Assembly (NCBI GenBank): GCA_017442875.1
Contig: JAFSPN010000002.1
Span: forward strand, 1 to 43,123
Source: Bacilli bacterium
GTDB lineage: Bacteria > Bacillota_I > Bacilli_A > RFN20 > CAG-826
DNA: 43,123 nt
Direction of reading: 5' to 3'
In this document: piece by piece, positions 1-43,123 of the stretch
How the letters are laid out: the number at the start of each line of letters is the position of its first letter
Numbering within the stretch: the stretch's first letter is position 1
The notes under the pieces: generated by a model
What the model was told of the DNA's origin: nothing
The model's database searches: none
The model's input: the letters and a program-made list of their open reading frames with translations, nothing else
Program-made: the position numbers and the translations under genes

Positions 1-172
1 CGACCGCATTGTGAGCCTTGTAAACAGCAACGCAGATGCCATAAGGCAGAGAATGAGAAAGGCAAATTTGGTAGGGGAGATAAGGCAAGAGAACTGAATC
101 AAGCCTTGTAGGCATCGCCTAGATAAATGGTTGTCAAAACAGAACATGGCTTATAGGACCGGATACTCACTT
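1..172 (+). ncRNA. rnpB: RNase P RNA, type B, 3' part (5' end outside window)
   Basis: This is the 3' portion of the catalytic RNA of RNase P, which matures tRNA 5' ends. It shows the conserved block CAAATTTGGTAGGGGA (about 63-79), then a GTAGGC...GATAAATGGTTGTC segment, and the terminal block ACAGAACATGGCTTATAGG (about 139-157). These match in order the 3' third of Bacillus-type (type B) RNase P RNA as I remember it. The mature end is probably near 172, just before the AAGGAG ribosome-binding site of pgsA. There is no obvious intrinsic terminator before pgsA, so read-through into pgsA is likely. The start lies upstream of the window. Confidence 0.9.
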
Positions 173-183
173 AAGGAGAAACA

Positions 184-828
184 ATGAATTTACCAACAAA
201 AATCACAGTAACTAGAATAGTTGCCATAGTCATTATGATTATTACGCTTTTTGTTTTAAGCGTTATTCCAGGGTGGCAAACCATCGAAATAGGCAACACG
301 GGTATTAATTTAGTGTTCTTAATCATCTTTGCTTTCTTTGTCTTAGCAAGCTTTACAGACTATCTTGATGGTCATCTTGCAAGAAAAAATAATCAAGTGA
401 CAGATTTAGGAAAATTCTTAGATCCAGTAGCGGACAAACTTTTAATTAATAGCCTTGTAATATTCTTAATTGCTCCAAGCATTTTTGCCCCATATATCCC
501 AGGTGCACTTGGACAAGTAGGATTCAATATGTGGTGCGCGATTATTCTGGTGGCGCGTGATATCGTTGTGGATGCGTTGCGCTTTATCGCTGCCAGCAAA
601 GGGAAAGTTATTTCTGCTAATATCTTCGGTAAATTAAAAACCGTTTTAGAAATGGTCGCCATTGGTGTGGTCTTATTAAACGGCTTCCCATTTAGATATT
701 TTGATGCGACTTGGCCAGCGGGTTTACATATCGCCGACTTCCTAGTTTATTTATGCACCCTTGCTTCGTTATTATCTGGCATCATTTATGTCGTTCAAAA
801 TCGTCACGTCTTTAAGGAAGATAAATAA
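184..828 (+). CDS. pgsA: CDP-diacylglycerol--glycerol-3-phosphate 3-phosphatidyltransferase
   Basis: PgsA makes phosphatidylglycerophosphate from CDP-diacylglycerol and glycerol-3-phosphate, the committed step to phosphatidylglycerol and cardiolipin, in the cytoplasmic membrane. The CDP-alcohol phosphotransferase signature D-x2-DG-x2-AR-x8-G-x3-D-x3-D is complete: Asp59, Asp62-Gly63, Ala66-Arg67, Gly76, Asp80, Asp84. Hydrophobic helices at about 10-28, 42-57, 86-100, 113-130, 150-165 and 182-202 fit the family, and 214 residues is slightly longer than usual because of an insert at 30-40. The ATG has AAGGAG 5 nt upstream. Its stop overlaps the cinA start by one base, and pgsA-cinA-recA is a classic Firmicutes neighbourhood. 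Confidence 0.95.
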   Translation: MNLPTKITVTRIVAIVIMIITLFVLSVIPGWQTIEIGNTGINLVFLIIFAFFVLASFTDYLDGHLARKNNQVTDLGKFLDPVADKLLINSLVIFLIAPSIFAPYIPGALGQVGFNMWCAIILVARDIVVDALRFIAASKGKVISANIFGKLKTVLEMVAIGVVLLNGFPFRYFDATWPAGLHIADFLVYLCTLASLLSGIIYVVQNRHVFKEDK

Positions 829-1301
829 TGGCAACTGTTCAAGAAATCAACCAAATATTCCGTCAATATGGAAGGACATTAGGTTCTGTTGAATCTTTTA
901 CCGGTGGTCTATTTGCAAAAAGCATTACTGCAGTTTCTGGAGCGTCTCACTTTTATAAAGGTGGTTTAGTAACGTATGCTACAGAAGAAAAGAATCGTTT
1001 GATTGGTATTCCTTACGAGGTTATCGATAAATTTGGTGTCGTTTCTAAAGAAGTCGCAACCTTAATGGCGGCGAACGGTCAAAAGGCTCTTAATGTCGAT
1101 TATTGTGTTTCTTTTACAGGTAACGCTGGACCAGAGGCAATGGAAGGAAAACCAGTAGGCGAAGTCTACATCGCCATCGCATCTTACGAGGGTGTCGACG
1201 TCCATAAATACGATTTGGACGGCTCTCGTGAAGAAATTCAACAAAAAGGAGTAGAGCTTGCTCTAGAGCTCTTAAAAAATAAAATTTTTGCAAATAATTG
1301 A
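828..1301 (+). CDS. CinA C-terminal domain protein (nicotinamide-nucleotide amidohydrolase family)
   Basis: A stand-alone CinA C-terminal (PncC-type) domain of 157 residues. The family deamidates nicotinamide mononucleotide to nicotinic acid mononucleotide in NAD salvage. The signature is recognisable: a Glu22-Ser23-x-Thr25-Gly26-Gly27 motif followed by a GAS...GGLVTY segment at 38-50. The residue between Ser and Thr is Phe where most relatives have Cys. The roughly 250-residue N-terminal MoCF-like domain of full CinA is absent, and the ATG overlapping the pgsA stop shows this is the natural start rather than a truncation. It sits between pgsA and recA as in many Firmicutes, where cinA-recA are competence-linked. 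Activity is inferred from the family. Confidence 0.85.
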   Translation: MATVQEINQIFRQYGRTLGSVESFTGGLFAKSITAVSGASHFYKGGLVTYATEEKNRLIGIPYEVIDKFGVVSKEVATLMAANGQKALNVDYCVSFTGNAGPEAMEGKPVGEVYIAIASYEGVDVHKYDLDGSREEIQQKGVELALELLKNKIFANN

Positions 1302-1305
1302 AATT

Positions 1306-1345
1306 TTTTTGGACAAATTTGAAAAAAACACCGATTGGTTAAGTA
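1306..1345 (+). promoter_or_regulatory. SigH/ComX-like promoter element, copy 1 (recA)
   Basis: GGACAAA at 1311-1317, preceded by a run of seven T, is followed after exactly 14 nt by CGATTGG at 1332-1338 and then TTAAGTA. Three other copies in the window (10225, 10689, 23891) keep the same spacing although the bases between differ. It starts immediately after the cinA stop and lies 23 nt before the recA start. The transcription start would fall near 1345, giving a leader of about 15-20 nt with AAGGAG at 1347-1352. The sigma-factor assignment is inference. Confidence 0.55.
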
Positions 1346-1360
1346 TAAGGAGTTAATTTT

Positions 1361-2362
1361 ATGGCAAAAGAAAAAGAAAACTTAAATGCCGATACGTTAG
1401 ATGAAACGTTGAAGCAAATTCAAAAGCTATTTGGCAAAGGTTCTGTCATGCGTCTCGGCGATCGAGAGTCCGTTGATGTTGACGCCATTCCATCTGGTTC
1501 ATTACTCATCGATGAAGCATTAGGCGTTGGTGGTTATCCAAAAGGTCGTATCATCGAAATCTTTGGACCTGAGAGTAGTGGTAAGACAACGTTAGCGTTG
1601 CATGCAATCGCAGAATGTCAAAAGAATGGTGGTCGCGCTGCATTCATTGATGCTGAACACGCGATTGATCCAGTCTACGCGAAAAACTTAGGTGTCGATA
1701 TTAACGAATTAATCCTTTCTCAACCAGATAATGGTGAACAAGCATTAGAAATCGTTGAAATGCTTGCTAACTCCGGTGGTGTGAATTTGATTATCGTTGA
1801 TAGCGTCGCTGCATTAGTCCCTCAAGCCGAACTTGATGGCGAGATGGGTGATTCCTCAGTTGGTTTACAAGCCCGCTTAATGAGCAAGGCAATGCGTAAA
1901 ATCGCTGGTATTCTTAACAAGAAAGAATGCGCGGTTATCTTCATCAACCAATTAAGAGAAAAAGTTGGTGTGATGTATGGCAATCCCGAAACCACATCCG
2001 GTGGTCGCGCTCTTAAGTTCTACGCCTCCATTCGTATCGACATCCGTCGTACTGAAGCAATCAAACAAGGCGCTGATATCATTGGTAACACATGTAGAGT
2101 GAAAATTGTTAAGAACAAAGTTTCCCCACCATTCAAACAATGTGAAATCGACATTATCTATGGTCAAGGCATTTCTAAAGAAGGCGAAATCCTCGATCGC
2201 GCTGTCGAACTTGGTTTCATTAAGAAGAGTGGTTCTTGGTTCGAATATAATGGCAGCAAGATTGCTCAAGGTCGTGATGCCGCAAAGCTTTACCTTAAAG
2301 AGAACGAAGACGTCGCCAACGAACTTTTAGAAAAAATTAAAACTGGCGTTGTCACCGAATAA
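1361..2362 (+). CDS. recA: Recombinase RecA
   Basis: RecA forms ATP-dependent filaments on single-stranded DNA for homologous recombination and DNA-damage signalling. Visible: Walker A GPESSGKT at 69-76, the catalytic Glu in DAEHAIDP (Glu99), Walker B LIIVDS at 143-148, loop L1 after [10 protein letters not shown] (about 161-175), and the conserved [16 protein letters not shown] and [10 protein letters not shown] blocks of L2 (about 195-220). At 333 residues it is slightly short because the acidic C-terminal tail common in other RecA proteins is almost missing. AAGGAG precedes the ATG by 8 nt. I see no DinR/LexA-type box upstream. The gene is instead preceded by the GGACAAA-N14-CGATTGG element and closed by an intrinsic terminator. 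Confidence 0.98.
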
Positions 2363-2363
2363 G

Positions 2364-2395
2364 AAAATACTTCCGTAACCAACCGGAAGTTTTCT
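2364..2395 (+). terminator. Intrinsic terminator of recA
   Basis: Perfect stem ACTTCCG (2369-2375) / CGGAAGT (2384-2390) with an 8-nt loop, followed by TTTTCTT, directly after the recA stop. Confidence 0.85.
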
Positions 2396-2483
2396 TACCC
2401 TGTTTTTGTTATACCTTTGACAAAGCAAAGTCGTTAAAACTCGGAACGAATACCTCTCTTTCACGGAAGGGAGGTGATGTGTG

Positions 2484-2567
2484 ATGAAACAATTCAAGGA
2501 TTTCATATACGTTTTGATCCTAATTGTGATTTGCCTCTTTTTGTGTCTTTTGCTGAAACTGACATAA
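2484..2567 (+). CDS. 27-residue single-membrane-segment peptide, candidate type I toxin
   Basis: A very small ORF with a strong ribosome-binding site (GGGAGGTGATG, 2469-2479) just upstream of ATG 2484; a GTG at 2481 is also in frame. The peptide has a short charged start (MKQFKDF), then about 17 very hydrophobic residues rich in Leu, Ile, Val and Cys (residues 8-24), and ends LKLT. This is the shape of type I toxin and holin-like toxin peptides such as TxpA, BsrG and Fst. It stands alone between the terminators of recA and the rny promoter region, and its 3' end is covered by a predicted antisense RNA. I recognise the class by architecture, not by a specific homologue. It is too short to be called by usual gene finders. 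Confidence 0.6.
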   Translation: MKQFKDFIYVLILIVICLFLCLLLKLT

Positions 2568-2622
2568 AAAAAGAATCCCTTGAAACTTAAGCCGTAAAGT
2601 GTCTGAGAGGATTCGTTCTTCT
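2568..2622 (-). ncRNA. Candidate antisense RNA to the 27-residue peptide gene
   Basis: On the minus strand a near-consensus sigma-A promoter reads TTAACA (2657-2652), 17-nt spacer, TATAAT (2634-2629), predicting a start near 2622. About 10 nt later comes a hairpin with stem GAATCC/GGATTC (bases 2614-2609 and 2578-2573), followed by a run of seven T on that strand (2572-2566). This would give an RNA of about 55-60 nt overlapping the stop codon and 3' untranslated part of the peptide gene, the classic layout of a type I antitoxin. The same hairpin can also terminate the sense transcript. Confidence 0.55.
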
Positions 2623-2628
2623 GGCTAC

Positions 2629-2657
2629 ATTATAACAAAGCTTTTTATGCTTGTTAA
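2629..2657 (-). promoter_or_regulatory. Sigma-A promoter of the antisense RNA
   Basis: Minus-strand TTAACA at 2657-2652 (5 of 6 consensus positions), 17-nt spacer, perfect TATAAT at 2634-2629. No minus-strand protein gene lies downstream, only the toxin-like locus. Confidence 0.65.
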
Positions 2658-2662
2658 TGAGT

Positions 2663-2749
2663 GTGAGAAGTTTTTTGTTTTCAAAAAAGGAACAACAATC
2701 TATAATTATTTTGTACCCTTCGAAAAGGTACTTACCTATAGATTCTCAC
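2663..2749. other. Nested inverted repeats, possible structured RNA
   Basis: Three nested complementary segments: GTGAG (2663-2667) with CTCAC (2745-2749), AATCTATA (2697-2704) with TATAGATT (2737-2744), and GTACC (2713-2717) with GGTAC (2727-2731). Together they can form one long, interrupted hairpin of about 87 nt with a 9-nt loop. It lies next to the antisense promoter and upstream of the rny promoter region. No protein or known RNA family is recognised here. Confidence 0.35.
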
Positions 2750-2758
2750 TAGAGAACT

Positions 2759-2846
2759 TTGTTATCAGGCTTGCCTGTTAGTTATATAAAAATGCATTTT
2801 CCCTTTTAAATTAGGGGCATTTTAGGTAAAGTCCACTATGTGGACT
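2759..2846 (+). promoter_or_regulatory. Probable rny promoter with palindromes and attenuator-like hairpin
   Basis: TTGTTA (2759-2764), 17-nt spacer and TTATAT (2782-2787) form a plausible promoter. The spacer contains a perfect palindrome CAGGC-tt-GCCTG (2766-2777), a possible operator. Just past the expected start is a hairpin AAAATGC (2789-2795) / GCATTTT (2817-2823) with an inner CCC/GGG pairing. It is followed by a second perfect inverted repeat AGTCCAC-tat-GTGGACT (2830-2846). This looks like layered control of the rny operon; assignment is inference. Confidence 0.35.
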
Positions 2847-2883
2847 AACTATAGCTATAAGCTTATAGAAAGGAACAACAATT

Positions 2884-4437
2884 ATGATGCCAATTTGGTT
2901 AGGTGTCCTTATTGGTGTGCTTTGTTTAGTTGCGGGTGCCGCTGTTACTTTTTTAATTCCTTTTGTCAGGAAGAATTTCGCCAAGAATAATGCAAAAAAG
3001 ATAATTCGCGATGCCGAAATTAAAGCGGAACACATTACCAAAAACGCACAACTTGACGGCAAACAAGCGGTCAACGAACTAAAACAAGAAGCCAATAAAG
3101 AAATTCATGAAAGAAAACAAGAATTACAACAACAAGAAAGATCTCTTCAACAAAGAGAACAAAACATCGATCGTCGTGATGCGGCTTTATTAGCCAAGGA
3201 AAATTCTTTAGACGAAAAGAATGAAACATTAACTCGTCGTTTAAAAGAAATGGACCGTAAAGAAGCCCAACTTCAAGAAAAGATTGATAGCATTATTTCC
3301 GAACTTGAAAAGGTCGCTCAAATGTCCACTCAAGAAGCCAGAGATGAACTCTTTGCAAGAGTGGAATCTAAAGTCAGCAAAGAAATCGCTGCCTTCATCA
3401 AACAAAAAGAAGAAGAAGCTAAAGAAGAATGCGATGAAAAGGCTAAAGAATTACTCGGCTTTGCCGTTTCTCGTTACGCGCAAGAAGTCACAACCGAAAG
3501 AACCGTTTCCGTTGTCGCTTTACCAAGCGATGAGATGAAAGGTCGTATCATTGGTCGTGAAGGTAGAAACATCCGTTCTTTGGAACAGCTTTTAGGTGTT
3601 GATTTAATTATCGATGACACTCCAGAAGTTATTACCGTTTCTTGCTTCAACCCAATTAGAAGAGAAATTGCAAGATTATCTCTTGAAGCTTTAATTAAGG
3701 ATGGCCGTATTCAACCAGGTAGAATTGAAGAAATCGTCGAAAAATGCAAGAAGGAAGTCGAAGAAAGCATTCATAAAGCCGGTCAAGAAGTGGCCTTCAA
3801 ACTTGGTTTACCAAGAATTAACAAAGAATTATTAGACTATGTCGGTAGATTAAAATACCGTACCTCATATGGTCAAAACGCTTTAGACCACTCTGTCGAA
3901 GTCGCTTATTTATGTGGCATTATGGCCGCAGAACTCGGCTTAGATCAAAACCTTGCTAAGAGAGCAGGTTTACTCCATGACGTTGGCAAAGCCGCTGACT
4001 TTGAAATGGATGGTAGCCACGTTGAAATCGGTAGCAGACTCGCTAAGAAATACGGTGAAAACGATGTTGTTATCAACTCCATTGAATCTCACCATGGCGA
4101 TTGCCCAGCCAAATATGTTATCGCTAACTTAGTCCAAGCCGCTGATACATTAAGCGCAGCGCGTCCAGGTGCCAGAAGTGAAATTTTAGAAAATTACATC
4201 AAACGTATCGAACAACTTGAAGAAATCTGCAAGTCTTATGATGGCGTTTATCAATCATACGCGATGCAATCAGGTCGTGAATTACGTGTCATGGTTATTC
4301 CAGAAAAGATCGATGACGTGGGTGCCTTTAAGCTCGCTAGAGACATCAAAGAGCGCATTGAAAATGAGATGACCTATCCCGGTCAAATCAAAGTCTCGGT
4401 CATTAGAGAATACCGCGCTATTGAAACCGCGAAATAG
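2884..4437 (+). CDS. rny: Ribonuclease Y
   Basis: RNase Y is the membrane-anchored endoribonuclease that starts mRNA decay in many Firmicutes. Domain order is complete: an N-terminal membrane segment (about 5-27), a long charged coiled coil rich in Glu, Lys and Gln (about 35-190), a KH RNA-binding domain with the [10 protein letters not shown] loop at 220-229, and an HD phosphohydrolase domain whose catalytic His365-Asp366 sits in LLHDVGKA. The length of 517 residues matches the family. Of two consecutive ATGs, the one at 2884 has AAAGGA 9 nt upstream. It leads a cluster with ymdB, miaB and ylbF, all RNA-related, as in Bacillus. The upstream region holds several palindromes. Confidence 0.97.
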
Positions 4438-4465
4438 TAGCCCTGTTTCATAGAAAGATATTGAT

Positions 4466-5254
4466 TTGAAAATATTATTTATCGGTGATGTGGTCGGTCG
4501 TGTTGGCCGCCGCATGCTCAAAGAAAGAATCCCATATTACGTTAACAAGTACGAGATTGATTTTGTTATCGCTAACGGAGAGAACGCTACGCACGGCAAA
4601 GGTTTGAATAGAAATCACTATTTCGAACTTTTAGATGCGGGAGTGGATGTCATCACTTTGGGCAATCATTATATGAGCAAAAGCGAAATACTTCGTTATA
4701 TCGATGGTGTTGATCGTTTAGTTAGACCTCTAAACTTATTAAAAGAGTTTCCTGGCGAAGGTAGTGTGGTCTTTGAAGTCAATGGTGTGAGCGTGAGAGT
4801 CACTAATGTCATGGGGTCCGCATTTATGGGTGAAGATGTTAATTCCCCGTATTATTCTGTTATTACTTTATTAAGTGAAGAAGAACCCGCAACTATTCAT
4901 ATCGTTGATTTCCACGCTGAAGCTACAGGAGAAAAGCAAGCTTTTGCCTTCGCTTTAGATGGTAAAGTTAGTGCGGTTTTAGGAACTCATACCCATGTGC
5001 AAACTAATGACGCTCATATTTTACCTAAAGGTACTGCTTTTATAAGCGATGTTGGTATGACTGGCTATGCTGATGGAGTATTAGGTTCCACAAGCGAAAC
5101 AGTGGTCAATAAACTCATCTATGGCCAACAAAGTAAATTCCAAACTCCAGATGAAGGAAGAGGCTTATTCTCTGCGGTCGTTCTCGATATCGACGATATA
5201 AGCGGTCTAGCCAAACAAATATTTCCAATTTATTATTTAGAAAATGAAAACTAA
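4466..5254 (+). CDS. ymdB: YmdB-family metallophosphoesterase (2',3'-cyclic nucleotide 2'-phosphodiesterase)
   Basis: A calcineurin-like phosphoesterase of the YmdB/TIGR00282 family, which acts on 2',3'-cyclic nucleotides and, in Bacillus, influences RNase Y-dependent mRNA levels, motility and biofilm choice. Metal-binding motifs are visible: GDVVGRVGR at 7-15 (Asp8), Asn-Gly-Glu-Asn at 37-40, GNH at 66-68, DFHAE near 148-152 and GTHTHVQTND near 175-184. The start is TTG at 4466. It gives the family's usual MKILFIGDVVG N-terminus, and no ATG alternative is suitable; the ribosome-binding site (AGAAAGA) is weak. It follows rny by 28 nt and its end overlaps miaB by 11 nt. Confidence 0.92.
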   Translation: MKILFIGDVVGRVGRRMLKERIPYYVNKYEIDFVIANGENATHGKGLNRNHYFELLDAGVDVITLGNHYMSKSEILRYIDGVDRLVRPLNLLKEFPGEGSVVFEVNGVSVRVTNVMGSAFMGEDVNSPYYSVITLLSEEEPATIHIVDFHAEATGEKQAFAFALDGKVSAVLGTHTHVQTNDAHILPKGTAFISDVGMTGYADGVLGSTSETVVNKLIYGQQSKFQTPDEGRGLFSAVVLDIDDISGLAKQIFPIYYLENEN

Positions 5255-6683
5255 GATTATTAACACTCCTGATATGCTTAAAGCGGCGTCCCGCAAGAGA
5301 CAGCCAACTGTTTTCGTGCCCGCTTCTTTTGATAAAAAAGATGAATTAGAGGCGCTCACTAAAGGCGAAAAATATTATATCCATACATATGGCTGTCAGG
5401 CTAATGTGAGAGACGAAGAGACAATGCGCGGCATGCTTGAGGATGTTGGCTATTCCCAAGCCGATAAACCAGAAGATGCCCAGTTAATTATCATCAATAC
5501 TTGCGCTGTTAGAGAAAACGCTGAAGATAAAGTATACGGTGAAATTGGTAACCTTAAAATTTTAAGAAAGAAAAACAAAAAGCTTATCTTAGCCATCTGT
5601 GGTTGCATGGTGGAACAACCAGAAATCTTAAAAAGATTAATGGAAACATTCAAAGAAGTTAACTTATATTTTGGTACGCATGAAATACCAGATTTATATT
5701 CTTTAATTTACCAAGTTAAAACCAGCGAACAAATTGTCGTTGCAATCGAAAGCAAACCTGGTGAAGTAGTGGAAATCAAACCCGCTAGAAGAAGCAATGA
5801 ATATAAGGCTTTCGTTAATGTCATTTATGGATGCGATAAATTCTGTACATATTGTATCGTTCCTTATACAAGAGGCAAGGAAAGAAGTAGACACTTTGAT
5901 GACGTCATCAAGGAATGCGAAGAACTTGTGGAACTTGGCTATCAAGAAATCACCTTATTAGGCCAAAACGTTAATGCTTATGGCAAAGATTTAGACGAAG
6001 GTAAAGACTTCGCCGATCTATTAGAAGCGGTCGCTAAACTCGGTATTCCGCGTTTAAGATTCACAACTTCTCACCCATGGGATTTCTCAAGTAAGATGAT
6101 TGATATCATCGCTAAATATCCAAATATCATGAAGTTCATTCATTTACCCGTTCAATCCGGTAATGACCGCGTTTTAAAAGCGATGGGTAGAAGATATACT
6201 AGAGAACAATATTTAGCCCTTGTTAAAGAAATGAGAGAAAAGATTCCCGGCTTAGCCTTATCCACAGATATCATTGTTGGGTTCCCAAATGAAACAGAAG
6301 AAGAATTCAAAGATACCTTATCACTTGTCGATATCGTTAAATATGAAGCCGCTTTTACATTCATTTATTCGCCAAGAAAAGGCACACCTGCCGCCAAGAT
6401 TGAAGATAATGTTTCTAAAGAAACAAAATCCGCTAGATTCATGGAACTTGTTAAACACTTAGAAAAGCATATTGAAGAGCATAGCGCTTCCTTAGTTAAT
6501 AAAACATTTGATGTTTTAGTGGATGGTGTTAGCAAGAATGATAAAGATATGTATTCTGGCTATACTGAAGAAAATAAACTCGTCCACTTCAAAGGATCAG
6601 AAGATCTCATTGGCAAGATTGTAAAAGTTAAAATACTTGAGTCCCACACTTATTCCATGATTGGAGAAATCGTTAATGGATAA
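5244..6683 (+). CDS. miaB: tRNA-2-methylthio-N6-dimethylallyladenosine synthase MiaB
   Basis: MiaB is a radical-SAM methylthiotransferase that adds a methylthio group to i6A37 in tRNAs reading UNN codons. The N-terminal UPF0004 domain carries the three cluster-binding cysteines Cys51 (YGCQANVRD), Cys87 (INTCAVRE) and Cys121 (CGCMVEQ). The radical-SAM motif C-x3-C-x2-C is Cys197, Cys201, Cys204. A C-terminal TRAM domain follows from about 415. Length 479 fits, with a short N-terminal extension of about 40 residues before the YYIHTYGC block. Its substrate is made by MiaA, encoded nearby at 6992. It overlaps ymdB upstream and ylbF downstream. Confidence 0.97.
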   Translation: MKTKIINTPDMLKAASRKRQPTVFVPASFDKKDELEALTKGEKYYIHTYGCQANVRDEETMRGMLEDVGYSQADKPEDAQLIIINTCAVRENAEDKVYGEIGNLKILRKKNKKLILAICGCMVEQPEILKRLMETFKEVNLYFGTHEIPDLYSLIYQVKTSEQIVVAIESKPGEVVEIKPARRSNEYKAFVNVIYGCDKFCTYCIVPYTRGKERSRHFDDVIKECEELVELGYQEITLLGQNVNAYGKDLDEGKDFADLLEAVAKLGIPRLRFTTSHPWDFSSKMIDIIAKYPNIMKFIHLPVQSGNDRVLKAMGRRYTREQYLALVKEMREKIPGLALSTDIIVGFPNETEEEFKDTLSLVDIVKYEAAFTFIYSPRKGTPAAKIEDNVSKETKSARFMELVKHLEKHIEEHSASLVNKTFDVLVDGVSKNDKDMYSGYTEENKLVHFKGSEDLIGKIVKVKILESHTYSMIGEIVNG

Positions 6684-6951
6684 GGTCTTAGAAAAGGCGC
6701 AAGAACTCCGCTGCTTGATTGAAGAAACTAGTGAGTATAAAGAGTATCTTAAAAACAAGGAATTGCTCGAAAATAGCAAGGACGTGATTGAATTAAAGCA
6801 CAATATTGCTAATTTAAAAGCGAAAGGAAAACTAGAAGAAGCGAGAAACTTAGAAAAGCTTTATAACAATCACCCTTTAGTCAACAATTATGAAGCTAGC
6901 AAAGACGCTCTATATCAACTATTAAAAACAATCGAATCAATTATTAAATAA
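6676..6951 (+). CDS. YlbF/YmcA-family regulator
   Basis: A 91-residue, largely helical, charged protein of the YlbF/YmcA family. In Bacillus, YlbF, YmcA and YaaT form the Y-complex that directs RNase Y to some transcripts and affects sporulation, competence and biofilm. Its place in the same cluster as rny supports this. The ATG at 6676, overlapping the end of miaB by 8 nt with GGAG about 10 nt upstream, is preferred over an in-frame TTG at 6661. Whether it corresponds to YlbF or YmcA cannot be decided here. Confidence 0.8.
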   Translation: MDKVLEKAQELRCLIEETSEYKEYLKNKELLENSKDVIELKHNIANLKAKGKLEEARNLEKLYNNHPLVNNYEASKDALYQLLKTIESIIK

Positions 6952-6976
6952 ATGCGATTAAATTCGCATTTTTTTA
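6951..6976 (+). terminator. Intrinsic terminator after the rny-ymdB-miaB-ylbF cluster
   Basis: Stem AATGCGA (6951-6957) / TCGCATT (6964-6970) with a 6-nt loop and a following T run. The first base overlaps the ylbF stop codon. Confidence 0.85.
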
Positions 6977-6991
6977 TGATATGATAATCAC

Positions 6992-7873
6992 ATGCTAATC
7001 GTTATCGTTGGACCAACAGGGTGCGGCAAAACCGAAATCGCTTTAAAGTTAGCGGATTTTTATCACGCCCCAATTATTAATGCTGATGCCTTTCAAATAT
7101 ATAAAGGAATGGACATTGGAACAGCAAAGATTGAAAGAGGTAGTGAAGATTACAAAAGACACAGTCTTTTAGATATCATTACACCCAATCAAACTTATTC
7201 AGTCAAGCAATATCAAGAAGACTTTAGAAAGACATATTTAGAATTAAAGAAAACCAGCAAGAATATCATCGTCTGTGGTGGTACAGGCTTATATATAAAA
7301 GCCGCTTTATACGATTATCATTTTGAAGATGAAGAAGAAGTTGATCTTTCTGATTTAGAAAGCCTCAGCAATAACGAACTTTATGAGCTTCTTAAAAAGC
7401 TTGATCCAAAGGCTGCTGAGTCCATTCACATGAATAACCGTAAAAGAGTTATTAGAGCCATTCAAATCGCTAGGACTCACAATACAAACAAGAGTGAAAG
7501 CATCGATAAACAAGAACACGCTCTCTATTTTAAAGAAGAAACTGTTAAGTTCTATTTTTTGAATCCAAATCGAGATGAACTATATGAGAAAATCAATGCA
7601 CGTGTCGATTTAATGATGGAAAAAGGTTTAGTTAACGAAGTTCAAGGTTTGTTGAGACATTACAACTTTTCTCAAACCGCTAGAGCGGCGATAGGTTATA
7701 AAGAAGTAATTGAATATCTGCAAGGTGACTATTCTTTAGAAGAATGTATTGAACTCATCAAAAAGAGAACGAGAAATTACGCCAAAAGGCAAGTTACATT
7801 CTTTAAACACCAATTACCTTGTATCGAATTTGATAACAAAGAAGCTTTGCTTCAGGAAGCGATGAAAAAATGA
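6992..7873 (+). CDS. miaA: tRNA dimethylallyltransferase MiaA
   Basis: MiaA transfers a dimethylallyl group from DMAPP to A37 of tRNAs reading UNN codons, making the substrate for MiaB. The P-loop GPTGCGKT lies at 7-14, with the INADAFQIYKGMDIGTAK block at about 33-50 and the CGGTGLYIKAALYDY block at about 94-108. Length 293 is normal. No Shine-Dalgarno sequence precedes the ATG. A TATGATA/GATAAT stretch ends only 3-12 nt upstream, right after the preceding terminator, so the mRNA may be nearly leaderless. DMAPP is available through the MEP pathway (ispF is in this window). It overlaps the next gene by 4 nt (ATGA). Confidence 0.96.
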   Translation: MLIVIVGPTGCGKTEIALKLADFYHAPIINADAFQIYKGMDIGTAKIERGSEDYKRHSLLDIITPNQTYSVKQYQEDFRKTYLELKKTSKNIIVCGGTGLYIKAALYDYHFEDEEEVDLSDLESLSNNELYELLKKLDPKAAESIHMNNRKRVIRAIQIARTHNTNKSESIDKQEHALYFKEETVKFYFLNPNRDELYEKINARVDLMMEKGLVNEVQGLLRHYNFSQTARAAIGYKEVIEYLQGDYSLEECIELIKKRTRNYAKRQVTFFKHQLPCIEFDNKEALLQEAMKK

Positions 7874-8547
7874 ACAATATATTTGAACGCTCAATCGGTT
7901 TATTAGGAGAGGAAAACTTTAATCTTATCCAGCAAAAAGTAATAGCGGTTTTCGGTTTAGGTGGTGTCGGTGGTACAGCCCTTGAAGCCTTAGCGAGAAC
8001 CGGTTTTAAACGTTTTGTTCTTGTTGATTTTGATAAAGTCGATGCTTCAAATCTCAATAGACAAATTTTATATACCCAAAAAGATATAGGAAGAAACAAA
8101 GTTGATGCTGCTAAAGATAGAATCTTATCCATTAATCCAGAATGTGAAATTCAAACAATCCTAGCCAAAGCTCAAGATTTTGAATCGAATCAGCCAATTG
8201 ATTTTATCGTTGATGCTATTGATGACGTGGATGGTAAGTTATTTTTACTCAAATTAGCGCAAGAGAACAATATTCCGCAAATTATGTCTTTAGGAATGGC
8301 AAATAGATTTGATAATGAAGATGTCCATGTTACCAAGCTAAATAAAACTCATAGTGATCCATTAGCGAAAAAGGTCCGTTATTTAGTTAAAAAGAGCGGT
8401 CTTCAGGTCAGCGATGTTAATGTCGTAATATCAGAGGAACTACCACAAAAAAATGGCGAAAGATTATATTCAACAATGATGGTGCCTTCAAGTGCGGGAT
8501 TAACTATTGCAAAATATATTTTGAATAGCATAATAGATAACAAGTGA
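7870..8547 (+). CDS. tcdA: tRNA threonylcarbamoyladenosine dehydratase (ThiF/E1-like)
   Basis: An E1-like ATP-dependent enzyme that cyclises t6A37 of tRNA to ct6A. Adenylate-binding features are present: GLGGVGG at 29-35, LVDFDKVDASNLNRQ at 51-65 (Asp53, Asn61, Asn63, Arg64, Gln65) and Lys77. At 225 residues it lacks the membrane-anchoring C-terminus and the cysteine pairs of ThiF/MoeB, which favours TcdA over ThiF. It is translationally coupled to miaA (ATGA overlap), so two enzymes modifying position 37 are made together. The exact substrate is inferred from the family and context. Confidence 0.85.
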   Translation: MNNIFERSIGLLGEENFNLIQQKVIAVFGLGGVGGTALEALARTGFKRFVLVDFDKVDASNLNRQILYTQKDIGRNKVDAAKDRILSINPECEIQTILAKAQDFESNQPIDFIVDAIDDVDGKLFLLKLAQENNIPQIMSLGMANRFDNEDVHVTKLNKTHSDPLAKKVRYLVKKSGLQVSDVNVVISEELPQKNGERLYSTMMVPSSAGLTIAKYILNSIIDNK

Positions 8548-8566
8548 AATAAGAGAGGAACATATT

Positions 8567-10195
8567 ATGGGAAACATTTTCGATGTAGCAAAAATGATTA
8601 ATGTCGATGAGAAATACCTCATCCCATTTGGCTATGATAAGGCTAAAATTTCATTAAAGATTATGGACGAGTTAAAAGATCGTCCAAATGGTAAATTAGT
8701 TTTGGTTACCGCGATTACACCAACTAAAGCCGGTGAAGGAAAAACTACAACCTCTATCGGTCTACATGATGGCTTACGCTATATTGGTGTTCCATCATTA
8801 GTGTGTTTAAGAGAACCATCATTAGGCCCAGTCTTTGGCATTAAAGGTGGCGCTACCGGTGGTGGCAAAGCCCTTGTTGTTCCTTCAGAAGATATCAATT
8901 TACACTTTACTGGTGACATGCACGCATTAACAAGTTCCATCAATTTAATCGCCGCGTGTATCGATAATTCCATCTGGCAAGGTAACGAACTTAACATCAA
9001 TCCAGAAAGAGTTCTTTGGAAAAGAGCTCTTGATATGAACGATAGAGCCTTAAGAAGAATTACTATTTCTGAAGGTGAAACAAAATGCGCTCCTAGACAA
9101 GAAGAGTTTGTTATCACTGTTGCTAGTGAATTAATGGCCATTCTTTGCTTATCAGCCGATGAAAACGATTTCATGAATCGTGTTAATAACATCATCGTTG
9201 CTTATTCATATGACAATAAACCAGTTTTCTTAAAGCAATTAAGAATCAGCCACGCTGTTATGAAACTCATGATTACCGCGCTTAATCCAAATCTCGTTCA
9301 AACTTTAGAAGGCAATCCTGCCATTATACACGGTGGACCATTTGCTAATATCGCTCATGGTTGTAACTCCATCATCGCTACAAAAATGGGCTTAAAGTTA
9401 GCTCCAGTCGTAGTCACAGAGGCAGGCTTCGGCGCTGACCTTGGCGCAGAGAAGTTCTTGGACATCAAATGCCGTGTTGCGGGTTTAAAACCAGATGCGG
9501 TTGTTGTAGTGGCCACAATCCGCGCTCTTAAGATGCATGGTGGTCAACCATTTGAAGAATTGGCAAATGAAAATGTTGAAGCTTTAAAGAATGGTGTTTG
9601 TAATTTACAAAAACATATTGAAAACGTTCAAAAATATGATGTTCCCGCTATTGTTTGTATCAATCACTTTGCTAGTGATACCGAAGCGGAAACAGCTTGG
9701 TTAAGTAAATGGTGTGAAGATAACGGCTATGATTATGCTTATTGCTCAGCGTTTGCAGATGGTGGAAAAGGCGCTGAAGCTCTAGCAAGAGGCGTCATGA
9801 ACATCTTAGAAAACAAAAAATCCAATTATCATCCTTTATATGATGTTAATAAACCAATCAAAGAAAAGATTGAAACAATTTGCAAAGAAATCTATGGAGC
9901 GGGCAACGTTGTCTACACAGAAGAGGCTGAAAAGCAAATCGAAGATTACACAAAACTTGGCTTTGATAAAACACCTATTTGTATCGCCAAGACCCCGCAA
10001 TCTTTAACCGATGATCCAAAAGTTTTAGGCGCTCCTAAAGGATTCACTGTTACAATCCGTGAAGTAAGATTATCCGCAGGCGCCAACTTCATCGTTCCAT
10101 TAACCGGCGCCATTATGACTATGCCAGGTCTTCCAAAGGTCCCAGCAGCGGTCAAAATGGAAGATGTTCCATATGATCAAAAATTAGATCACTAA
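8567..10195 (+). CDS. fhs: Formate--tetrahydrofolate ligase
   Basis: Joins formate to tetrahydrofolate using ATP to give 10-formyl-THF, feeding purine and formyl-Met synthesis in anaerobes. Visible blocks: MNVDEKYLIPFGYDKAKI-type N-terminus, the ATP loop TPTKAGEGKTTT at 51-62, LREPSLGPVFGIKGGATGGG at about 81-100, and a glycine-rich EAGFGADLGAEKF at about 285-297. The 542 residues are close to the usual 555. GAGAGGA precedes the ATG. It pairs functionally with glyA elsewhere in the window. The gene ends just before the second GGACAAA element, with no clear hairpin terminator of its own. Confidence 0.97.
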   Translation: MGNIFDVAKMINVDEKYLIPFGYDKAKISLKIMDELKDRPNGKLVLVTAITPTKAGEGKTTTSIGLHDGLRYIGVPSLVCLREPSLGPVFGIKGGATGGGKALVVPSEDINLHFTGDMHALTSSINLIAACIDNSIWQGNELNINPERVLWKRALDMNDRALRRITISEGETKCAPRQEEFVITVASELMAILCLSADENDFMNRVNNIIVAYSYDNKPVFLKQLRISHAVMKLMITALNPNLVQTLEGNPAIIHGGPFANIAHGCNSIIATKMGLKLAPVVVTEAGFGADLGAEKFLDIKCRVAGLKPDAVVVVATIRALKMHGGQPFEELANENVEALKNGVCNLQKHIENVQKYDVPAIVCINHFASDTEAETAWLSKWCEDNGYDYAYCSAFADGGKGAEALARGVMNILENKKSNYHPLYDVNKPIKEKIETICKEIYGAGNVVYTEEAEKQIEDYTKLGFDKTPICIAKTPQSLTDDPKVLGAPKGFTVTIREVRLSAGANFIVPLTGAIMTMPGLPKVPAAVKMEDVPYDQKLDH

Positions 10196-10218
10196 AACTT
10201 TTTTCAAAAAAATACAAC

Positions 10219-10262
10219 TTTTTTGGACAAATTTGAAAAATCTCCCGATTAGTAAGTAGGGA
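10219..10262 (+). promoter_or_regulatory. SigH/ComX-like promoter element, copy 2
   Basis: GGACAAA (10225-10231), 14-nt spacer, CGATTAG (10246-10252), TAAGTA. In this copy CTCCC (10242-10246) and GGGAG (10259-10263) can also pair, followed by GTTTTTT, so the stretch could double as a terminator hairpin for fhs or sequester the ribosome-binding site GGGAGG. Confidence 0.55.
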
Positions 10263-10274
10263 GGTTTTTTATTT

Positions 10275-10598
10275 GTGAGTAAAAAGATCACATATAACAA
10301 GCATTTAGAAAAAGGCAAGTTTTATATCCACAGTGACGATAATGGTGGTCAACCTGCTTTGCTCTATAAAAAGTATGATAAAAAGAATAGATATTTTGTG
10401 GTTGTTTTTACTTCGTCAGACGGGCCTAAGCGCAAGGTGCTAAAACACAGCATAGAGCCTGAAAAAATTGAAAAATCTTATGTTCACAACACTCCTAAGG
10501 TTGTTAAAAGAAAAGATTTGGGTAGAAATGAACTCAAGGGTTTAAAAATAAACAAAGAAGATAAAAAGACTATTGAAATAATAAAAAGAAAAAAGTGA
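10275..10598 (+). CDS. Small basic protein of unknown function, accessory-type
   Basis: A 107-residue lysine-rich protein starting with GTG, with GGGAGG 10 nt upstream. I do not recognise the family. The first 65 residues look like a small beta-rich domain (KGKFYIHSDDNGGQPALLYK then RYFVVVFTSS). The rest is basic and probably extended (KRKDLGRNELKGLKINKEDKK). It is the only gene of its transcription unit, is driven by the GGACAAA-N14-CGATTAG element, and carries a predicted short antisense RNA over its 3' end. A toxin-like, DNA- or RNA-binding, or mobile-element role is possible but unproven. Confidence 0.75.
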   Translation: MSKKITYNKHLEKGKFYIHSDDNGGQPALLYKKYDKKNRYFVVVFTSSDGPKRKVLKHSIEPEKIEKSYVHNTPKVVKRKDLGRNELKGLKINKEDKKTIEIIKRKK

Positions 10599-10640
10599 TT
10601 CATAAGACCGCTTCCGATCTCTACGTACGAATCACTGTAC
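10585..10640 (-). ncRNA. Candidate short hairpin antisense RNA at the 3' end of the 107-residue gene
   Basis: Minus-strand promoter TTGAAT (10673-10668), 17-nt spacer, TTTAAT (10650-10645) predicts a start near 10640. The RNA would begin with a perfect 8-bp stem AGTGATTC/GAATCACT (10636-10629 and 10601-10594) enclosing 27 nt, ending in a T run on that strand (10593-10588). The same hairpin lacks a U tract on the plus strand, so it is oriented as a minus-strand terminator although no minus-strand gene is nearby. Confidence 0.4.
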
Positions 10641-10683
10641 AACTATTAAACCAAAAACAAATGGTTAATTCAATTTTTTTCAC

Positions 10684-10727
10684 TTTTTGGACAAATGTGA
10701 TTTTTAAACCGAATAGTTAAGTAAGGA
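10684..10727 (+). promoter_or_regulatory. SigH/ComX-like promoter element, copy 3 (ABC transporter pair)
   Basis: TTTTTGGACAAA (GGACAAA 10689-10695), 14-nt spacer, CGAATAG (10710-10716), TTAAGTA. It is followed directly by AAGGAGG and the ATG at 10736. The -10-like part with GAAT is the closest of the four copies to a SigH/ComX-type -10. Confidence 0.55.
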
Positions 10728-10735
10728 GGTTTTTT

Positions 10736-12847
10736 ATGAGCTTAATCGAATTACGAAATGTTTCCAGATTTTATATAAGCGGAAAAGAACAAAAGAAATA
10801 TGCTTTAAAAGCGGTGTCTTTATCATTTCCTAATAAAGGCCTAATAAGCATTTTAGGCAAGTCTGGATGTGGCAAATCCACTTTGCTGAATCTTATAGGT
10901 GGGATTGATAAAGCGAGCGAAGGAATCATTTATTTTGACAACGAAGACATCTCTAAGTTCAAAGAAAAAGATTTAATGGTATTTCGAAGTCAAATCGTTA
11001 GTTATATTTTTCAACATTATCACCTTTTAGAAGACCAAACCGCTTTATATAACGTCATGCTTCCAGCGCTTATAAATGGTGATGATTATAAGACCGCTAA
11101 TAAGAAAGCCAAAGATTTGTTAAATAGCTTTTCAATTAATAAGGAACTGTTTAATAAAAAATGCGCTGATTTATCGGGTGGAGAAAAAGAAAGAATTGCC
11201 ATTTTAAGATCGCTTATCAATAAACCAAAGGTGATTTTAGCGGATGAACCTACTGGCGCTCTAGATAAAAATAACGCCATTTTAACAATGGAAACGCTTA
11301 AGAAAATGAGCAAAGAGTGTTTGGTAATTATGGTGACCCACAATGCATCTTTAGCGGAACAATACAGCGATAGAATCATCAAAATGAGTGATGGTCGAGT
11401 GACCGCTGATATTAGAATCAATAATATTTATGCCAAGACAAATAGAGAGCTACCAAAAAAGCATAAAACGAACTATCGATGGATGAATAAAATAGTTTCA
11501 TCGAACTTTGTTAAGCGTTTCAAACGCAATATCTTTTCCATCCTTTCCTTAGTAGTTGGCTTGGTGTCAAGTATGCTCATTTTTGGTTTTTCTAACGGAA
11601 AGGATGATTCAATTGTTAAATCAATGGAAAGGCAATTCGATTATGGCACTGCATCGATATGTAAGGAAAACAAAATCATCAGTCCTGATTCGCCGATTAC
11701 TCTTATTCAGACTATGAGACCATCTTATAACGAAATGCAAGAAATAGGCCAGGCGTGTAATGATTTTCGTATCTGTTATTCTTATGATTCTTTGATTACT
11801 TCCTTTCCCACGGTCTCGTTTAACGATAAACAAATTGATAATTTCTCATATAGCCCCATTTACTCTTTTTCTGATGCTTCAATCAATCGCGATTTATTAA
11901 TAAAAGGCAAGATTCCAAGCTTTGATACGCTTAATCAAGTTGTGGTTAATCAAGTGGCTTATCGAACGCTTAACAATTTATTTAAATATGATTCTTTAAA
12001 TTCTGTTTTGAGAATCAAAGAACAACAATCATATTCGCTTGCAACAGGTGATGGCGAAAAGCCTTATGTAACCGATTATTTTGTTTTTGACCGTTTAGTT
12101 CAAATTGTAGGAGTGGTCAAAGAGGTGGAATTTTTAAACTCTCCTAAAATCTTTTATTCATATCTAGCGATGGATGATTATATGAACGAAGCAGTCTTGA
12201 ATAACCTATCAGTATATTTAGGTGATACCACTTGGAAAGACGCTGTTATTGACTCTATGGATAATGACCCTTTATCTAGTTATTCTTGTCGGTTGTTTTT
12301 AAAAGATGCCCAGAAAATTTCCTCAATGAAAAGCATCAAAAACATCATTAGCGAACAATATAGTGTTACTTCTAACGGTGTGACGGTAGAGGAAACATTA
12401 TTGACGCTGGTCAATGCTGCAAGTGTGGGTATGGAAGTCTTTCTAGGTATCGCTTTAGTTGGTGTGGTGATGATTCTTGGTATCATCTCTTTCGCCTCTT
12501 ATAACGAAGATATTAAGGATTCTGCAATATTGCTATGTTATGGCGCTACTCGCGATGATATCGCCATGATTTATGTTTTTGAGAGCATTATGGTTGGCAT
12601 TATTAGTGTTGTTGTCTCTTTTTTGGTTAGTGTTTTAATCACTAAGCCTATCAATTTATTAATTGAGAGATTCACTTCTTTAATTAATGTTATAAACATT
12701 CCATTTTTAGAATTTCATAATCGTACACTTCTTTTCCCGCTTTTGATAATAGGCGCGACTTTATTTATTTGCGTCATCGCTACCTATTTACCAATAGGAT
12801 TCAGCAAAAGGATATCGTTAAAGGAGGAATTAAAAGCCAATGATTAA
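10736..12847 (+). CDS. ABC transporter ATP-binding protein fused to FtsX-type permease (first of pair)
   Basis: A 703-residue MacB-like fusion. The N-terminal ATPase (1-225) has Walker A GKSGCGKST at 41-49, Q-loop Gln93, signature LSGGE at 146-150, Walker B VILADE at 166-171 and switch His202. A membrane helix follows at about 262-282, then a roughly 280-residue extracytoplasmic domain, then three helices at about 565-590, 608-636 and 665-690 with an FtsX-like segment (LLCYGATRDDI) between them. Such fusions export peptides or lipoproteins, or act in antimicrobial-peptide resistance. The substrate is unknown. AAGGAGG lies 6 nt before the ATG. It overlaps the next gene by 8 nt, so the two probably form a heterodimer. 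Expression is predicted from the GGACAAA-type element. Confidence 0.9.
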   Translation: MSLIELRNVSRFYISGKEQKKYALKAVSLSFPNKGLISILGKSGCGKSTLLNLIGGIDKASEGIIYFDNEDISKFKEKDLMVFRSQIVSYIFQHYHLLEDQTALYNVMLPALINGDDYKTANKKAKDLLNSFSINKELFNKKCADLSGGEKERIAILRSLINKPKVILADEPTGALDKNNAILTMETLKKMSKECLVIMVTHNASLAEQYSDRIIKMSDGRVTADIRINNIYAKTNRELPKKHKTNYRWMNKIVSSNFVKRFKRNIFSILSLVVGLVSSMLIFGFSNGKDDSIVKSMERQFDYGTASICKENKIISPDSPITLIQTMRPSYNEMQEIGQACNDFRICYSYDSLITSFPTVSFNDKQIDNFSYSPIYSFSDASINRDLLIKGKIPSFDTLNQVVVNQVAYRTLNNLFKYDSLNSVLRIKEQQSYSLATGDGEKPYVTDYFVFDRLVQIVGVVKEVEFLNSPKIFYSYLAMDDYMNEAVLNNLSVYLGDTTWKDAVIDSMDNDPLSSYSCRLFLKDAQKISSMKSIKNIISEQYSVTSNGVTVEETLLTLVNAASVGMEVFLGIALVGVVMILGIISFASYNEDIKDSAILLCYGATRDDIAMIYVFESIMVGIISVVVSFLVSVLITKPINLLIERFTSLINVINIPFLEFHNRTLLFPLLIIGATLFICVIATYLPIGFSKRISLKEELKAND

Positions 12848-15641
12848 ATTAACTAATGTTAGAAAGTCATTCCAAGATCGTCTTGTCTTAAAAAATATTA
12901 ACTATGAATTCCCTCGAAATGGACTATGCGTTATTTATGGGCAATCTGGCTGTGGCAAAACCACCTTATTAAACTGCTTATCAGGCCTTATTCCCTTCGA
13001 AGGAAGTATCGAAATAGATCATCAAAGAATCGAATCACTAAATGATAACGAATTAAGCAACTTAAGACTTTCTAGTTATGGCTTTGTTTTCCAAGATTTT
13101 AAATTGTTTGAAAACGAGACAGTGTCCGCGAATCTTCTTTTTCCTCTGGAAACATTGAACCATTTGCCAGCAAATGTCGAAAACCGCAAATGTGAAGACT
13201 TGCTATCTTTAGTGGGGCTAGAACATAAAGAAAAGCAAATAGTCAACAAACTAAGTGGTGGAGAAAAGCAAAGAGTGGCTATAGCTCGAGCGCTAGTTAA
13301 CGATCCAAAAGTCCTTCTAGCAGATGAACCAACTGGTTCTTTGGATGAAAAAAACGGTACCGAAATAATGAACATCCTTAAAATTGTTTCTAAAACCGCT
13401 TTGGTCATTATGGTTTCCCACGATGAAGAACTGAGTAAAAAATACGCCGACCAAATAATCGAAATGGAAAACGGCGAAATATTACACGTAATTCATCAAG
13501 AACAAAAGGAAACAAAAAGGCATCTTCCAGTATTAAAAAATAAAACAGGCAATAAAAAAAGCAAGATTCCATCATCATTTCTTTTATCTCACACCTATCA
13601 TAGTATGAAACAAAAGAAGTTTAGGACCATGATATGTTATTCGATGACTTCGATGGGGCTCATCGGTGTTGGTTTAGCGTTTTCTTTGTCTTCGTCTATC
13701 GCTACTAATATCAAGGATGCCTACAAAGAAATAGTGGATGAAAACTCAATGATGGTTTCTTTGAAAAAAGATAACAATATAAAGAACGAGCAATATGCCG
13801 CTAGTTATTATGAAGTAGAAAGTATTAAAGAAAAATACCCGCAATATATCGATGATGTTGGAGTGTGTTATTTAGCGAATTTTGAAAAGTTTTTCCCTGA
13901 CTTAAATAATTTGGCTATTTCTAAAGACTATCATTACCGCGTATTACCAGGTTTTAGTGCTAGACATATCAATGAATATGTGTGGTTAGATGATTTAAAA
14001 GAAACAATTTATCCAGAAAAAATAGATGCTTTGGAAGATGATGAAATTGTTCTTGGATTCGATTTCAATGAGCTAATTGATTTGTGTTTTGAACTGCAAA
14101 TTGAAAGGAGTGTTTCCTCCTTAAGCAACTATTTAAAACACAACGAATTGTACCTTTATTTTGACCTAGCAAATAATGATTGGACGTACTCTGATCAACA
14201 GCTATTGAGACTTGTAGGATTCACGCTAGAAAATGACTTAAAAATCTATCATAGTAATCACCTTTGGAACGAATACATGTTTGAAACTAGAATGCGTTTT
14301 CCATCGAGTGATGCCTTGTCAATTTCGGAAAATAATCCGTGGACGATGAAGAAAATATACTACTTAAAAACAAATGAAAAACGAGATGAATTTCTTAACC
14401 TCTATTATTGTGATAAATTATCAGATGAATACATGTTAGAGATAGCTAATGAAACATACTATCCTTGGCTTTACTATGAAAAAGAAATGAAAGATAGAAA
14501 TCGGCTGTTGGCTTTCATAAATACGAGCCATCATCTACCTCTGTGGCATATACCATATTTTCTTAATAATGATAGTAATTTAAAGGAACCAATAATTGCT
14601 AACAATAGTGGCTATTCAATCTATCCTGAATCGTTAATGATGGGGTTTTCAAAAACGATGTATTTTTCTAAAGACGAGAACGCCCTTAACGATATAATTG
14701 ATCAGAAGACATCAAATAGCTCAGAGGGCTTTGTGCAAGAGCAACTGCCAGACTCAATAAAAAGCGGAGATTATGCAAAAAGTCTGCAAAATGGCGTTAA
14801 CTTTTTTGTTTTTAATGGAAATATAAGCTCTGGAAGGGAATTTGATAATGTTAACGAGATTATTCTTTCTACCTCTTTATTTGACGAACTTGGATATCAA
14901 AACCTAGGAGAGAATTTATATGTCATGACATCCAAAAATGAGGTGCTTACAAGTGGTAACAAAATCATCAAAGATTATGTAATGATTAAACTCAAAATTG
15001 TGGGTTTGGTTAAGTCTAATAAGCCTGCTATTTACCACAACAAAAACTGGACTGTTCTTTTTTATCAATGTTTGGTTGGTGTATCCGCTTTTAATCTTCA
15101 ATGTCAGTCGCTGTCGTTTCCACTTAACAAACCAGGCGAAATTGATAAGAGCATCGACCTAGCTAAAAAGGCATTCCCACAATATGAGATAGTTAACCCT
15201 CTTTCGAATATTAATGATAGTGTAGATAAAACCTGTTTTTACATCACAATTGCATTGATTATTTTTTCAACGGTGGCCGCAGTCATATCCATTTTACTTT
15301 TGACGATTTGCAACTATTTATTTGTCTTAGAAGGAAGAAAAGAAATAGCGCTTGCTCGGTGTTTAGGAGTGAACAAAAAGGAGAGCAGAAAGTTTCTGTT
15401 TTGGAATTCTATCGTTCAATGTTTTGTTTCTTTTTTAGTTGCCTCAATTGAACTGGTAGTTATATCGTTTGTTGCCAATCTTGAAGTGAGCCAATCATTA
15501 TCTGTTGGAATGTCTTTTTTGTTTAATCCGATATCGCTTTTACCGATGCTTGGGCTAGCATTATTCATCTCATTGCTTTCAAGCCTTTTGATGAGTGGGC
15601 GAATTAATAAAATTAATCCCCTTGAAGCCCTTAAACCATAA
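12840..15641 (+). CDS. ABC transporter ATP-binding protein fused to FtsX-type permease (second of pair)
   Basis: A 933-residue fusion with the same design as its upstream partner but a larger extracytoplasmic part. ATPase: Walker A GQSGCGKTT at 34-42, Gln85 in the Q-loop, LSGGEKQR at 138-145, Walker B VLLADE at 158-163 and His194. A first membrane helix lies at about 262-285, a roughly 500-residue external domain follows, then helices at about 800-825, 850-875 and 897-922. The conserved GRKEIALARCLGV and the C-terminal NPLEALKP are typical of MacB/FtsX permeases. It is translationally coupled to the preceding gene (AAGGAGG inside that gene's end). The cargo cannot be told from sequence. Confidence 0.9.
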   Translation: MIKLTNVRKSFQDRLVLKNINYEFPRNGLCVIYGQSGCGKTTLLNCLSGLIPFEGSIEIDHQRIESLNDNELSNLRLSSYGFVFQDFKLFENETVSANLLFPLETLNHLPANVENRKCEDLLSLVGLEHKEKQIVNKLSGGEKQRVAIARALVNDPKVLLADEPTGSLDEKNGTEIMNILKIVSKTALVIMVSHDEELSKKYADQIIEMENGEILHVIHQEQKETKRHLPVLKNKTGNKKSKIPSSFLLSHTYHSMKQKKFRTMICYSMTSMGLIGVGLAFSLSSSIATNIKDAYKEIVDENSMMVSLKKDNNIKNEQYAASYYEVESIKEKYPQYIDDVGVCYLANFEKFFPDLNNLAISKDYHYRVLPGFSARHINEYVWLDDLKETIYPEKIDALEDDEIVLGFDFNELIDLCFELQIERSVSSLSNYLKHNELYLYFDLANNDWTYSDQQLLRLVGFTLENDLKIYHSNHLWNEYMFETRMRFPSSDALSISENNPWTMKKIYYLKTNEKRDEFLNLYYCDKLSDEYMLEIANETYYPWLYYEKEMKDRNRLLAFINTSHHLPLWHIPYFLNNDSNLKEPIIANNSGYSIYPESLMMGFSKTMYFSKDENALNDIIDQKTSNSSEGFVQEQLPDSIKSGDYAKSLQNGVNFFVFNGNISSGREFDNVNEIILSTSLFDELGYQNLGENLYVMTSKNEVLTSGNKIIKDYVMIKLKIVGLVKSNKPAIYHNKNWTVLFYQCLVGVSAFNLQCQSLSFPLNKPGEIDKSIDLAKKAFPQYEIVNPLSNINDSVDKTCFYITIALIIFSTVAAVISILLLTICNYLFVLEGRKEIALARCLGVNKKESRKFLFWNSIVQCFVSFLVASIELVVISFVANLEVSQSLSVGMSFLFNPISLLPMLGLALFISLLSSLLMSGRINKINPLEALKP

Positions 15642-15665
15642 AACAAATTTTATTTTGTTTTGTTA
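15640..15665 (+). terminator. AT-rich terminator after the ABC pair
   Basis: AAAACAAA (15640-15647) can pair with TTTGTTTT (15654-15661), with T-rich sequence after it. The stem is weak and overlaps the next promoter. Confidence 0.4.
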
Positions 15666-15688
15666 TTTATAAACATTTCTTTTATAAT
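15660..15688 (+). promoter_or_regulatory. Sigma-A promoter of the ychF operon
   Basis: TTGTTA (15660-15665), 17-nt spacer, perfect TATAAT (15683-15688), about 32 nt before the ychF start. Confidence 0.7.
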
Positions 15689-15719
15689 AGGTAGCGCACT
15701 AAAGGAGTGAATTAGGATT

Positions 15720-16832
15720 ATGGGATTAAAAGCAGGCATCGTTGGTTTACCAAATGTAGGAAAGTCCACTTTGTTTAACGCTATTACCAATTCGCATGTT
15801 GAAGCAGCGAATTATCCTTTTGCTACCATCAACCCAAATACTGGTGTTGTTAATGTACCAGATGAAAGATTGGATTTTTTGACAGATATCTTTAAACCAG
15901 AAAGAAGAATTCCTGCCACGATTGAATTTACTGATATCGCTGGTTTGGTTAAAGGCGCTTCCAATGGCGAGGGCTTGGGAAATAAGTTCCTTGCTAATAT
16001 TCGTGAGTGTGATGCCATTGTCGAGGTGGTGCGCTGCTTTGATAATGCTGATATCGTTCACGTCGAAGAATCTGTTGATCCAATTAGAGATATTGAGATT
16101 ATCAATCTTGAACTTGTCATGGCGGACCTCGATACCGTTGAAAAGCGTATTGAAAAGAGCGAATCGAAAGCTAGAATCGCTAAAGACAAAGATGCTATTT
16201 ATGAAATGGGTCTTTTAAAACCGCTAAAAGAAACTCTTGAACAAGGTTTGCCTGCTAGAAAAGCAAAATTAACAGAGGATCAAATCGCATATTGCAAAGT
16301 GAATTATCATTTATTAACTGATAAACCAATTATTTATGTGGCCAACATCGGCGAAAATGATCTTTTGGATTTAGATAACTGCAAGTATTATCAAGATGTT
16401 TTGAATTATGCTTCTAGCGAAGGCAATCAAGTAATTCCAGTTTCCGCTCAAATAGAAAGCGATTTATCTGAATTATCTCCAGAAGAAAGAAAAGAATACT
16501 TAGCAGAGCTAAACATTACCGAATCTGGTCTAGAGAAGGTAATTAAAGCCACATATAAATTATTAAATTTATCTACGTTCTTCACTGTTGGTGCGGATGA
16601 ATGTCGTGCTTGGACATTTAAAAATGGCATGAGCGCACCCGAATGTGCAGGCGTTATTCACACCGATTTCCAAAAGGGTTTCATTTGTGCAGAAGTTTAT
16701 CCATATGAATCAATCAAGGAATTAGGCAGTGAACACGCAGTTAAAGATGCGGGAAAGATTAGAACTGAGGGCAAAGGATATTTTCCAAAAGATGGAGATA
16801 TCATGTTCTTCCGTTTCAATGTGAAAAAATAA
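15720..16832 (+). CDS. ychF: Obg-family ATPase YchF
   Basis: YchF/OLA1 is a ribosome-associated P-loop NTPase that prefers ATP and responds to redox stress. The P-loop GLPNVGKS is at 9-16, [10 protein letters not shown] at about 70-79, and the usual G-protein NKxD motif is replaced by NIGE, as is characteristic of YchF. The C-terminal TGS-like domain (about 280-367) includes the [19 protein letters not shown] block and ends in the expected [11 protein letters not shown]. Length 370 matches the family. It leads an operon of six closely spaced genes. Confidence 0.97.
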
Positions 16833-16833
16833 G

Positions 16834-17310
16834 ATGAGAATTGGATTTGCTAGTGACATTCATAGATTGGTTGAAGGTAGACGCCTGATTTTGGCGGGCG
16901 TTGTCGTTCCTTTCGAACTTGGCGAAGAAGCTCATAGCGATGGTGATGTAGTTTACCATGCTGTTGCTGAATCTATTTTGGGCGCGCTTGCTTTAGGCGA
17001 TTTAGGAAAACATTTCCCGGACACTGATCCAAAGTATAAAAACATCGATTCTTCAATAATTGTTAAAGAAGTCGTTTTGATGATGAAAAAGCATAGTTGT
17101 AGAATTAACAACATCGATATTTCAATCACACTAGAGAAGCCAAAACTTAAAGACTATATTCAGGCTATGCGTGTCAACGTTGCGGGCCTCTTAGAGACAG
17201 AGTTGGAAAATGTTTCAATCAAGGCCGGAACTAATGAACGTGTCGGCCCTTTAGGTAGAAATGAAGCTGTTAAAGCAGAAGCAATCGTACTATTAAAGGA
17301 GGAAGAGTAA
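16834..17310 (+). CDS. ispF: 2-C-methyl-D-erythritol 2,4-cyclodiphosphate synthase
   Basis: IspF performs the fifth step of the MEP isoprenoid pathway, cyclising CDP-methylerythritol phosphate. Metal ligands fall at the textbook positions Asp8, His10 and His42 (SDIHRL, HSDGDVVYHA). The substrate-binding HFPDTD motif is at 60-65. The C-terminal block is unusual: TNERVGPLGRNEAVKAEA where most relatives have a TTTEKLGFTGR-type sequence, but the length of 158 residues and the fold signature are intact. It starts 1 nt after the ychF stop and overlaps argS by one base. Its presence shows a MEP route, which many Mollicutes have lost. Confidence 0.95.
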   Translation: MRIGFASDIHRLVEGRRLILAGVVVPFELGEEAHSDGDVVYHAVAESILGALALGDLGKHFPDTDPKYKNIDSSIIVKEVVLMMKKHSCRINNIDISITLEKPKLKDYIQAMRVNVAGLLETELENVSIKAGTNERVGPLGRNEAVKAEAIVLLKEEE

Positions 17311-18929
17311 TGGACATTTTGCTAAATCTAAAAACCAATATTCAAAACGCATTAGCGAAACTTGGCCATGAAGTTTCCTTAAACGATATTATTATCGAAA
17401 AGAGCAAAGATACCTCTCATGGTGATTATGCAAGTAATGTTGCTATGAAGTTTTGTCGTCTTTTTTCCAAATCTCCAAGAGGTGTCGCAACTTTATTGAT
17501 TGAAAATCTAAATATGGAAGGCATTGACAAAGTCGAAATAGCCGGACCAGGTTTTATAAACTTCTTTATGAAGAATGATTCGTTACAAGTCTTCGTTAGC
17601 AAGATTATTAACGAAGGTGAACAATATGGCCGTTCATCAAGAAAGAATCAAAAAGTTAATGTGGAATTTGTATCCGCTAACCCAACGGGTTTATTACATG
17701 TTGGTACCGCTAGAGGGGCTGCTATCGGTGATAGCATTTGCCGCATTTTAGATTTCGCTGGTTATGATGTAACAAGAGAATACTATATCAATGATGCTGG
17801 TAGCCAAATCACCAATTTAGCGTTATCAATTCAAGCTAGATATCGTGAGTTATTTGGTTTAGAAGGCGTTATCCCAGAAGATGGTTATGCTGGGCAAGAT
17901 ATCATAGAAATTGCTCAAACCATCAAAGAAGAAATTGGTGATAAAGCACTAAAGATGGATGATCCTATTCCTTATTTTAAGGAAAAAGGCATGAAGATTG
18001 AACTTGATAGGATTGTCAAAGATTTAGAAACGTTCCGTGTAAAATTCGATGTCTTTAGTTCAGAAAAAGCCATCCGTTCAGATAACGCCATCGAAAAAGA
18101 AATTGCTTTCCTTAAGGATTATGTTTATGAAGCAGACAATGCTTTATACTTGAAAACTACAGCTTTTGTCGACGACAAAGACCGTGTTATTCGAAAAGGC
18201 AATGGAGATTATACCTATTTCATGCCTGATATTTGTTATCACGTTAATAAAATGTCCCGCGGCTTTGATCAATTGATTGATGTCTTAGGCGCTGATCATC
18301 ATGGTTATATCAATCGTATGAAATCTGCTTTAATGATGCATGGTTATAAGGAAGATGCTTTGCATGTTGAACTAATTCAAATGGTGCGTTTCCTTAAAAA
18401 TGGTCAAGAGTTTAAAGCCAGTAAAAGAAGAGGCGACGCTATCACGCTTAGAGATGTTTGTGAAGAAGTTGGCGTTGATGCAATGCGTTATTTCTTCGCA
18501 ATGCGTGCGGCTACCACACACCTTGATTTTGATATGGACTTAGCAATTGAACAAAGTTCTAATAACCCTGTTTATTATGCTCAATATGCTCACGCTAGAT
18601 TGTGTTCTGTTCTTGAACAAGGTAAAGACATCGCTCTTGATAAAAGCGGAAAAAACCTCAAAGAAGTTTCTGAATTAGCGTTATTAAAACACCTTGCTGA
18701 TTTTAACAATATGGTGAACGATGCCGCTAAAGAAAAAGCGCCTTATCGTGTAGCAAATTATATACACGCCCTCGCTGAATTGGTCCACGCATTCTATAAT
18801 GATTGTCGTGTGATTGATCGTGAAAACGTTGAAGTTAGTGCTTCTCGTTTAGCGTTAGTGAAGGCTAGTCAAATCGTGTTAAAAAATGCACTTGCACTTA
18901 TCGGTGTTAGTGCTCCAATACATATGTAG
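17310..18929 (+). CDS. argS: Arginine--tRNA ligase
   Basis: A class I aminoacyl-tRNA synthetase that charges tRNA-Arg. The N-terminal Add-1 domain (1-110) is present, then FVSANPTGLLHVGTARG with the HIGH-equivalent HVGT at 130-133 and EYYINDAGSQI shortly after. The KMSKS-equivalent appears as FKASKRRGDAIT (368-379), a degenerate form as usual for ArgS. The helical anticodon-binding DALR domain covers about 425-539. Length 539 is normal. ATG directly follows the ispF end with GGAGGAAGAG upstream. Confidence 0.97.
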   Translation: MDILLNLKTNIQNALAKLGHEVSLNDIIIEKSKDTSHGDYASNVAMKFCRLFSKSPRGVATLLIENLNMEGIDKVEIAGPGFINFFMKNDSLQVFVSKIINEGEQYGRSSRKNQKVNVEFVSANPTGLLHVGTARGAAIGDSICRILDFAGYDVTREYYINDAGSQITNLALSIQARYRELFGLEGVIPEDGYAGQDIIEIAQTIKEEIGDKALKMDDPIPYFKEKGMKIELDRIVKDLETFRVKFDVFSSEKAIRSDNAIEKEIAFLKDYVYEADNALYLKTTAFVDDKDRVIRKGNGDYTYFMPDICYHVNKMSRGFDQLIDVLGADHHGYINRMKSALMMHGYKEDALHVELIQMVRFLKNGQEFKASKRRGDAITLRDVCEEVGVDAMRYFFAMRAATTHLDFDMDLAIEQSSNNPVYYAQYAHARLCSVLEQGKDIALDKSGKNLKEVSELALLKHLADFNNMVNDAAKEKAPYRVANYIHALAELVHAFYNDCRVIDRENVEVSASRLALVKASQIVLKNALALIGVSAPIHM

Positions 18930-18941
18930 GAGGATACATCT

Positions 18942-19349
18942 ATGGCAAAATCATTATTAGATTATGCTTATGACTATGTCAGTGGACAAAGTCAACAAAG
19001 TAAGTTCGAAGACATTTGGGCCTATTGCGTCCAAGAAGCGGGCTTAAGTAAAGAAGAAGCGGATGCTAAAGTTTCTCGTTTCTACACCAATTTAATGCTT
19101 GATGGTCGTTTCGTCACATTAGGTGAAAACGAATGGGATTTAAGAATCCGTCACAAATTCGAAAAAGTTCATATCGATATGAGCGAAGTTTATAGCGATG
19201 TTGAAACTTATGACGAAGACAGCGAAGAAGAAGAGGAAGAAGCTGAATACAATTCCGCCTTTGAAGATGAAAATAAGAGCAAAGACGATGATTTAGGTTC
19301 TGAGTCCGAAGAAGAAGCTGAAGAAGAAAAAGAGGATAACGAATTCTAA
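18942..19349 (+). CDS. rpoE: DNA-directed RNA polymerase delta subunit
   Basis: The Gram-positive-specific delta factor, which speeds RNA polymerase recycling and alters promoter selectivity. Residues 1-80 form the HARE-HTH domain (SLLDYAYDYV, FEDIWAYC, FYTNLMLDGRFVTLGENEWDLR). Residues 80-135 are an extremely acidic tail of Glu and Asp, its defining feature. GGAGG lies about 10 nt before the ATG. The stop overlaps nrnA by one base. Confidence 0.95.
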   Translation: MAKSLLDYAYDYVSGQSQQSKFEDIWAYCVQEAGLSKEEADAKVSRFYTNLMLDGRFVTLGENEWDLRIRHKFEKVHIDMSEVYSDVETYDEDSEEEEEEAEYNSAFEDENKSKDDDLGSESEEEAEEEKEDNEF

Positions 19350-20299
19350 TGTTTGAAAAAATCATCTCCAAGATTGAAGAACATGATTCAATAGTGATAT
19401 TTGGTCATCGCAATCCTGATGGTGATTGTTATGGAAGTGAAATTGCCTTAAGAAATATCTTAAGAGCAAAATATCCAAGCAAGAGTATTTATTGCGTTGG
19501 TAGCGGACTTAAAAAGTTCTTTGATATCATCGGCCCAACAGATGATGTTATCGATGAAACTATTGCTAGATCGTTAGCCATCTTAGTGGACGCTAATGAT
19601 TTAGAAAGAAGTGAAGATCAAAGAATCTATAAAGCCTTAGATTTCGCAAAGATTGACCATCACATTAATACTTTTACTTTTACCGAAGGACCAGAAGTCA
19701 TTAATGACAAAGCGTCTTCAACTTGCGAACTCATTTACGAGTTTGCTATGGAAAACGGCTTAGAGATTGATTTGATCTCTGCTAGTGCGCTTTATCTAGG
19801 CATTATGACCGATAGTGGCCGCTTTCAATTTGCTAACAACTTCGTAAAGATGTTTGAAATAGTGAGAGACTTATGTGATTTAGGTGTTGATCCTATTTTG
19901 CTTAATAAAACCAACAATCTTATTCCAGAAGAGTCTTTAGCTATTAAAGCATTCATTTATTCACATGTGAAAAAGACAGATGATGGAATCATCTATGTTT
20001 ATGCCTCTAAACAAGATAGAGAAATACTGGGCGTCACTTCGGCTCAGATTTGTGCCAATACATCTTTAATTGGTTATATCGCCAATCATCCAATCTGGTT
20101 TGTTTCCGCTGAGACTGATACCGGTGGTATTCAAACCGAATTAAGAAGCAGCATCTTTAATGTCCAAGAAATCGCCGTTCGCTTTGGTGGTGGTGGTCAT
20201 ACATACGCCGCTGGTTTTACTACCAAGGGATATAAGGATGGCGTCATTGAACAATTATTATCAATTTGCCGAGAAACGATAAAGAAAGGTAGCAATTAA
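19349..20299 (+). CDS. nrnA: DHH-family phosphoesterase NrnA (nanoRNase/pAp phosphatase)
   Basis: NrnA degrades short RNA oligonucleotides and dephosphorylates 3'-phosphoadenosine 5'-phosphate (pAp). The catalytic motifs are clear: GHRNPDGD at 19-26 (His20, Asp24, Asp26), VDAND with Asp81, and the DHH triad at 103-105. The DHHA1 substrate-binding motif GGGGHTYAAGF is near residue 287. Length 316 fits. It sits directly before a CysQ-type phosphatase that can act on the same pAp. Linear dinucleotides from cyclic-dinucleotide turnover are also typical substrates, which is relevant because c-di-GMP riboswitches occur in this window. Confidence 0.94.
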   Translation: MFEKIISKIEEHDSIVIFGHRNPDGDCYGSEIALRNILRAKYPSKSIYCVGSGLKKFFDIIGPTDDVIDETIARSLAILVDANDLERSEDQRIYKALDFAKIDHHINTFTFTEGPEVINDKASSTCELIYEFAMENGLEIDLISASALYLGIMTDSGRFQFANNFVKMFEIVRDLCDLGVDPILLNKTNNLIPEESLAIKAFIYSHVKKTDDGIIYVYASKQDREILGVTSAQICANTSLIGYIANHPIWFVSAETDTGGIQTELRSSIFNVQEIAVRFGGGGHTYAAGFTTKGYKDGVIEQLLSICRETIKKGSN

Positions 20300-20300
20300 T

Positions 20301-21077
20301 ATGTGGGAAGAACAACTAAATGCCGCTATTGAAGCGGGAGTTAAAGCTATTGAAGGTATATTAAAAATATACAACAGCAATTTTTCTGTTGAAATCAAAG
20401 AAGATGATTCACCAGTAACTCTTGCGGATAAAAACGCTGATAAAGTGATTAGGAAATATCTTCATGAAAAATTCCCAGACTATGCCTTTTTAACAGAAGA
20501 AAGCACCGATGATTTATCTCGCTTAAACAACGACTTTGTTTGGATTGTTGATCCAGTTGATGGCACAAAAGATTTCGTCGCGAAAGATGGTGGCTTTACC
20601 ACCAATATTGCTCTTGCATATAAGCACGAAGCAGTCGTTGGTGTAGTGGTGGTTCCGCTCACTGGTGAAATCTATTATGCCGCAAAAGGAATGGGCGCCT
20701 TCTATCGCAAGAATGGCGTAACGAAACGCATACACGTCAACGATAAATTAGAGAATTTGATATGTTATAGAAGCGTCTTCCATTCTAAGCAAAACGAAGA
20801 AGACATGATTAAAAAACACAGCGATAAAATCACCAAGGTTGAGAAATGGGGCAGCGCTTTAAAACCATGCCGCATTGCCCAAGGATTAGGTGAAATCACT
20901 TATCGATTGAGCGATGGTACAAAGGAGTGGGATACCGCTGCAAGTCAAGTAATTGTTGAACAGGCAGGTGGCATCTTCCTTGATACCAAAGGCAACCGCA
21001 TAATGTATAACCGCGAAGATGTTCATAACCGTATTGGTTATGTCATCTGCAATAGGATAGAAAACTTCTTACTATAA
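20301..21077 (+). CDS. cysQ: 3'(2'),5'-bisphosphate nucleotidase CysQ-like (inositol monophosphatase family)
   Basis: A magnesium-dependent, lithium-sensitive-type phosphatase fold. Motifs: SPVTLADKNAD at 37-47, FLTEES with Glu66-Glu67, the metal-binding DPVDGT at 84-89 followed by KDFVAKDGGFTTNIAL (the KDF and FTVNIAL-type block favours CysQ over inositol monophosphatase), and EWDTAASQVIVEQAGG near 212-227. Length 258 matches. It is last in the ychF operon, 1 nt after nrnA, suggesting joint handling of pAp. Substrate preference is inferred. Confidence 0.86.
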   Translation: MWEEQLNAAIEAGVKAIEGILKIYNSNFSVEIKEDDSPVTLADKNADKVIRKYLHEKFPDYAFLTEESTDDLSRLNNDFVWIVDPVDGTKDFVAKDGGFTTNIALAYKHEAVVGVVVVPLTGEIYYAAKGMGAFYRKNGVTKRIHVNDKLENLICYRSVFHSKQNEEDMIKKHSDKITKVEKWGSALKPCRIAQGLGEITYRLSDGTKEWDTAASQVIVEQAGGIFLDTKGNRIMYNREDVHNRIGYVICNRIENFLL

Positions 21078-21080
21078 AAA

Positions 21081-21105
21081 CAATCCCACATGGTGGGATT
21101 TTTTA
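21081..21105. terminator. Bidirectional terminator between cysQ and tRNA-Gln
   Basis: Perfect stem AATCCCAC (21082-21089) / GTGGGATT (21093-21100) with a 3-nt loop. A T run follows on the plus strand and GTTTTTA on the minus strand, so it can end both the cysQ operon and the tRNA/nfu transcript. Confidence 0.85.
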
Positions 21106-21107
21106 TT

Positions 21108-21182
21108 TGGCTGGGGTGACTGGGATCGAACCAGTGAATGGTGAATTCAGAGTCCACTGCCTTACCGCTTGGCTACACCCCA
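21108..21182 (-). tRNA. tRNA-Gln, anticodon CTG
   Basis: On the minus strand a 75-nt tRNA with encoded CCA: acceptor TGGGGTG/CACCCCA, D arm AGCCAAGCGGTAAGGC, anticodon arm GTGGA-CTCTGAA-TTCAC giving anticodon CTG, T arm with GGTTCGATCC. The TGGGGTGTAGCCAAGCGGTAAGGC start is typical of bacterial tRNA-Gln. CTG reads only CAG codons, so a TTG isoacceptor is expected elsewhere. Confidence 0.93.
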
Positions 21183-21191
21183 ATTTCACTA

Positions 21192-21437
21192 CTAATACTG
21201 GTCGTCTGTATATAAACGGACTTCGGTGACACCAGGGACTTCTTCTTGCAAGATAACTTCCACTAAATCCTTAATGTCGTTATTAGCGAAAGCACAGTCT
21301 TGGCAAGCGCCATGAAGTCTAACGTAAACGACTCCATCAGCAAATGAGACGAATTCCACGTCTCCGCCATCTCTCTGTAAGAAATGTCTGATTTTATCAA
21401 GCGTTGCAACAATAAGTTTTTCAGAATCGTCTTTCAT
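21192..21437 (-). CDS. NifU C-terminal-domain iron-sulfur carrier (Nfu)
   Basis: An 81-residue Nfu-type protein that carries Fe-S clusters to apoproteins. It has DKIRHFLQRDGGDVEFVS at 14-31 and the cluster-binding C-x2-C in GACQDCAF (Cys45, Cys48), followed by an amphipathic helix and VPGVTEVRLY. Only the NifU C-terminal domain is present, as in many Firmicutes. The ribosome-binding site is weak. It lies upstream of tRNA-Gln on the same strand, 9 nt away, so the tRNA may be processed from a shared transcript. MiaB is one likely client. Confidence 0.92.
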   Translation of the reverse strand: MKDDSEKLIVATLDKIRHFLQRDGGDVEFVSFADGVVYVRLHGACQDCAFANNDIKDLVEVILQEEVPGVTEVRLYTDDQY

Positions 21438-21475
21438 AAGCCCACGTAAGATATTACCACACCAAAAAAGAAAAG

Positions 21476-21503
21476 TTCACTGAAATGATAAAAATATTAT
21501 AAT
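21476..21503 (+). promoter_or_regulatory. Sigma-A promoter placing transcription start at the next ATG
   Basis: TTCACT (21476-21481), 16-nt spacer, perfect TATAAT (21498-21503). The expected start, about 7 nt downstream, coincides with the ATG at 21510, and no Shine-Dalgarno sequence is present. A leaderless mRNA is therefore likely. Confidence 0.6.
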
Positions 21504-21509
21504 AATGCT

Positions 21510-21911
21510 ATGAATATACACGCTGAAGATTTAGAAAAAGCATTAGCCTTACTACCTGGTTTATTCAAGTTTTATGAAGACGGGCAATTCTTTCAAGCTG
21601 TTCTTGCGGTAAATGAAGAAAGTCTTTATCTATATAACGATCACGCTCCTGATAATAAAAACGGGAATGATTTACAGTACAAAGTAAAACTTCGTATTCC
21701 TCATGAAACGGTTGATGTCGTATTAAATGAAAAGATTTATAAACAACCCGATTTAGCGGGATTAAGCCGTTTATCAATCATGACTAGAGAAGAAGATGTC
21801 TATTACTTCTACTATTTTGATAAAGATAAAAAAGCTATCAATAGTTTTGTTTCAACGCTAAAAAAACTCAAATATTCAGTCGAGACCACTAAAACGAATT
21901 TGAATTATTAA
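21510..21911 (+). CDS. Conserved-looking protein of unknown function
   Basis: A 133-residue soluble protein with no signal peptide or membrane segment and no family I can name. The middle alternates hydrophobic and polar residues (AVLAVNEESLYLYND, KVKLRIPHETVDVVL, DVYYFYYFDKDKKAINSFVSTLKKL), suggesting a compact beta-rich fold such as a PH-like domain with a C-terminal helix; this is a guess from pattern. It appears to be translated from a leaderless mRNA and converges on glyA with a 4-nt overlap of stop codons. Confidence 0.8.
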   Translation: MNIHAEDLEKALALLPGLFKFYEDGQFFQAVLAVNEESLYLYNDHAPDNKNGNDLQYKVKLRIPHETVDVVLNEKIYKQPDLAGLSRLSIMTREEDVYYFYYFDKDKKAINSFVSTLKKLKYSVETTKTNLNY

Positions 21912-23116
21912 ATATCTTGTATTTGTTTCCAAGAAGAAGTGAGCTCTTTCACAAGCGATTGAGCTTTTTCTTTATTTAAAGACTTATTTAAATATTGATG
22001 AATAATAAGAGCGACTTGTTCCGCTTGTTCTTTGGTGCAACCTCTAGTTGTGACCGCAGCAAAACCGATGCGTAAACCGCTAGTCTTAACAGGTGGAAGC
22101 GTATCATTAGGAAGCATATTTTTATTGACAGTTATACCAATTTCTTCCAAAGAAAGTTCGGCTTCTTTACCAGTGAGGCCGTATGAATCTAAGACGTTCA
22201 CGAGGAATAAATGATTGTCAGTACCTGATACTTTGGCCCCTAATCCTTTTAATTTGTCTGAACATGCCTTAGTGTTAATAAGCACATTTTTAATATATTT
22301 TTTGAATTCATCGGAAAGCGCTTCTTTGAAGCAAACCGCTTTTGCGGCTATGACGTGTTCTAATGGTCCACCTTGATAATAAGGGAAGATAGCTTTGTTA
22401 ACTCTTTGAGCGATTTCTTCATCGTTGCAAAGAATTAATCCACCCCTAGGGCCTCTTAATGTTTTGTGAGTGGTACTAGTAATAACATCGGCATATGGAA
22501 CTGGTGACATATGTAGACCTGTGGCTACTAAACCAGCGATATGAGCCATATCCACCATGAAGTACGCACCAACCTTATCAGCAATTTCTTTAAACTTCTT
22601 AAAATCAATAGCGTATGGATAAGAACTATAACCAGACATTATTAAATCTGGTTTTTCTTTAATCGCGATTTTTTCAATTTCTTCATAGTCCAAACGCCCG
22701 TTTTTAAGCGGATAGTGGATGAATGTGTATAAATGAGAAGAGAAGGAAACAGGCGACCCGTGTGTTAAATGTCCGCCATCATTTAGAACTAGAGAAAGAA
22801 TCTTTCCGCCATCAGGAAGCAAAGCTCTATAAGCAGCGGCGTTAGCTTGCGAACCGCTATGAGGCTGAACGTTTGCGTATTTGCTACCAAATAGTTCACA
22901 CGCTCGATCAATAGCGATTTGTTCAATTTGATCAACGCACTCACAACCGCCATAATATCTCTTACCAGGATATCCTTCAGCGTATTTATTGGTGAGTATT
23001 GAACCCGCCATTTCTCGAACTTCTTTGCTCGTATAGTTTTCGCTAGCAATGAGTTCGAGCCCATTATTTTGTCTTTCTTGTTCTAACAATAAGTATTTTC
23101 TAATCTCTTTATCCAT
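21908..23116 (-). CDS. glyA: Serine hydroxymethyltransferase
   Basis: A PLP enzyme interconverting serine and glycine with transfer of a one-carbon unit to tetrahydrofolate. Visible: LIASENYTS near the N-terminus, NKYAEGYPGKRYYGGCE, the VDMAHIAGLVATG block, and the PLP-binding lysine in STTHKTLRGPRGG (Lys218 counted from the ATG used here). Length 402 is normal. The ATG at 23116 with AGGTG 6 nt upstream is preferred over a GTG at 23125, which has no ribosome-binding site. It joins fhs in one-carbon metabolism. Confidence 0.96.
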   Translation of the reverse strand: MDKEIRKYLLLEQERQNNGLELIASENYTSKEVREMAGSILTNKYAEGYPGKRYYGGCECVDQIEQIAIDRACELFGSKYANVQPHSGSQANAAAYRALLPDGGKILSLVLNDGGHLTHGSPVSFSSHLYTFIHYPLKNGRLDYEEIEKIAIKEKPDLIMSGYSSYPYAIDFKKFKEIADKVGAYFMVDMAHIAGLVATGLHMSPVPYADVITSTTHKTLRGPRGGLILCNDEEIAQRVNKAIFPYYQGGPLEHVIAAKAVCFKEALSDEFKKYIKNVLINTKACSDKLKGLGAKVSGTDNHLFLVNVLDSYGLTGKEAELSLEEIGITVNKNMLPNDTLPPVKTSGLRIGFAAVTTRGCTKEQAEQVALIIHQYLNKSLNKEKAQSLVKELTSSWKQIQDI

Positions 23117-23201
23117 ATAATTCACCTGTCATTATCATAAATGAAAATGTGATTTTATCACAACAAAAGAGCAACACAAATTATAGTATGAGCATCAAGC
23201 A

Positions 23202-23230
23202 TTGCTTGAATGCTTATAAGTGAGTATAAT
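23202..23230 (+). promoter_or_regulatory. Sigma-A promoter of the 208-residue membrane protein gene
   Basis: TTGCTT (23202-23207), 17-nt spacer, TATAAT (23225-23230), 21 nt before the start codon. Confidence 0.65.
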
Positions 23231-23251
23231 CATATCGGAAGGTAAATCTAT

Positions 23252-23878
23252 ATGAAACCACAATACGAATTTAAAAAATTTCCAATCTTAGCAACTGTTC
23301 TAGCGGCAGCATGTTTATTATTTGCCGTCATCGGCATCACATCTTCGTTGATGAATTATGACTATTTCTATGGCGGACCAGTGTTTACAGGTTTATTGCT
23401 TGTCGTTGTTTCAGTTTTAGTTATCGCTGGTTTAACAACTGGTAGACCACTTTTATTAAAAGTTATTTCTATCATCGTTTCCATATCAGTAATAATCACT
23501 AACTTTTCACTTACTATTGCAGAATATAATGACCGTAGAGTCGTCTTGTTTGGCATTGTTCTATTAGCGCTTATTGCCAGTGTTCTTGCCTTTGTTTACT
23601 TTTTGACTGTTAAAACAGATCGCATTAGAAAGATGTATTTAGTAACTGGATCAACTCTTTCAGTATTAGTGCTTGCTTATGCTATTACATTTACAATCGT
23701 GGATTTGGTAAAAGTTTTAGGAGAATATGACTATTACGAACACCCATATTATTTCATACTAGTCAGTTATGCATTAGCGACCGCTTTACCTATGGTAATT
23801 TTCTTCTCTCTTTCGAAGAAAGAAGAACCTCAAGAAGAACCAAAACAGGTCGAAGAGGCTCAAGAAGAAACAAAATAA
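23252..23878 (+). CDS. Multi-pass membrane protein of unknown function
   Basis: 208 residues with hydrophobic helices at about 11-32, 43-62, 67-88, 97-118, 131-152 and 165-185, then a cytoplasmic-looking tail rich in Glu, Gln, Pro and Lys (KKEEPQEEPKQVEEAQEETK). No catalytic motif is recognised. GAAGG precedes the ATG. It is a single-gene unit with its own promoter. The next gene starts a separate unit via the GGACAAA-type element immediately after the stop. Confidence 0.85.
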   Translation: MKPQYEFKKFPILATVLAAACLLFAVIGITSSLMNYDYFYGGPVFTGLLLVVVSVLVIAGLTTGRPLLLKVISIIVSISVIITNFSLTIAEYNDRRVVLFGIVLLALIASVLAFVYFLTVKTDRIRKMYLVTGSTLSVLVLAYAITFTIVDLVKVLGEYDYYEHPYYFILVSYALATALPMVIFFSLSKKEEPQEEPKQVEEAQEETK

Positions 23879-23885
23879 TTAGATT

Positions 23886-23928
23886 TTTTTGGACAAAAAC
23901 GAAAAATCTCCCGATTAGTAAGTAAGGG
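23886..23928 (+). promoter_or_regulatory. SigH/ComX-like promoter element, copy 4
   Basis: TTTTTTTGGACAAA (GGACAAA 23891-23897), 14-nt spacer, CGATTAG (23912-23918), TAAGTAAGGGAGG. As in copy 2, CTCCC and GGGAG flank the -10-like part and can form a small hairpin followed by GTTTTTT. Confidence 0.55.
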
Positions 23929-24000
23929 AGGTTTTTTATTACGAGCAACAATAAATCTGAATCTGTAATCAGCATAGAAATACAAAATGGACAGAAAATA

Positions 24001-24450
24001 GTGGTCATTAAAGAAAGTGAAATAATCAAAAGAATAAGCGAAACTCCTAATTTTAAAGAAAAAAGAAAAATAGTGGAGAAATACTTAATTGATAATTTTG
24101 TGGGAAGAACAATTACAAAAGAGTTTTTGGACAAACACCTCAATACTAAAGCCATTGCCATAAAAGAAACTGGTGGCGATATCAAAGAACTAACTTTCCG
24201 AAGGGGAAACGATGTTTTGAAGTCTCTCACATTGTTGGACCAACTTATCGAAGCAAGCGAATATGATACAGAAGCAGCCTCTACAAAAGAAAAAGGTAAA
24301 AATGATTACTATTGGTATTTTAAAGTGGCCGTAAGAATTGATTCTAAAACATTCAATTACAAATTAAACATCGGAAGAAATAGATATGATGGTAATATTG
24401 CATTGTATTCAATTACTAATTATAAAAAAACAAGGCACGGAGATTTCTAG
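24001..24450 (+). CDS. Accessory-type protein, possibly of the phage-associated Barnase/EndoU/ColicinE5-RelE-like nuclease class
   Basis: Annotated from the first conventional start, GTG 24001 (149 residues). However the frame is open and protein-like back to ATT 23938/ACG 23941, which lie directly behind a strong GGGAGG site (23926-23931), so the true protein may be about 20 residues longer with a non-standard start. The N-terminal half is helical and charged. The C-terminal part, YWYFKVAVRIDSKTFNYKLNIGRNR...IALYSITNYK, resembles the C-terminal beta sheet of small nuclease-like domains seen in phage and mobile-element proteins; this resemblance is weak. It shares promoter type and antisense-RNA layout with the 107-residue gene at 10275. 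Confidence 0.7.
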   Translation: MVIKESEIIKRISETPNFKEKRKIVEKYLIDNFVGRTITKEFLDKHLNTKAIAIKETGGDIKELTFRRGNDVLKSLTLLDQLIEASEYDTEAASTKEKGKNDYYWYFKVAVRIDSKTFNYKLNIGRNRYDGNIALYSITNYKKTRHGDF

Positions 24451-24465
24451 TTCCGTCGGCCTTGT
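24422..24465 (-). ncRNA. Candidate short hairpin RNA antisense to the gene's 3' end (or htpG terminator)
   Basis: On the minus strand, TTGACT (24500-24495), 17-nt spacer, TATATT (24477-24472) predict a start at about 24465. This is exactly the base of a strong hairpin: ACAAGGC (24465-24459 read on minus), CGGA/TCCG inner pairing, then GCCTTGT (24436-24430) and seven T (24430-24424). It is antisense to the last codons of the upstream gene. The same hairpin is also well placed to terminate htpG, which ends 70 nt away on this strand, so the simpler terminator role must be considered. Confidence 0.4.
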
Positions 24466-24536
24466 ATTAACAATATACCAAGAAAAGCCTTGATAGTCAA
24501 TTTGTCATAATAATTCAAAAGGGCAAATCAATAAAC

Positions 24537-26459
24537 TTATTTGTTAGAAAAGGCTTTAATCATTAATTCGTTAAGTTTCTTAACAAACTCTTTCTTGCTG
24601 GATATCTCTCTTCCTTCAAGAAGCATAGCTTCATCGTATAAAACAGAGGCATATTCTTTGACTAAGTCGTCTTGATCTTGAATAGCGGTAAACGCTTTAA
24701 AGAGGTCGTGATCAGGATTGATTTCTAAGACTTTTTTGGCTTTGACCTTTTCTTCGTTTCCGGGTTGTTCATTAAGCGTCTTTTCCATTTCTAATGAAAG
24801 ACCATCTTTAGTGCTTAAACAAAGTGGGGAATCGACGAGTTTAGAAGAGATGACAACATCATCGATTTCATCTTTAAGGCCTTCTTTAAGATTATCGAGT
24901 AGTCTCTTATTATCCGCGGTAGCGAGGTCAATTTTTTCTTGCTCTTCTTTACTGATTTCATTAGTGGCGTCGTCAGTGATGGATTTGAATTCGGTTTTAT
25001 CGTAATCGTGCATCATCATAATACAGAATTCATCAATTCTTTGATCGAGCAACAAGACATCATAGCCAAGTTTCTTATATCTTTCGATTTGTGGTAGTAA
25101 CTTAATCGCATCTAAGTTCTCACCAGAGACAAAGTAAATAGCTTTTTGGTCTTTGGCCATCTTATCCTTGTACTCTTTTAGAGTAATATAATCATCATTG
25201 TTATTTAATGAGTGGAACAATAAGACGTCTTGGAGAAGTTCTTTTTTGCCTCCATAAGTACTATAAATGCCAAACTTAATATGCTCACCAAAGTTCTTCC
25301 AGAATTTAACGTATTTTTCTTTATCTTCTTTGAGAACTTCTTTTAATTTATCAATCACTTTCTTTTCAACGTTTTCCGCGATTTTATCCATGATTGGTGA
25401 ATGCTGAAGAATTTCTCTAGAAATATTTAAGTTGAGATCTGGAGAATCAACAAGGCCCTTAACAAACTTTAAATAATCTGGAATAAGCTCAGGAGCCTTA
25501 TCCTTGATAAAGACACCTTTAGAATAAAGTTGTAAACCCTTTTCATAGTTTTCGCTATATAAGTTATAAGGCACATGTGAAGGAATAAATAATAAGGAAT
25601 TATAGGTAATTTTCCCGTCTACGGACACGAATAAAGAAATCGCTGGATCTTCATAATCCATAAATTTATCTTTATAGAACTTATTAAGTTCTTCTTCACT
25701 AACATCTTTCTTATTCTTTTTCCAAAGAGGAACCATAGAGTTAAGAGTTTGTTCTTCTTTAACTTCCTCGGTTTCGCCTTTGATTTCGTTACCATCTTTA
25801 TCAAGTTTTGGCTTGTGTGTTGTGCACATCATCTTGATTGGATAGCGGATATAATCGCTATAGCGTCTCACTAAATCTTTGATTTGATATTCTTCTAAAT
25901 ATTTATCGTAATCAACTTCTTTAGATGATTTCTTTAAATACAAAGTAATCGTGGTGCCTACCTCGTCTTTTTGGGCTTCTTCAATAGAATAACTATCTTC
26001 GCCACTAGAAGAGAATAAATAGGCTTGTCCGTCATATGTCTTAGTTAAAACATCGATTTTTGAGGCCACCATAAAAGCGCTATAAAAGCCCACACCAAAT
26101 TGACCGATGATATCTAAATCTTTCTTCTCTTTCGCCTCTTTGATTTTGTTCATAAAGTCTTTAGAACCACTTCTTGCAATCGTGCCTAGATTATTAATCA
26201 AATCATCTTTAGACATACCAATGCCATTATCAGAAATAGTAATAGTTCTATTCTTTTTATCTAAGGTGATATGAATATCGTGATCTAAAAGAGGCACCTT
26301 GCCTTTGCTTGTTAAAGATAAATACTTATATTTATCAATCGCGTCAGAGGCATTGGAAATGAGTTCTCTTAAAAAGATTTCGTTATTGGAATAAATAGAG
26401 TTAATCATTAAATTTAATAACTCTTTGCTTTCTGTTTCAAATTTCTTAATTTCTTTCAT
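24537..26459 (-). CDS. htpG: Molecular chaperone HtpG (Hsp90)
   Basis: The bacterial Hsp90, an ATP-dependent chaperone dimer. The GHKL ATPase domain is at the N-terminus: EIFLRELISNASDAIDK with the catalytic Glu, ISDNGIGM, and IGQFGVGFYSAFMVA. The middle domain (about 230-500) includes KGVFIKDKAPELIP and LNISREILQ, and the C-terminal dimerisation domain follows. Length 640 is standard. GGAG is located 8 nt upstream of the ATG. The promoter region contains a CIRCE element, so control by the HrcA repressor is expected. Confidence 0.97.
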   Translation of the reverse strand: MKEIKKFETESKELLNLMINSIYSNNEIFLRELISNASDAIDKYKYLSLTSKGKVPLLDHDIHITLDKKNRTITISDNGIGMSKDDLINNLGTIARSGSKDFMNKIKEAKEKKDLDIIGQFGVGFYSAFMVASKIDVLTKTYDGQAYLFSSSGEDSYSIEEAQKDEVGTTITLYLKKSSKEVDYDKYLEEYQIKDLVRRYSDYIRYPIKMMCTTHKPKLDKDGNEIKGETEEVKEEQTLNSMVPLWKKNKKDVSEEELNKFYKDKFMDYEDPAISLFVSVDGKITYNSLLFIPSHVPYNLYSENYEKGLQLYSKGVFIKDKAPELIPDYLKFVKGLVDSPDLNLNISREILQHSPIMDKIAENVEKKVIDKLKEVLKEDKEKYVKFWKNFGEHIKFGIYSTYGGKKELLQDVLLFHSLNNNDDYITLKEYKDKMAKDQKAIYFVSGENLDAIKLLPQIERYKKLGYDVLLLDQRIDEFCIMMMHDYDKTEFKSITDDATNEISKEEQEKIDLATADNKRLLDNLKEGLKDEIDDVVISSKLVDSPLCLSTKDGLSLEMEKTLNEQPGNEEKVKAKKVLEINPDHDLFKAFTAIQDQDDLVKEYASVLYDEAMLLEGREISSKKEFVKKLNELMIKAFSNK

Positions 26460-26505
26460 AACAATTCTCCTTTTGCTAGTTCAGCGTAGGACTAGTTTCA
26501 TTATA

Positions 26506-26545
26506 ATTTTAGCCATTATTAGCACTTAGTCAAGCAGAGTGCTAA
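26506..26545 (-). promoter_or_regulatory. htpG promoter with CIRCE operator (HrcA site)
   Basis: TTAGCACTT-N9-GAGTGCTAA at 26519-26545 matches the CIRCE consensus (TTAGCACTC-N9-GAGTGCTAA) except for one base. On the minus strand a -35 TTGACT (26533-26528) lies in the CIRCE spacer and TAAAAT (26511-26506) follows after 16 nt, so HrcA binding would block RNA polymerase directly. Confidence 0.85.
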
Positions 26546-26607
26546 AAAATATTGCATAATGTAAAACATTAAATTATTTAAAAACTCCTTCAACTGCTCC
26601 TAGTATA

Positions 26608-26639
26608 TTGACGTCTCAGTTTACATATGATAGCATATG
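26608..26639 (+). promoter_or_regulatory. Promoter and palindromic operator of the MntA/HepT pair
   Basis: TTGACG (26608-26613), 17-nt spacer, TAGCAT (26631-26636). A symmetrical element CATATG-atag-CATATG (26624-26639) overlaps the spacer end and the -10. This is a good candidate for autorepression by the antitoxin, whose N-terminus looks like a DNA-binding ribbon-helix-helix segment. Confidence 0.5.
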
Positions 26640-26657
26640 CTTGAAGGAATAATTGTA

Positions 26658-27113
26658 ATGGCATTTAATCAGCAAAAATATATTGATAGTTTTAATAAAG
26701 AAACATATAAAATGTTTCCTTTTCGTGTAAGAAAGGATAATATAGAAGTAATCAATAAACTCAATACTGTTCCTAATAAGAACAAATATATTGTTAGTTT
26801 GATTGAGAATAATATTAATCCATCTGTTTTGACACTCAAGCAGATAAAAACAAGAATCCTCCCCATCATGACAAAGCACAACATTCATGAAGTGTTTCTT
26901 TTTGGTAGTTATGCTAGAGGTGAGGCAAACAATAATAGTGACGTCGACATCTATTGTGATAGCGGCGACATTAAAACTTTAATCGATCAAGGCTTCTTTG
27001 AAGACGAATTAGAAGAGGCATTGGGAAAAGAAGTTGATATCGTTTTTATTGGATCTCAGATGGATGATTATTTTAGGCAACAACTAGAAGGAGATTTGAT
27101 TAAACTATGCTAG
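26658..27113 (+). CDS. MntA-type nucleotidyltransferase antitoxin with N-terminal DNA-binding-like segment
   Basis: The minimal nucleotidyltransferase (MNT) of a HEPN/MNT toxin-antitoxin pair; family members AMPylate a tyrosine of the HEPN toxin to silence it. The catalytic motif GSYARG at 83-88 with SDVD at 94-97 (Asp95, Asp97) is complete and a third acidic residue is likely Asp127 (EVDIVF). Residues 1-55 (QQKYIDSFNKETYKMFPFRVRKDN...YIVSLIENNI) look like a ribbon-helix-helix segment as in other small antitoxins. ATG 26658 with GAAGGA upstream is preferred over ATG 26637, which lies in the operator. It overlaps the toxin gene by 7 nt. Confidence 0.88.
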   Translation: MAFNQQKYIDSFNKETYKMFPFRVRKDNIEVINKLNTVPNKNKYIVSLIENNINPSVLTLKQIKTRILPIMTKHNIHEVFLFGSYARGEANNNSDVDIYCDSGDIKTLIDQGFFEDELEEALGKEVDIVFIGSQMDDYFRQQLEGDLIKLC

Positions 27114-27451
27114 CCGTTAAAGAAAAAGGACTGCTTTTAAATATCATTAAACATTGTAATAAAATCGAATTAAAAATGGCTTCCCTTACGAGAGAAAAAT
27201 TTGATGCAGATGAAGACATTAGAGAAATCATTTGTTTTAATATTTTTCAAATTGGAGAATTGGCTAAGAATTTTGATGCAGAGTTTGTTAAGAAATATGG
27301 TGGTGTTCCTTGGAAACAAATTAAAGGGATGCGAGATAAAATAGGACATGGCTATGGCACAATCGATTTAGATAGGATATGGGATACAGCCTCTATTGAC
27401 ATCGCACCTCTCAATAAATATTGCAAAGAGATAATCAATAAAAATAGTTAA
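27107..27451 (+). CDS. HepT-type HEPN ribonuclease toxin
   Basis: A 114-residue all-helical HEPN domain protein, the RNase toxin partner of the MNT upstream. The defining R-x4-H-x-Y motif is present as Arg76, His81, Tyr83 in RDKIGHGY. The tyrosine is the known type of AMPylation target. NIFQIGELAKNF (45-56) and VPWKQIKGMRDKIGH are typical of the HepT/DUF86 family. Translation is coupled to the antitoxin gene. The pair is likely functional since both active sites are intact. Confidence 0.9.
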   Translation: MLAVKEKGLLLNIIKHCNKIELKMASLTREKFDADEDIREIICFNIFQIGELAKNFDAEFVKKYGGVPWKQIKGMRDKIGHGYGTIDLDRIWDTASIDIAPLNKYCKEIINKNS

Positions 27452-27524
27452 GGTTAAATAATATTTTAAAAATATTGTTTTGCTTGTAAAATGATAGTAG
27501 ATAAAAGGATACTTAGGAGATAAT

Positions 27525-27896
27525 ATGAAATTTTTAAGATGCAAAGTGTGTGGCAAGATTGTCGCTATGGTTAACGACTGTTCAAGCTGCCCAACAAAAT
27601 GCTGTGGTGAAGCAATGGAAGAAATCCCTGTTAATACCCAAGATGGCGCTCATGAAAAGCATTTACCGGTTTATAACATTGAAGGTAACATTCTCAAAGT
27701 TAAAGTTGGTGAAGTGGCTCACCCAATGCTCGATGCCCATTATATTCAATGGATTGCAGTGCAAACTGATAAAGGCAATCAAAGAAAAGTGCTTCAACCA
27801 GGTCAAGCACCAGAGGCAGAATTTGCCTTATTACCAGGTGAAAAAGTTCTTGCGGTTTACGAATACTGCAATCTTCACGGATTATATAAAGCTTAA
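27525..27896 (+). CDS. dfx: Desulfoferrodoxin (superoxide reductase)
   Basis: Reduces superoxide to hydrogen peroxide without making oxygen, a defence of anaerobes. The N-terminal desulforedoxin-like iron site is C-x2-C...CC (Cys6, Cys9, Cys26, Cys27). The catalytic site has EKH (His46; the preceding Glu44 position matches the usual Glu), His66 (EVAHPM), His72 (DAHYIQW), Cys115 and His118 (YEYCNLHGLYK). So it is a two-centre (2Fe) enzyme of normal length (123). AGGAG precedes the ATG. Terminated by the hairpin right after it. Confidence 0.96.
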   Translation: MKFLRCKVCGKIVAMVNDCSSCPTKCCGEAMEEIPVNTQDGAHEKHLPVYNIEGNILKVKVGEVAHPMLDAHYIQWIAVQTDKGNQRKVLQPGQAPEAEFALLPGEKVLAVYEYCNLHGLYKA

Positions 27897-27905
27897 AAAA
27901 CATCG

Positions 27906-27936
27906 AAAGGGTGGAATAAAAATCCATCCTTTTTTA
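27906..27936 (+). terminator. Intrinsic terminator after dfx
   Basis: Stem AAAGGGTGGA (27906-27915) / TCCATCCTTT (27923-27932) with one G-T pair, 7-nt loop and a T run. Confidence 0.8.
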
Positions 27937-27996
27937 TTCGCACGCAATAAAATATGCTACAATATTTTCAAATGTTAGATAAGGAGACTATCGATT

Positions 27997-30900
27997 ATGA
28001 AAAGTAGACTTTTGCTTTTTGTGTCTTTTCTTTCCACTAGCTTGGCTTTAACAGCCTGTGGTGGATTTGGAGAAGGCGAAGAAAGTGGTGGAGGCAATTC
28101 AATCACTTTGCCAAATACTGCTCAAGAAGCCGCCAACATGTTTTACCAATTAGCGACCAGTACTGGTGTCGAGATTACTTATCGTGCTTACGACGATGAA
28201 AGTAATGAGCCAGAAACAAACACAATTGGTTTCAAAAACGATGTTTTCTGGGTGAAAGAGAATGTTGCCTATAAGAAAGCAGACACAACCTTAGAAATGT
28301 ATGAATATGATGCCACAAAGCAATCATATGAATATCAAGTTTCTGTCACAGAATCAGAACAAACTTCTCTTGATTTGATTTTGAAGAACTTCTCGTCAGT
28401 TTTTTATGCTGGTTATGAATATGCTTCCACACAAGGAATGGGTTCGTTTACTTCTAAGAAAGATGTCACGTTCTTAACTAGACCAGCGACAGAATACACG
28501 CTTGCTTATTCCGATGGTGTTAATCAAGCGAGTTTAAATATTATCTTTGATAACGCTACTGGCATTACCTTAAAGATATACGCTGCCGCCTCTTCTAGTA
28601 GTGATGGTTCTTCTGCTGAATACGAAGTTACTTCATTTGCGATTGGAAATGCTGTTATTGTTCCAACGCTCAATAAGTCATCTGGCCAAGGTGGTGAAGG
28701 TCAAGGTGGTGAAGGCCAAGGTGGACAAACCGATGTTGATTATTTCAACAATAAACTACTCATGTACACCAGCCATGAAAACGCTCCTGATTATGTCAAT
28801 TCACAATTAGGCCTTTTTGCTGACGGCAAATTTGAATTAAAAAGCTTTCAAAATGGCTATCAAATAGTTTTCTTTGGTAAATATGTAGTTGCCGCTTCTA
28901 AAACATCGGCGACGTTGGTGACTGAAAGAGTCTATAAAGATCAAGTCAAAGAAACTTCTTCAATCACACAAACATGGACACTTGATTACTCTGATGGCGC
29001 TTATACACTAGCGGTTTCTAGTAGGAGTAAGGCCTATTACAATGCTTCCGGTGCTGCACCAACTCACTATGTTATTCCAGGTCAGGGTGGAGGCGAAAGT
29101 GATGTTGAAAACTTTGTTAATCACTTCTTTACTTTTGTTAGCCAACAAAACGCTCAAAACTTTGTTAATTCCACAATCGCTTTGTTTGATGATGGCACAT
29201 TTGAAGTTGTAACCACTCAAAACGGAAATCTACTTGTTTATTTAGGAACCTATACCGTTAATGCGAATGATACCGCTGCAACACTAAGCGTGACGAAATA
29301 TTACAGCGCTGCCAGCGGTGCATATACCCATCAAGCAGTTGGCAACTGGTTATTCACACTGCAACAAAACGGCTATGCTTTAGCCATGGCTGGTGGCCCA
29401 ACTGTTATCTACGCTTTATCCAATAGTGCTCCAACACACGCGAATATTCCAGCCGATGAAGGCCAAGGCCAAACCGGTGATGATGCCAAATACAAAGTCA
29501 ATGAAGCGATTTGGAACGAAATGATTGTCAATCGCGGTATTATCAGTTTGGCAAGCAACTTTACGATGATCACAAATAACGCCGATGGTCAAACAAAGTA
29601 TGAATTTGATTCTGGTAAAGTTCACTACACCTTTGCGTCTTCAAGCTTTACTACTGAAATGTTCTATGAATTCACAAGTTTAACGAGTGGTACTTTCTAT
29701 TATAAAAATAACGGTCAATGGGCAAGTCAAGTTGCTCCTGCTGATATGCATTTGACATTTGATGATTATATTGGCGTTTTACCAGTTCCTTATAGCAAAG
29801 TATCATTCAACAGCACCTCATATTACTATGGCTGCAATGAATGGAAAGATGAGCAACAAGATGCTTATCAAAACCCGCGTTTCTTCTTCGAAGAAGGAAA
29901 TTTAATTAAAACGACTTATAAACATTGGGATGTTGAATATCTTTATACATTCAACGAATATGGCACAACATCAGTTACTCTTCCAGAAGTTAGTGGTGGT
30001 CAAAGTGATGAAGATGCAAAATACAAAATTACCTCTTCCACATGGGAAGATATGATTGTTGATGCTGGCCTTGTTTCGTTAGAGAGCAATTTCACCGCAA
30101 TGGTTCGTTCATCCGATTTAAGCGGTGTCAATAAATATGAATTTGATGAAGGTCTTGTTCACAAACTCTATAACGACGGATATGAAGAATATATTGAATT
30201 TCTTACCGAAACAAGCGGAAATAGATATTTAAAGAACGAATCTGGCGCTTGGGCTTCTAGAGAATTCGGTTTCTCTGATAATCTCAGTATCTCTGGATAT
30301 ACGGGAACCCTCTTTCCTCTCTTTAATGACATCAGCAACATCTCATTTAGCCAATTAACATTCAACAAACAAACAAAAGGATATGAACTCAGTTCATGGT
30401 CATATAATGGTGGAAGTACGTTCACCAGCATTTATTTCTCCTTTGTTGATAGCAAATTGATGAAAGTGAGTTATACACTTGATGGTATTAATCACGAAAC
30501 TGAATTCAATAAACATGGCACAACCTCAGTTACTCTTCCAGAAATTGGTAGTGGTGGTGAAGGTGGCCAAACCACATCCAAGTGGCCGGCTGCAGATATC
30601 GCTGCAAAATTAGCTGAATTAGAGCTCAATGTCACTGTTCCTGCTCCAAAAGAAGAATACATTGAAAGCGTCACCGACGAATTCACAGAGGATTATAATG
30701 GTTTATTCATTTCCGTGACCGCTGCTGATGCTAACTATTCCTCAGTCATATTCAGTAGTTTCGTGTCCGGTTTCCAAGGGTTTGTATTAGATGCAACAGC
30801 ATCCAATATCGATGATGGTATTTATGTTCTTTTTAATGAGACACGCGACATTAAGATTACCATGACATATTCAAGAGGAAATCCAACAGTTACAGTTCTT

Positions 30901-31938
30901 ATCGAATGGTATGAAGCCGAACTTGAAAATACATATCCAGTAGATAGCATAGCAGCGTTCTTCAAACAATATGAATTAACAACCGCTCTTCCAAGCCTTG
31001 AAATGGAAGGTGTTGCTTATCATTATGGTCAATCTGAATATGCTGCAATGGCCTATTTGACCATGGCACCAAGTGAAGGCAATACATTAGAGGCTATTGT
31101 TGCTAGTGCAGAATCTGCTCTTACTACAGCAGGTTTCAAAATTGTTTATGTTCCTTCAATGGATGGCCAAGGCGGACTATCAGCAATGTATATTGATCCA
31201 GCTTTGCAATATTATGTTTTCTTCTCAATTGATGCAAGCACTAACGAAGCAACAGCTATCATCGCAGTGGATTCCGAAGGCGAAATGGCGGCCGCTGTGT
31301 CCCTTGATTATCCACAAGACATAGTTGAATCATTTATACCAGAATACACAACAGATACTCTTCCTTCATTAGCGATCGATGGTGCGGCCTATATGATTGG
31401 CGAAGATGGAGATGGTTTCCAATTACAAATAAACTTACAGCCAGGTATGGAAGCTGCAAACATCTTAAGAGACTTAACAACACGCATTGGCCGTGCTGGT
31501 TATATCTTTAACGAAGAAGATGAAGGATATCATTCCGCGAACAATCAAATCGTTATCTATATTAGTAATATTGATAACAAGTTGCTTGAAATCCAAGTCA
31601 GATTCATCGAAGAAGAAGAGCCACCAGTCGAAGAATTTGAAGATGTCACATATACATTTATTTGCGATGACGAATGGGATATCTTTGAATATGAACCAGA
31701 GTTCTATGTTTATGTTTGGAACGAAAAAGGTGAAACAGGCTGGATTGAATTAAGCCTAGTTGAAGGTAAAACATTTACCGCTGAAATCAGCACTAAATGG
31801 ACACATTGCACCGTTGTGAGATTGAATCCAAATGTAGAAGAAGGACAGGAATGGGAACCTAACTGGGATGCTAAGTGGAATCAATCTAAAGACCTCGACT
31901 TAAGTGGTGAGGAAGAAACATTCAATTTCAATTTTTAA
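27997..31938 (+). CDS. Large repeat-containing surface lipoprotein
   Basis: 1313 residues with a lipoprotein signal peptide: basic start MKSR, hydrophobic core, lipobox LTAC with Cys21 as the lipidated residue, then a flexible Gly/Glu linker. Internal repeats are clear: two copies of a roughly 115-residue unit (about 247-360 and 369-485, each ending APTH-x2-IP), two of a roughly 175-residue unit (about 496-668 and 672-849, starting DAKYK and ending GTTSVTLPE), and three related units in 859-1215 (YPxD(I/S)...LPSLxxxGxAY). Gly/Gln/Glu linkers (GGEGQGGEGQGG) separate them. The last 90 residues are Trp/Tyr-rich (FYVYVWNEKGETGW), reminiscent of carbohydrate-binding modules. Function unknown; adhesion or glycan binding is plausible. 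AAGGAG lies 11 nt upstream. Confidence 0.88.
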   Translation: MKSRLLLFVSFLSTSLALTACGGFGEGEESGGGNSITLPNTAQEAANMFYQLATSTGVEITYRAYDDESNEPETNTIGFKNDVFWVKENVAYKKADTTLEMYEYDATKQSYEYQVSVTESEQTSLDLILKNFSSVFYAGYEYASTQGMGSFTSKKDVTFLTRPATEYTLAYSDGVNQASLNIIFDNATGITLKIYAAASSSSDGSSAEYEVTSFAIGNAVIVPTLNKSSGQGGEGQGGEGQGGQTDVDYFNNKLLMYTSHENAPDYVNSQLGLFADGKFELKSFQNGYQIVFFGKYVVAASKTSATLVTERVYKDQVKETSSITQTWTLDYSDGAYTLAVSSRSKAYYNASGAAPTHYVIPGQGGGESDVENFVNHFFTFVSQQNAQNFVNSTIALFDDGTFEVVTTQNGNLLVYLGTYTVNANDTAATLSVTKYYSAASGAYTHQAVGNWLFTLQQNGYALAMAGGPTVIYALSNSAPTHANIPADEGQGQTGDDAKYKVNEAIWNEMIVNRGIISLASNFTMITNNADGQTKYEFDSGKVHYTFASSSFTTEMFYEFTSLTSGTFYYKNNGQWASQVAPADMHLTFDDYIGVLPVPYSKVSFNSTSYYYGCNEWKDEQQDAYQNPRFFFEEGNLIKTTYKHWDVEYLYTFNEYGTTSVTLPEVSGGQSDEDAKYKITSSTWEDMIVDAGLVSLESNFTAMVRSSDLSGVNKYEFDEGLVHKLYNDGYEEYIEFLTETSGNRYLKNESGAWASREFGFSDNLSISGYTGTLFPLFNDISNISFSQLTFNKQTKGYELSSWSYNGGSTFTSIYFSFVDSKLMKVSYTLDGINHETEFNKHGTTSVTLPEIGSGGEGGQTTSKWPAADIAAKLAELELNVTVPAPKEEYIESVTDEFTEDYNGLFISVTAADANYSSVIFSSFVSGFQGFVLDATASNIDDGIYVLFNETRDIKITMTYSRGNPTVTVLIEWYEAELENTYPVDSIAAFFKQYELTTALPSLEMEGVAYHYGQSEYAAMAYLTMAPSEGNTLEAIVASAESALTTAGFKIVYVPSMDGQGGLSAMYIDPALQYYVFFSIDASTNEATAIIAVDSEGEMAAAVSLDYPQDIVESFIPEYTTDTLPSLAIDGAAYMIGEDGDGFQLQINLQPGMEAANILRDLTTRIGRAGYIFNEEDEGYHSANNQIVIYISNIDNKLLEIQVRFIEEEEPPVEEFEDVTYTFICDDEWDIFEYEPEFYVYVWNEKGETGWIELSLVEGKTFTAEISTKWTHCTVVRLNPNVEEGQEWEPNWDAKWNQSKDLDLSGEEETFNFNF

Positions 31939-31959
31939 TTGAAAATATTAACATTTTAC

Positions 31960-31992
31960 AAAGAACGGGCCAATTGGTTCGTTCTTTTTTAT
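31960..31992 (+). terminator. Intrinsic terminator after the lipoprotein gene
   Basis: Perfect stem AAAGAACG (31960-31967) / CGTTCTTT (31980-31987), inner CCAATTGG self-complementary segment, T run after. Confidence 0.88.
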
Positions 31993-32034
31993 ATGTTTTT
32001 CTCGCATCATAGAAACATACATGCACGTTTACAC

Positions 32035-32063
32035 TTGACTAAATAAAAAAATGGTTATATATT
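32035..32063 (+). promoter_or_regulatory. Sigma-A promoter of the first c-di-GMP riboswitch
   Basis: TTGACT (32035-32040), 17-nt spacer, TATATT (32058-32063). The expected start, near 32070, is just upstream of the aptamer. Confidence 0.8.
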
Positions 32064-32070
32064 TATAACC

Positions 32071-32152
32071 GATAAGGGCAAAACCACAGCAATGTGGCGA
32101 CGCAAAACTAGAGGGTCTTTAAATGAAGATAGCCAGTTGCCGGAGAATGAAG
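32071..32152 (+). promoter_or_regulatory. Cyclic-di-GMP-I (GEMM-I) riboswitch 1
   Basis: The GEMM-I layout is complete: GGGCAAAACC (32076-32085), a P2 hairpin CCACA-GCAA-TGTGG with a GNRA loop, GACGCAAAAC just after it, a third helix GGTCTT...AAGATAGCC, and the 3' AGTTGCCGG block. By alignment to the Vibrio Vc2 aptamer as I remember it, the base corresponding to G20 (last G before the C of GGGC) is G, which favours c-di-GMP over cGAMP. The 3' block CCAGTTGCCG is also the 5' arm of the following terminator, so ligand binding should prevent termination (an ON switch, inferred). It controls the 32185-37528 unit. Confidence 0.88.
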
Positions 32153-32176
32153 AATTCGGGACTGGGTTTTTTATTT
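32133..32176 (+). terminator. Riboswitch 1 expression-platform terminator
   Basis: CCAGTT-g-CCG (32133-32142) pairs with CGGGACTGG (32157-32165), followed by GTTTTTTATTT. It competes with the aptamer's 3' strand. Confidence 0.8.
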
Positions 32177-32184
32177 AAAGGCGT

Positions 32185-33330
32185 ATGAAAAAACTAAACA
32201 AGAAAGCAATTAAAATAGTCGCGGCCACTAGTATGGCCATTTTCTCGTTATTAGCGACCATGACAAGTGCGTACGCTTGGTTTCAAAGTACCCTCAATCA
32301 AGGTGGCAACAACGAAGACTTCTATATCAAACGTTTAGATACTCCGGTCACTTCCATTACTATTCATGAATTCTATGGCGAAACAGATGATGGAAGCGCT
32401 AATAGTTTTGCCTTTGATCCGGTTGGCGTTAGTGTTTACGATGGTTCTTTTGACAATAATGCTAAAGTAGTTGAACTCAACAAATACATTCTTGAAAAAC
32501 CAAATCACCCAGTTTTAATTCTTTTCAAAAATGAGGAAGTAAGTGGTTTTGAATCACAAATTAATTTAAAAACAGAATTCTCATATTTGGGTGCTGCCGA
32601 TAATTTCCTTGCTGGTAAGACCAACACCAAAGAAGAACTTAATGCTTTGAGCAAAACACAAAATGGTTATTATCTTGTTGTTACTGACGAAACTCAATCA
32701 AACAAAACATATTTATACCAATATGTTAGTGGTTCTTTACAATCCAAATCATTTGCGACTTATGCTGCTTTAGATACAGCTGCAAATAGAATTGCAGCTA
32801 ACAACAATAAGTATTTCCTCGTCGTCGACGATGAAGAACACGGTGACGTTGCGACTATTTACCAATATAAGGATGCCACAGCTTCATTCGATATGGTTTG
32901 GTGTGCTTTAGGCAATGCATATTACAGCGAAACAAATCCATTGTCATCCGCTGTTCAATTCCATACCTTTACCTTCACTGATGAATTAGAAGATATAGTC
33001 GAGACACGCGATATTCAAGTCGAATCGTTCGATGATCTTGGCCAAGACTATACATACAATAAACAAACTGATAAGGATTGTATTGCCATTCCAACCGCTA
33101 GTTTTACAAATTCAAACAAACATAGTTTTACAAACTTCACAGATGAAGAAACTTTTGATTACAGCAAAGAAATTAACGTTTTCCGTGGTGATGTTACTGG
33201 CGTTACCTATATCGGAATCGTTGTTAACTATGATAAATACGCTCTTGAATACATTTTCTCCCGCAACTTAGGTAACGAAGCTTTAAACGCTGGCTTAGAT
33301 TTCAAGTGCGACTGGATTACGGAGTTCTAA
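32185..33330 (+). CDS. Secreted protein with SipW-dependent-type signal peptide
   Basis: 381 residues; first gene behind riboswitch 1. The N-terminus MKKLNKKAIKI is followed by a hydrophobic stretch (12-29) and Ala-Tyr-Ala-Trp-Phe-Gln (29-34), the motif shared by the other exported proteins of this locus and typical of SipW-processed TasA/camelysin-like proteins. The remainder is polar with beta-strand character, no cysteines in catalytic arrangement and no anchor, ending GLDFKCDWITEF. AAAGG sits only 3 nt from the ATG, so the ribosome-binding site is poor. Likely function: extracellular fibre or matrix component; inference from signal-peptide class and context only. One base separates it from the next gene. 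Confidence 0.8.
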   Translation: MKKLNKKAIKIVAATSMAIFSLLATMTSAYAWFQSTLNQGGNNEDFYIKRLDTPVTSITIHEFYGETDDGSANSFAFDPVGVSVYDGSFDNNAKVVELNKYILEKPNHPVLILFKNEEVSGFESQINLKTEFSYLGAADNFLAGKTNTKEELNALSKTQNGYYLVVTDETQSNKTYLYQYVSGSLQSKSFATYAALDTAANRIAANNNKYFLVVDDEEHGDVATIYQYKDATASFDMVWCALGNAYYSETNPLSSAVQFHTFTFTDELEDIVETRDIQVESFDDLGQDYTYNKQTDKDCIAIPTASFTNSNKHSFTNFTDEETFDYSKEINVFRGDVTGVTYIGIVVNYDKYALEYIFSRNLGNEALNAGLDFKCDWITEF

Positions 33331-33331
33331 T

Positions 33332-36300
33332 ATGAAAAAGAAAACCGTTGGATTCATCGCTCTTGCAGCTATAACTTTCTTTAGTTTAGTTGGTACTGCT
33401 TTCAGCACCATTTCTTGGTTTGTGGCCTCAGTTGTTACTCCGGAATACAAAATCAATGGTAGTTCCGCCGGCGCTTATTTTGCGTATGGTGATGGTAGTG
33501 AACAGCACCCATTTGGCATTTCTATTCCTCGTCACTTATATAACTTATCTTGGCTTCAATACATGGGCCAATTCACAGACAGGCAGTATTATTTCGAATT
33601 AGCTGATTCTGTTCCTGCGGACGGCTTAAATATGGCCAACTATGTTCTTCCACCAATTGGTACGGAAGATAACCCATTCGTTGGCAATTTCAACGGCCAA
33701 GGCAAAATTATTAAAAATTTAACAGTTTCGAATGATGAATCGACTATTTTTAATTCCGATAAACACCCAGATAATACACAAGTCGATTTCACCAACCCAG
33801 AAATAGTGGGTTTGTTTGGCGTTGTCGGTAATTTAGGCGGTGCTTATACAGGCTCATATGATAGCGCAACTAACTCTATTTATGATTTAGGCATTTCTAA
33901 TATCACCGTTCAAACAAAAACAAGCAAAGCTTTAGTCGGTGTTGCTGCTGGTTACGTTGATGCTACTATCAGCAATGTGGCGGTTAACGAATCTACAATT
34001 GACGTCAATACATTGAATACAGCTGCTGTTGACGGCACTAACCTCACTGCGAATTTATCCGATTATGGTGTGGTTGGCTATGCCACAGACACCTATAAGA
34101 AGAGTATTAAAAAAATTGAACAAAACCTTTACGACATTGAAATAGGCGCCAATGCGCAATTCAACGCTCTTGATAGTGGTGATGCCACTGGTTGGGGTGG
34201 TTCTATTAACATGACCGATTTGTATCATCGTCTTTTGAAGTTCAAATCAACCGATAGTGGTAGTTTTGGTTCTACCTCCGGAAACTATTATTATAAGCGC
34301 ACATGGACTTATAATCCTGAAAAGACAAGCTATACAGAATCGGGAGGCAACTATAACAGTTCGGCTTTCCGTTATTACAATACCGATCCTAAAGTTGGTG
34401 TCTATCAAATTGGTAACAGAACTAGTACTAACGCCTTTATGTATTTAAATGGCGGCCAATACATCACCAAACAATACCAGGAGTATAGAGAACATACTGG
34501 CACGATGATTAAATATGGTAGTACCGCTAACAAATTAACTGTTAATAGTTTTACCAATAATAGCGGAACGCTTGGTAATACAACTGGAGATTCTCCAGCA
34601 CTTTGGAGTGTTCCTGCTGGTTCTAGTGGCTATATTTCAACGCAATATTACTACAATGATGGAAACTCAGCTACTACTTATTATTTGTATAATAATAATG
34701 GCACTCTTGGTCTTACAAGTTCTACAAGCACAAGGACAACGTGGTACAAAAGAAGTAATGCTAATGGCATTTGCTATGCGACAACAAATTCCGATAATAG
34801 TGGTTACTATTTAACATTTACAGGAACAAGCTGGGCACTCGCTCCATTTACAGCAACTCCTAATACTCCAGAAGTTTCTAGACCTACTGAAGCCGTCGAA
34901 GAACCAGATCCGTTCACTGAAACAGAGCCTCAAGAGCCAACTCCAAAACCAGTGGATTATGGTTATCAACTTTATTATACCGATGGCAGTACCCGCCATT
35001 ATATTACTGGAACGAATAATGCTTTGGGCCATAGCACCAATCCTTTCCAAGGCGGTTGGACCTGGAATAGTAGCGATAGAACAATTCAATTAACGGGCAC
35101 AAATTATTATTTGAGACCTAGATCCGGTAATAACACATATTCTTTAAACTTAAGCACAACAAATAACTATCGAACTTGGTCTGGACGCACCGAAAATGAC
35201 GATGGAACGTTTAAATTCTACAGAACACGTTCTTCCGGCTGGTCAACATACTACCGTTATTTGCAATATAACAATAATAATGGTTTTACTATTTCTGGTG
35301 ACCAAAACTCAAGCTATAGTACGCGTACTGATTTCTCATACGAGCGTATGGCCTCTTATAATGGAAATTATTATTCTTACGATGCTGCTTTTGAGGCTTA
35401 TCATCAGACCCAAGCCTATCTTGATTATCTTTCTGAAAAGCAAGACTATGATGCTGCTCTAGCAGAACACAACGCAGCAGTTACCGCATATAACAATTAT
35501 CTTGACGCTGTTGATCAATGGGAACAATACGATTCGCAGTTAGAGCAACACAATACCGCTTCTGCGGCTTCCTATTGCTTATCACAAGATAATAGAGACG
35601 CTCAGAATCCAGTTATTGGACCAGAAAAATATATTGATAACGCCCAAACAACAAGCGGCATGGAATATGGACAAGACAACACAACTTATTTCCCACTTAA
35701 CGTTGTTGCGGATGGTTCACAAACAGACATTACAAAGTATTATCCAAAAGATAGTAATACAGGTTATGTGACCGTTGGTTCAAGGTATGATGCCAACTAT
35801 ACTTGGGCATATGACGACAATACTTATTATAGAAGAAGTAACATGCGTGTGTCTGAGTACGCTATTTCAAACATCAGTTCCAGCTATACACCAGCAAACG
35901 GCTTCTCAACAATATATACATTAGATCAATCAAACGATGTCCAAGAGATTGATGATCCAGATGTTTATCAAAGATATTCTGATTCTTTGGAATCATTAGG
36001 CACAATTCTTGGAAAGAATAGTAGTAATGTTTACGGTTTGCACTTTATGGAATCCACTATTTCTAAGGATGCAGTGGTGGAAGCTAAATACGTTATGATT
36101 AATGGTCATGAATATACCAATTACCAGTTACCAGTCAATTCTATTGACTTTAACTTAAAAGAGAAAGGTTATATTAACTTGTTTGCCGGCATGTACTTCT
36201 CTGACAACGACTCTTTGTTCTCTTTGCATCAAGTCATTAGAAATAACGATAATACGATTAAAGAAATCAAAGAAATCAAAGAAGTTTACACTGATGGTGT

Positions 36301-37528
36301 TACCAACCACTCTGTTATCTATAAATACACAGATAACAAGTACTCTGCTGGCTATTCATTCAGTTCGACTTCTAAAACACCGTTAACACCTGGTCAAGAC
36401 GTCAATGCGGTTGATTTAGCCACTTTACAAAGCGGTTACACTCTTGCGTTTAAAACAACGCAATTAACTAACCACAACCATGATACGCACGCGATTATCA
36501 ATTCTGATTTCGATCAGACCAATCAATCAGGTAAGATTTTCTACTTTGAAGTGCCAATGAATTCTGGTGAATTCTGTCTTGGTTCTGTCGAAGGTGGTAC
36601 TGGTGGATATTTGTTCTACCTCGATATCGGTGCTAATGCGGCCAAAACGCAAAGAACAACGATTTATGAACACTATAAAGAAATTAGAAAAGTGTTTGAT
36701 TATCCAGCCGGTATCGCTATTGTTCCTGTTTCAACAGTGGCGGATAACCTTGAAAACTCAACAACTTTAGATGATACCAATACCGCTAACTTCTTAATCG
36801 TTGCCGGTACAAGTGGTACGATTACTGTTACACGCGCACAAAACGACGTTGAAGTCGCTAGGACTGGAGGACTTTTGAGCGGTGCTTCAGGAGCGGGCGC
36901 TAAGCCAACGCTGATTGGCGATTTAATGTGGGATAGTGAGCACTTGCAATACAACATTCACGATCCAGGAGGAAGCAACCTTTCCGATGAAATAACTTCT
37001 GAAGACACAGTAACTGAAGTCAGAAGACTTCAATACTACGATTGGAACGTCAACCTTAACGAATTGACCATTACTCGTATTACTGACACATCGACTGATG
37101 GTGGAACCAACTGGGTGAGAGACTATTATCAAGAATTTGCTGATGGAACTTCAACTACAGTATTCGCCAATATGAAGATCTATCACTCTGTGACTGGTGT
37201 TAAATACGCCACTCAAAGTGACGCTGATACCATCAACACCTATGTTGGCAACGATGAGTCTAGCGTGAACAACACCTTAATCTTCAAGGTTACATATCAA
37301 GAAGACGCTGGTGAGAACATCATCTACGAATGGGTGCTTGAGATGGCAATCGATGGCAACGCTACGGGCCGATACTATATCTTCCAAGACTATGTCTTCG
37401 AAGCGACGCTAGATAATGGCGAAGTAGTGTTAACTGTCAAAACGCTTGGTAGTAAGACTATAAAGATCAACTCTACGACTATTACACAAGCTGGACAAAC
37501 AGTGACACTAACGCCAACAAATCCATAA
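33332..37528 (+). CDS. Giant Tyr/Asn/Ser/Thr-rich surface protein with GLUG-like region and SipW-type N-terminus
   Basis: 1398 residues. Residues 1-32 resemble the neighbours' signal region (hydrophobic 7-24, then STISWF). At about 95-160 a NPFVGNFNGQGKIIKNLTVS...GLFGVVGNLGG stretch resembles GLUG-type repeats of bacterial surface proteins. Residues about 320-650 are strikingly low-complexity, rich in Tyr, Asn, Ser, Thr and Gly, with a Pro/Glu-Thr linker near 510-545. At about 690-760 is a helical Ala/Asp/Gln/Tyr-rich segment that may form a coiled coil. The C-terminal third is beta-like with no LPxTG or other anchor. It is cotranscribed with the 381-residue gene from riboswitch 1 and followed by a terminator. 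Probably a long extracellular adhesive or structural protein. Confidence 0.8.
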   Translation: MKKKTVGFIALAAITFFSLVGTAFSTISWFVASVVTPEYKINGSSAGAYFAYGDGSEQHPFGISIPRHLYNLSWLQYMGQFTDRQYYFELADSVPADGLNMANYVLPPIGTEDNPFVGNFNGQGKIIKNLTVSNDESTIFNSDKHPDNTQVDFTNPEIVGLFGVVGNLGGAYTGSYDSATNSIYDLGISNITVQTKTSKALVGVAAGYVDATISNVAVNESTIDVNTLNTAAVDGTNLTANLSDYGVVGYATDTYKKSIKKIEQNLYDIEIGANAQFNALDSGDATGWGGSINMTDLYHRLLKFKSTDSGSFGSTSGNYYYKRTWTYNPEKTSYTESGGNYNSSAFRYYNTDPKVGVYQIGNRTSTNAFMYLNGGQYITKQYQEYREHTGTMIKYGSTANKLTVNSFTNNSGTLGNTTGDSPALWSVPAGSSGYISTQYYYNDGNSATTYYLYNNNGTLGLTSSTSTRTTWYKRSNANGICYATTNSDNSGYYLTFTGTSWALAPFTATPNTPEVSRPTEAVEEPDPFTETEPQEPTPKPVDYGYQLYYTDGSTRHYITGTNNALGHSTNPFQGGWTWNSSDRTIQLTGTNYYLRPRSGNNTYSLNLSTTNNYRTWSGRTENDDGTFKFYRTRSSGWSTYYRYLQYNNNNGFTISGDQNSSYSTRTDFSYERMASYNGNYYSYDAAFEAYHQTQAYLDYLSEKQDYDAALAEHNAAVTAYNNYLDAVDQWEQYDSQLEQHNTASAASYCLSQDNRDAQNPVIGPEKYIDNAQTTSGMEYGQDNTTYFPLNVVADGSQTDITKYYPKDSNTGYVTVGSRYDANYTWAYDDNTYYRRSNMRVSEYAISNISSSYTPANGFSTIYTLDQSNDVQEIDDPDVYQRYSDSLESLGTILGKNSSNVYGLHFMESTISKDAVVEAKYVMINGHEYTNYQLPVNSIDFNLKEKGYINLFAGMYFSDNDSLFSLHQVIRNNDNTIKEIKEIKEVYTDGVTNHSVIYKYTDNKYSAGYSFSSTSKTPLTPGQDVNAVDLATLQSGYTLAFKTTQLTNHNHDTHAIINSDFDQTNQSGKIFYFEVPMNSGEFCLGSVEGGTGGYLFYLDIGANAAKTQRTTIYEHYKEIRKVFDYPAGIAIVPVSTVADNLENSTTLDDTNTANFLIVAGTSGTITVTRAQNDVEVARTGGLLSGASGAGAKPTLIGDLMWDSEHLQYNIHDPGGSNLSDEITSEDTVTEVRRLQYYDWNVNLNELTITRITDTSTDGGTNWVRDYYQEFADGTSTTVFANMKIYHSVTGVKYATQSDADTINTYVGNDESSVNNTLIFKVTYQEDAGENIIYEWVLEMAIDGNATGRYYIFQDYVFEATLDNGEVVLTVKTLGSKTIKINSTTITQAGQTVTLTPTNP

Positions 37529-37533
37529 AAAAC

Positions 37534-37566
37534 GAGAGACTTTATAAAAATAAGGTCTCTCTTTTC
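37534..37566 (+). terminator. Intrinsic terminator of the first riboswitch operon
   Basis: GAGAGAC (37534-37540) / GTCTCTC (37555-37561), then TTTTCTTT. Confidence 0.8.
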
Positions 37567-38001
37567 TTTACTTGTTTTTTTGTTAGTTAGATTCCTTCTT
37601 ACGTATGCGTGATAAATCCTTATTAATAAATATATCTATCGATCACAAAAAAGGCGCTATAAGAGCGGAAAAATACTGATTGGATAAATATAAAGTCTGA
37701 TAGCGAAAGAGCTTCAAGAAGTCGCTTAGAAAGATTTTAATAATAGCCAATTAAACAACTATTTCGTAAGCGATGTTTCAGGGCCAAAAAAGAAGTAATA
37801 GTGGGGCGAAAACTTTGAAGAAGGATTTAAAAAGTAATCTTCTAATTTCTGTCTAGTAATTACAAAGATCTGAAGCACAAAAACAGCCTAAAAAATAGTA
37901 AAAAACTTATGAAAAAATAAAAAAACGAAGATAACAAAAGGCATATTTTTTACATTTTTTACTCAAAATCATATTTATATAATAAATATGTAAAAAAATA
38001 T
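37567..38001 (+). other. Non-coding AT-rich stretch with inverted repeats
   Basis: No credible ORF or known RNA is seen. It holds a hairpin CGCT-ataag-AGCG near 37654, an inverted repeat GAAGGATT...AATCTTC near 37817-37842, and a perfect palindrome CATATTTAT-ata-ATAAATATG (about 37972-37992) directly upstream of the next promoter, flanked by TTTTTTAC and GTAAAAAA. The last is a candidate operator. Confidence 0.4.
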
Positions 38002-38030
38002 TTGACATTATTATGATGATTTTCTATCAT
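38002..38030 (+). promoter_or_regulatory. Sigma-A promoter of the 296-residue secreted protein gene
   Basis: Perfect -35 TTGACA (38002-38007), 17-nt spacer, TATCAT (38025-38030). The expected start, near 38037, gives a leader of about 120 nt. Confidence 0.75.
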
Positions 38031-38036
38031 TATTAT

Positions 38037-38157
38037 GCAAAGCGAAAGCAACAAGGACGTCCCAAACCTTATTGACGACAAGCGATGCATGAAATCCTAT
38101 CATCCACTCAGTTTAGATATAAGTTGAGTGATTTTGTCGTTTATAAGGAGTTATTAT
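38037..38157 (+). promoter_or_regulatory. Long, probably structured 5' leader of unknown type
   Basis: The leader can form GC-GAAA-GC, AAGG...CCTT, and an ACGAC...GTCGT stem that encloses a CACTCA/TGAGTG hairpin, ending just before AAGGAG. It does not match the GEMM-I aptamers of the neighbouring units nor a c-di-GMP-II pattern I know. Regulatory function is inference. Confidence 0.35.
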
Positions 38158-39048
38158 ATGAAAAAATCAAAAATTATCATTCCTGCCTTAGGTATGTTGA
38201 TTCTTTCTACCGCTGCTTCTGTCACAGGAACTGTTGCATGGTTCACCACAGTTTCATCAGCAACAGCCAATATTACAAGCTTTGCTGTTAGAAAACTCGG
38301 TGGTGACTTAAGCTACGTCGTTGCCGCAGGTGTAGGTACAAAGAAGGTTGATTCTTCTGCTACCTCATCTATTACATTAGATGGTGATAACCCAGCGTTA
38401 TGTGATGCTTCGTTCAACCATACAACCAAGCACCCATGGAAAGCTAACAGTACAGCTAGCGCATTTACAGAAATTACAACTGAAAACGTTGCTAACTGGG
38501 GTGTTACAAGCACTACACCAGCACAAGTTACATATTATGCTGTTTCCTGGTCATACACATTCACATACACCTTCGGTGGTGATAGCACACCAATGAATCT
38601 CTATTTCGGTAGTGCTGATTCCACAATTACCCCAACAGTTAACAAAGCTGCTGAAGGTACCCAAACAGAACAAACCTACAAAGGTTTCAGAATCGCATTC
38701 CTCTGCGATACCAGCTCTAGGGCTGTTGTTTGGGCAAAGAATCAAACTTCCGCAAATTGCCACTATGTCGTTGCGAGCAATGATCAAACCGGTGCATATA
38801 GCAATGTTAACAGCACAAGTGCTGCTGGTAACTTAATCGATTCTACTGGTATTGCTACAATCAGTGAAAACGCTACAGGTACACAAACCCGTACAGACTA
38901 TCTTGGTCAATTCACCTCTGGCTCTAACACACTTGTTGTTAAATGTGTTGCTTGGTATGAAGGTACCGATCCAAACGTTATTAATGGTTCTGAAATGGAT
39001 ACCGTTGCTGCGGCGTTGACATTCTATACCAGACCACAAGCTGCGTAG
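38158..39048 (+). CDS. Secreted TasA-like protein with SipW-dependent-type signal peptide
   Basis: 296 residues from ATG 38158, which has AAGGAG 8 nt upstream; an in-frame ATG at 38128 lies inside the leader and is rejected. The N-terminus is short and basic (MKKSK), hydrophobic 6-20, then SVTGTVAWFTT (21-31), the clearest copy of the G-T-x-A-W-F motif. The mature part is Thr/Ser/Ala-rich and beta-like. The end, VVKCVAWYEGTDPNV...ALTFYTRP, parallels the C-terminal strands of the other locus members (IWLEGxD...). It is monocistronic with its own strong promoter and terminator. Likely a structural extracellular protein; not proven. Confidence 0.82.
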   Translation: MKKSKIIIPALGMLILSTAASVTGTVAWFTTVSSATANITSFAVRKLGGDLSYVVAAGVGTKKVDSSATSSITLDGDNPALCDASFNHTTKHPWKANSTASAFTEITTENVANWGVTSTTPAQVTYYAVSWSYTFTYTFGGDSTPMNLYFGSADSTITPTVNKAAEGTQTEQTYKGFRIAFLCDTSSRAVVWAKNQTSANCHYVVASNDQTGAYSNVNSTSAAGNLIDSTGIATISENATGTQTRTDYLGQFTSGSNTLVVKCVAWYEGTDPNVINGSEMDTVAAALTFYTRPQAA

Positions 39049-39074
39049 GAATAATTAACCTATTAAGATACAAA

Positions 39075-39099
39075 AACCGCTCATCTGGGCGGTTTTTTG
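39075..39099 (+). terminator. Intrinsic terminator
   Basis: AACCGC (39075-39080) / GCGGTT (39089-39094) followed by TTTTTTG. Confidence 0.85.
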
Positions 39100-39149
39100 T
39101 TTTATTCAAAACAAAGTTTTAACCTTAAAATTGATACTACAAAAATTGT

Positions 39150-39177
39150 TTGGTATTTTGTTTAATAATGATATAAA
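39150..39177 (+). promoter_or_regulatory. Promoter of the 124-residue membrane protein gene
   Basis: TTGGTA (39150-39155), 16-nt spacer, TATAAA (39172-39177). Confidence 0.5.
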
Positions 39178-39214
39178 ATAGCCTCGTATACGTATCTAAC
39201 GGCACTGTATTTTT

Positions 39215-39589
39215 ATGAAAAATTTTCCAAAACCATTATTTATTGCCTTGATCGTTCTAGACTTAGGATTGACCATCTTTTTGTTTGTCATTAGCATTAT
39301 TATGCTATCAACAATGGTTGGTTCTGCTACGACCGCAGAAGCGATTGCTAACTCTACTGGTTTGATCAATTTCTTAATTAGAGATACTGCTAGTGGTGGT
39401 TTTGTCTACTTAGGTGCCTTCGTTATTCCTTTATTTGTTTTATTAGCTTTAAACATCGTTGGCTTAGTTCTTTACGTACGTAAAACAACCAAAAAAGAAC
39501 CCGCTAAATTACAAGATCTTACTGATGAGCAAAAAGAAGCTCTCAGACAAGAACTCCTTAAAGATTTACAAAATGGAGATAATAAATAA
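39215..39589 (+). CDS. Small membrane protein of unknown function
   Basis: 124 residues with two clear membrane helices (about 8-32 and 62-86), an external loop between, and a charged tail LTDEQKEALRQELLKDLQNG. No family is recognised. No Shine-Dalgarno sequence precedes the ATG. It lies alone, with its own promoter and terminator, between two exported-protein units, so it might assist secretion or anchoring; this is only positional. Confidence 0.75.
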   Translation: MKNFPKPLFIALIVLDLGLTIFLFVISIIMLSTMVGSATTAEAIANSTGLINFLIRDTASGGFVYLGAFVIPLFVLLALNIVGLVLYVRKTTKKEPAKLQDLTDEQKEALRQELLKDLQNGDNK

Positions 39590-39594
39590 GAAGG

Positions 39595-39618
39595 AACGCA
39601 GGGATGCGTTTTTTTCTT
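39595..39618 (+). terminator. Intrinsic terminator
   Basis: AACGCA (39595-39600) / TGCGTT (39605-39610) with a GGGA loop and a T run. Confidence 0.85.
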
Positions 39619-39767
39619 AATTTTTAACTAATATAATTTATTTTGATAAATTTTATAAAAATGTATTGCGTGTTTAATTTTGTTGTGATAAGTTATATTC
39701 GAGTAAAAAGCAAAACCGAAGTGATTCGGCGACGCAAAACTACAGGGTCTTATATAAGATAGCCAGC

Positions 39768-39802
39768 AACCTCAATTGTTATAAGCAGTTGAGGTTTTAT
39801 AT
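39768..39802 (+). terminator. First terminator hairpin inside riboswitch 2
   Basis: AACCTCAATTG (39768-39778) / CAGTTGAGGTT (39786-39796), 11 pairs with one G-T, loop of 7, followed by TTATATTT. The U tract is moderate. Confidence 0.65.
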
Positions 39803-39820
39803 TTCTATCCTATACTAGAT

Positions 39821-39885
39821 AGCCAGTTGCCTTGGGGGTGAAATAAATCCCGCCGTGAATGGATGATAGGCACTGGCTTTTTATT
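39821..39885 (+). terminator. Second terminator of riboswitch 2
   Basis: AGCCAGT-t-GCCT (39821-39832) pairs with AGGCACTGGCT (39868-39878), with an inner GGG/CCC helix, followed by TTTTTATTT. It matches the riboswitch 1 platform in using the CCAGTTGCC block. Confidence 0.75.
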
Positions 39886-39948
39886 TCGAACCCATTGGGA
39901 CAAAAAACAAATTTTACTTAACTAACAGGAGTAAAGAAAGAAAACACT

Positions 39949-40785
39949 ATGTACGATTTATTGTATGTGAGAAAACGTAGAAGAAGGAGAATTGCCGCAC
40001 TGGTAAGTTTAATCTCAGCGATTGGGGTTACTTCATTGGTGGTGGTGTCCTTTCTTGGACGATTCGTTGGGACATTCACGGTATCGCTTACTAATTCAGC
40101 CGTGAGACTGTCGCTCAGTGAAAAACAAGCGTTCCAGGATACAACGTCTTATCTCCTCATCGATAAGCTCAAACCATTTGAAGAGAACACTTACAGAAAT
40201 CTTCCTGGTGCTGATATTCTCGATAATGAAGATACCGAATACGATTACGGCAAAAACATTAGCGAGTTGAACGGTCAAGAAACACTCCAATACTTCAAAT
40301 ACACATTCTATGTTAAGAACGTTGGAAGTACGATCGCTCAATACAACATGAATATCAAAATCGATGAAAAGAGTAAATCGAATGACGGAACAAAGAGAAC
40401 ACTTGACGAGACAATGCGTGTGATGGTGTTCGAAAATGATCCGAGATCAGATGAAGAAACACACGATTTCAAGGTCTATGCCAAACCAAGTCATGAAGTC
40501 AATTATGATAAATTCGGCAATAGAACCTACCAAGAATTCATTTCTGAGTTTGATCCAAAAACAAACAAAGAAGACGACGATCATCCACTTGCTGATGCTT
40601 TCCTAGCTGACGGTAAAACGGTCGCAAAGTACAGCGTAGATAATTTCGGAAAAAGTGATATTAGGAGATACACTCTCGTTATCTGGTTAGAAGGAGCTGA
40701 TCCTGATTCAGATAATAAAAAGAACGCCCCTGTTGGTGCAACAATTAAATTAGGAGTTGAAATAACTGCATATGAAAATGAATAA
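39949..40785 (+). CDS. Exported protein of the riboswitch 2 operon with Arg-rich N-terminus
   Basis: 278 residues. The N-terminus has RKRRRRR at 8-14, a hydrophobic helix at about 16-35 and GRFVGTFTVSLTNSAVRLSLS (37-57). There a GT motif occupies the place of GT-x-AWF in its neighbours, so it is a divergent member or one kept in the membrane. The body is Asp/Lys/Glu-rich; the end IWLEGADPDSDNKK...IKLGVEITAYE resembles the C-terminal strands of the downstream proteins. AGGAG is 17 nt from the ATG, unusually far. The end overlaps the next gene by 14 nt. Confidence 0.8.
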   Translation: MYDLLYVRKRRRRRIAALVSLISAIGVTSLVVVSFLGRFVGTFTVSLTNSAVRLSLSEKQAFQDTTSYLLIDKLKPFEENTYRNLPGADILDNEDTEYDYGKNISELNGQETLQYFKYTFYVKNVGSTIAQYNMNIKIDEKSKSNDGTKRTLDETMRVMVFENDPRSDEETHDFKVYAKPSHEVNYDKFGNRTYQEFISEFDPKTNKEDDDHPLADAFLADGKTVAKYSVDNFGKSDIRRYTLVIWLEGADPDSDNKKNAPVGATIKLGVEITAYENE

Positions 40786-41776
40786 GAAAAAGATTTTAGT
40801 TTCTACCCTCGCATTAGCGATGGGTGCTGGCCTTGCCGGTTCAGTTTCTGGTACTATGGCATGGTTCCAATACTCAACAAGAGCACAAGCTGCCTACATT
40901 GGTTCAGTCGCTCACTGTTCTGAAGCTTTAGAAATCTCCTGTGATGGTGGTACTTCTTGGGCAACAGATTTAAATAGCACAGTCATGAATACAAGCAAAG
41001 TTGGTGGTACAGATATGGAACCAATTACTGCTGGTGCTATTGATGCCGATGATGCTCTTCCAACAAAATTCTATAAGAATCCAATTTATCAATTCATAAA
41101 TGAAGCAAATTGGGGAGAAGCCGACAGCACAAACTATGTTCAATTCAATTTGAAATTCCGTGTTAAAGATGTCAATTCTCCAGTGGGTTACTTATCTGGT
41201 CATCATCTTTATTTAACAGATTTAACAATCGCAAACGAAAATGGAGCAACCGATTTATACAAAGCAGTCAGAGTTCATTTCGCCGTTGGCACATCTTACA
41301 AACTATTTGCTAGAAACAATGATTTAGATAACGCAAATATCGAAACATCCACTTCTGGCAACCTCGACTTAAATAATAATGGTAGATTTGATAAAGGTCC
41401 TGGTTATGAATGGGATGATCGTGGTGCTGATTTAGTCTATGGTACAGTCGGAACACAAACTGCTCTCAATGCAAACAAATCTGGCGTCTTAGCTAATGAT
41501 GCAAATCCACGCTCTATCGTTGCTAACAGCGGCGACTTAGGCGAAATCACTGGTGGCGAAAGCGGTTTAGCAGTCAAAGTTACAATCTGGTTAGAAGGTT
41601 GGACAAAATTAGGCAACGATGTTGCTGGTGTCGACGCTAATAGTGATGGCGATTACGACGATGATGGTGACACACAACCAACAAATGCCGCTAAATGGGA
41701 TGCTGCAACCTATATCAACAAAGCCTTTAAAGTTGGTATGAGATTCGCAACCGAAGTTCACGGCGACGCTGAATAA
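40772..41776 (+). CDS. Secreted TasA-like protein, paralogue of the following gene
   Basis: 334 residues. MKMNKKK, hydrophobic 8-25, then SGTMAWFQYSTRAQAAYIGS (26-45), the SipW-dependent-type signature. The sequence is close to the next protein over the N-terminus (SGT-x-AW-x-QYSTR) and the C-terminus (VTIWLEGWTK...FKVGMRFATEV), showing a tandem duplication. An Asp-rich stretch near 285-305 (DANSDGDYDDDGDTQ) could bind calcium. No anchor motif. The start overlaps the preceding gene; ATG 40778 is an alternative. Likely a repeated fibre-type subunit. Confidence 0.82.
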   Translation: MKMNKKKILVSTLALAMGAGLAGSVSGTMAWFQYSTRAQAAYIGSVAHCSEALEISCDGGTSWATDLNSTVMNTSKVGGTDMEPITAGAIDADDALPTKFYKNPIYQFINEANWGEADSTNYVQFNLKFRVKDVNSPVGYLSGHHLYLTDLTIANENGATDLYKAVRVHFAVGTSYKLFARNNDLDNANIETSTSGNLDLNNNGRFDKGPGYEWDDRGADLVYGTVGTQTALNANKSGVLANDANPRSIVANSGDLGEITGGESGLAVKVTIWLEGWTKLGNDVAGVDANSDGDYDDDGDTQPTNAAKWDAATYINKAFKVGMRFATEVHGDAE

Positions 41777-41793
41777 TTAAGTTTTTAAATATT

Positions 41794-41825
41794 ACTATGC
41801 CTGCATCATGTGATGTGGGCATAGT
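41794..41825 (+). repeat. Intercistronic hairpin
   Basis: ACTATGCC (41794-41801) / GGCATAGT (41818-41825) with an inner GCATCA/TGATGT extension makes a nearly continuous stem without a U tract. It may stabilise or process the mRNA between the two paralogous genes or partly terminate. Confidence 0.6.
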
Positions 41826-41853
41826 GTAATTCTCTGTTTAGGAGGAAAATACT

Positions 41854-43080
41854 ATGAAAAAGAATTTATCAAAAGTGATAGTTCCAACTTTAGCCATAGC
41901 AATCGGAGCCGCTATTGCGGGTTCAATCTCAGGTACTGTGGCTTGGTATCAATATTCCACCAGAGTGAATGTTGCCTATTTAGGCACATCCGCTGGTACA
42001 AGTGGTAATTTGTTCTTAAGAATCAAAGGAACAAACCCATGGCTAACCAACTTATCTTATTCTGCTATAGCTGATTATTTACAAGGCAAAGGCATCGGAC
42101 AAAAGGTTCAACCAATTACCTCTGGTAATATGGGTGAAGATGACGATTTACCAAGAGTTGGTGGTACAGGCACTGACAAATATAATCCAGTGTTCTATCA
42201 AAACCCAATTCAAGAAAAAGAATACGAAACATCTCCATATTCAAGATGGCTTAAGGCTGATAATTCTATGTATGTCACAATTCCACTCGAATTAGCATAC
42301 ATTGAAAAAGACAATAAGTTATCCGCCAATAACATTGATGAAGAATATCTTGCAAAAGATGTCTATTTATCAGATCTTCTTATTCAAGAAGACTATTCCA
42401 ATAATGGCAATACTGATCCATTAAAAGATAGAGAAGATTTATCTTCTGCTGTTCGTGTTCACATTCGTTCATATCTTGATACAGACACATCAGAAAATCA
42501 TGCTACTTCTGCGATTAACAGATTAATCTCTAAAGATGGCGGAACAATTCTTACACACGGATATTTGCCATTAGGTGATGGTATTCACGATGACTCAGTT
42601 ACTTTGGGTGATGATCCAGGTGCAATGTATGACTTCGGCAAAGACAACGAAACTAAAAAAGTTGTTTACGGCGAAGGTTTACAAAAGTCTTATTCAAATG
42701 GTACCGCCGTTAAAGATGGTAGTTATGTTGATAAAGATGGTTTAAACCCAACTGCAGAAAAAGTCTATCCAACAGTTGTTAAATCTGTTCTTGATGCAAA
42801 CGACAAAAAGACTAACGTTTTAGATGAAGACGACTTTGAATACGACACAGATAGTGGTTCTGTTTCCAAAAAGATTGGCACAACAATTGCTCACAAAGAT
42901 GGTGAAGACGAAAACGCAGGTAAATACCTCCAAGTCGAATTAACCATTTGGGTTGAAGGCTGGCAAAAATTGTTAGTCAAAGGCAGCAATCCTGCTGAAT
43001 ACAAATCAATTTGGGATTCTGACGACTATATTGGTTCCAAATTCAATGTTGGTTTCCAATTCGCTGTTCAAGCTGAATAA
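41854..43080 (+). CDS. Secreted TasA-like protein, second paralogue
   Basis: 408 residues with AGGAGG 9 nt upstream of the ATG, the best ribosome-binding site of the operon. N-terminus MKKNLSKVI, hydrophobic 8-25, then SGTVAWYQYSTRVNVAYLGTS (26-46). The mature part is longer than in its paralogue, Asp- and Lys-rich. It ends LTIWVEGWQK...FNVGFQFAVQAE, the same C-terminal strands. It is the last gene visible; 43 nt after it the window ends without a clear terminator, so the operon may continue. Confidence 0.83.
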   Translation: MKKNLSKVIVPTLAIAIGAAIAGSISGTVAWYQYSTRVNVAYLGTSAGTSGNLFLRIKGTNPWLTNLSYSAIADYLQGKGIGQKVQPITSGNMGEDDDLPRVGGTGTDKYNPVFYQNPIQEKEYETSPYSRWLKADNSMYVTIPLELAYIEKDNKLSANNIDEEYLAKDVYLSDLLIQEDYSNNGNTDPLKDREDLSSAVRVHIRSYLDTDTSENHATSAINRLISKDGGTILTHGYLPLGDGIHDDSVTLGDDPGAMYDFGKDNETKKVVYGEGLQKSYSNGTAVKDGSYVDKDGLNPTAEKVYPTVVKSVLDANDKKTNVLDEDDFEYDTDSGSVSKKIGTTIAHKDGEDENAGKYLQVELTIWVEGWQKLLVKGSNPAEYKSIWDSDDYIGSKFNVGFQFAVQAE

Positions 43081-43123
43081 TTAATAAAAAAATATTTGCA
43101 TAGAGTAAAGTCACATACACGTA

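Follow-up and report, generated by a model that had tools for sequence, protein, structure and literature searches.

In Bacillus subtilis, tapA-sipW-tasA, which is controlled by SinR, combines proteins carrying SipW-type signals with a dedicated SipW peptidase (PMC9674648), and in Clostridium perfringens sipW-bsaABCRSD, under a two-component system and temperature control, encodes SipW and several secreted proteins, one of which forms extracellular filaments (PMC7395162). A signal-peptidase-family gene is also the neighbour of the membrane-associated McrB-like GTPase and coiled-coil DUF2357 partner of CoCoPALM, an arrangement that its source just names, with TasA-like cargo and c-di-GMP absent from the main text (PMC11090510). 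The Geobacter pilM riboswitch, which responds to c-GAMP, controls a pilus gene (PMC9262584). Here we describe a locus that probably encodes a surface-fibre system controlled by cyclic dinucleotides, with SipW-type export and TasA-like subunits. It would unite this export with cyclic-dinucleotide riboswitch control and with an operon containing a McrB/DUF2357 ATPase pair and a c-di-GMP phosphodiesterase, three features that we did not find together in the papers searched. Nor did we find literature linking SipW or TasA with c-di-GMP riboswitch control; this absence is weak evidence because the search covered only a minority of subscription journals.

The window, a stretch of 43,123 nucleotides, is one entire contig (C2), and the parts of the locus within it lie on its forward strand. 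As the initial annotation had stated, it contains six open reading frames for exported proteins. The first two encode a 381-residue protein with the SipW-type signal TSAYAWF (32185–33330) and a large protein of 1,398 residues with the divergent signal TISWF (33332–37528), which had no match in Pfam and may be adhesin-like. The middle unit encodes a 296-residue protein with the signal TGTVAWF (38158–39048) and a small membrane protein of 124 residues (39215–39589) that is conserved beside it. The main operon begins with a membrane-anchored protein of 278 residues (39949–40785) in which GTF replaces AWF; it has homologues in 91 of the retrieved loci, some of them from Clostridia, and it is a possible fibre anchor or initiator. 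It is followed by a 334-residue protein with the SipW-type signal SGTMAWFQYSTR (40772–41776) and its 408-residue paralogue (41854–43080; SGTVAWYQYSTR; E 1e-23 between the two). A tryptophan followed by phenylalanine or tyrosine thus stands after the hydrophobic core in 32185 (YAWF), 38158 (VAWF), 40772 (MAWF) and 41854 (VAWY), and the two divergent versions, SWF in 33332 and GTF in 39949, are as previously described. Four of the proteins also share the proposed C-terminal W-x-E-G pattern (AWYEGTDP in 38158, IWLEGADP in 39949, IWLEGW in 40772 and IWVEGW in 41854). A loose form of the signal pattern, applied to all open reading frames of the window, retrieved only one further frame, a spurious 94-residue frame on the minus strand. 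We set aside a background count of the AWF motif (51 of 799) because overlapping loci inflate that figure.

The main operon very probably continues from the end of the window onto a second contig, C11 (locus L110); the evidence for the junction is synteny together with 6 overlapping bases where an inverted repeat lies. The continuation encodes two more SipW-type exported proteins, a membrane McrB-like ATPase, a DUF2357-type partner, SipW and an EAL phosphodiesterase (2e-66). The ATPase matched AAA_5 above the cut-off, had McrB as its only PDB relative and contains, as read from its sequence, a hydrophobic membrane segment and the NxD-type motif TANNDD. DUF2357 was detected in 6 of 18 homologues of the partner (best 8e-9), with the copy in this genome giving no match. 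The sipW gene, for which the initial annotation had suggested looking, is the next gene after the partner (L110:6818-7612; NF046067, 1.2e-7). It scores under the curated cut-offs (NF046067, 31.5 versus 190 bits; TIGR02228, 25 versus 51.85 bits), its catalytic pair (SM ... HR) is invariant at S69, M70 and H132 across 29 sequences, and the Bacilli members have SGIN where box E normally shows GDN. A TIGR02228 search missed this gene, which was reached only through the adjacent ATPase; on contig C17, that search had picked out two different peptidase-like genes. These three components, the membrane-anchored AAA+ protein related to McrB, the DUF2357 partner and the signal-peptidase-family gene beside it, correspond to the barely described CoCoPALM arrangement, in which the GTPase is also characterized by a fused FtsB-like domain. 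The exported proteins suggest what the cargo of CoCoPALM systems may be.

Type IV restriction is the best-known context of McrB/DUF2357 pairs (PMC11090510), and the ATPase and its partner could accordingly be a defence module hitchhiking in the operon. We regard this as very improbable, as the order of ATPase, partner and signal peptidase is retained over Bacilli and Clostridia loci at 41–85% identity, membrane segments are present in the ATPase and its occurrence is followed by that of the riboswitch. In a survey of 224 genomes of the family, riboswitch and ATPase orthologue occurred together in 92, singly in 18 and 12, and neither in 102, counts that ignore shared ancestry; counted by genus, the corresponding numbers were 17, 2, 3 and 13 (p 3e-5). 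A SipW-type or 39949-type gene was found within 6 kb downstream of 72 of the 82 sampled riboswitches, and the riboswitch–ATPase association extends to some Clostridia. The link between the riboswitch and a SipW-type export system recurs across the family. The hosts of the system are common, uncultured gut Bacilli.

To what extent the exported proteins resemble TasA depends on the level of comparison. We compared AlphaFold models of two proteins from different units, 38158 (pLDDT 73.9) and 40772 (pLDDT 78.9), with 350,542 PDB chains; both are predicted to form TasA-like β-sandwiches, with weak to moderate scores. For both, the top match was 8aur, the TasA fibre (38158, E 1.4e-3, probability 0.97, best Z 7.1; 40772, E 0.054, probability 0.28, best Z 6.7), with low Foldseek TM-scores of 0.21–0.36, and a Z below 8 may reflect a common arrangement. 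The archaeal donor-strand pili 7pnb, 7ueg and 9p0a were among the next-best neighbours. The fold ranking is in keeping with the proposed likeness, but the curated TasA/camelysin family PF12389 matched no window protein up to E 1 and none of 32 homologues of 38158. Similarly, the SipW-signal model TIGR04088 matched no window protein up to E 10, and one Clostridia homologue reached E 0.39, under the cut-off. Pfam and NCBIfam searches with the exported proteins, as single sequences and as families, gave nothing usable; profiles of the families did not find TasA among PDB sequences, and the sole match there for the 40772 family was an S-layer protein (E 0.15). Because the curated TasA/camelysin and SipW-signal families are unmatched by sequence, the term ‘TasA-like’ rests on the fold ranking and on context. 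The modest structural scores, the frequency of β-sandwiches among secreted proteins, the S-layer match and the size of 33332, which is much bigger than TasA, would also suit SipW-processed surface proteins, S-layer-like or adhesive, that share a common secreted fold and form no donor-strand fibres. We consider this unlikely, given that two dissimilar families both put 8aur first and other donor-strand filaments next, that both monomer models show a disordered N-terminal region, as expected of a donor strand, and that the same operon holds SipW and an anchor-like first gene.

Next to the fibre reading stands the control of the locus by RNA. The GEMM-I aptamers claimed ahead of two of the units both exceeded the gathering score of RF01051 (35 bits), and the genome contains no others. 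Riboswitch 1 has its aptamer at 32067–32144 (62.7 bits, E 4.7e-10) and a terminator, a hairpin followed by a U-run, at 32133–32172. Because the 5′ arm of this terminator is the 3′ strand of the aptamer, riboswitch 1 is a predicted ON switch. The leader of riboswitch 2 (44.3 bits) has two terminators. Its aptamer with a first 3′ strand (39699–39774) overlaps terminator 1 (39768–39800), a layout shared by eight or more leaders, and an energy model indicated that this terminator barely competes with the aptamer. A second candidate 3′ strand, GATAGCCAGTTGCC (39818–39831), emerged from an alignment of 39700–39835 to RF03167 (43 bits, E 5.6e-9, under the gathering score of 59); it overlaps terminator 2 (39822–39882), in which GCCAGTTGCC is paired with GGCACTGGC ahead of a U-run. 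RNAalifold on 40 riboswitch-2 leaders recovered ten pairs only, without double-sided changes. The 5′ arm of a terminator overlaps the aptamer in 47 of 83 riboswitches, compared with 6–13 when the downstream sequence was shuffled. Judged from these sequences, both riboswitches are predicted to be transcriptional ON switches.

The initial annotation had assigned both riboswitches to c-di-GMP. Both aptamers do score as c-di-GMP-I, but the ligand of the second may be c-AMP-GMP. Riboswitch 1 has G at the ligand-contact position 20, the base linked to c-di-GMP specificity; riboswitch 2 carries A, and therefore c-AMP-GMP is a possible ligand. By a position mapping made in this analysis, A is also present in 19 of 24 main-operon leaders. 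It is conceivable, though in our judgement rather unlikely, that c-AMP-GMP (as in the GEMM-Ib type) chiefly controls the main operon and that the riboswitches of this locus read two different messengers. The products of the main operon include an EAL protein, which is an enzyme of c-di-GMP; A and G alternate at position 20 among leaders that are closely related, subject to the same mapping; and no c-AMP-GMP synthase was identified. These observations are set against the association of A at position 20 with c-AMP-GMP aptamers (PMC6274999; PMC9481103) and the c-GAMP pilM riboswitch, which has the same geometry and is likewise an ON switch (PMC9262584).

The middle unit lacks a riboswitch. The leader RNA of this unit (38040–38157), which is conserved in relatives and has its own terminator, matched no Rfam family. 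It contains two conserved motifs, motif I GTCCCAAA (38059–38066) and motif II CCTATCATCC (38096–38105). Motif I is complementary to TTGGGAC, and to the conserved motif TTGGGACA (39895–39902), in the riboswitch-2 leader, and motif II is the exact reverse complement of the conserved motif GGATGATAGG (39861–39870) in the same leader. The unpaired conserved motifs of the riboswitch-2 leader were explained only when it was compared with the middle-unit leader. In 29 leader pairs, the complementarity exceeded that of swapped partners (p=0.0002; median duplex z −4.2), and compensatory changes were found in one clade. The two complementary motif pairs, the partner-swap statistic and the compensatory changes suggest that the two leaders pair, that is, RNA–RNA cross-talk between the middle unit and riboswitch 2. 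Alternatively, a single protein that binds DNA or RNA could recognize the motifs in opposite orientations, with the leaders unpaired; when the middle-unit leader is read as its reverse complement, its motifs follow the order seen in the riboswitch-2 leader, as expected of two sites for one factor. This explanation is somewhat improbable, as deviations in motif II (L076, L138, L158 and L178) all preserve G-U or Watson–Crick pairing, one clade changed both sides, the motif spacing is unlike between the leaders, motif I sits in a hairpin loop and both motifs lie downstream of the likely promoter. If the leaders do pair, the riboswitch-2 leader, after c-di-GMP or c-AMP-GMP has allowed read-through, may act in trans through its two motifs and relieve the middle-unit terminator, or the terminated middle-unit leader may be a small RNA that acts on the main operon, a proposal that we hold tentatively, at a little under an even chance. 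One riboswitch would then govern both parts of the fibre system, and the locus offers a testable case of RNA leader–leader pairing in uncultured gut Bacilli.

Together, these data support the earlier reading of SipW-type export, TasA-like folds and riboswitch control, with reservations about the curated family models, the second ligand and the formation of fibres: covariance matches exist for both aptamers, proteins of the GGDEF and EAL kinds are both present in the genome, and two predicted folds resemble the TasA β-sandwich. None of the outcomes named beforehand as refuting that reading occurred. We propose that the exported proteins would be cut at their SipW-type signals by the SipW-type peptidase encoded downstream in the operon. 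The subunits would most likely polymerize outside the cell by donor-strand exchange, like TasA, and would use as donor strand the N-terminal stretch for which the monomer models show disorder. Candidate roles are membrane anchor or initiator for 39949, 33332 with 32185 being a candidate adhesive component, and the membrane-anchored McrB-like AAA+ protein with its DUF2357-type partner may drive or gate assembly. Without ligand, the terminator is predicted to capture the 3′ strand of the aptamer; with ligand, transcription would proceed. If the ligand is c-di-GMP, the EAL protein of the operon would lower its level and close a negative feedback loop, and two-site pairing with the riboswitch-2 leader may couple the middle unit (38158–39589) to this control.

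For both models, archaeal TasA-like donor-strand pili (7ueg and 7pnb) rank near the top in structural similarity, and we know of no riboswitch or SipW operon of such kind for them. Similar to the pilM riboswitch, those of this locus have the GEMM-I fold and are predicted ON switches with mutually exclusive terminator and aptamer, whereas pilM belongs to another organism and appendage, with one 3′ strand and no partner leader (PMC9262584). The locus shares with CoCoPALM the McrB-like protein, the DUF2357 partner and the signal-peptidase-family neighbour (PMC11090510), and with sipW-bsaABCRSD the combination of SipW and several secreted proteins, but neither a riboswitch nor a McrB-like ATPase is described for the latter (PMC7395162). 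Like tapA-sipW-tasA, it has SipW-type signals, a dedicated SipW, a TasA-like β-sandwich (here predicted) and an N-terminal stretch suiting donor-strand exchange; in contrast to that system, it has many paralogous subunits of about 300–400 residues without a PF12389 match, riboswitch control in place of SinR, and in addition a McrB-like ATPase, a DUF2357 partner and an EAL protein (PMC9674648).

Both c-di-GMP-I riboswitches proposed in the initial annotation were recovered with Rfam: the aptamer at 32067-32144 (riboswitch 1) scored 62.7 bits and that at 39699-39774 (riboswitch 2) 44.3 bits, both over the gathering score of 35. Rfam returned no further c-di-GMP-I aptamer in the source genome, a 1.32 Mb assembly of 68 contigs (95% complete) in which the window is the entire contig C2 (43,123 bases). 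Cyclic-dinucleotide enzymes, sought in the same genome, gave ten GGDEF and six EAL matches above cut-off, so that the messenger can probably be both made and degraded. All six exported-protein ORFs (starting at 32185, 33332, 38158, 39949, 40772 and 41854) were found in the window. We scanned for SipW-type signals as a four-residue pattern (small, any, alanine or serine, aromatic) after a hydrophobic core. Five of the six proteins carry it, and 39949 departs from it (GTF); the only other window frame that fits is a spurious 94-aa minus-strand ORF. We infer that the exported proteins of the locus are cleaved by SipW and form fibres; the roles of 39949 and 33332 are likewise putative. Just 5' of riboswitch 1 lies a predicted lipoprotein of 1313 aa with internal repeats (27997-31938) and no match in Pfam.

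The riboswitches are predicted from their geometry to be ON switches, with the same layout as the pilM riboswitch (PMC9262584). In riboswitch 1, the aptamer 3' strand doubles as the terminator 5' arm over 12 nt, and the energetic cost of retaining the aptamer rises from 2.5 kcal/mol (transcript up to base 32158) to 10 kcal/mol at 32168, where the terminator strand emerges. Terminator-aptamer overlaps of at least 5 nt occur in 47 of 83 riboswitches, a count that falls to between 6 and 13 when the downstream sequence is shuffled. Riboswitch 2 has a first 3' strand (39763-39774), then a terminator and then a second 3' strand (39818-39831). The RF01051 alignment takes the first strand and that of RF03167 the second (39700-39835; 43 bits, under its gathering score of 59). 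This doubled layout is conserved in eight leaders, including that of the window; in segment 39699-39882, a single GEMM-I 5' half precedes two candidate 3' strands, possibly as two serial checkpoints. At position 20, which we mapped from the model alignment, riboswitch 1 has G and riboswitch 2 has A, as do 19 of 24 sampled main-operon leaders; G to A at this position has been linked to c-AMP-GMP-type aptamers (PMC6274999, PMC9481103), so that c-AMP-GMP is a possible ligand of riboswitch 2. In two further loci, a c-di-GMP-I riboswitch precedes a protein without an AWF motif, of 491 aa (L057, near record position 2121) or 530 aa (L080, near 89426), possibly a signalling protein in each case.

Riboswitch-2 leaders (40 sequences) contain invariant motifs, GGATGATAGG and TTGGGACA, that within-leader pairing does not account for. 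The middle unit (38158-39589) has a conserved leader without a riboswitch, in which GTCCCAA apparently occupies a hairpin loop and CCTATCATCC adjoins a terminator. The two motifs of one leader are reverse complements of the two in the other, arranged as an antiparallel duplex would require; in the window they lie within 38040-38157 (middle-unit leader) and 39861-39902 (riboswitch-2 leader). Among 29 distinct leader pairs, swapping partners between genomes weakened the pairing (p 0.0028 and 0.0036, jointly 0.0002, in a permutation that ignores shared ancestry), and duplex energy was better than for shuffled leaders in all 29 (median z -4.2). The main alternative is that the motifs are the binding site of one protein, shared by both leaders in opposite orientation. 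One clade has both helices altered on both sides (in its locus L178, GGATAATAGG with CCTATTGTCC and TTAGGGAC with GTCCCTAA), and imperfect pairs exist, as in the loci L079 and L098. The complementarity suggests that regulation could operate through leader pairing; in four of the 29 pairs the leaders lie on opposite strands, and pairing there would therefore need to be in trans.

Downstream of the 41854 homologue, relatives have genes for, among others, an AAA+ protein of 505 aa, a partner with coiled coils, a signal peptidase and an EAL protein. Their counterparts in the source genome lie at the start of contig C11 (L110). Encoded there are two further SipW-type exported proteins (402 and 386 aa), the AAA+ protein, its partner (965 aa) and a SipW-type peptidase of 264 aa (the sipW gene whose presence the annotation had left to be checked). 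The same stretch encodes an EAL protein of 516 aa, a nucleosidase-like protein and a product of about 1020 aa that matches EAL more weakly. The break falls between two operon genes within an inverted repeat (window 43100-43123, GAGTAAAGTCACATACACGTA; L110:1-40, CACGTATACATGTGGCTTTACTC), with six common bases, CACGTA, read by eye. Because of this junction and synteny, C2 and C11 are very likely adjacent.

The AAA+ protein exceeds the cut-off for AAA_5, and its only relatives in the PDB up to E 0.5 are McrB entries (5e-4). DUF2357 matches 6 of 18 partner homologues (best 8e-9), the copy in the source genome not among them; any role of this ATPase pair is conjectural. The operon peptidase matches NF046067 (1.2e-7) and TIGR02228 (1.4e-5), each under its curated cut-off; Ser-Met and His are invariant across 29 sequences, and most Bacilli members have SGIN where GDN is usual. 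The first EAL protein is probably active, because the motifs EAL, DDFG, KIDK and AEGVD are still recognisable, and might exert feedback; the second looks degenerate. A second SipW-like peptidase gene adjoins that of a 267-aa exported protein (SFALYQNMGNS) in a separate small locus on contig C17 (L012:1336-2797), which has no Pfam match.

RF01051 occurs in 110 of 224 family genomes and 19 of 35 genera. As ATPase orthologues we counted matches with E below 1e-105, a limit that we placed where high and low scores separate; they occur in 104 genomes. Both are present in 92 genomes, the riboswitch alone in 18, the ATPase alone in 12 and neither in 102; by genera, a hand tally gives 17, 2, 3 and 13 (p 3e-5). 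Neither these counts nor those that follow are corrected for ancestry. For 48 of the 57 ATPase genes with a listed same-contig riboswitch, the latter lies 1 to 7 kb upstream on the same strand. Of 82 sampled riboswitches, 72 are followed within 6 kb by a gene of the SipW or 39949 type, and several of the others stand before the ATPase operon where its first gene is divergent. Riboswitch-less family members often have remoter ATPase paralogues, with E values of about 1e-67 to 1e-101 and open frames of roughly 420-690 aa; these may represent a sister system that is controlled differently. The named relatives are MAGs of uncultured Bacilli, Erysipelotrichaceae or Bacillales, many from guts of ruminants and other animals. 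Related loci with SipW and AWF/AWL proteins occur in Clostridia MAGs (41-49% identity), three of the seven scanned having a c-di-GMP-I riboswitch upstream. One record titled Gammaproteobacteria (L170, JAILNJ010000173.1) has the ATPase at 61% identity and is probably a mislabelled or contaminated MAG.

Predicted structures favour the proposed likeness to TasA, with modest scores. AlphaFold models of 40772 (45 sequences, pLDDT 78.9) and 38158 (32 sequences, 73.9) are beta sandwiches with an N-terminal region of about 40 low-confidence residues containing the AWF motif. In Foldseek searches with either model, the top hit was the TasA fibre 8aur, at E 0.054 (prob 0.28) for 40772 and E 1.4e-3 (prob 0.97) for 38158. 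The TasA fibre also topped each VIA-align list (Z 6.7 and 7.1, respectively), narrowly ahead of other TasA entries and of donor-strand filaments from archaea. The weight of these individually modest scores lies in the concordance of two dissimilar families. In TasA itself, the N-terminal strand goes to the next subunit (PMC9674648).
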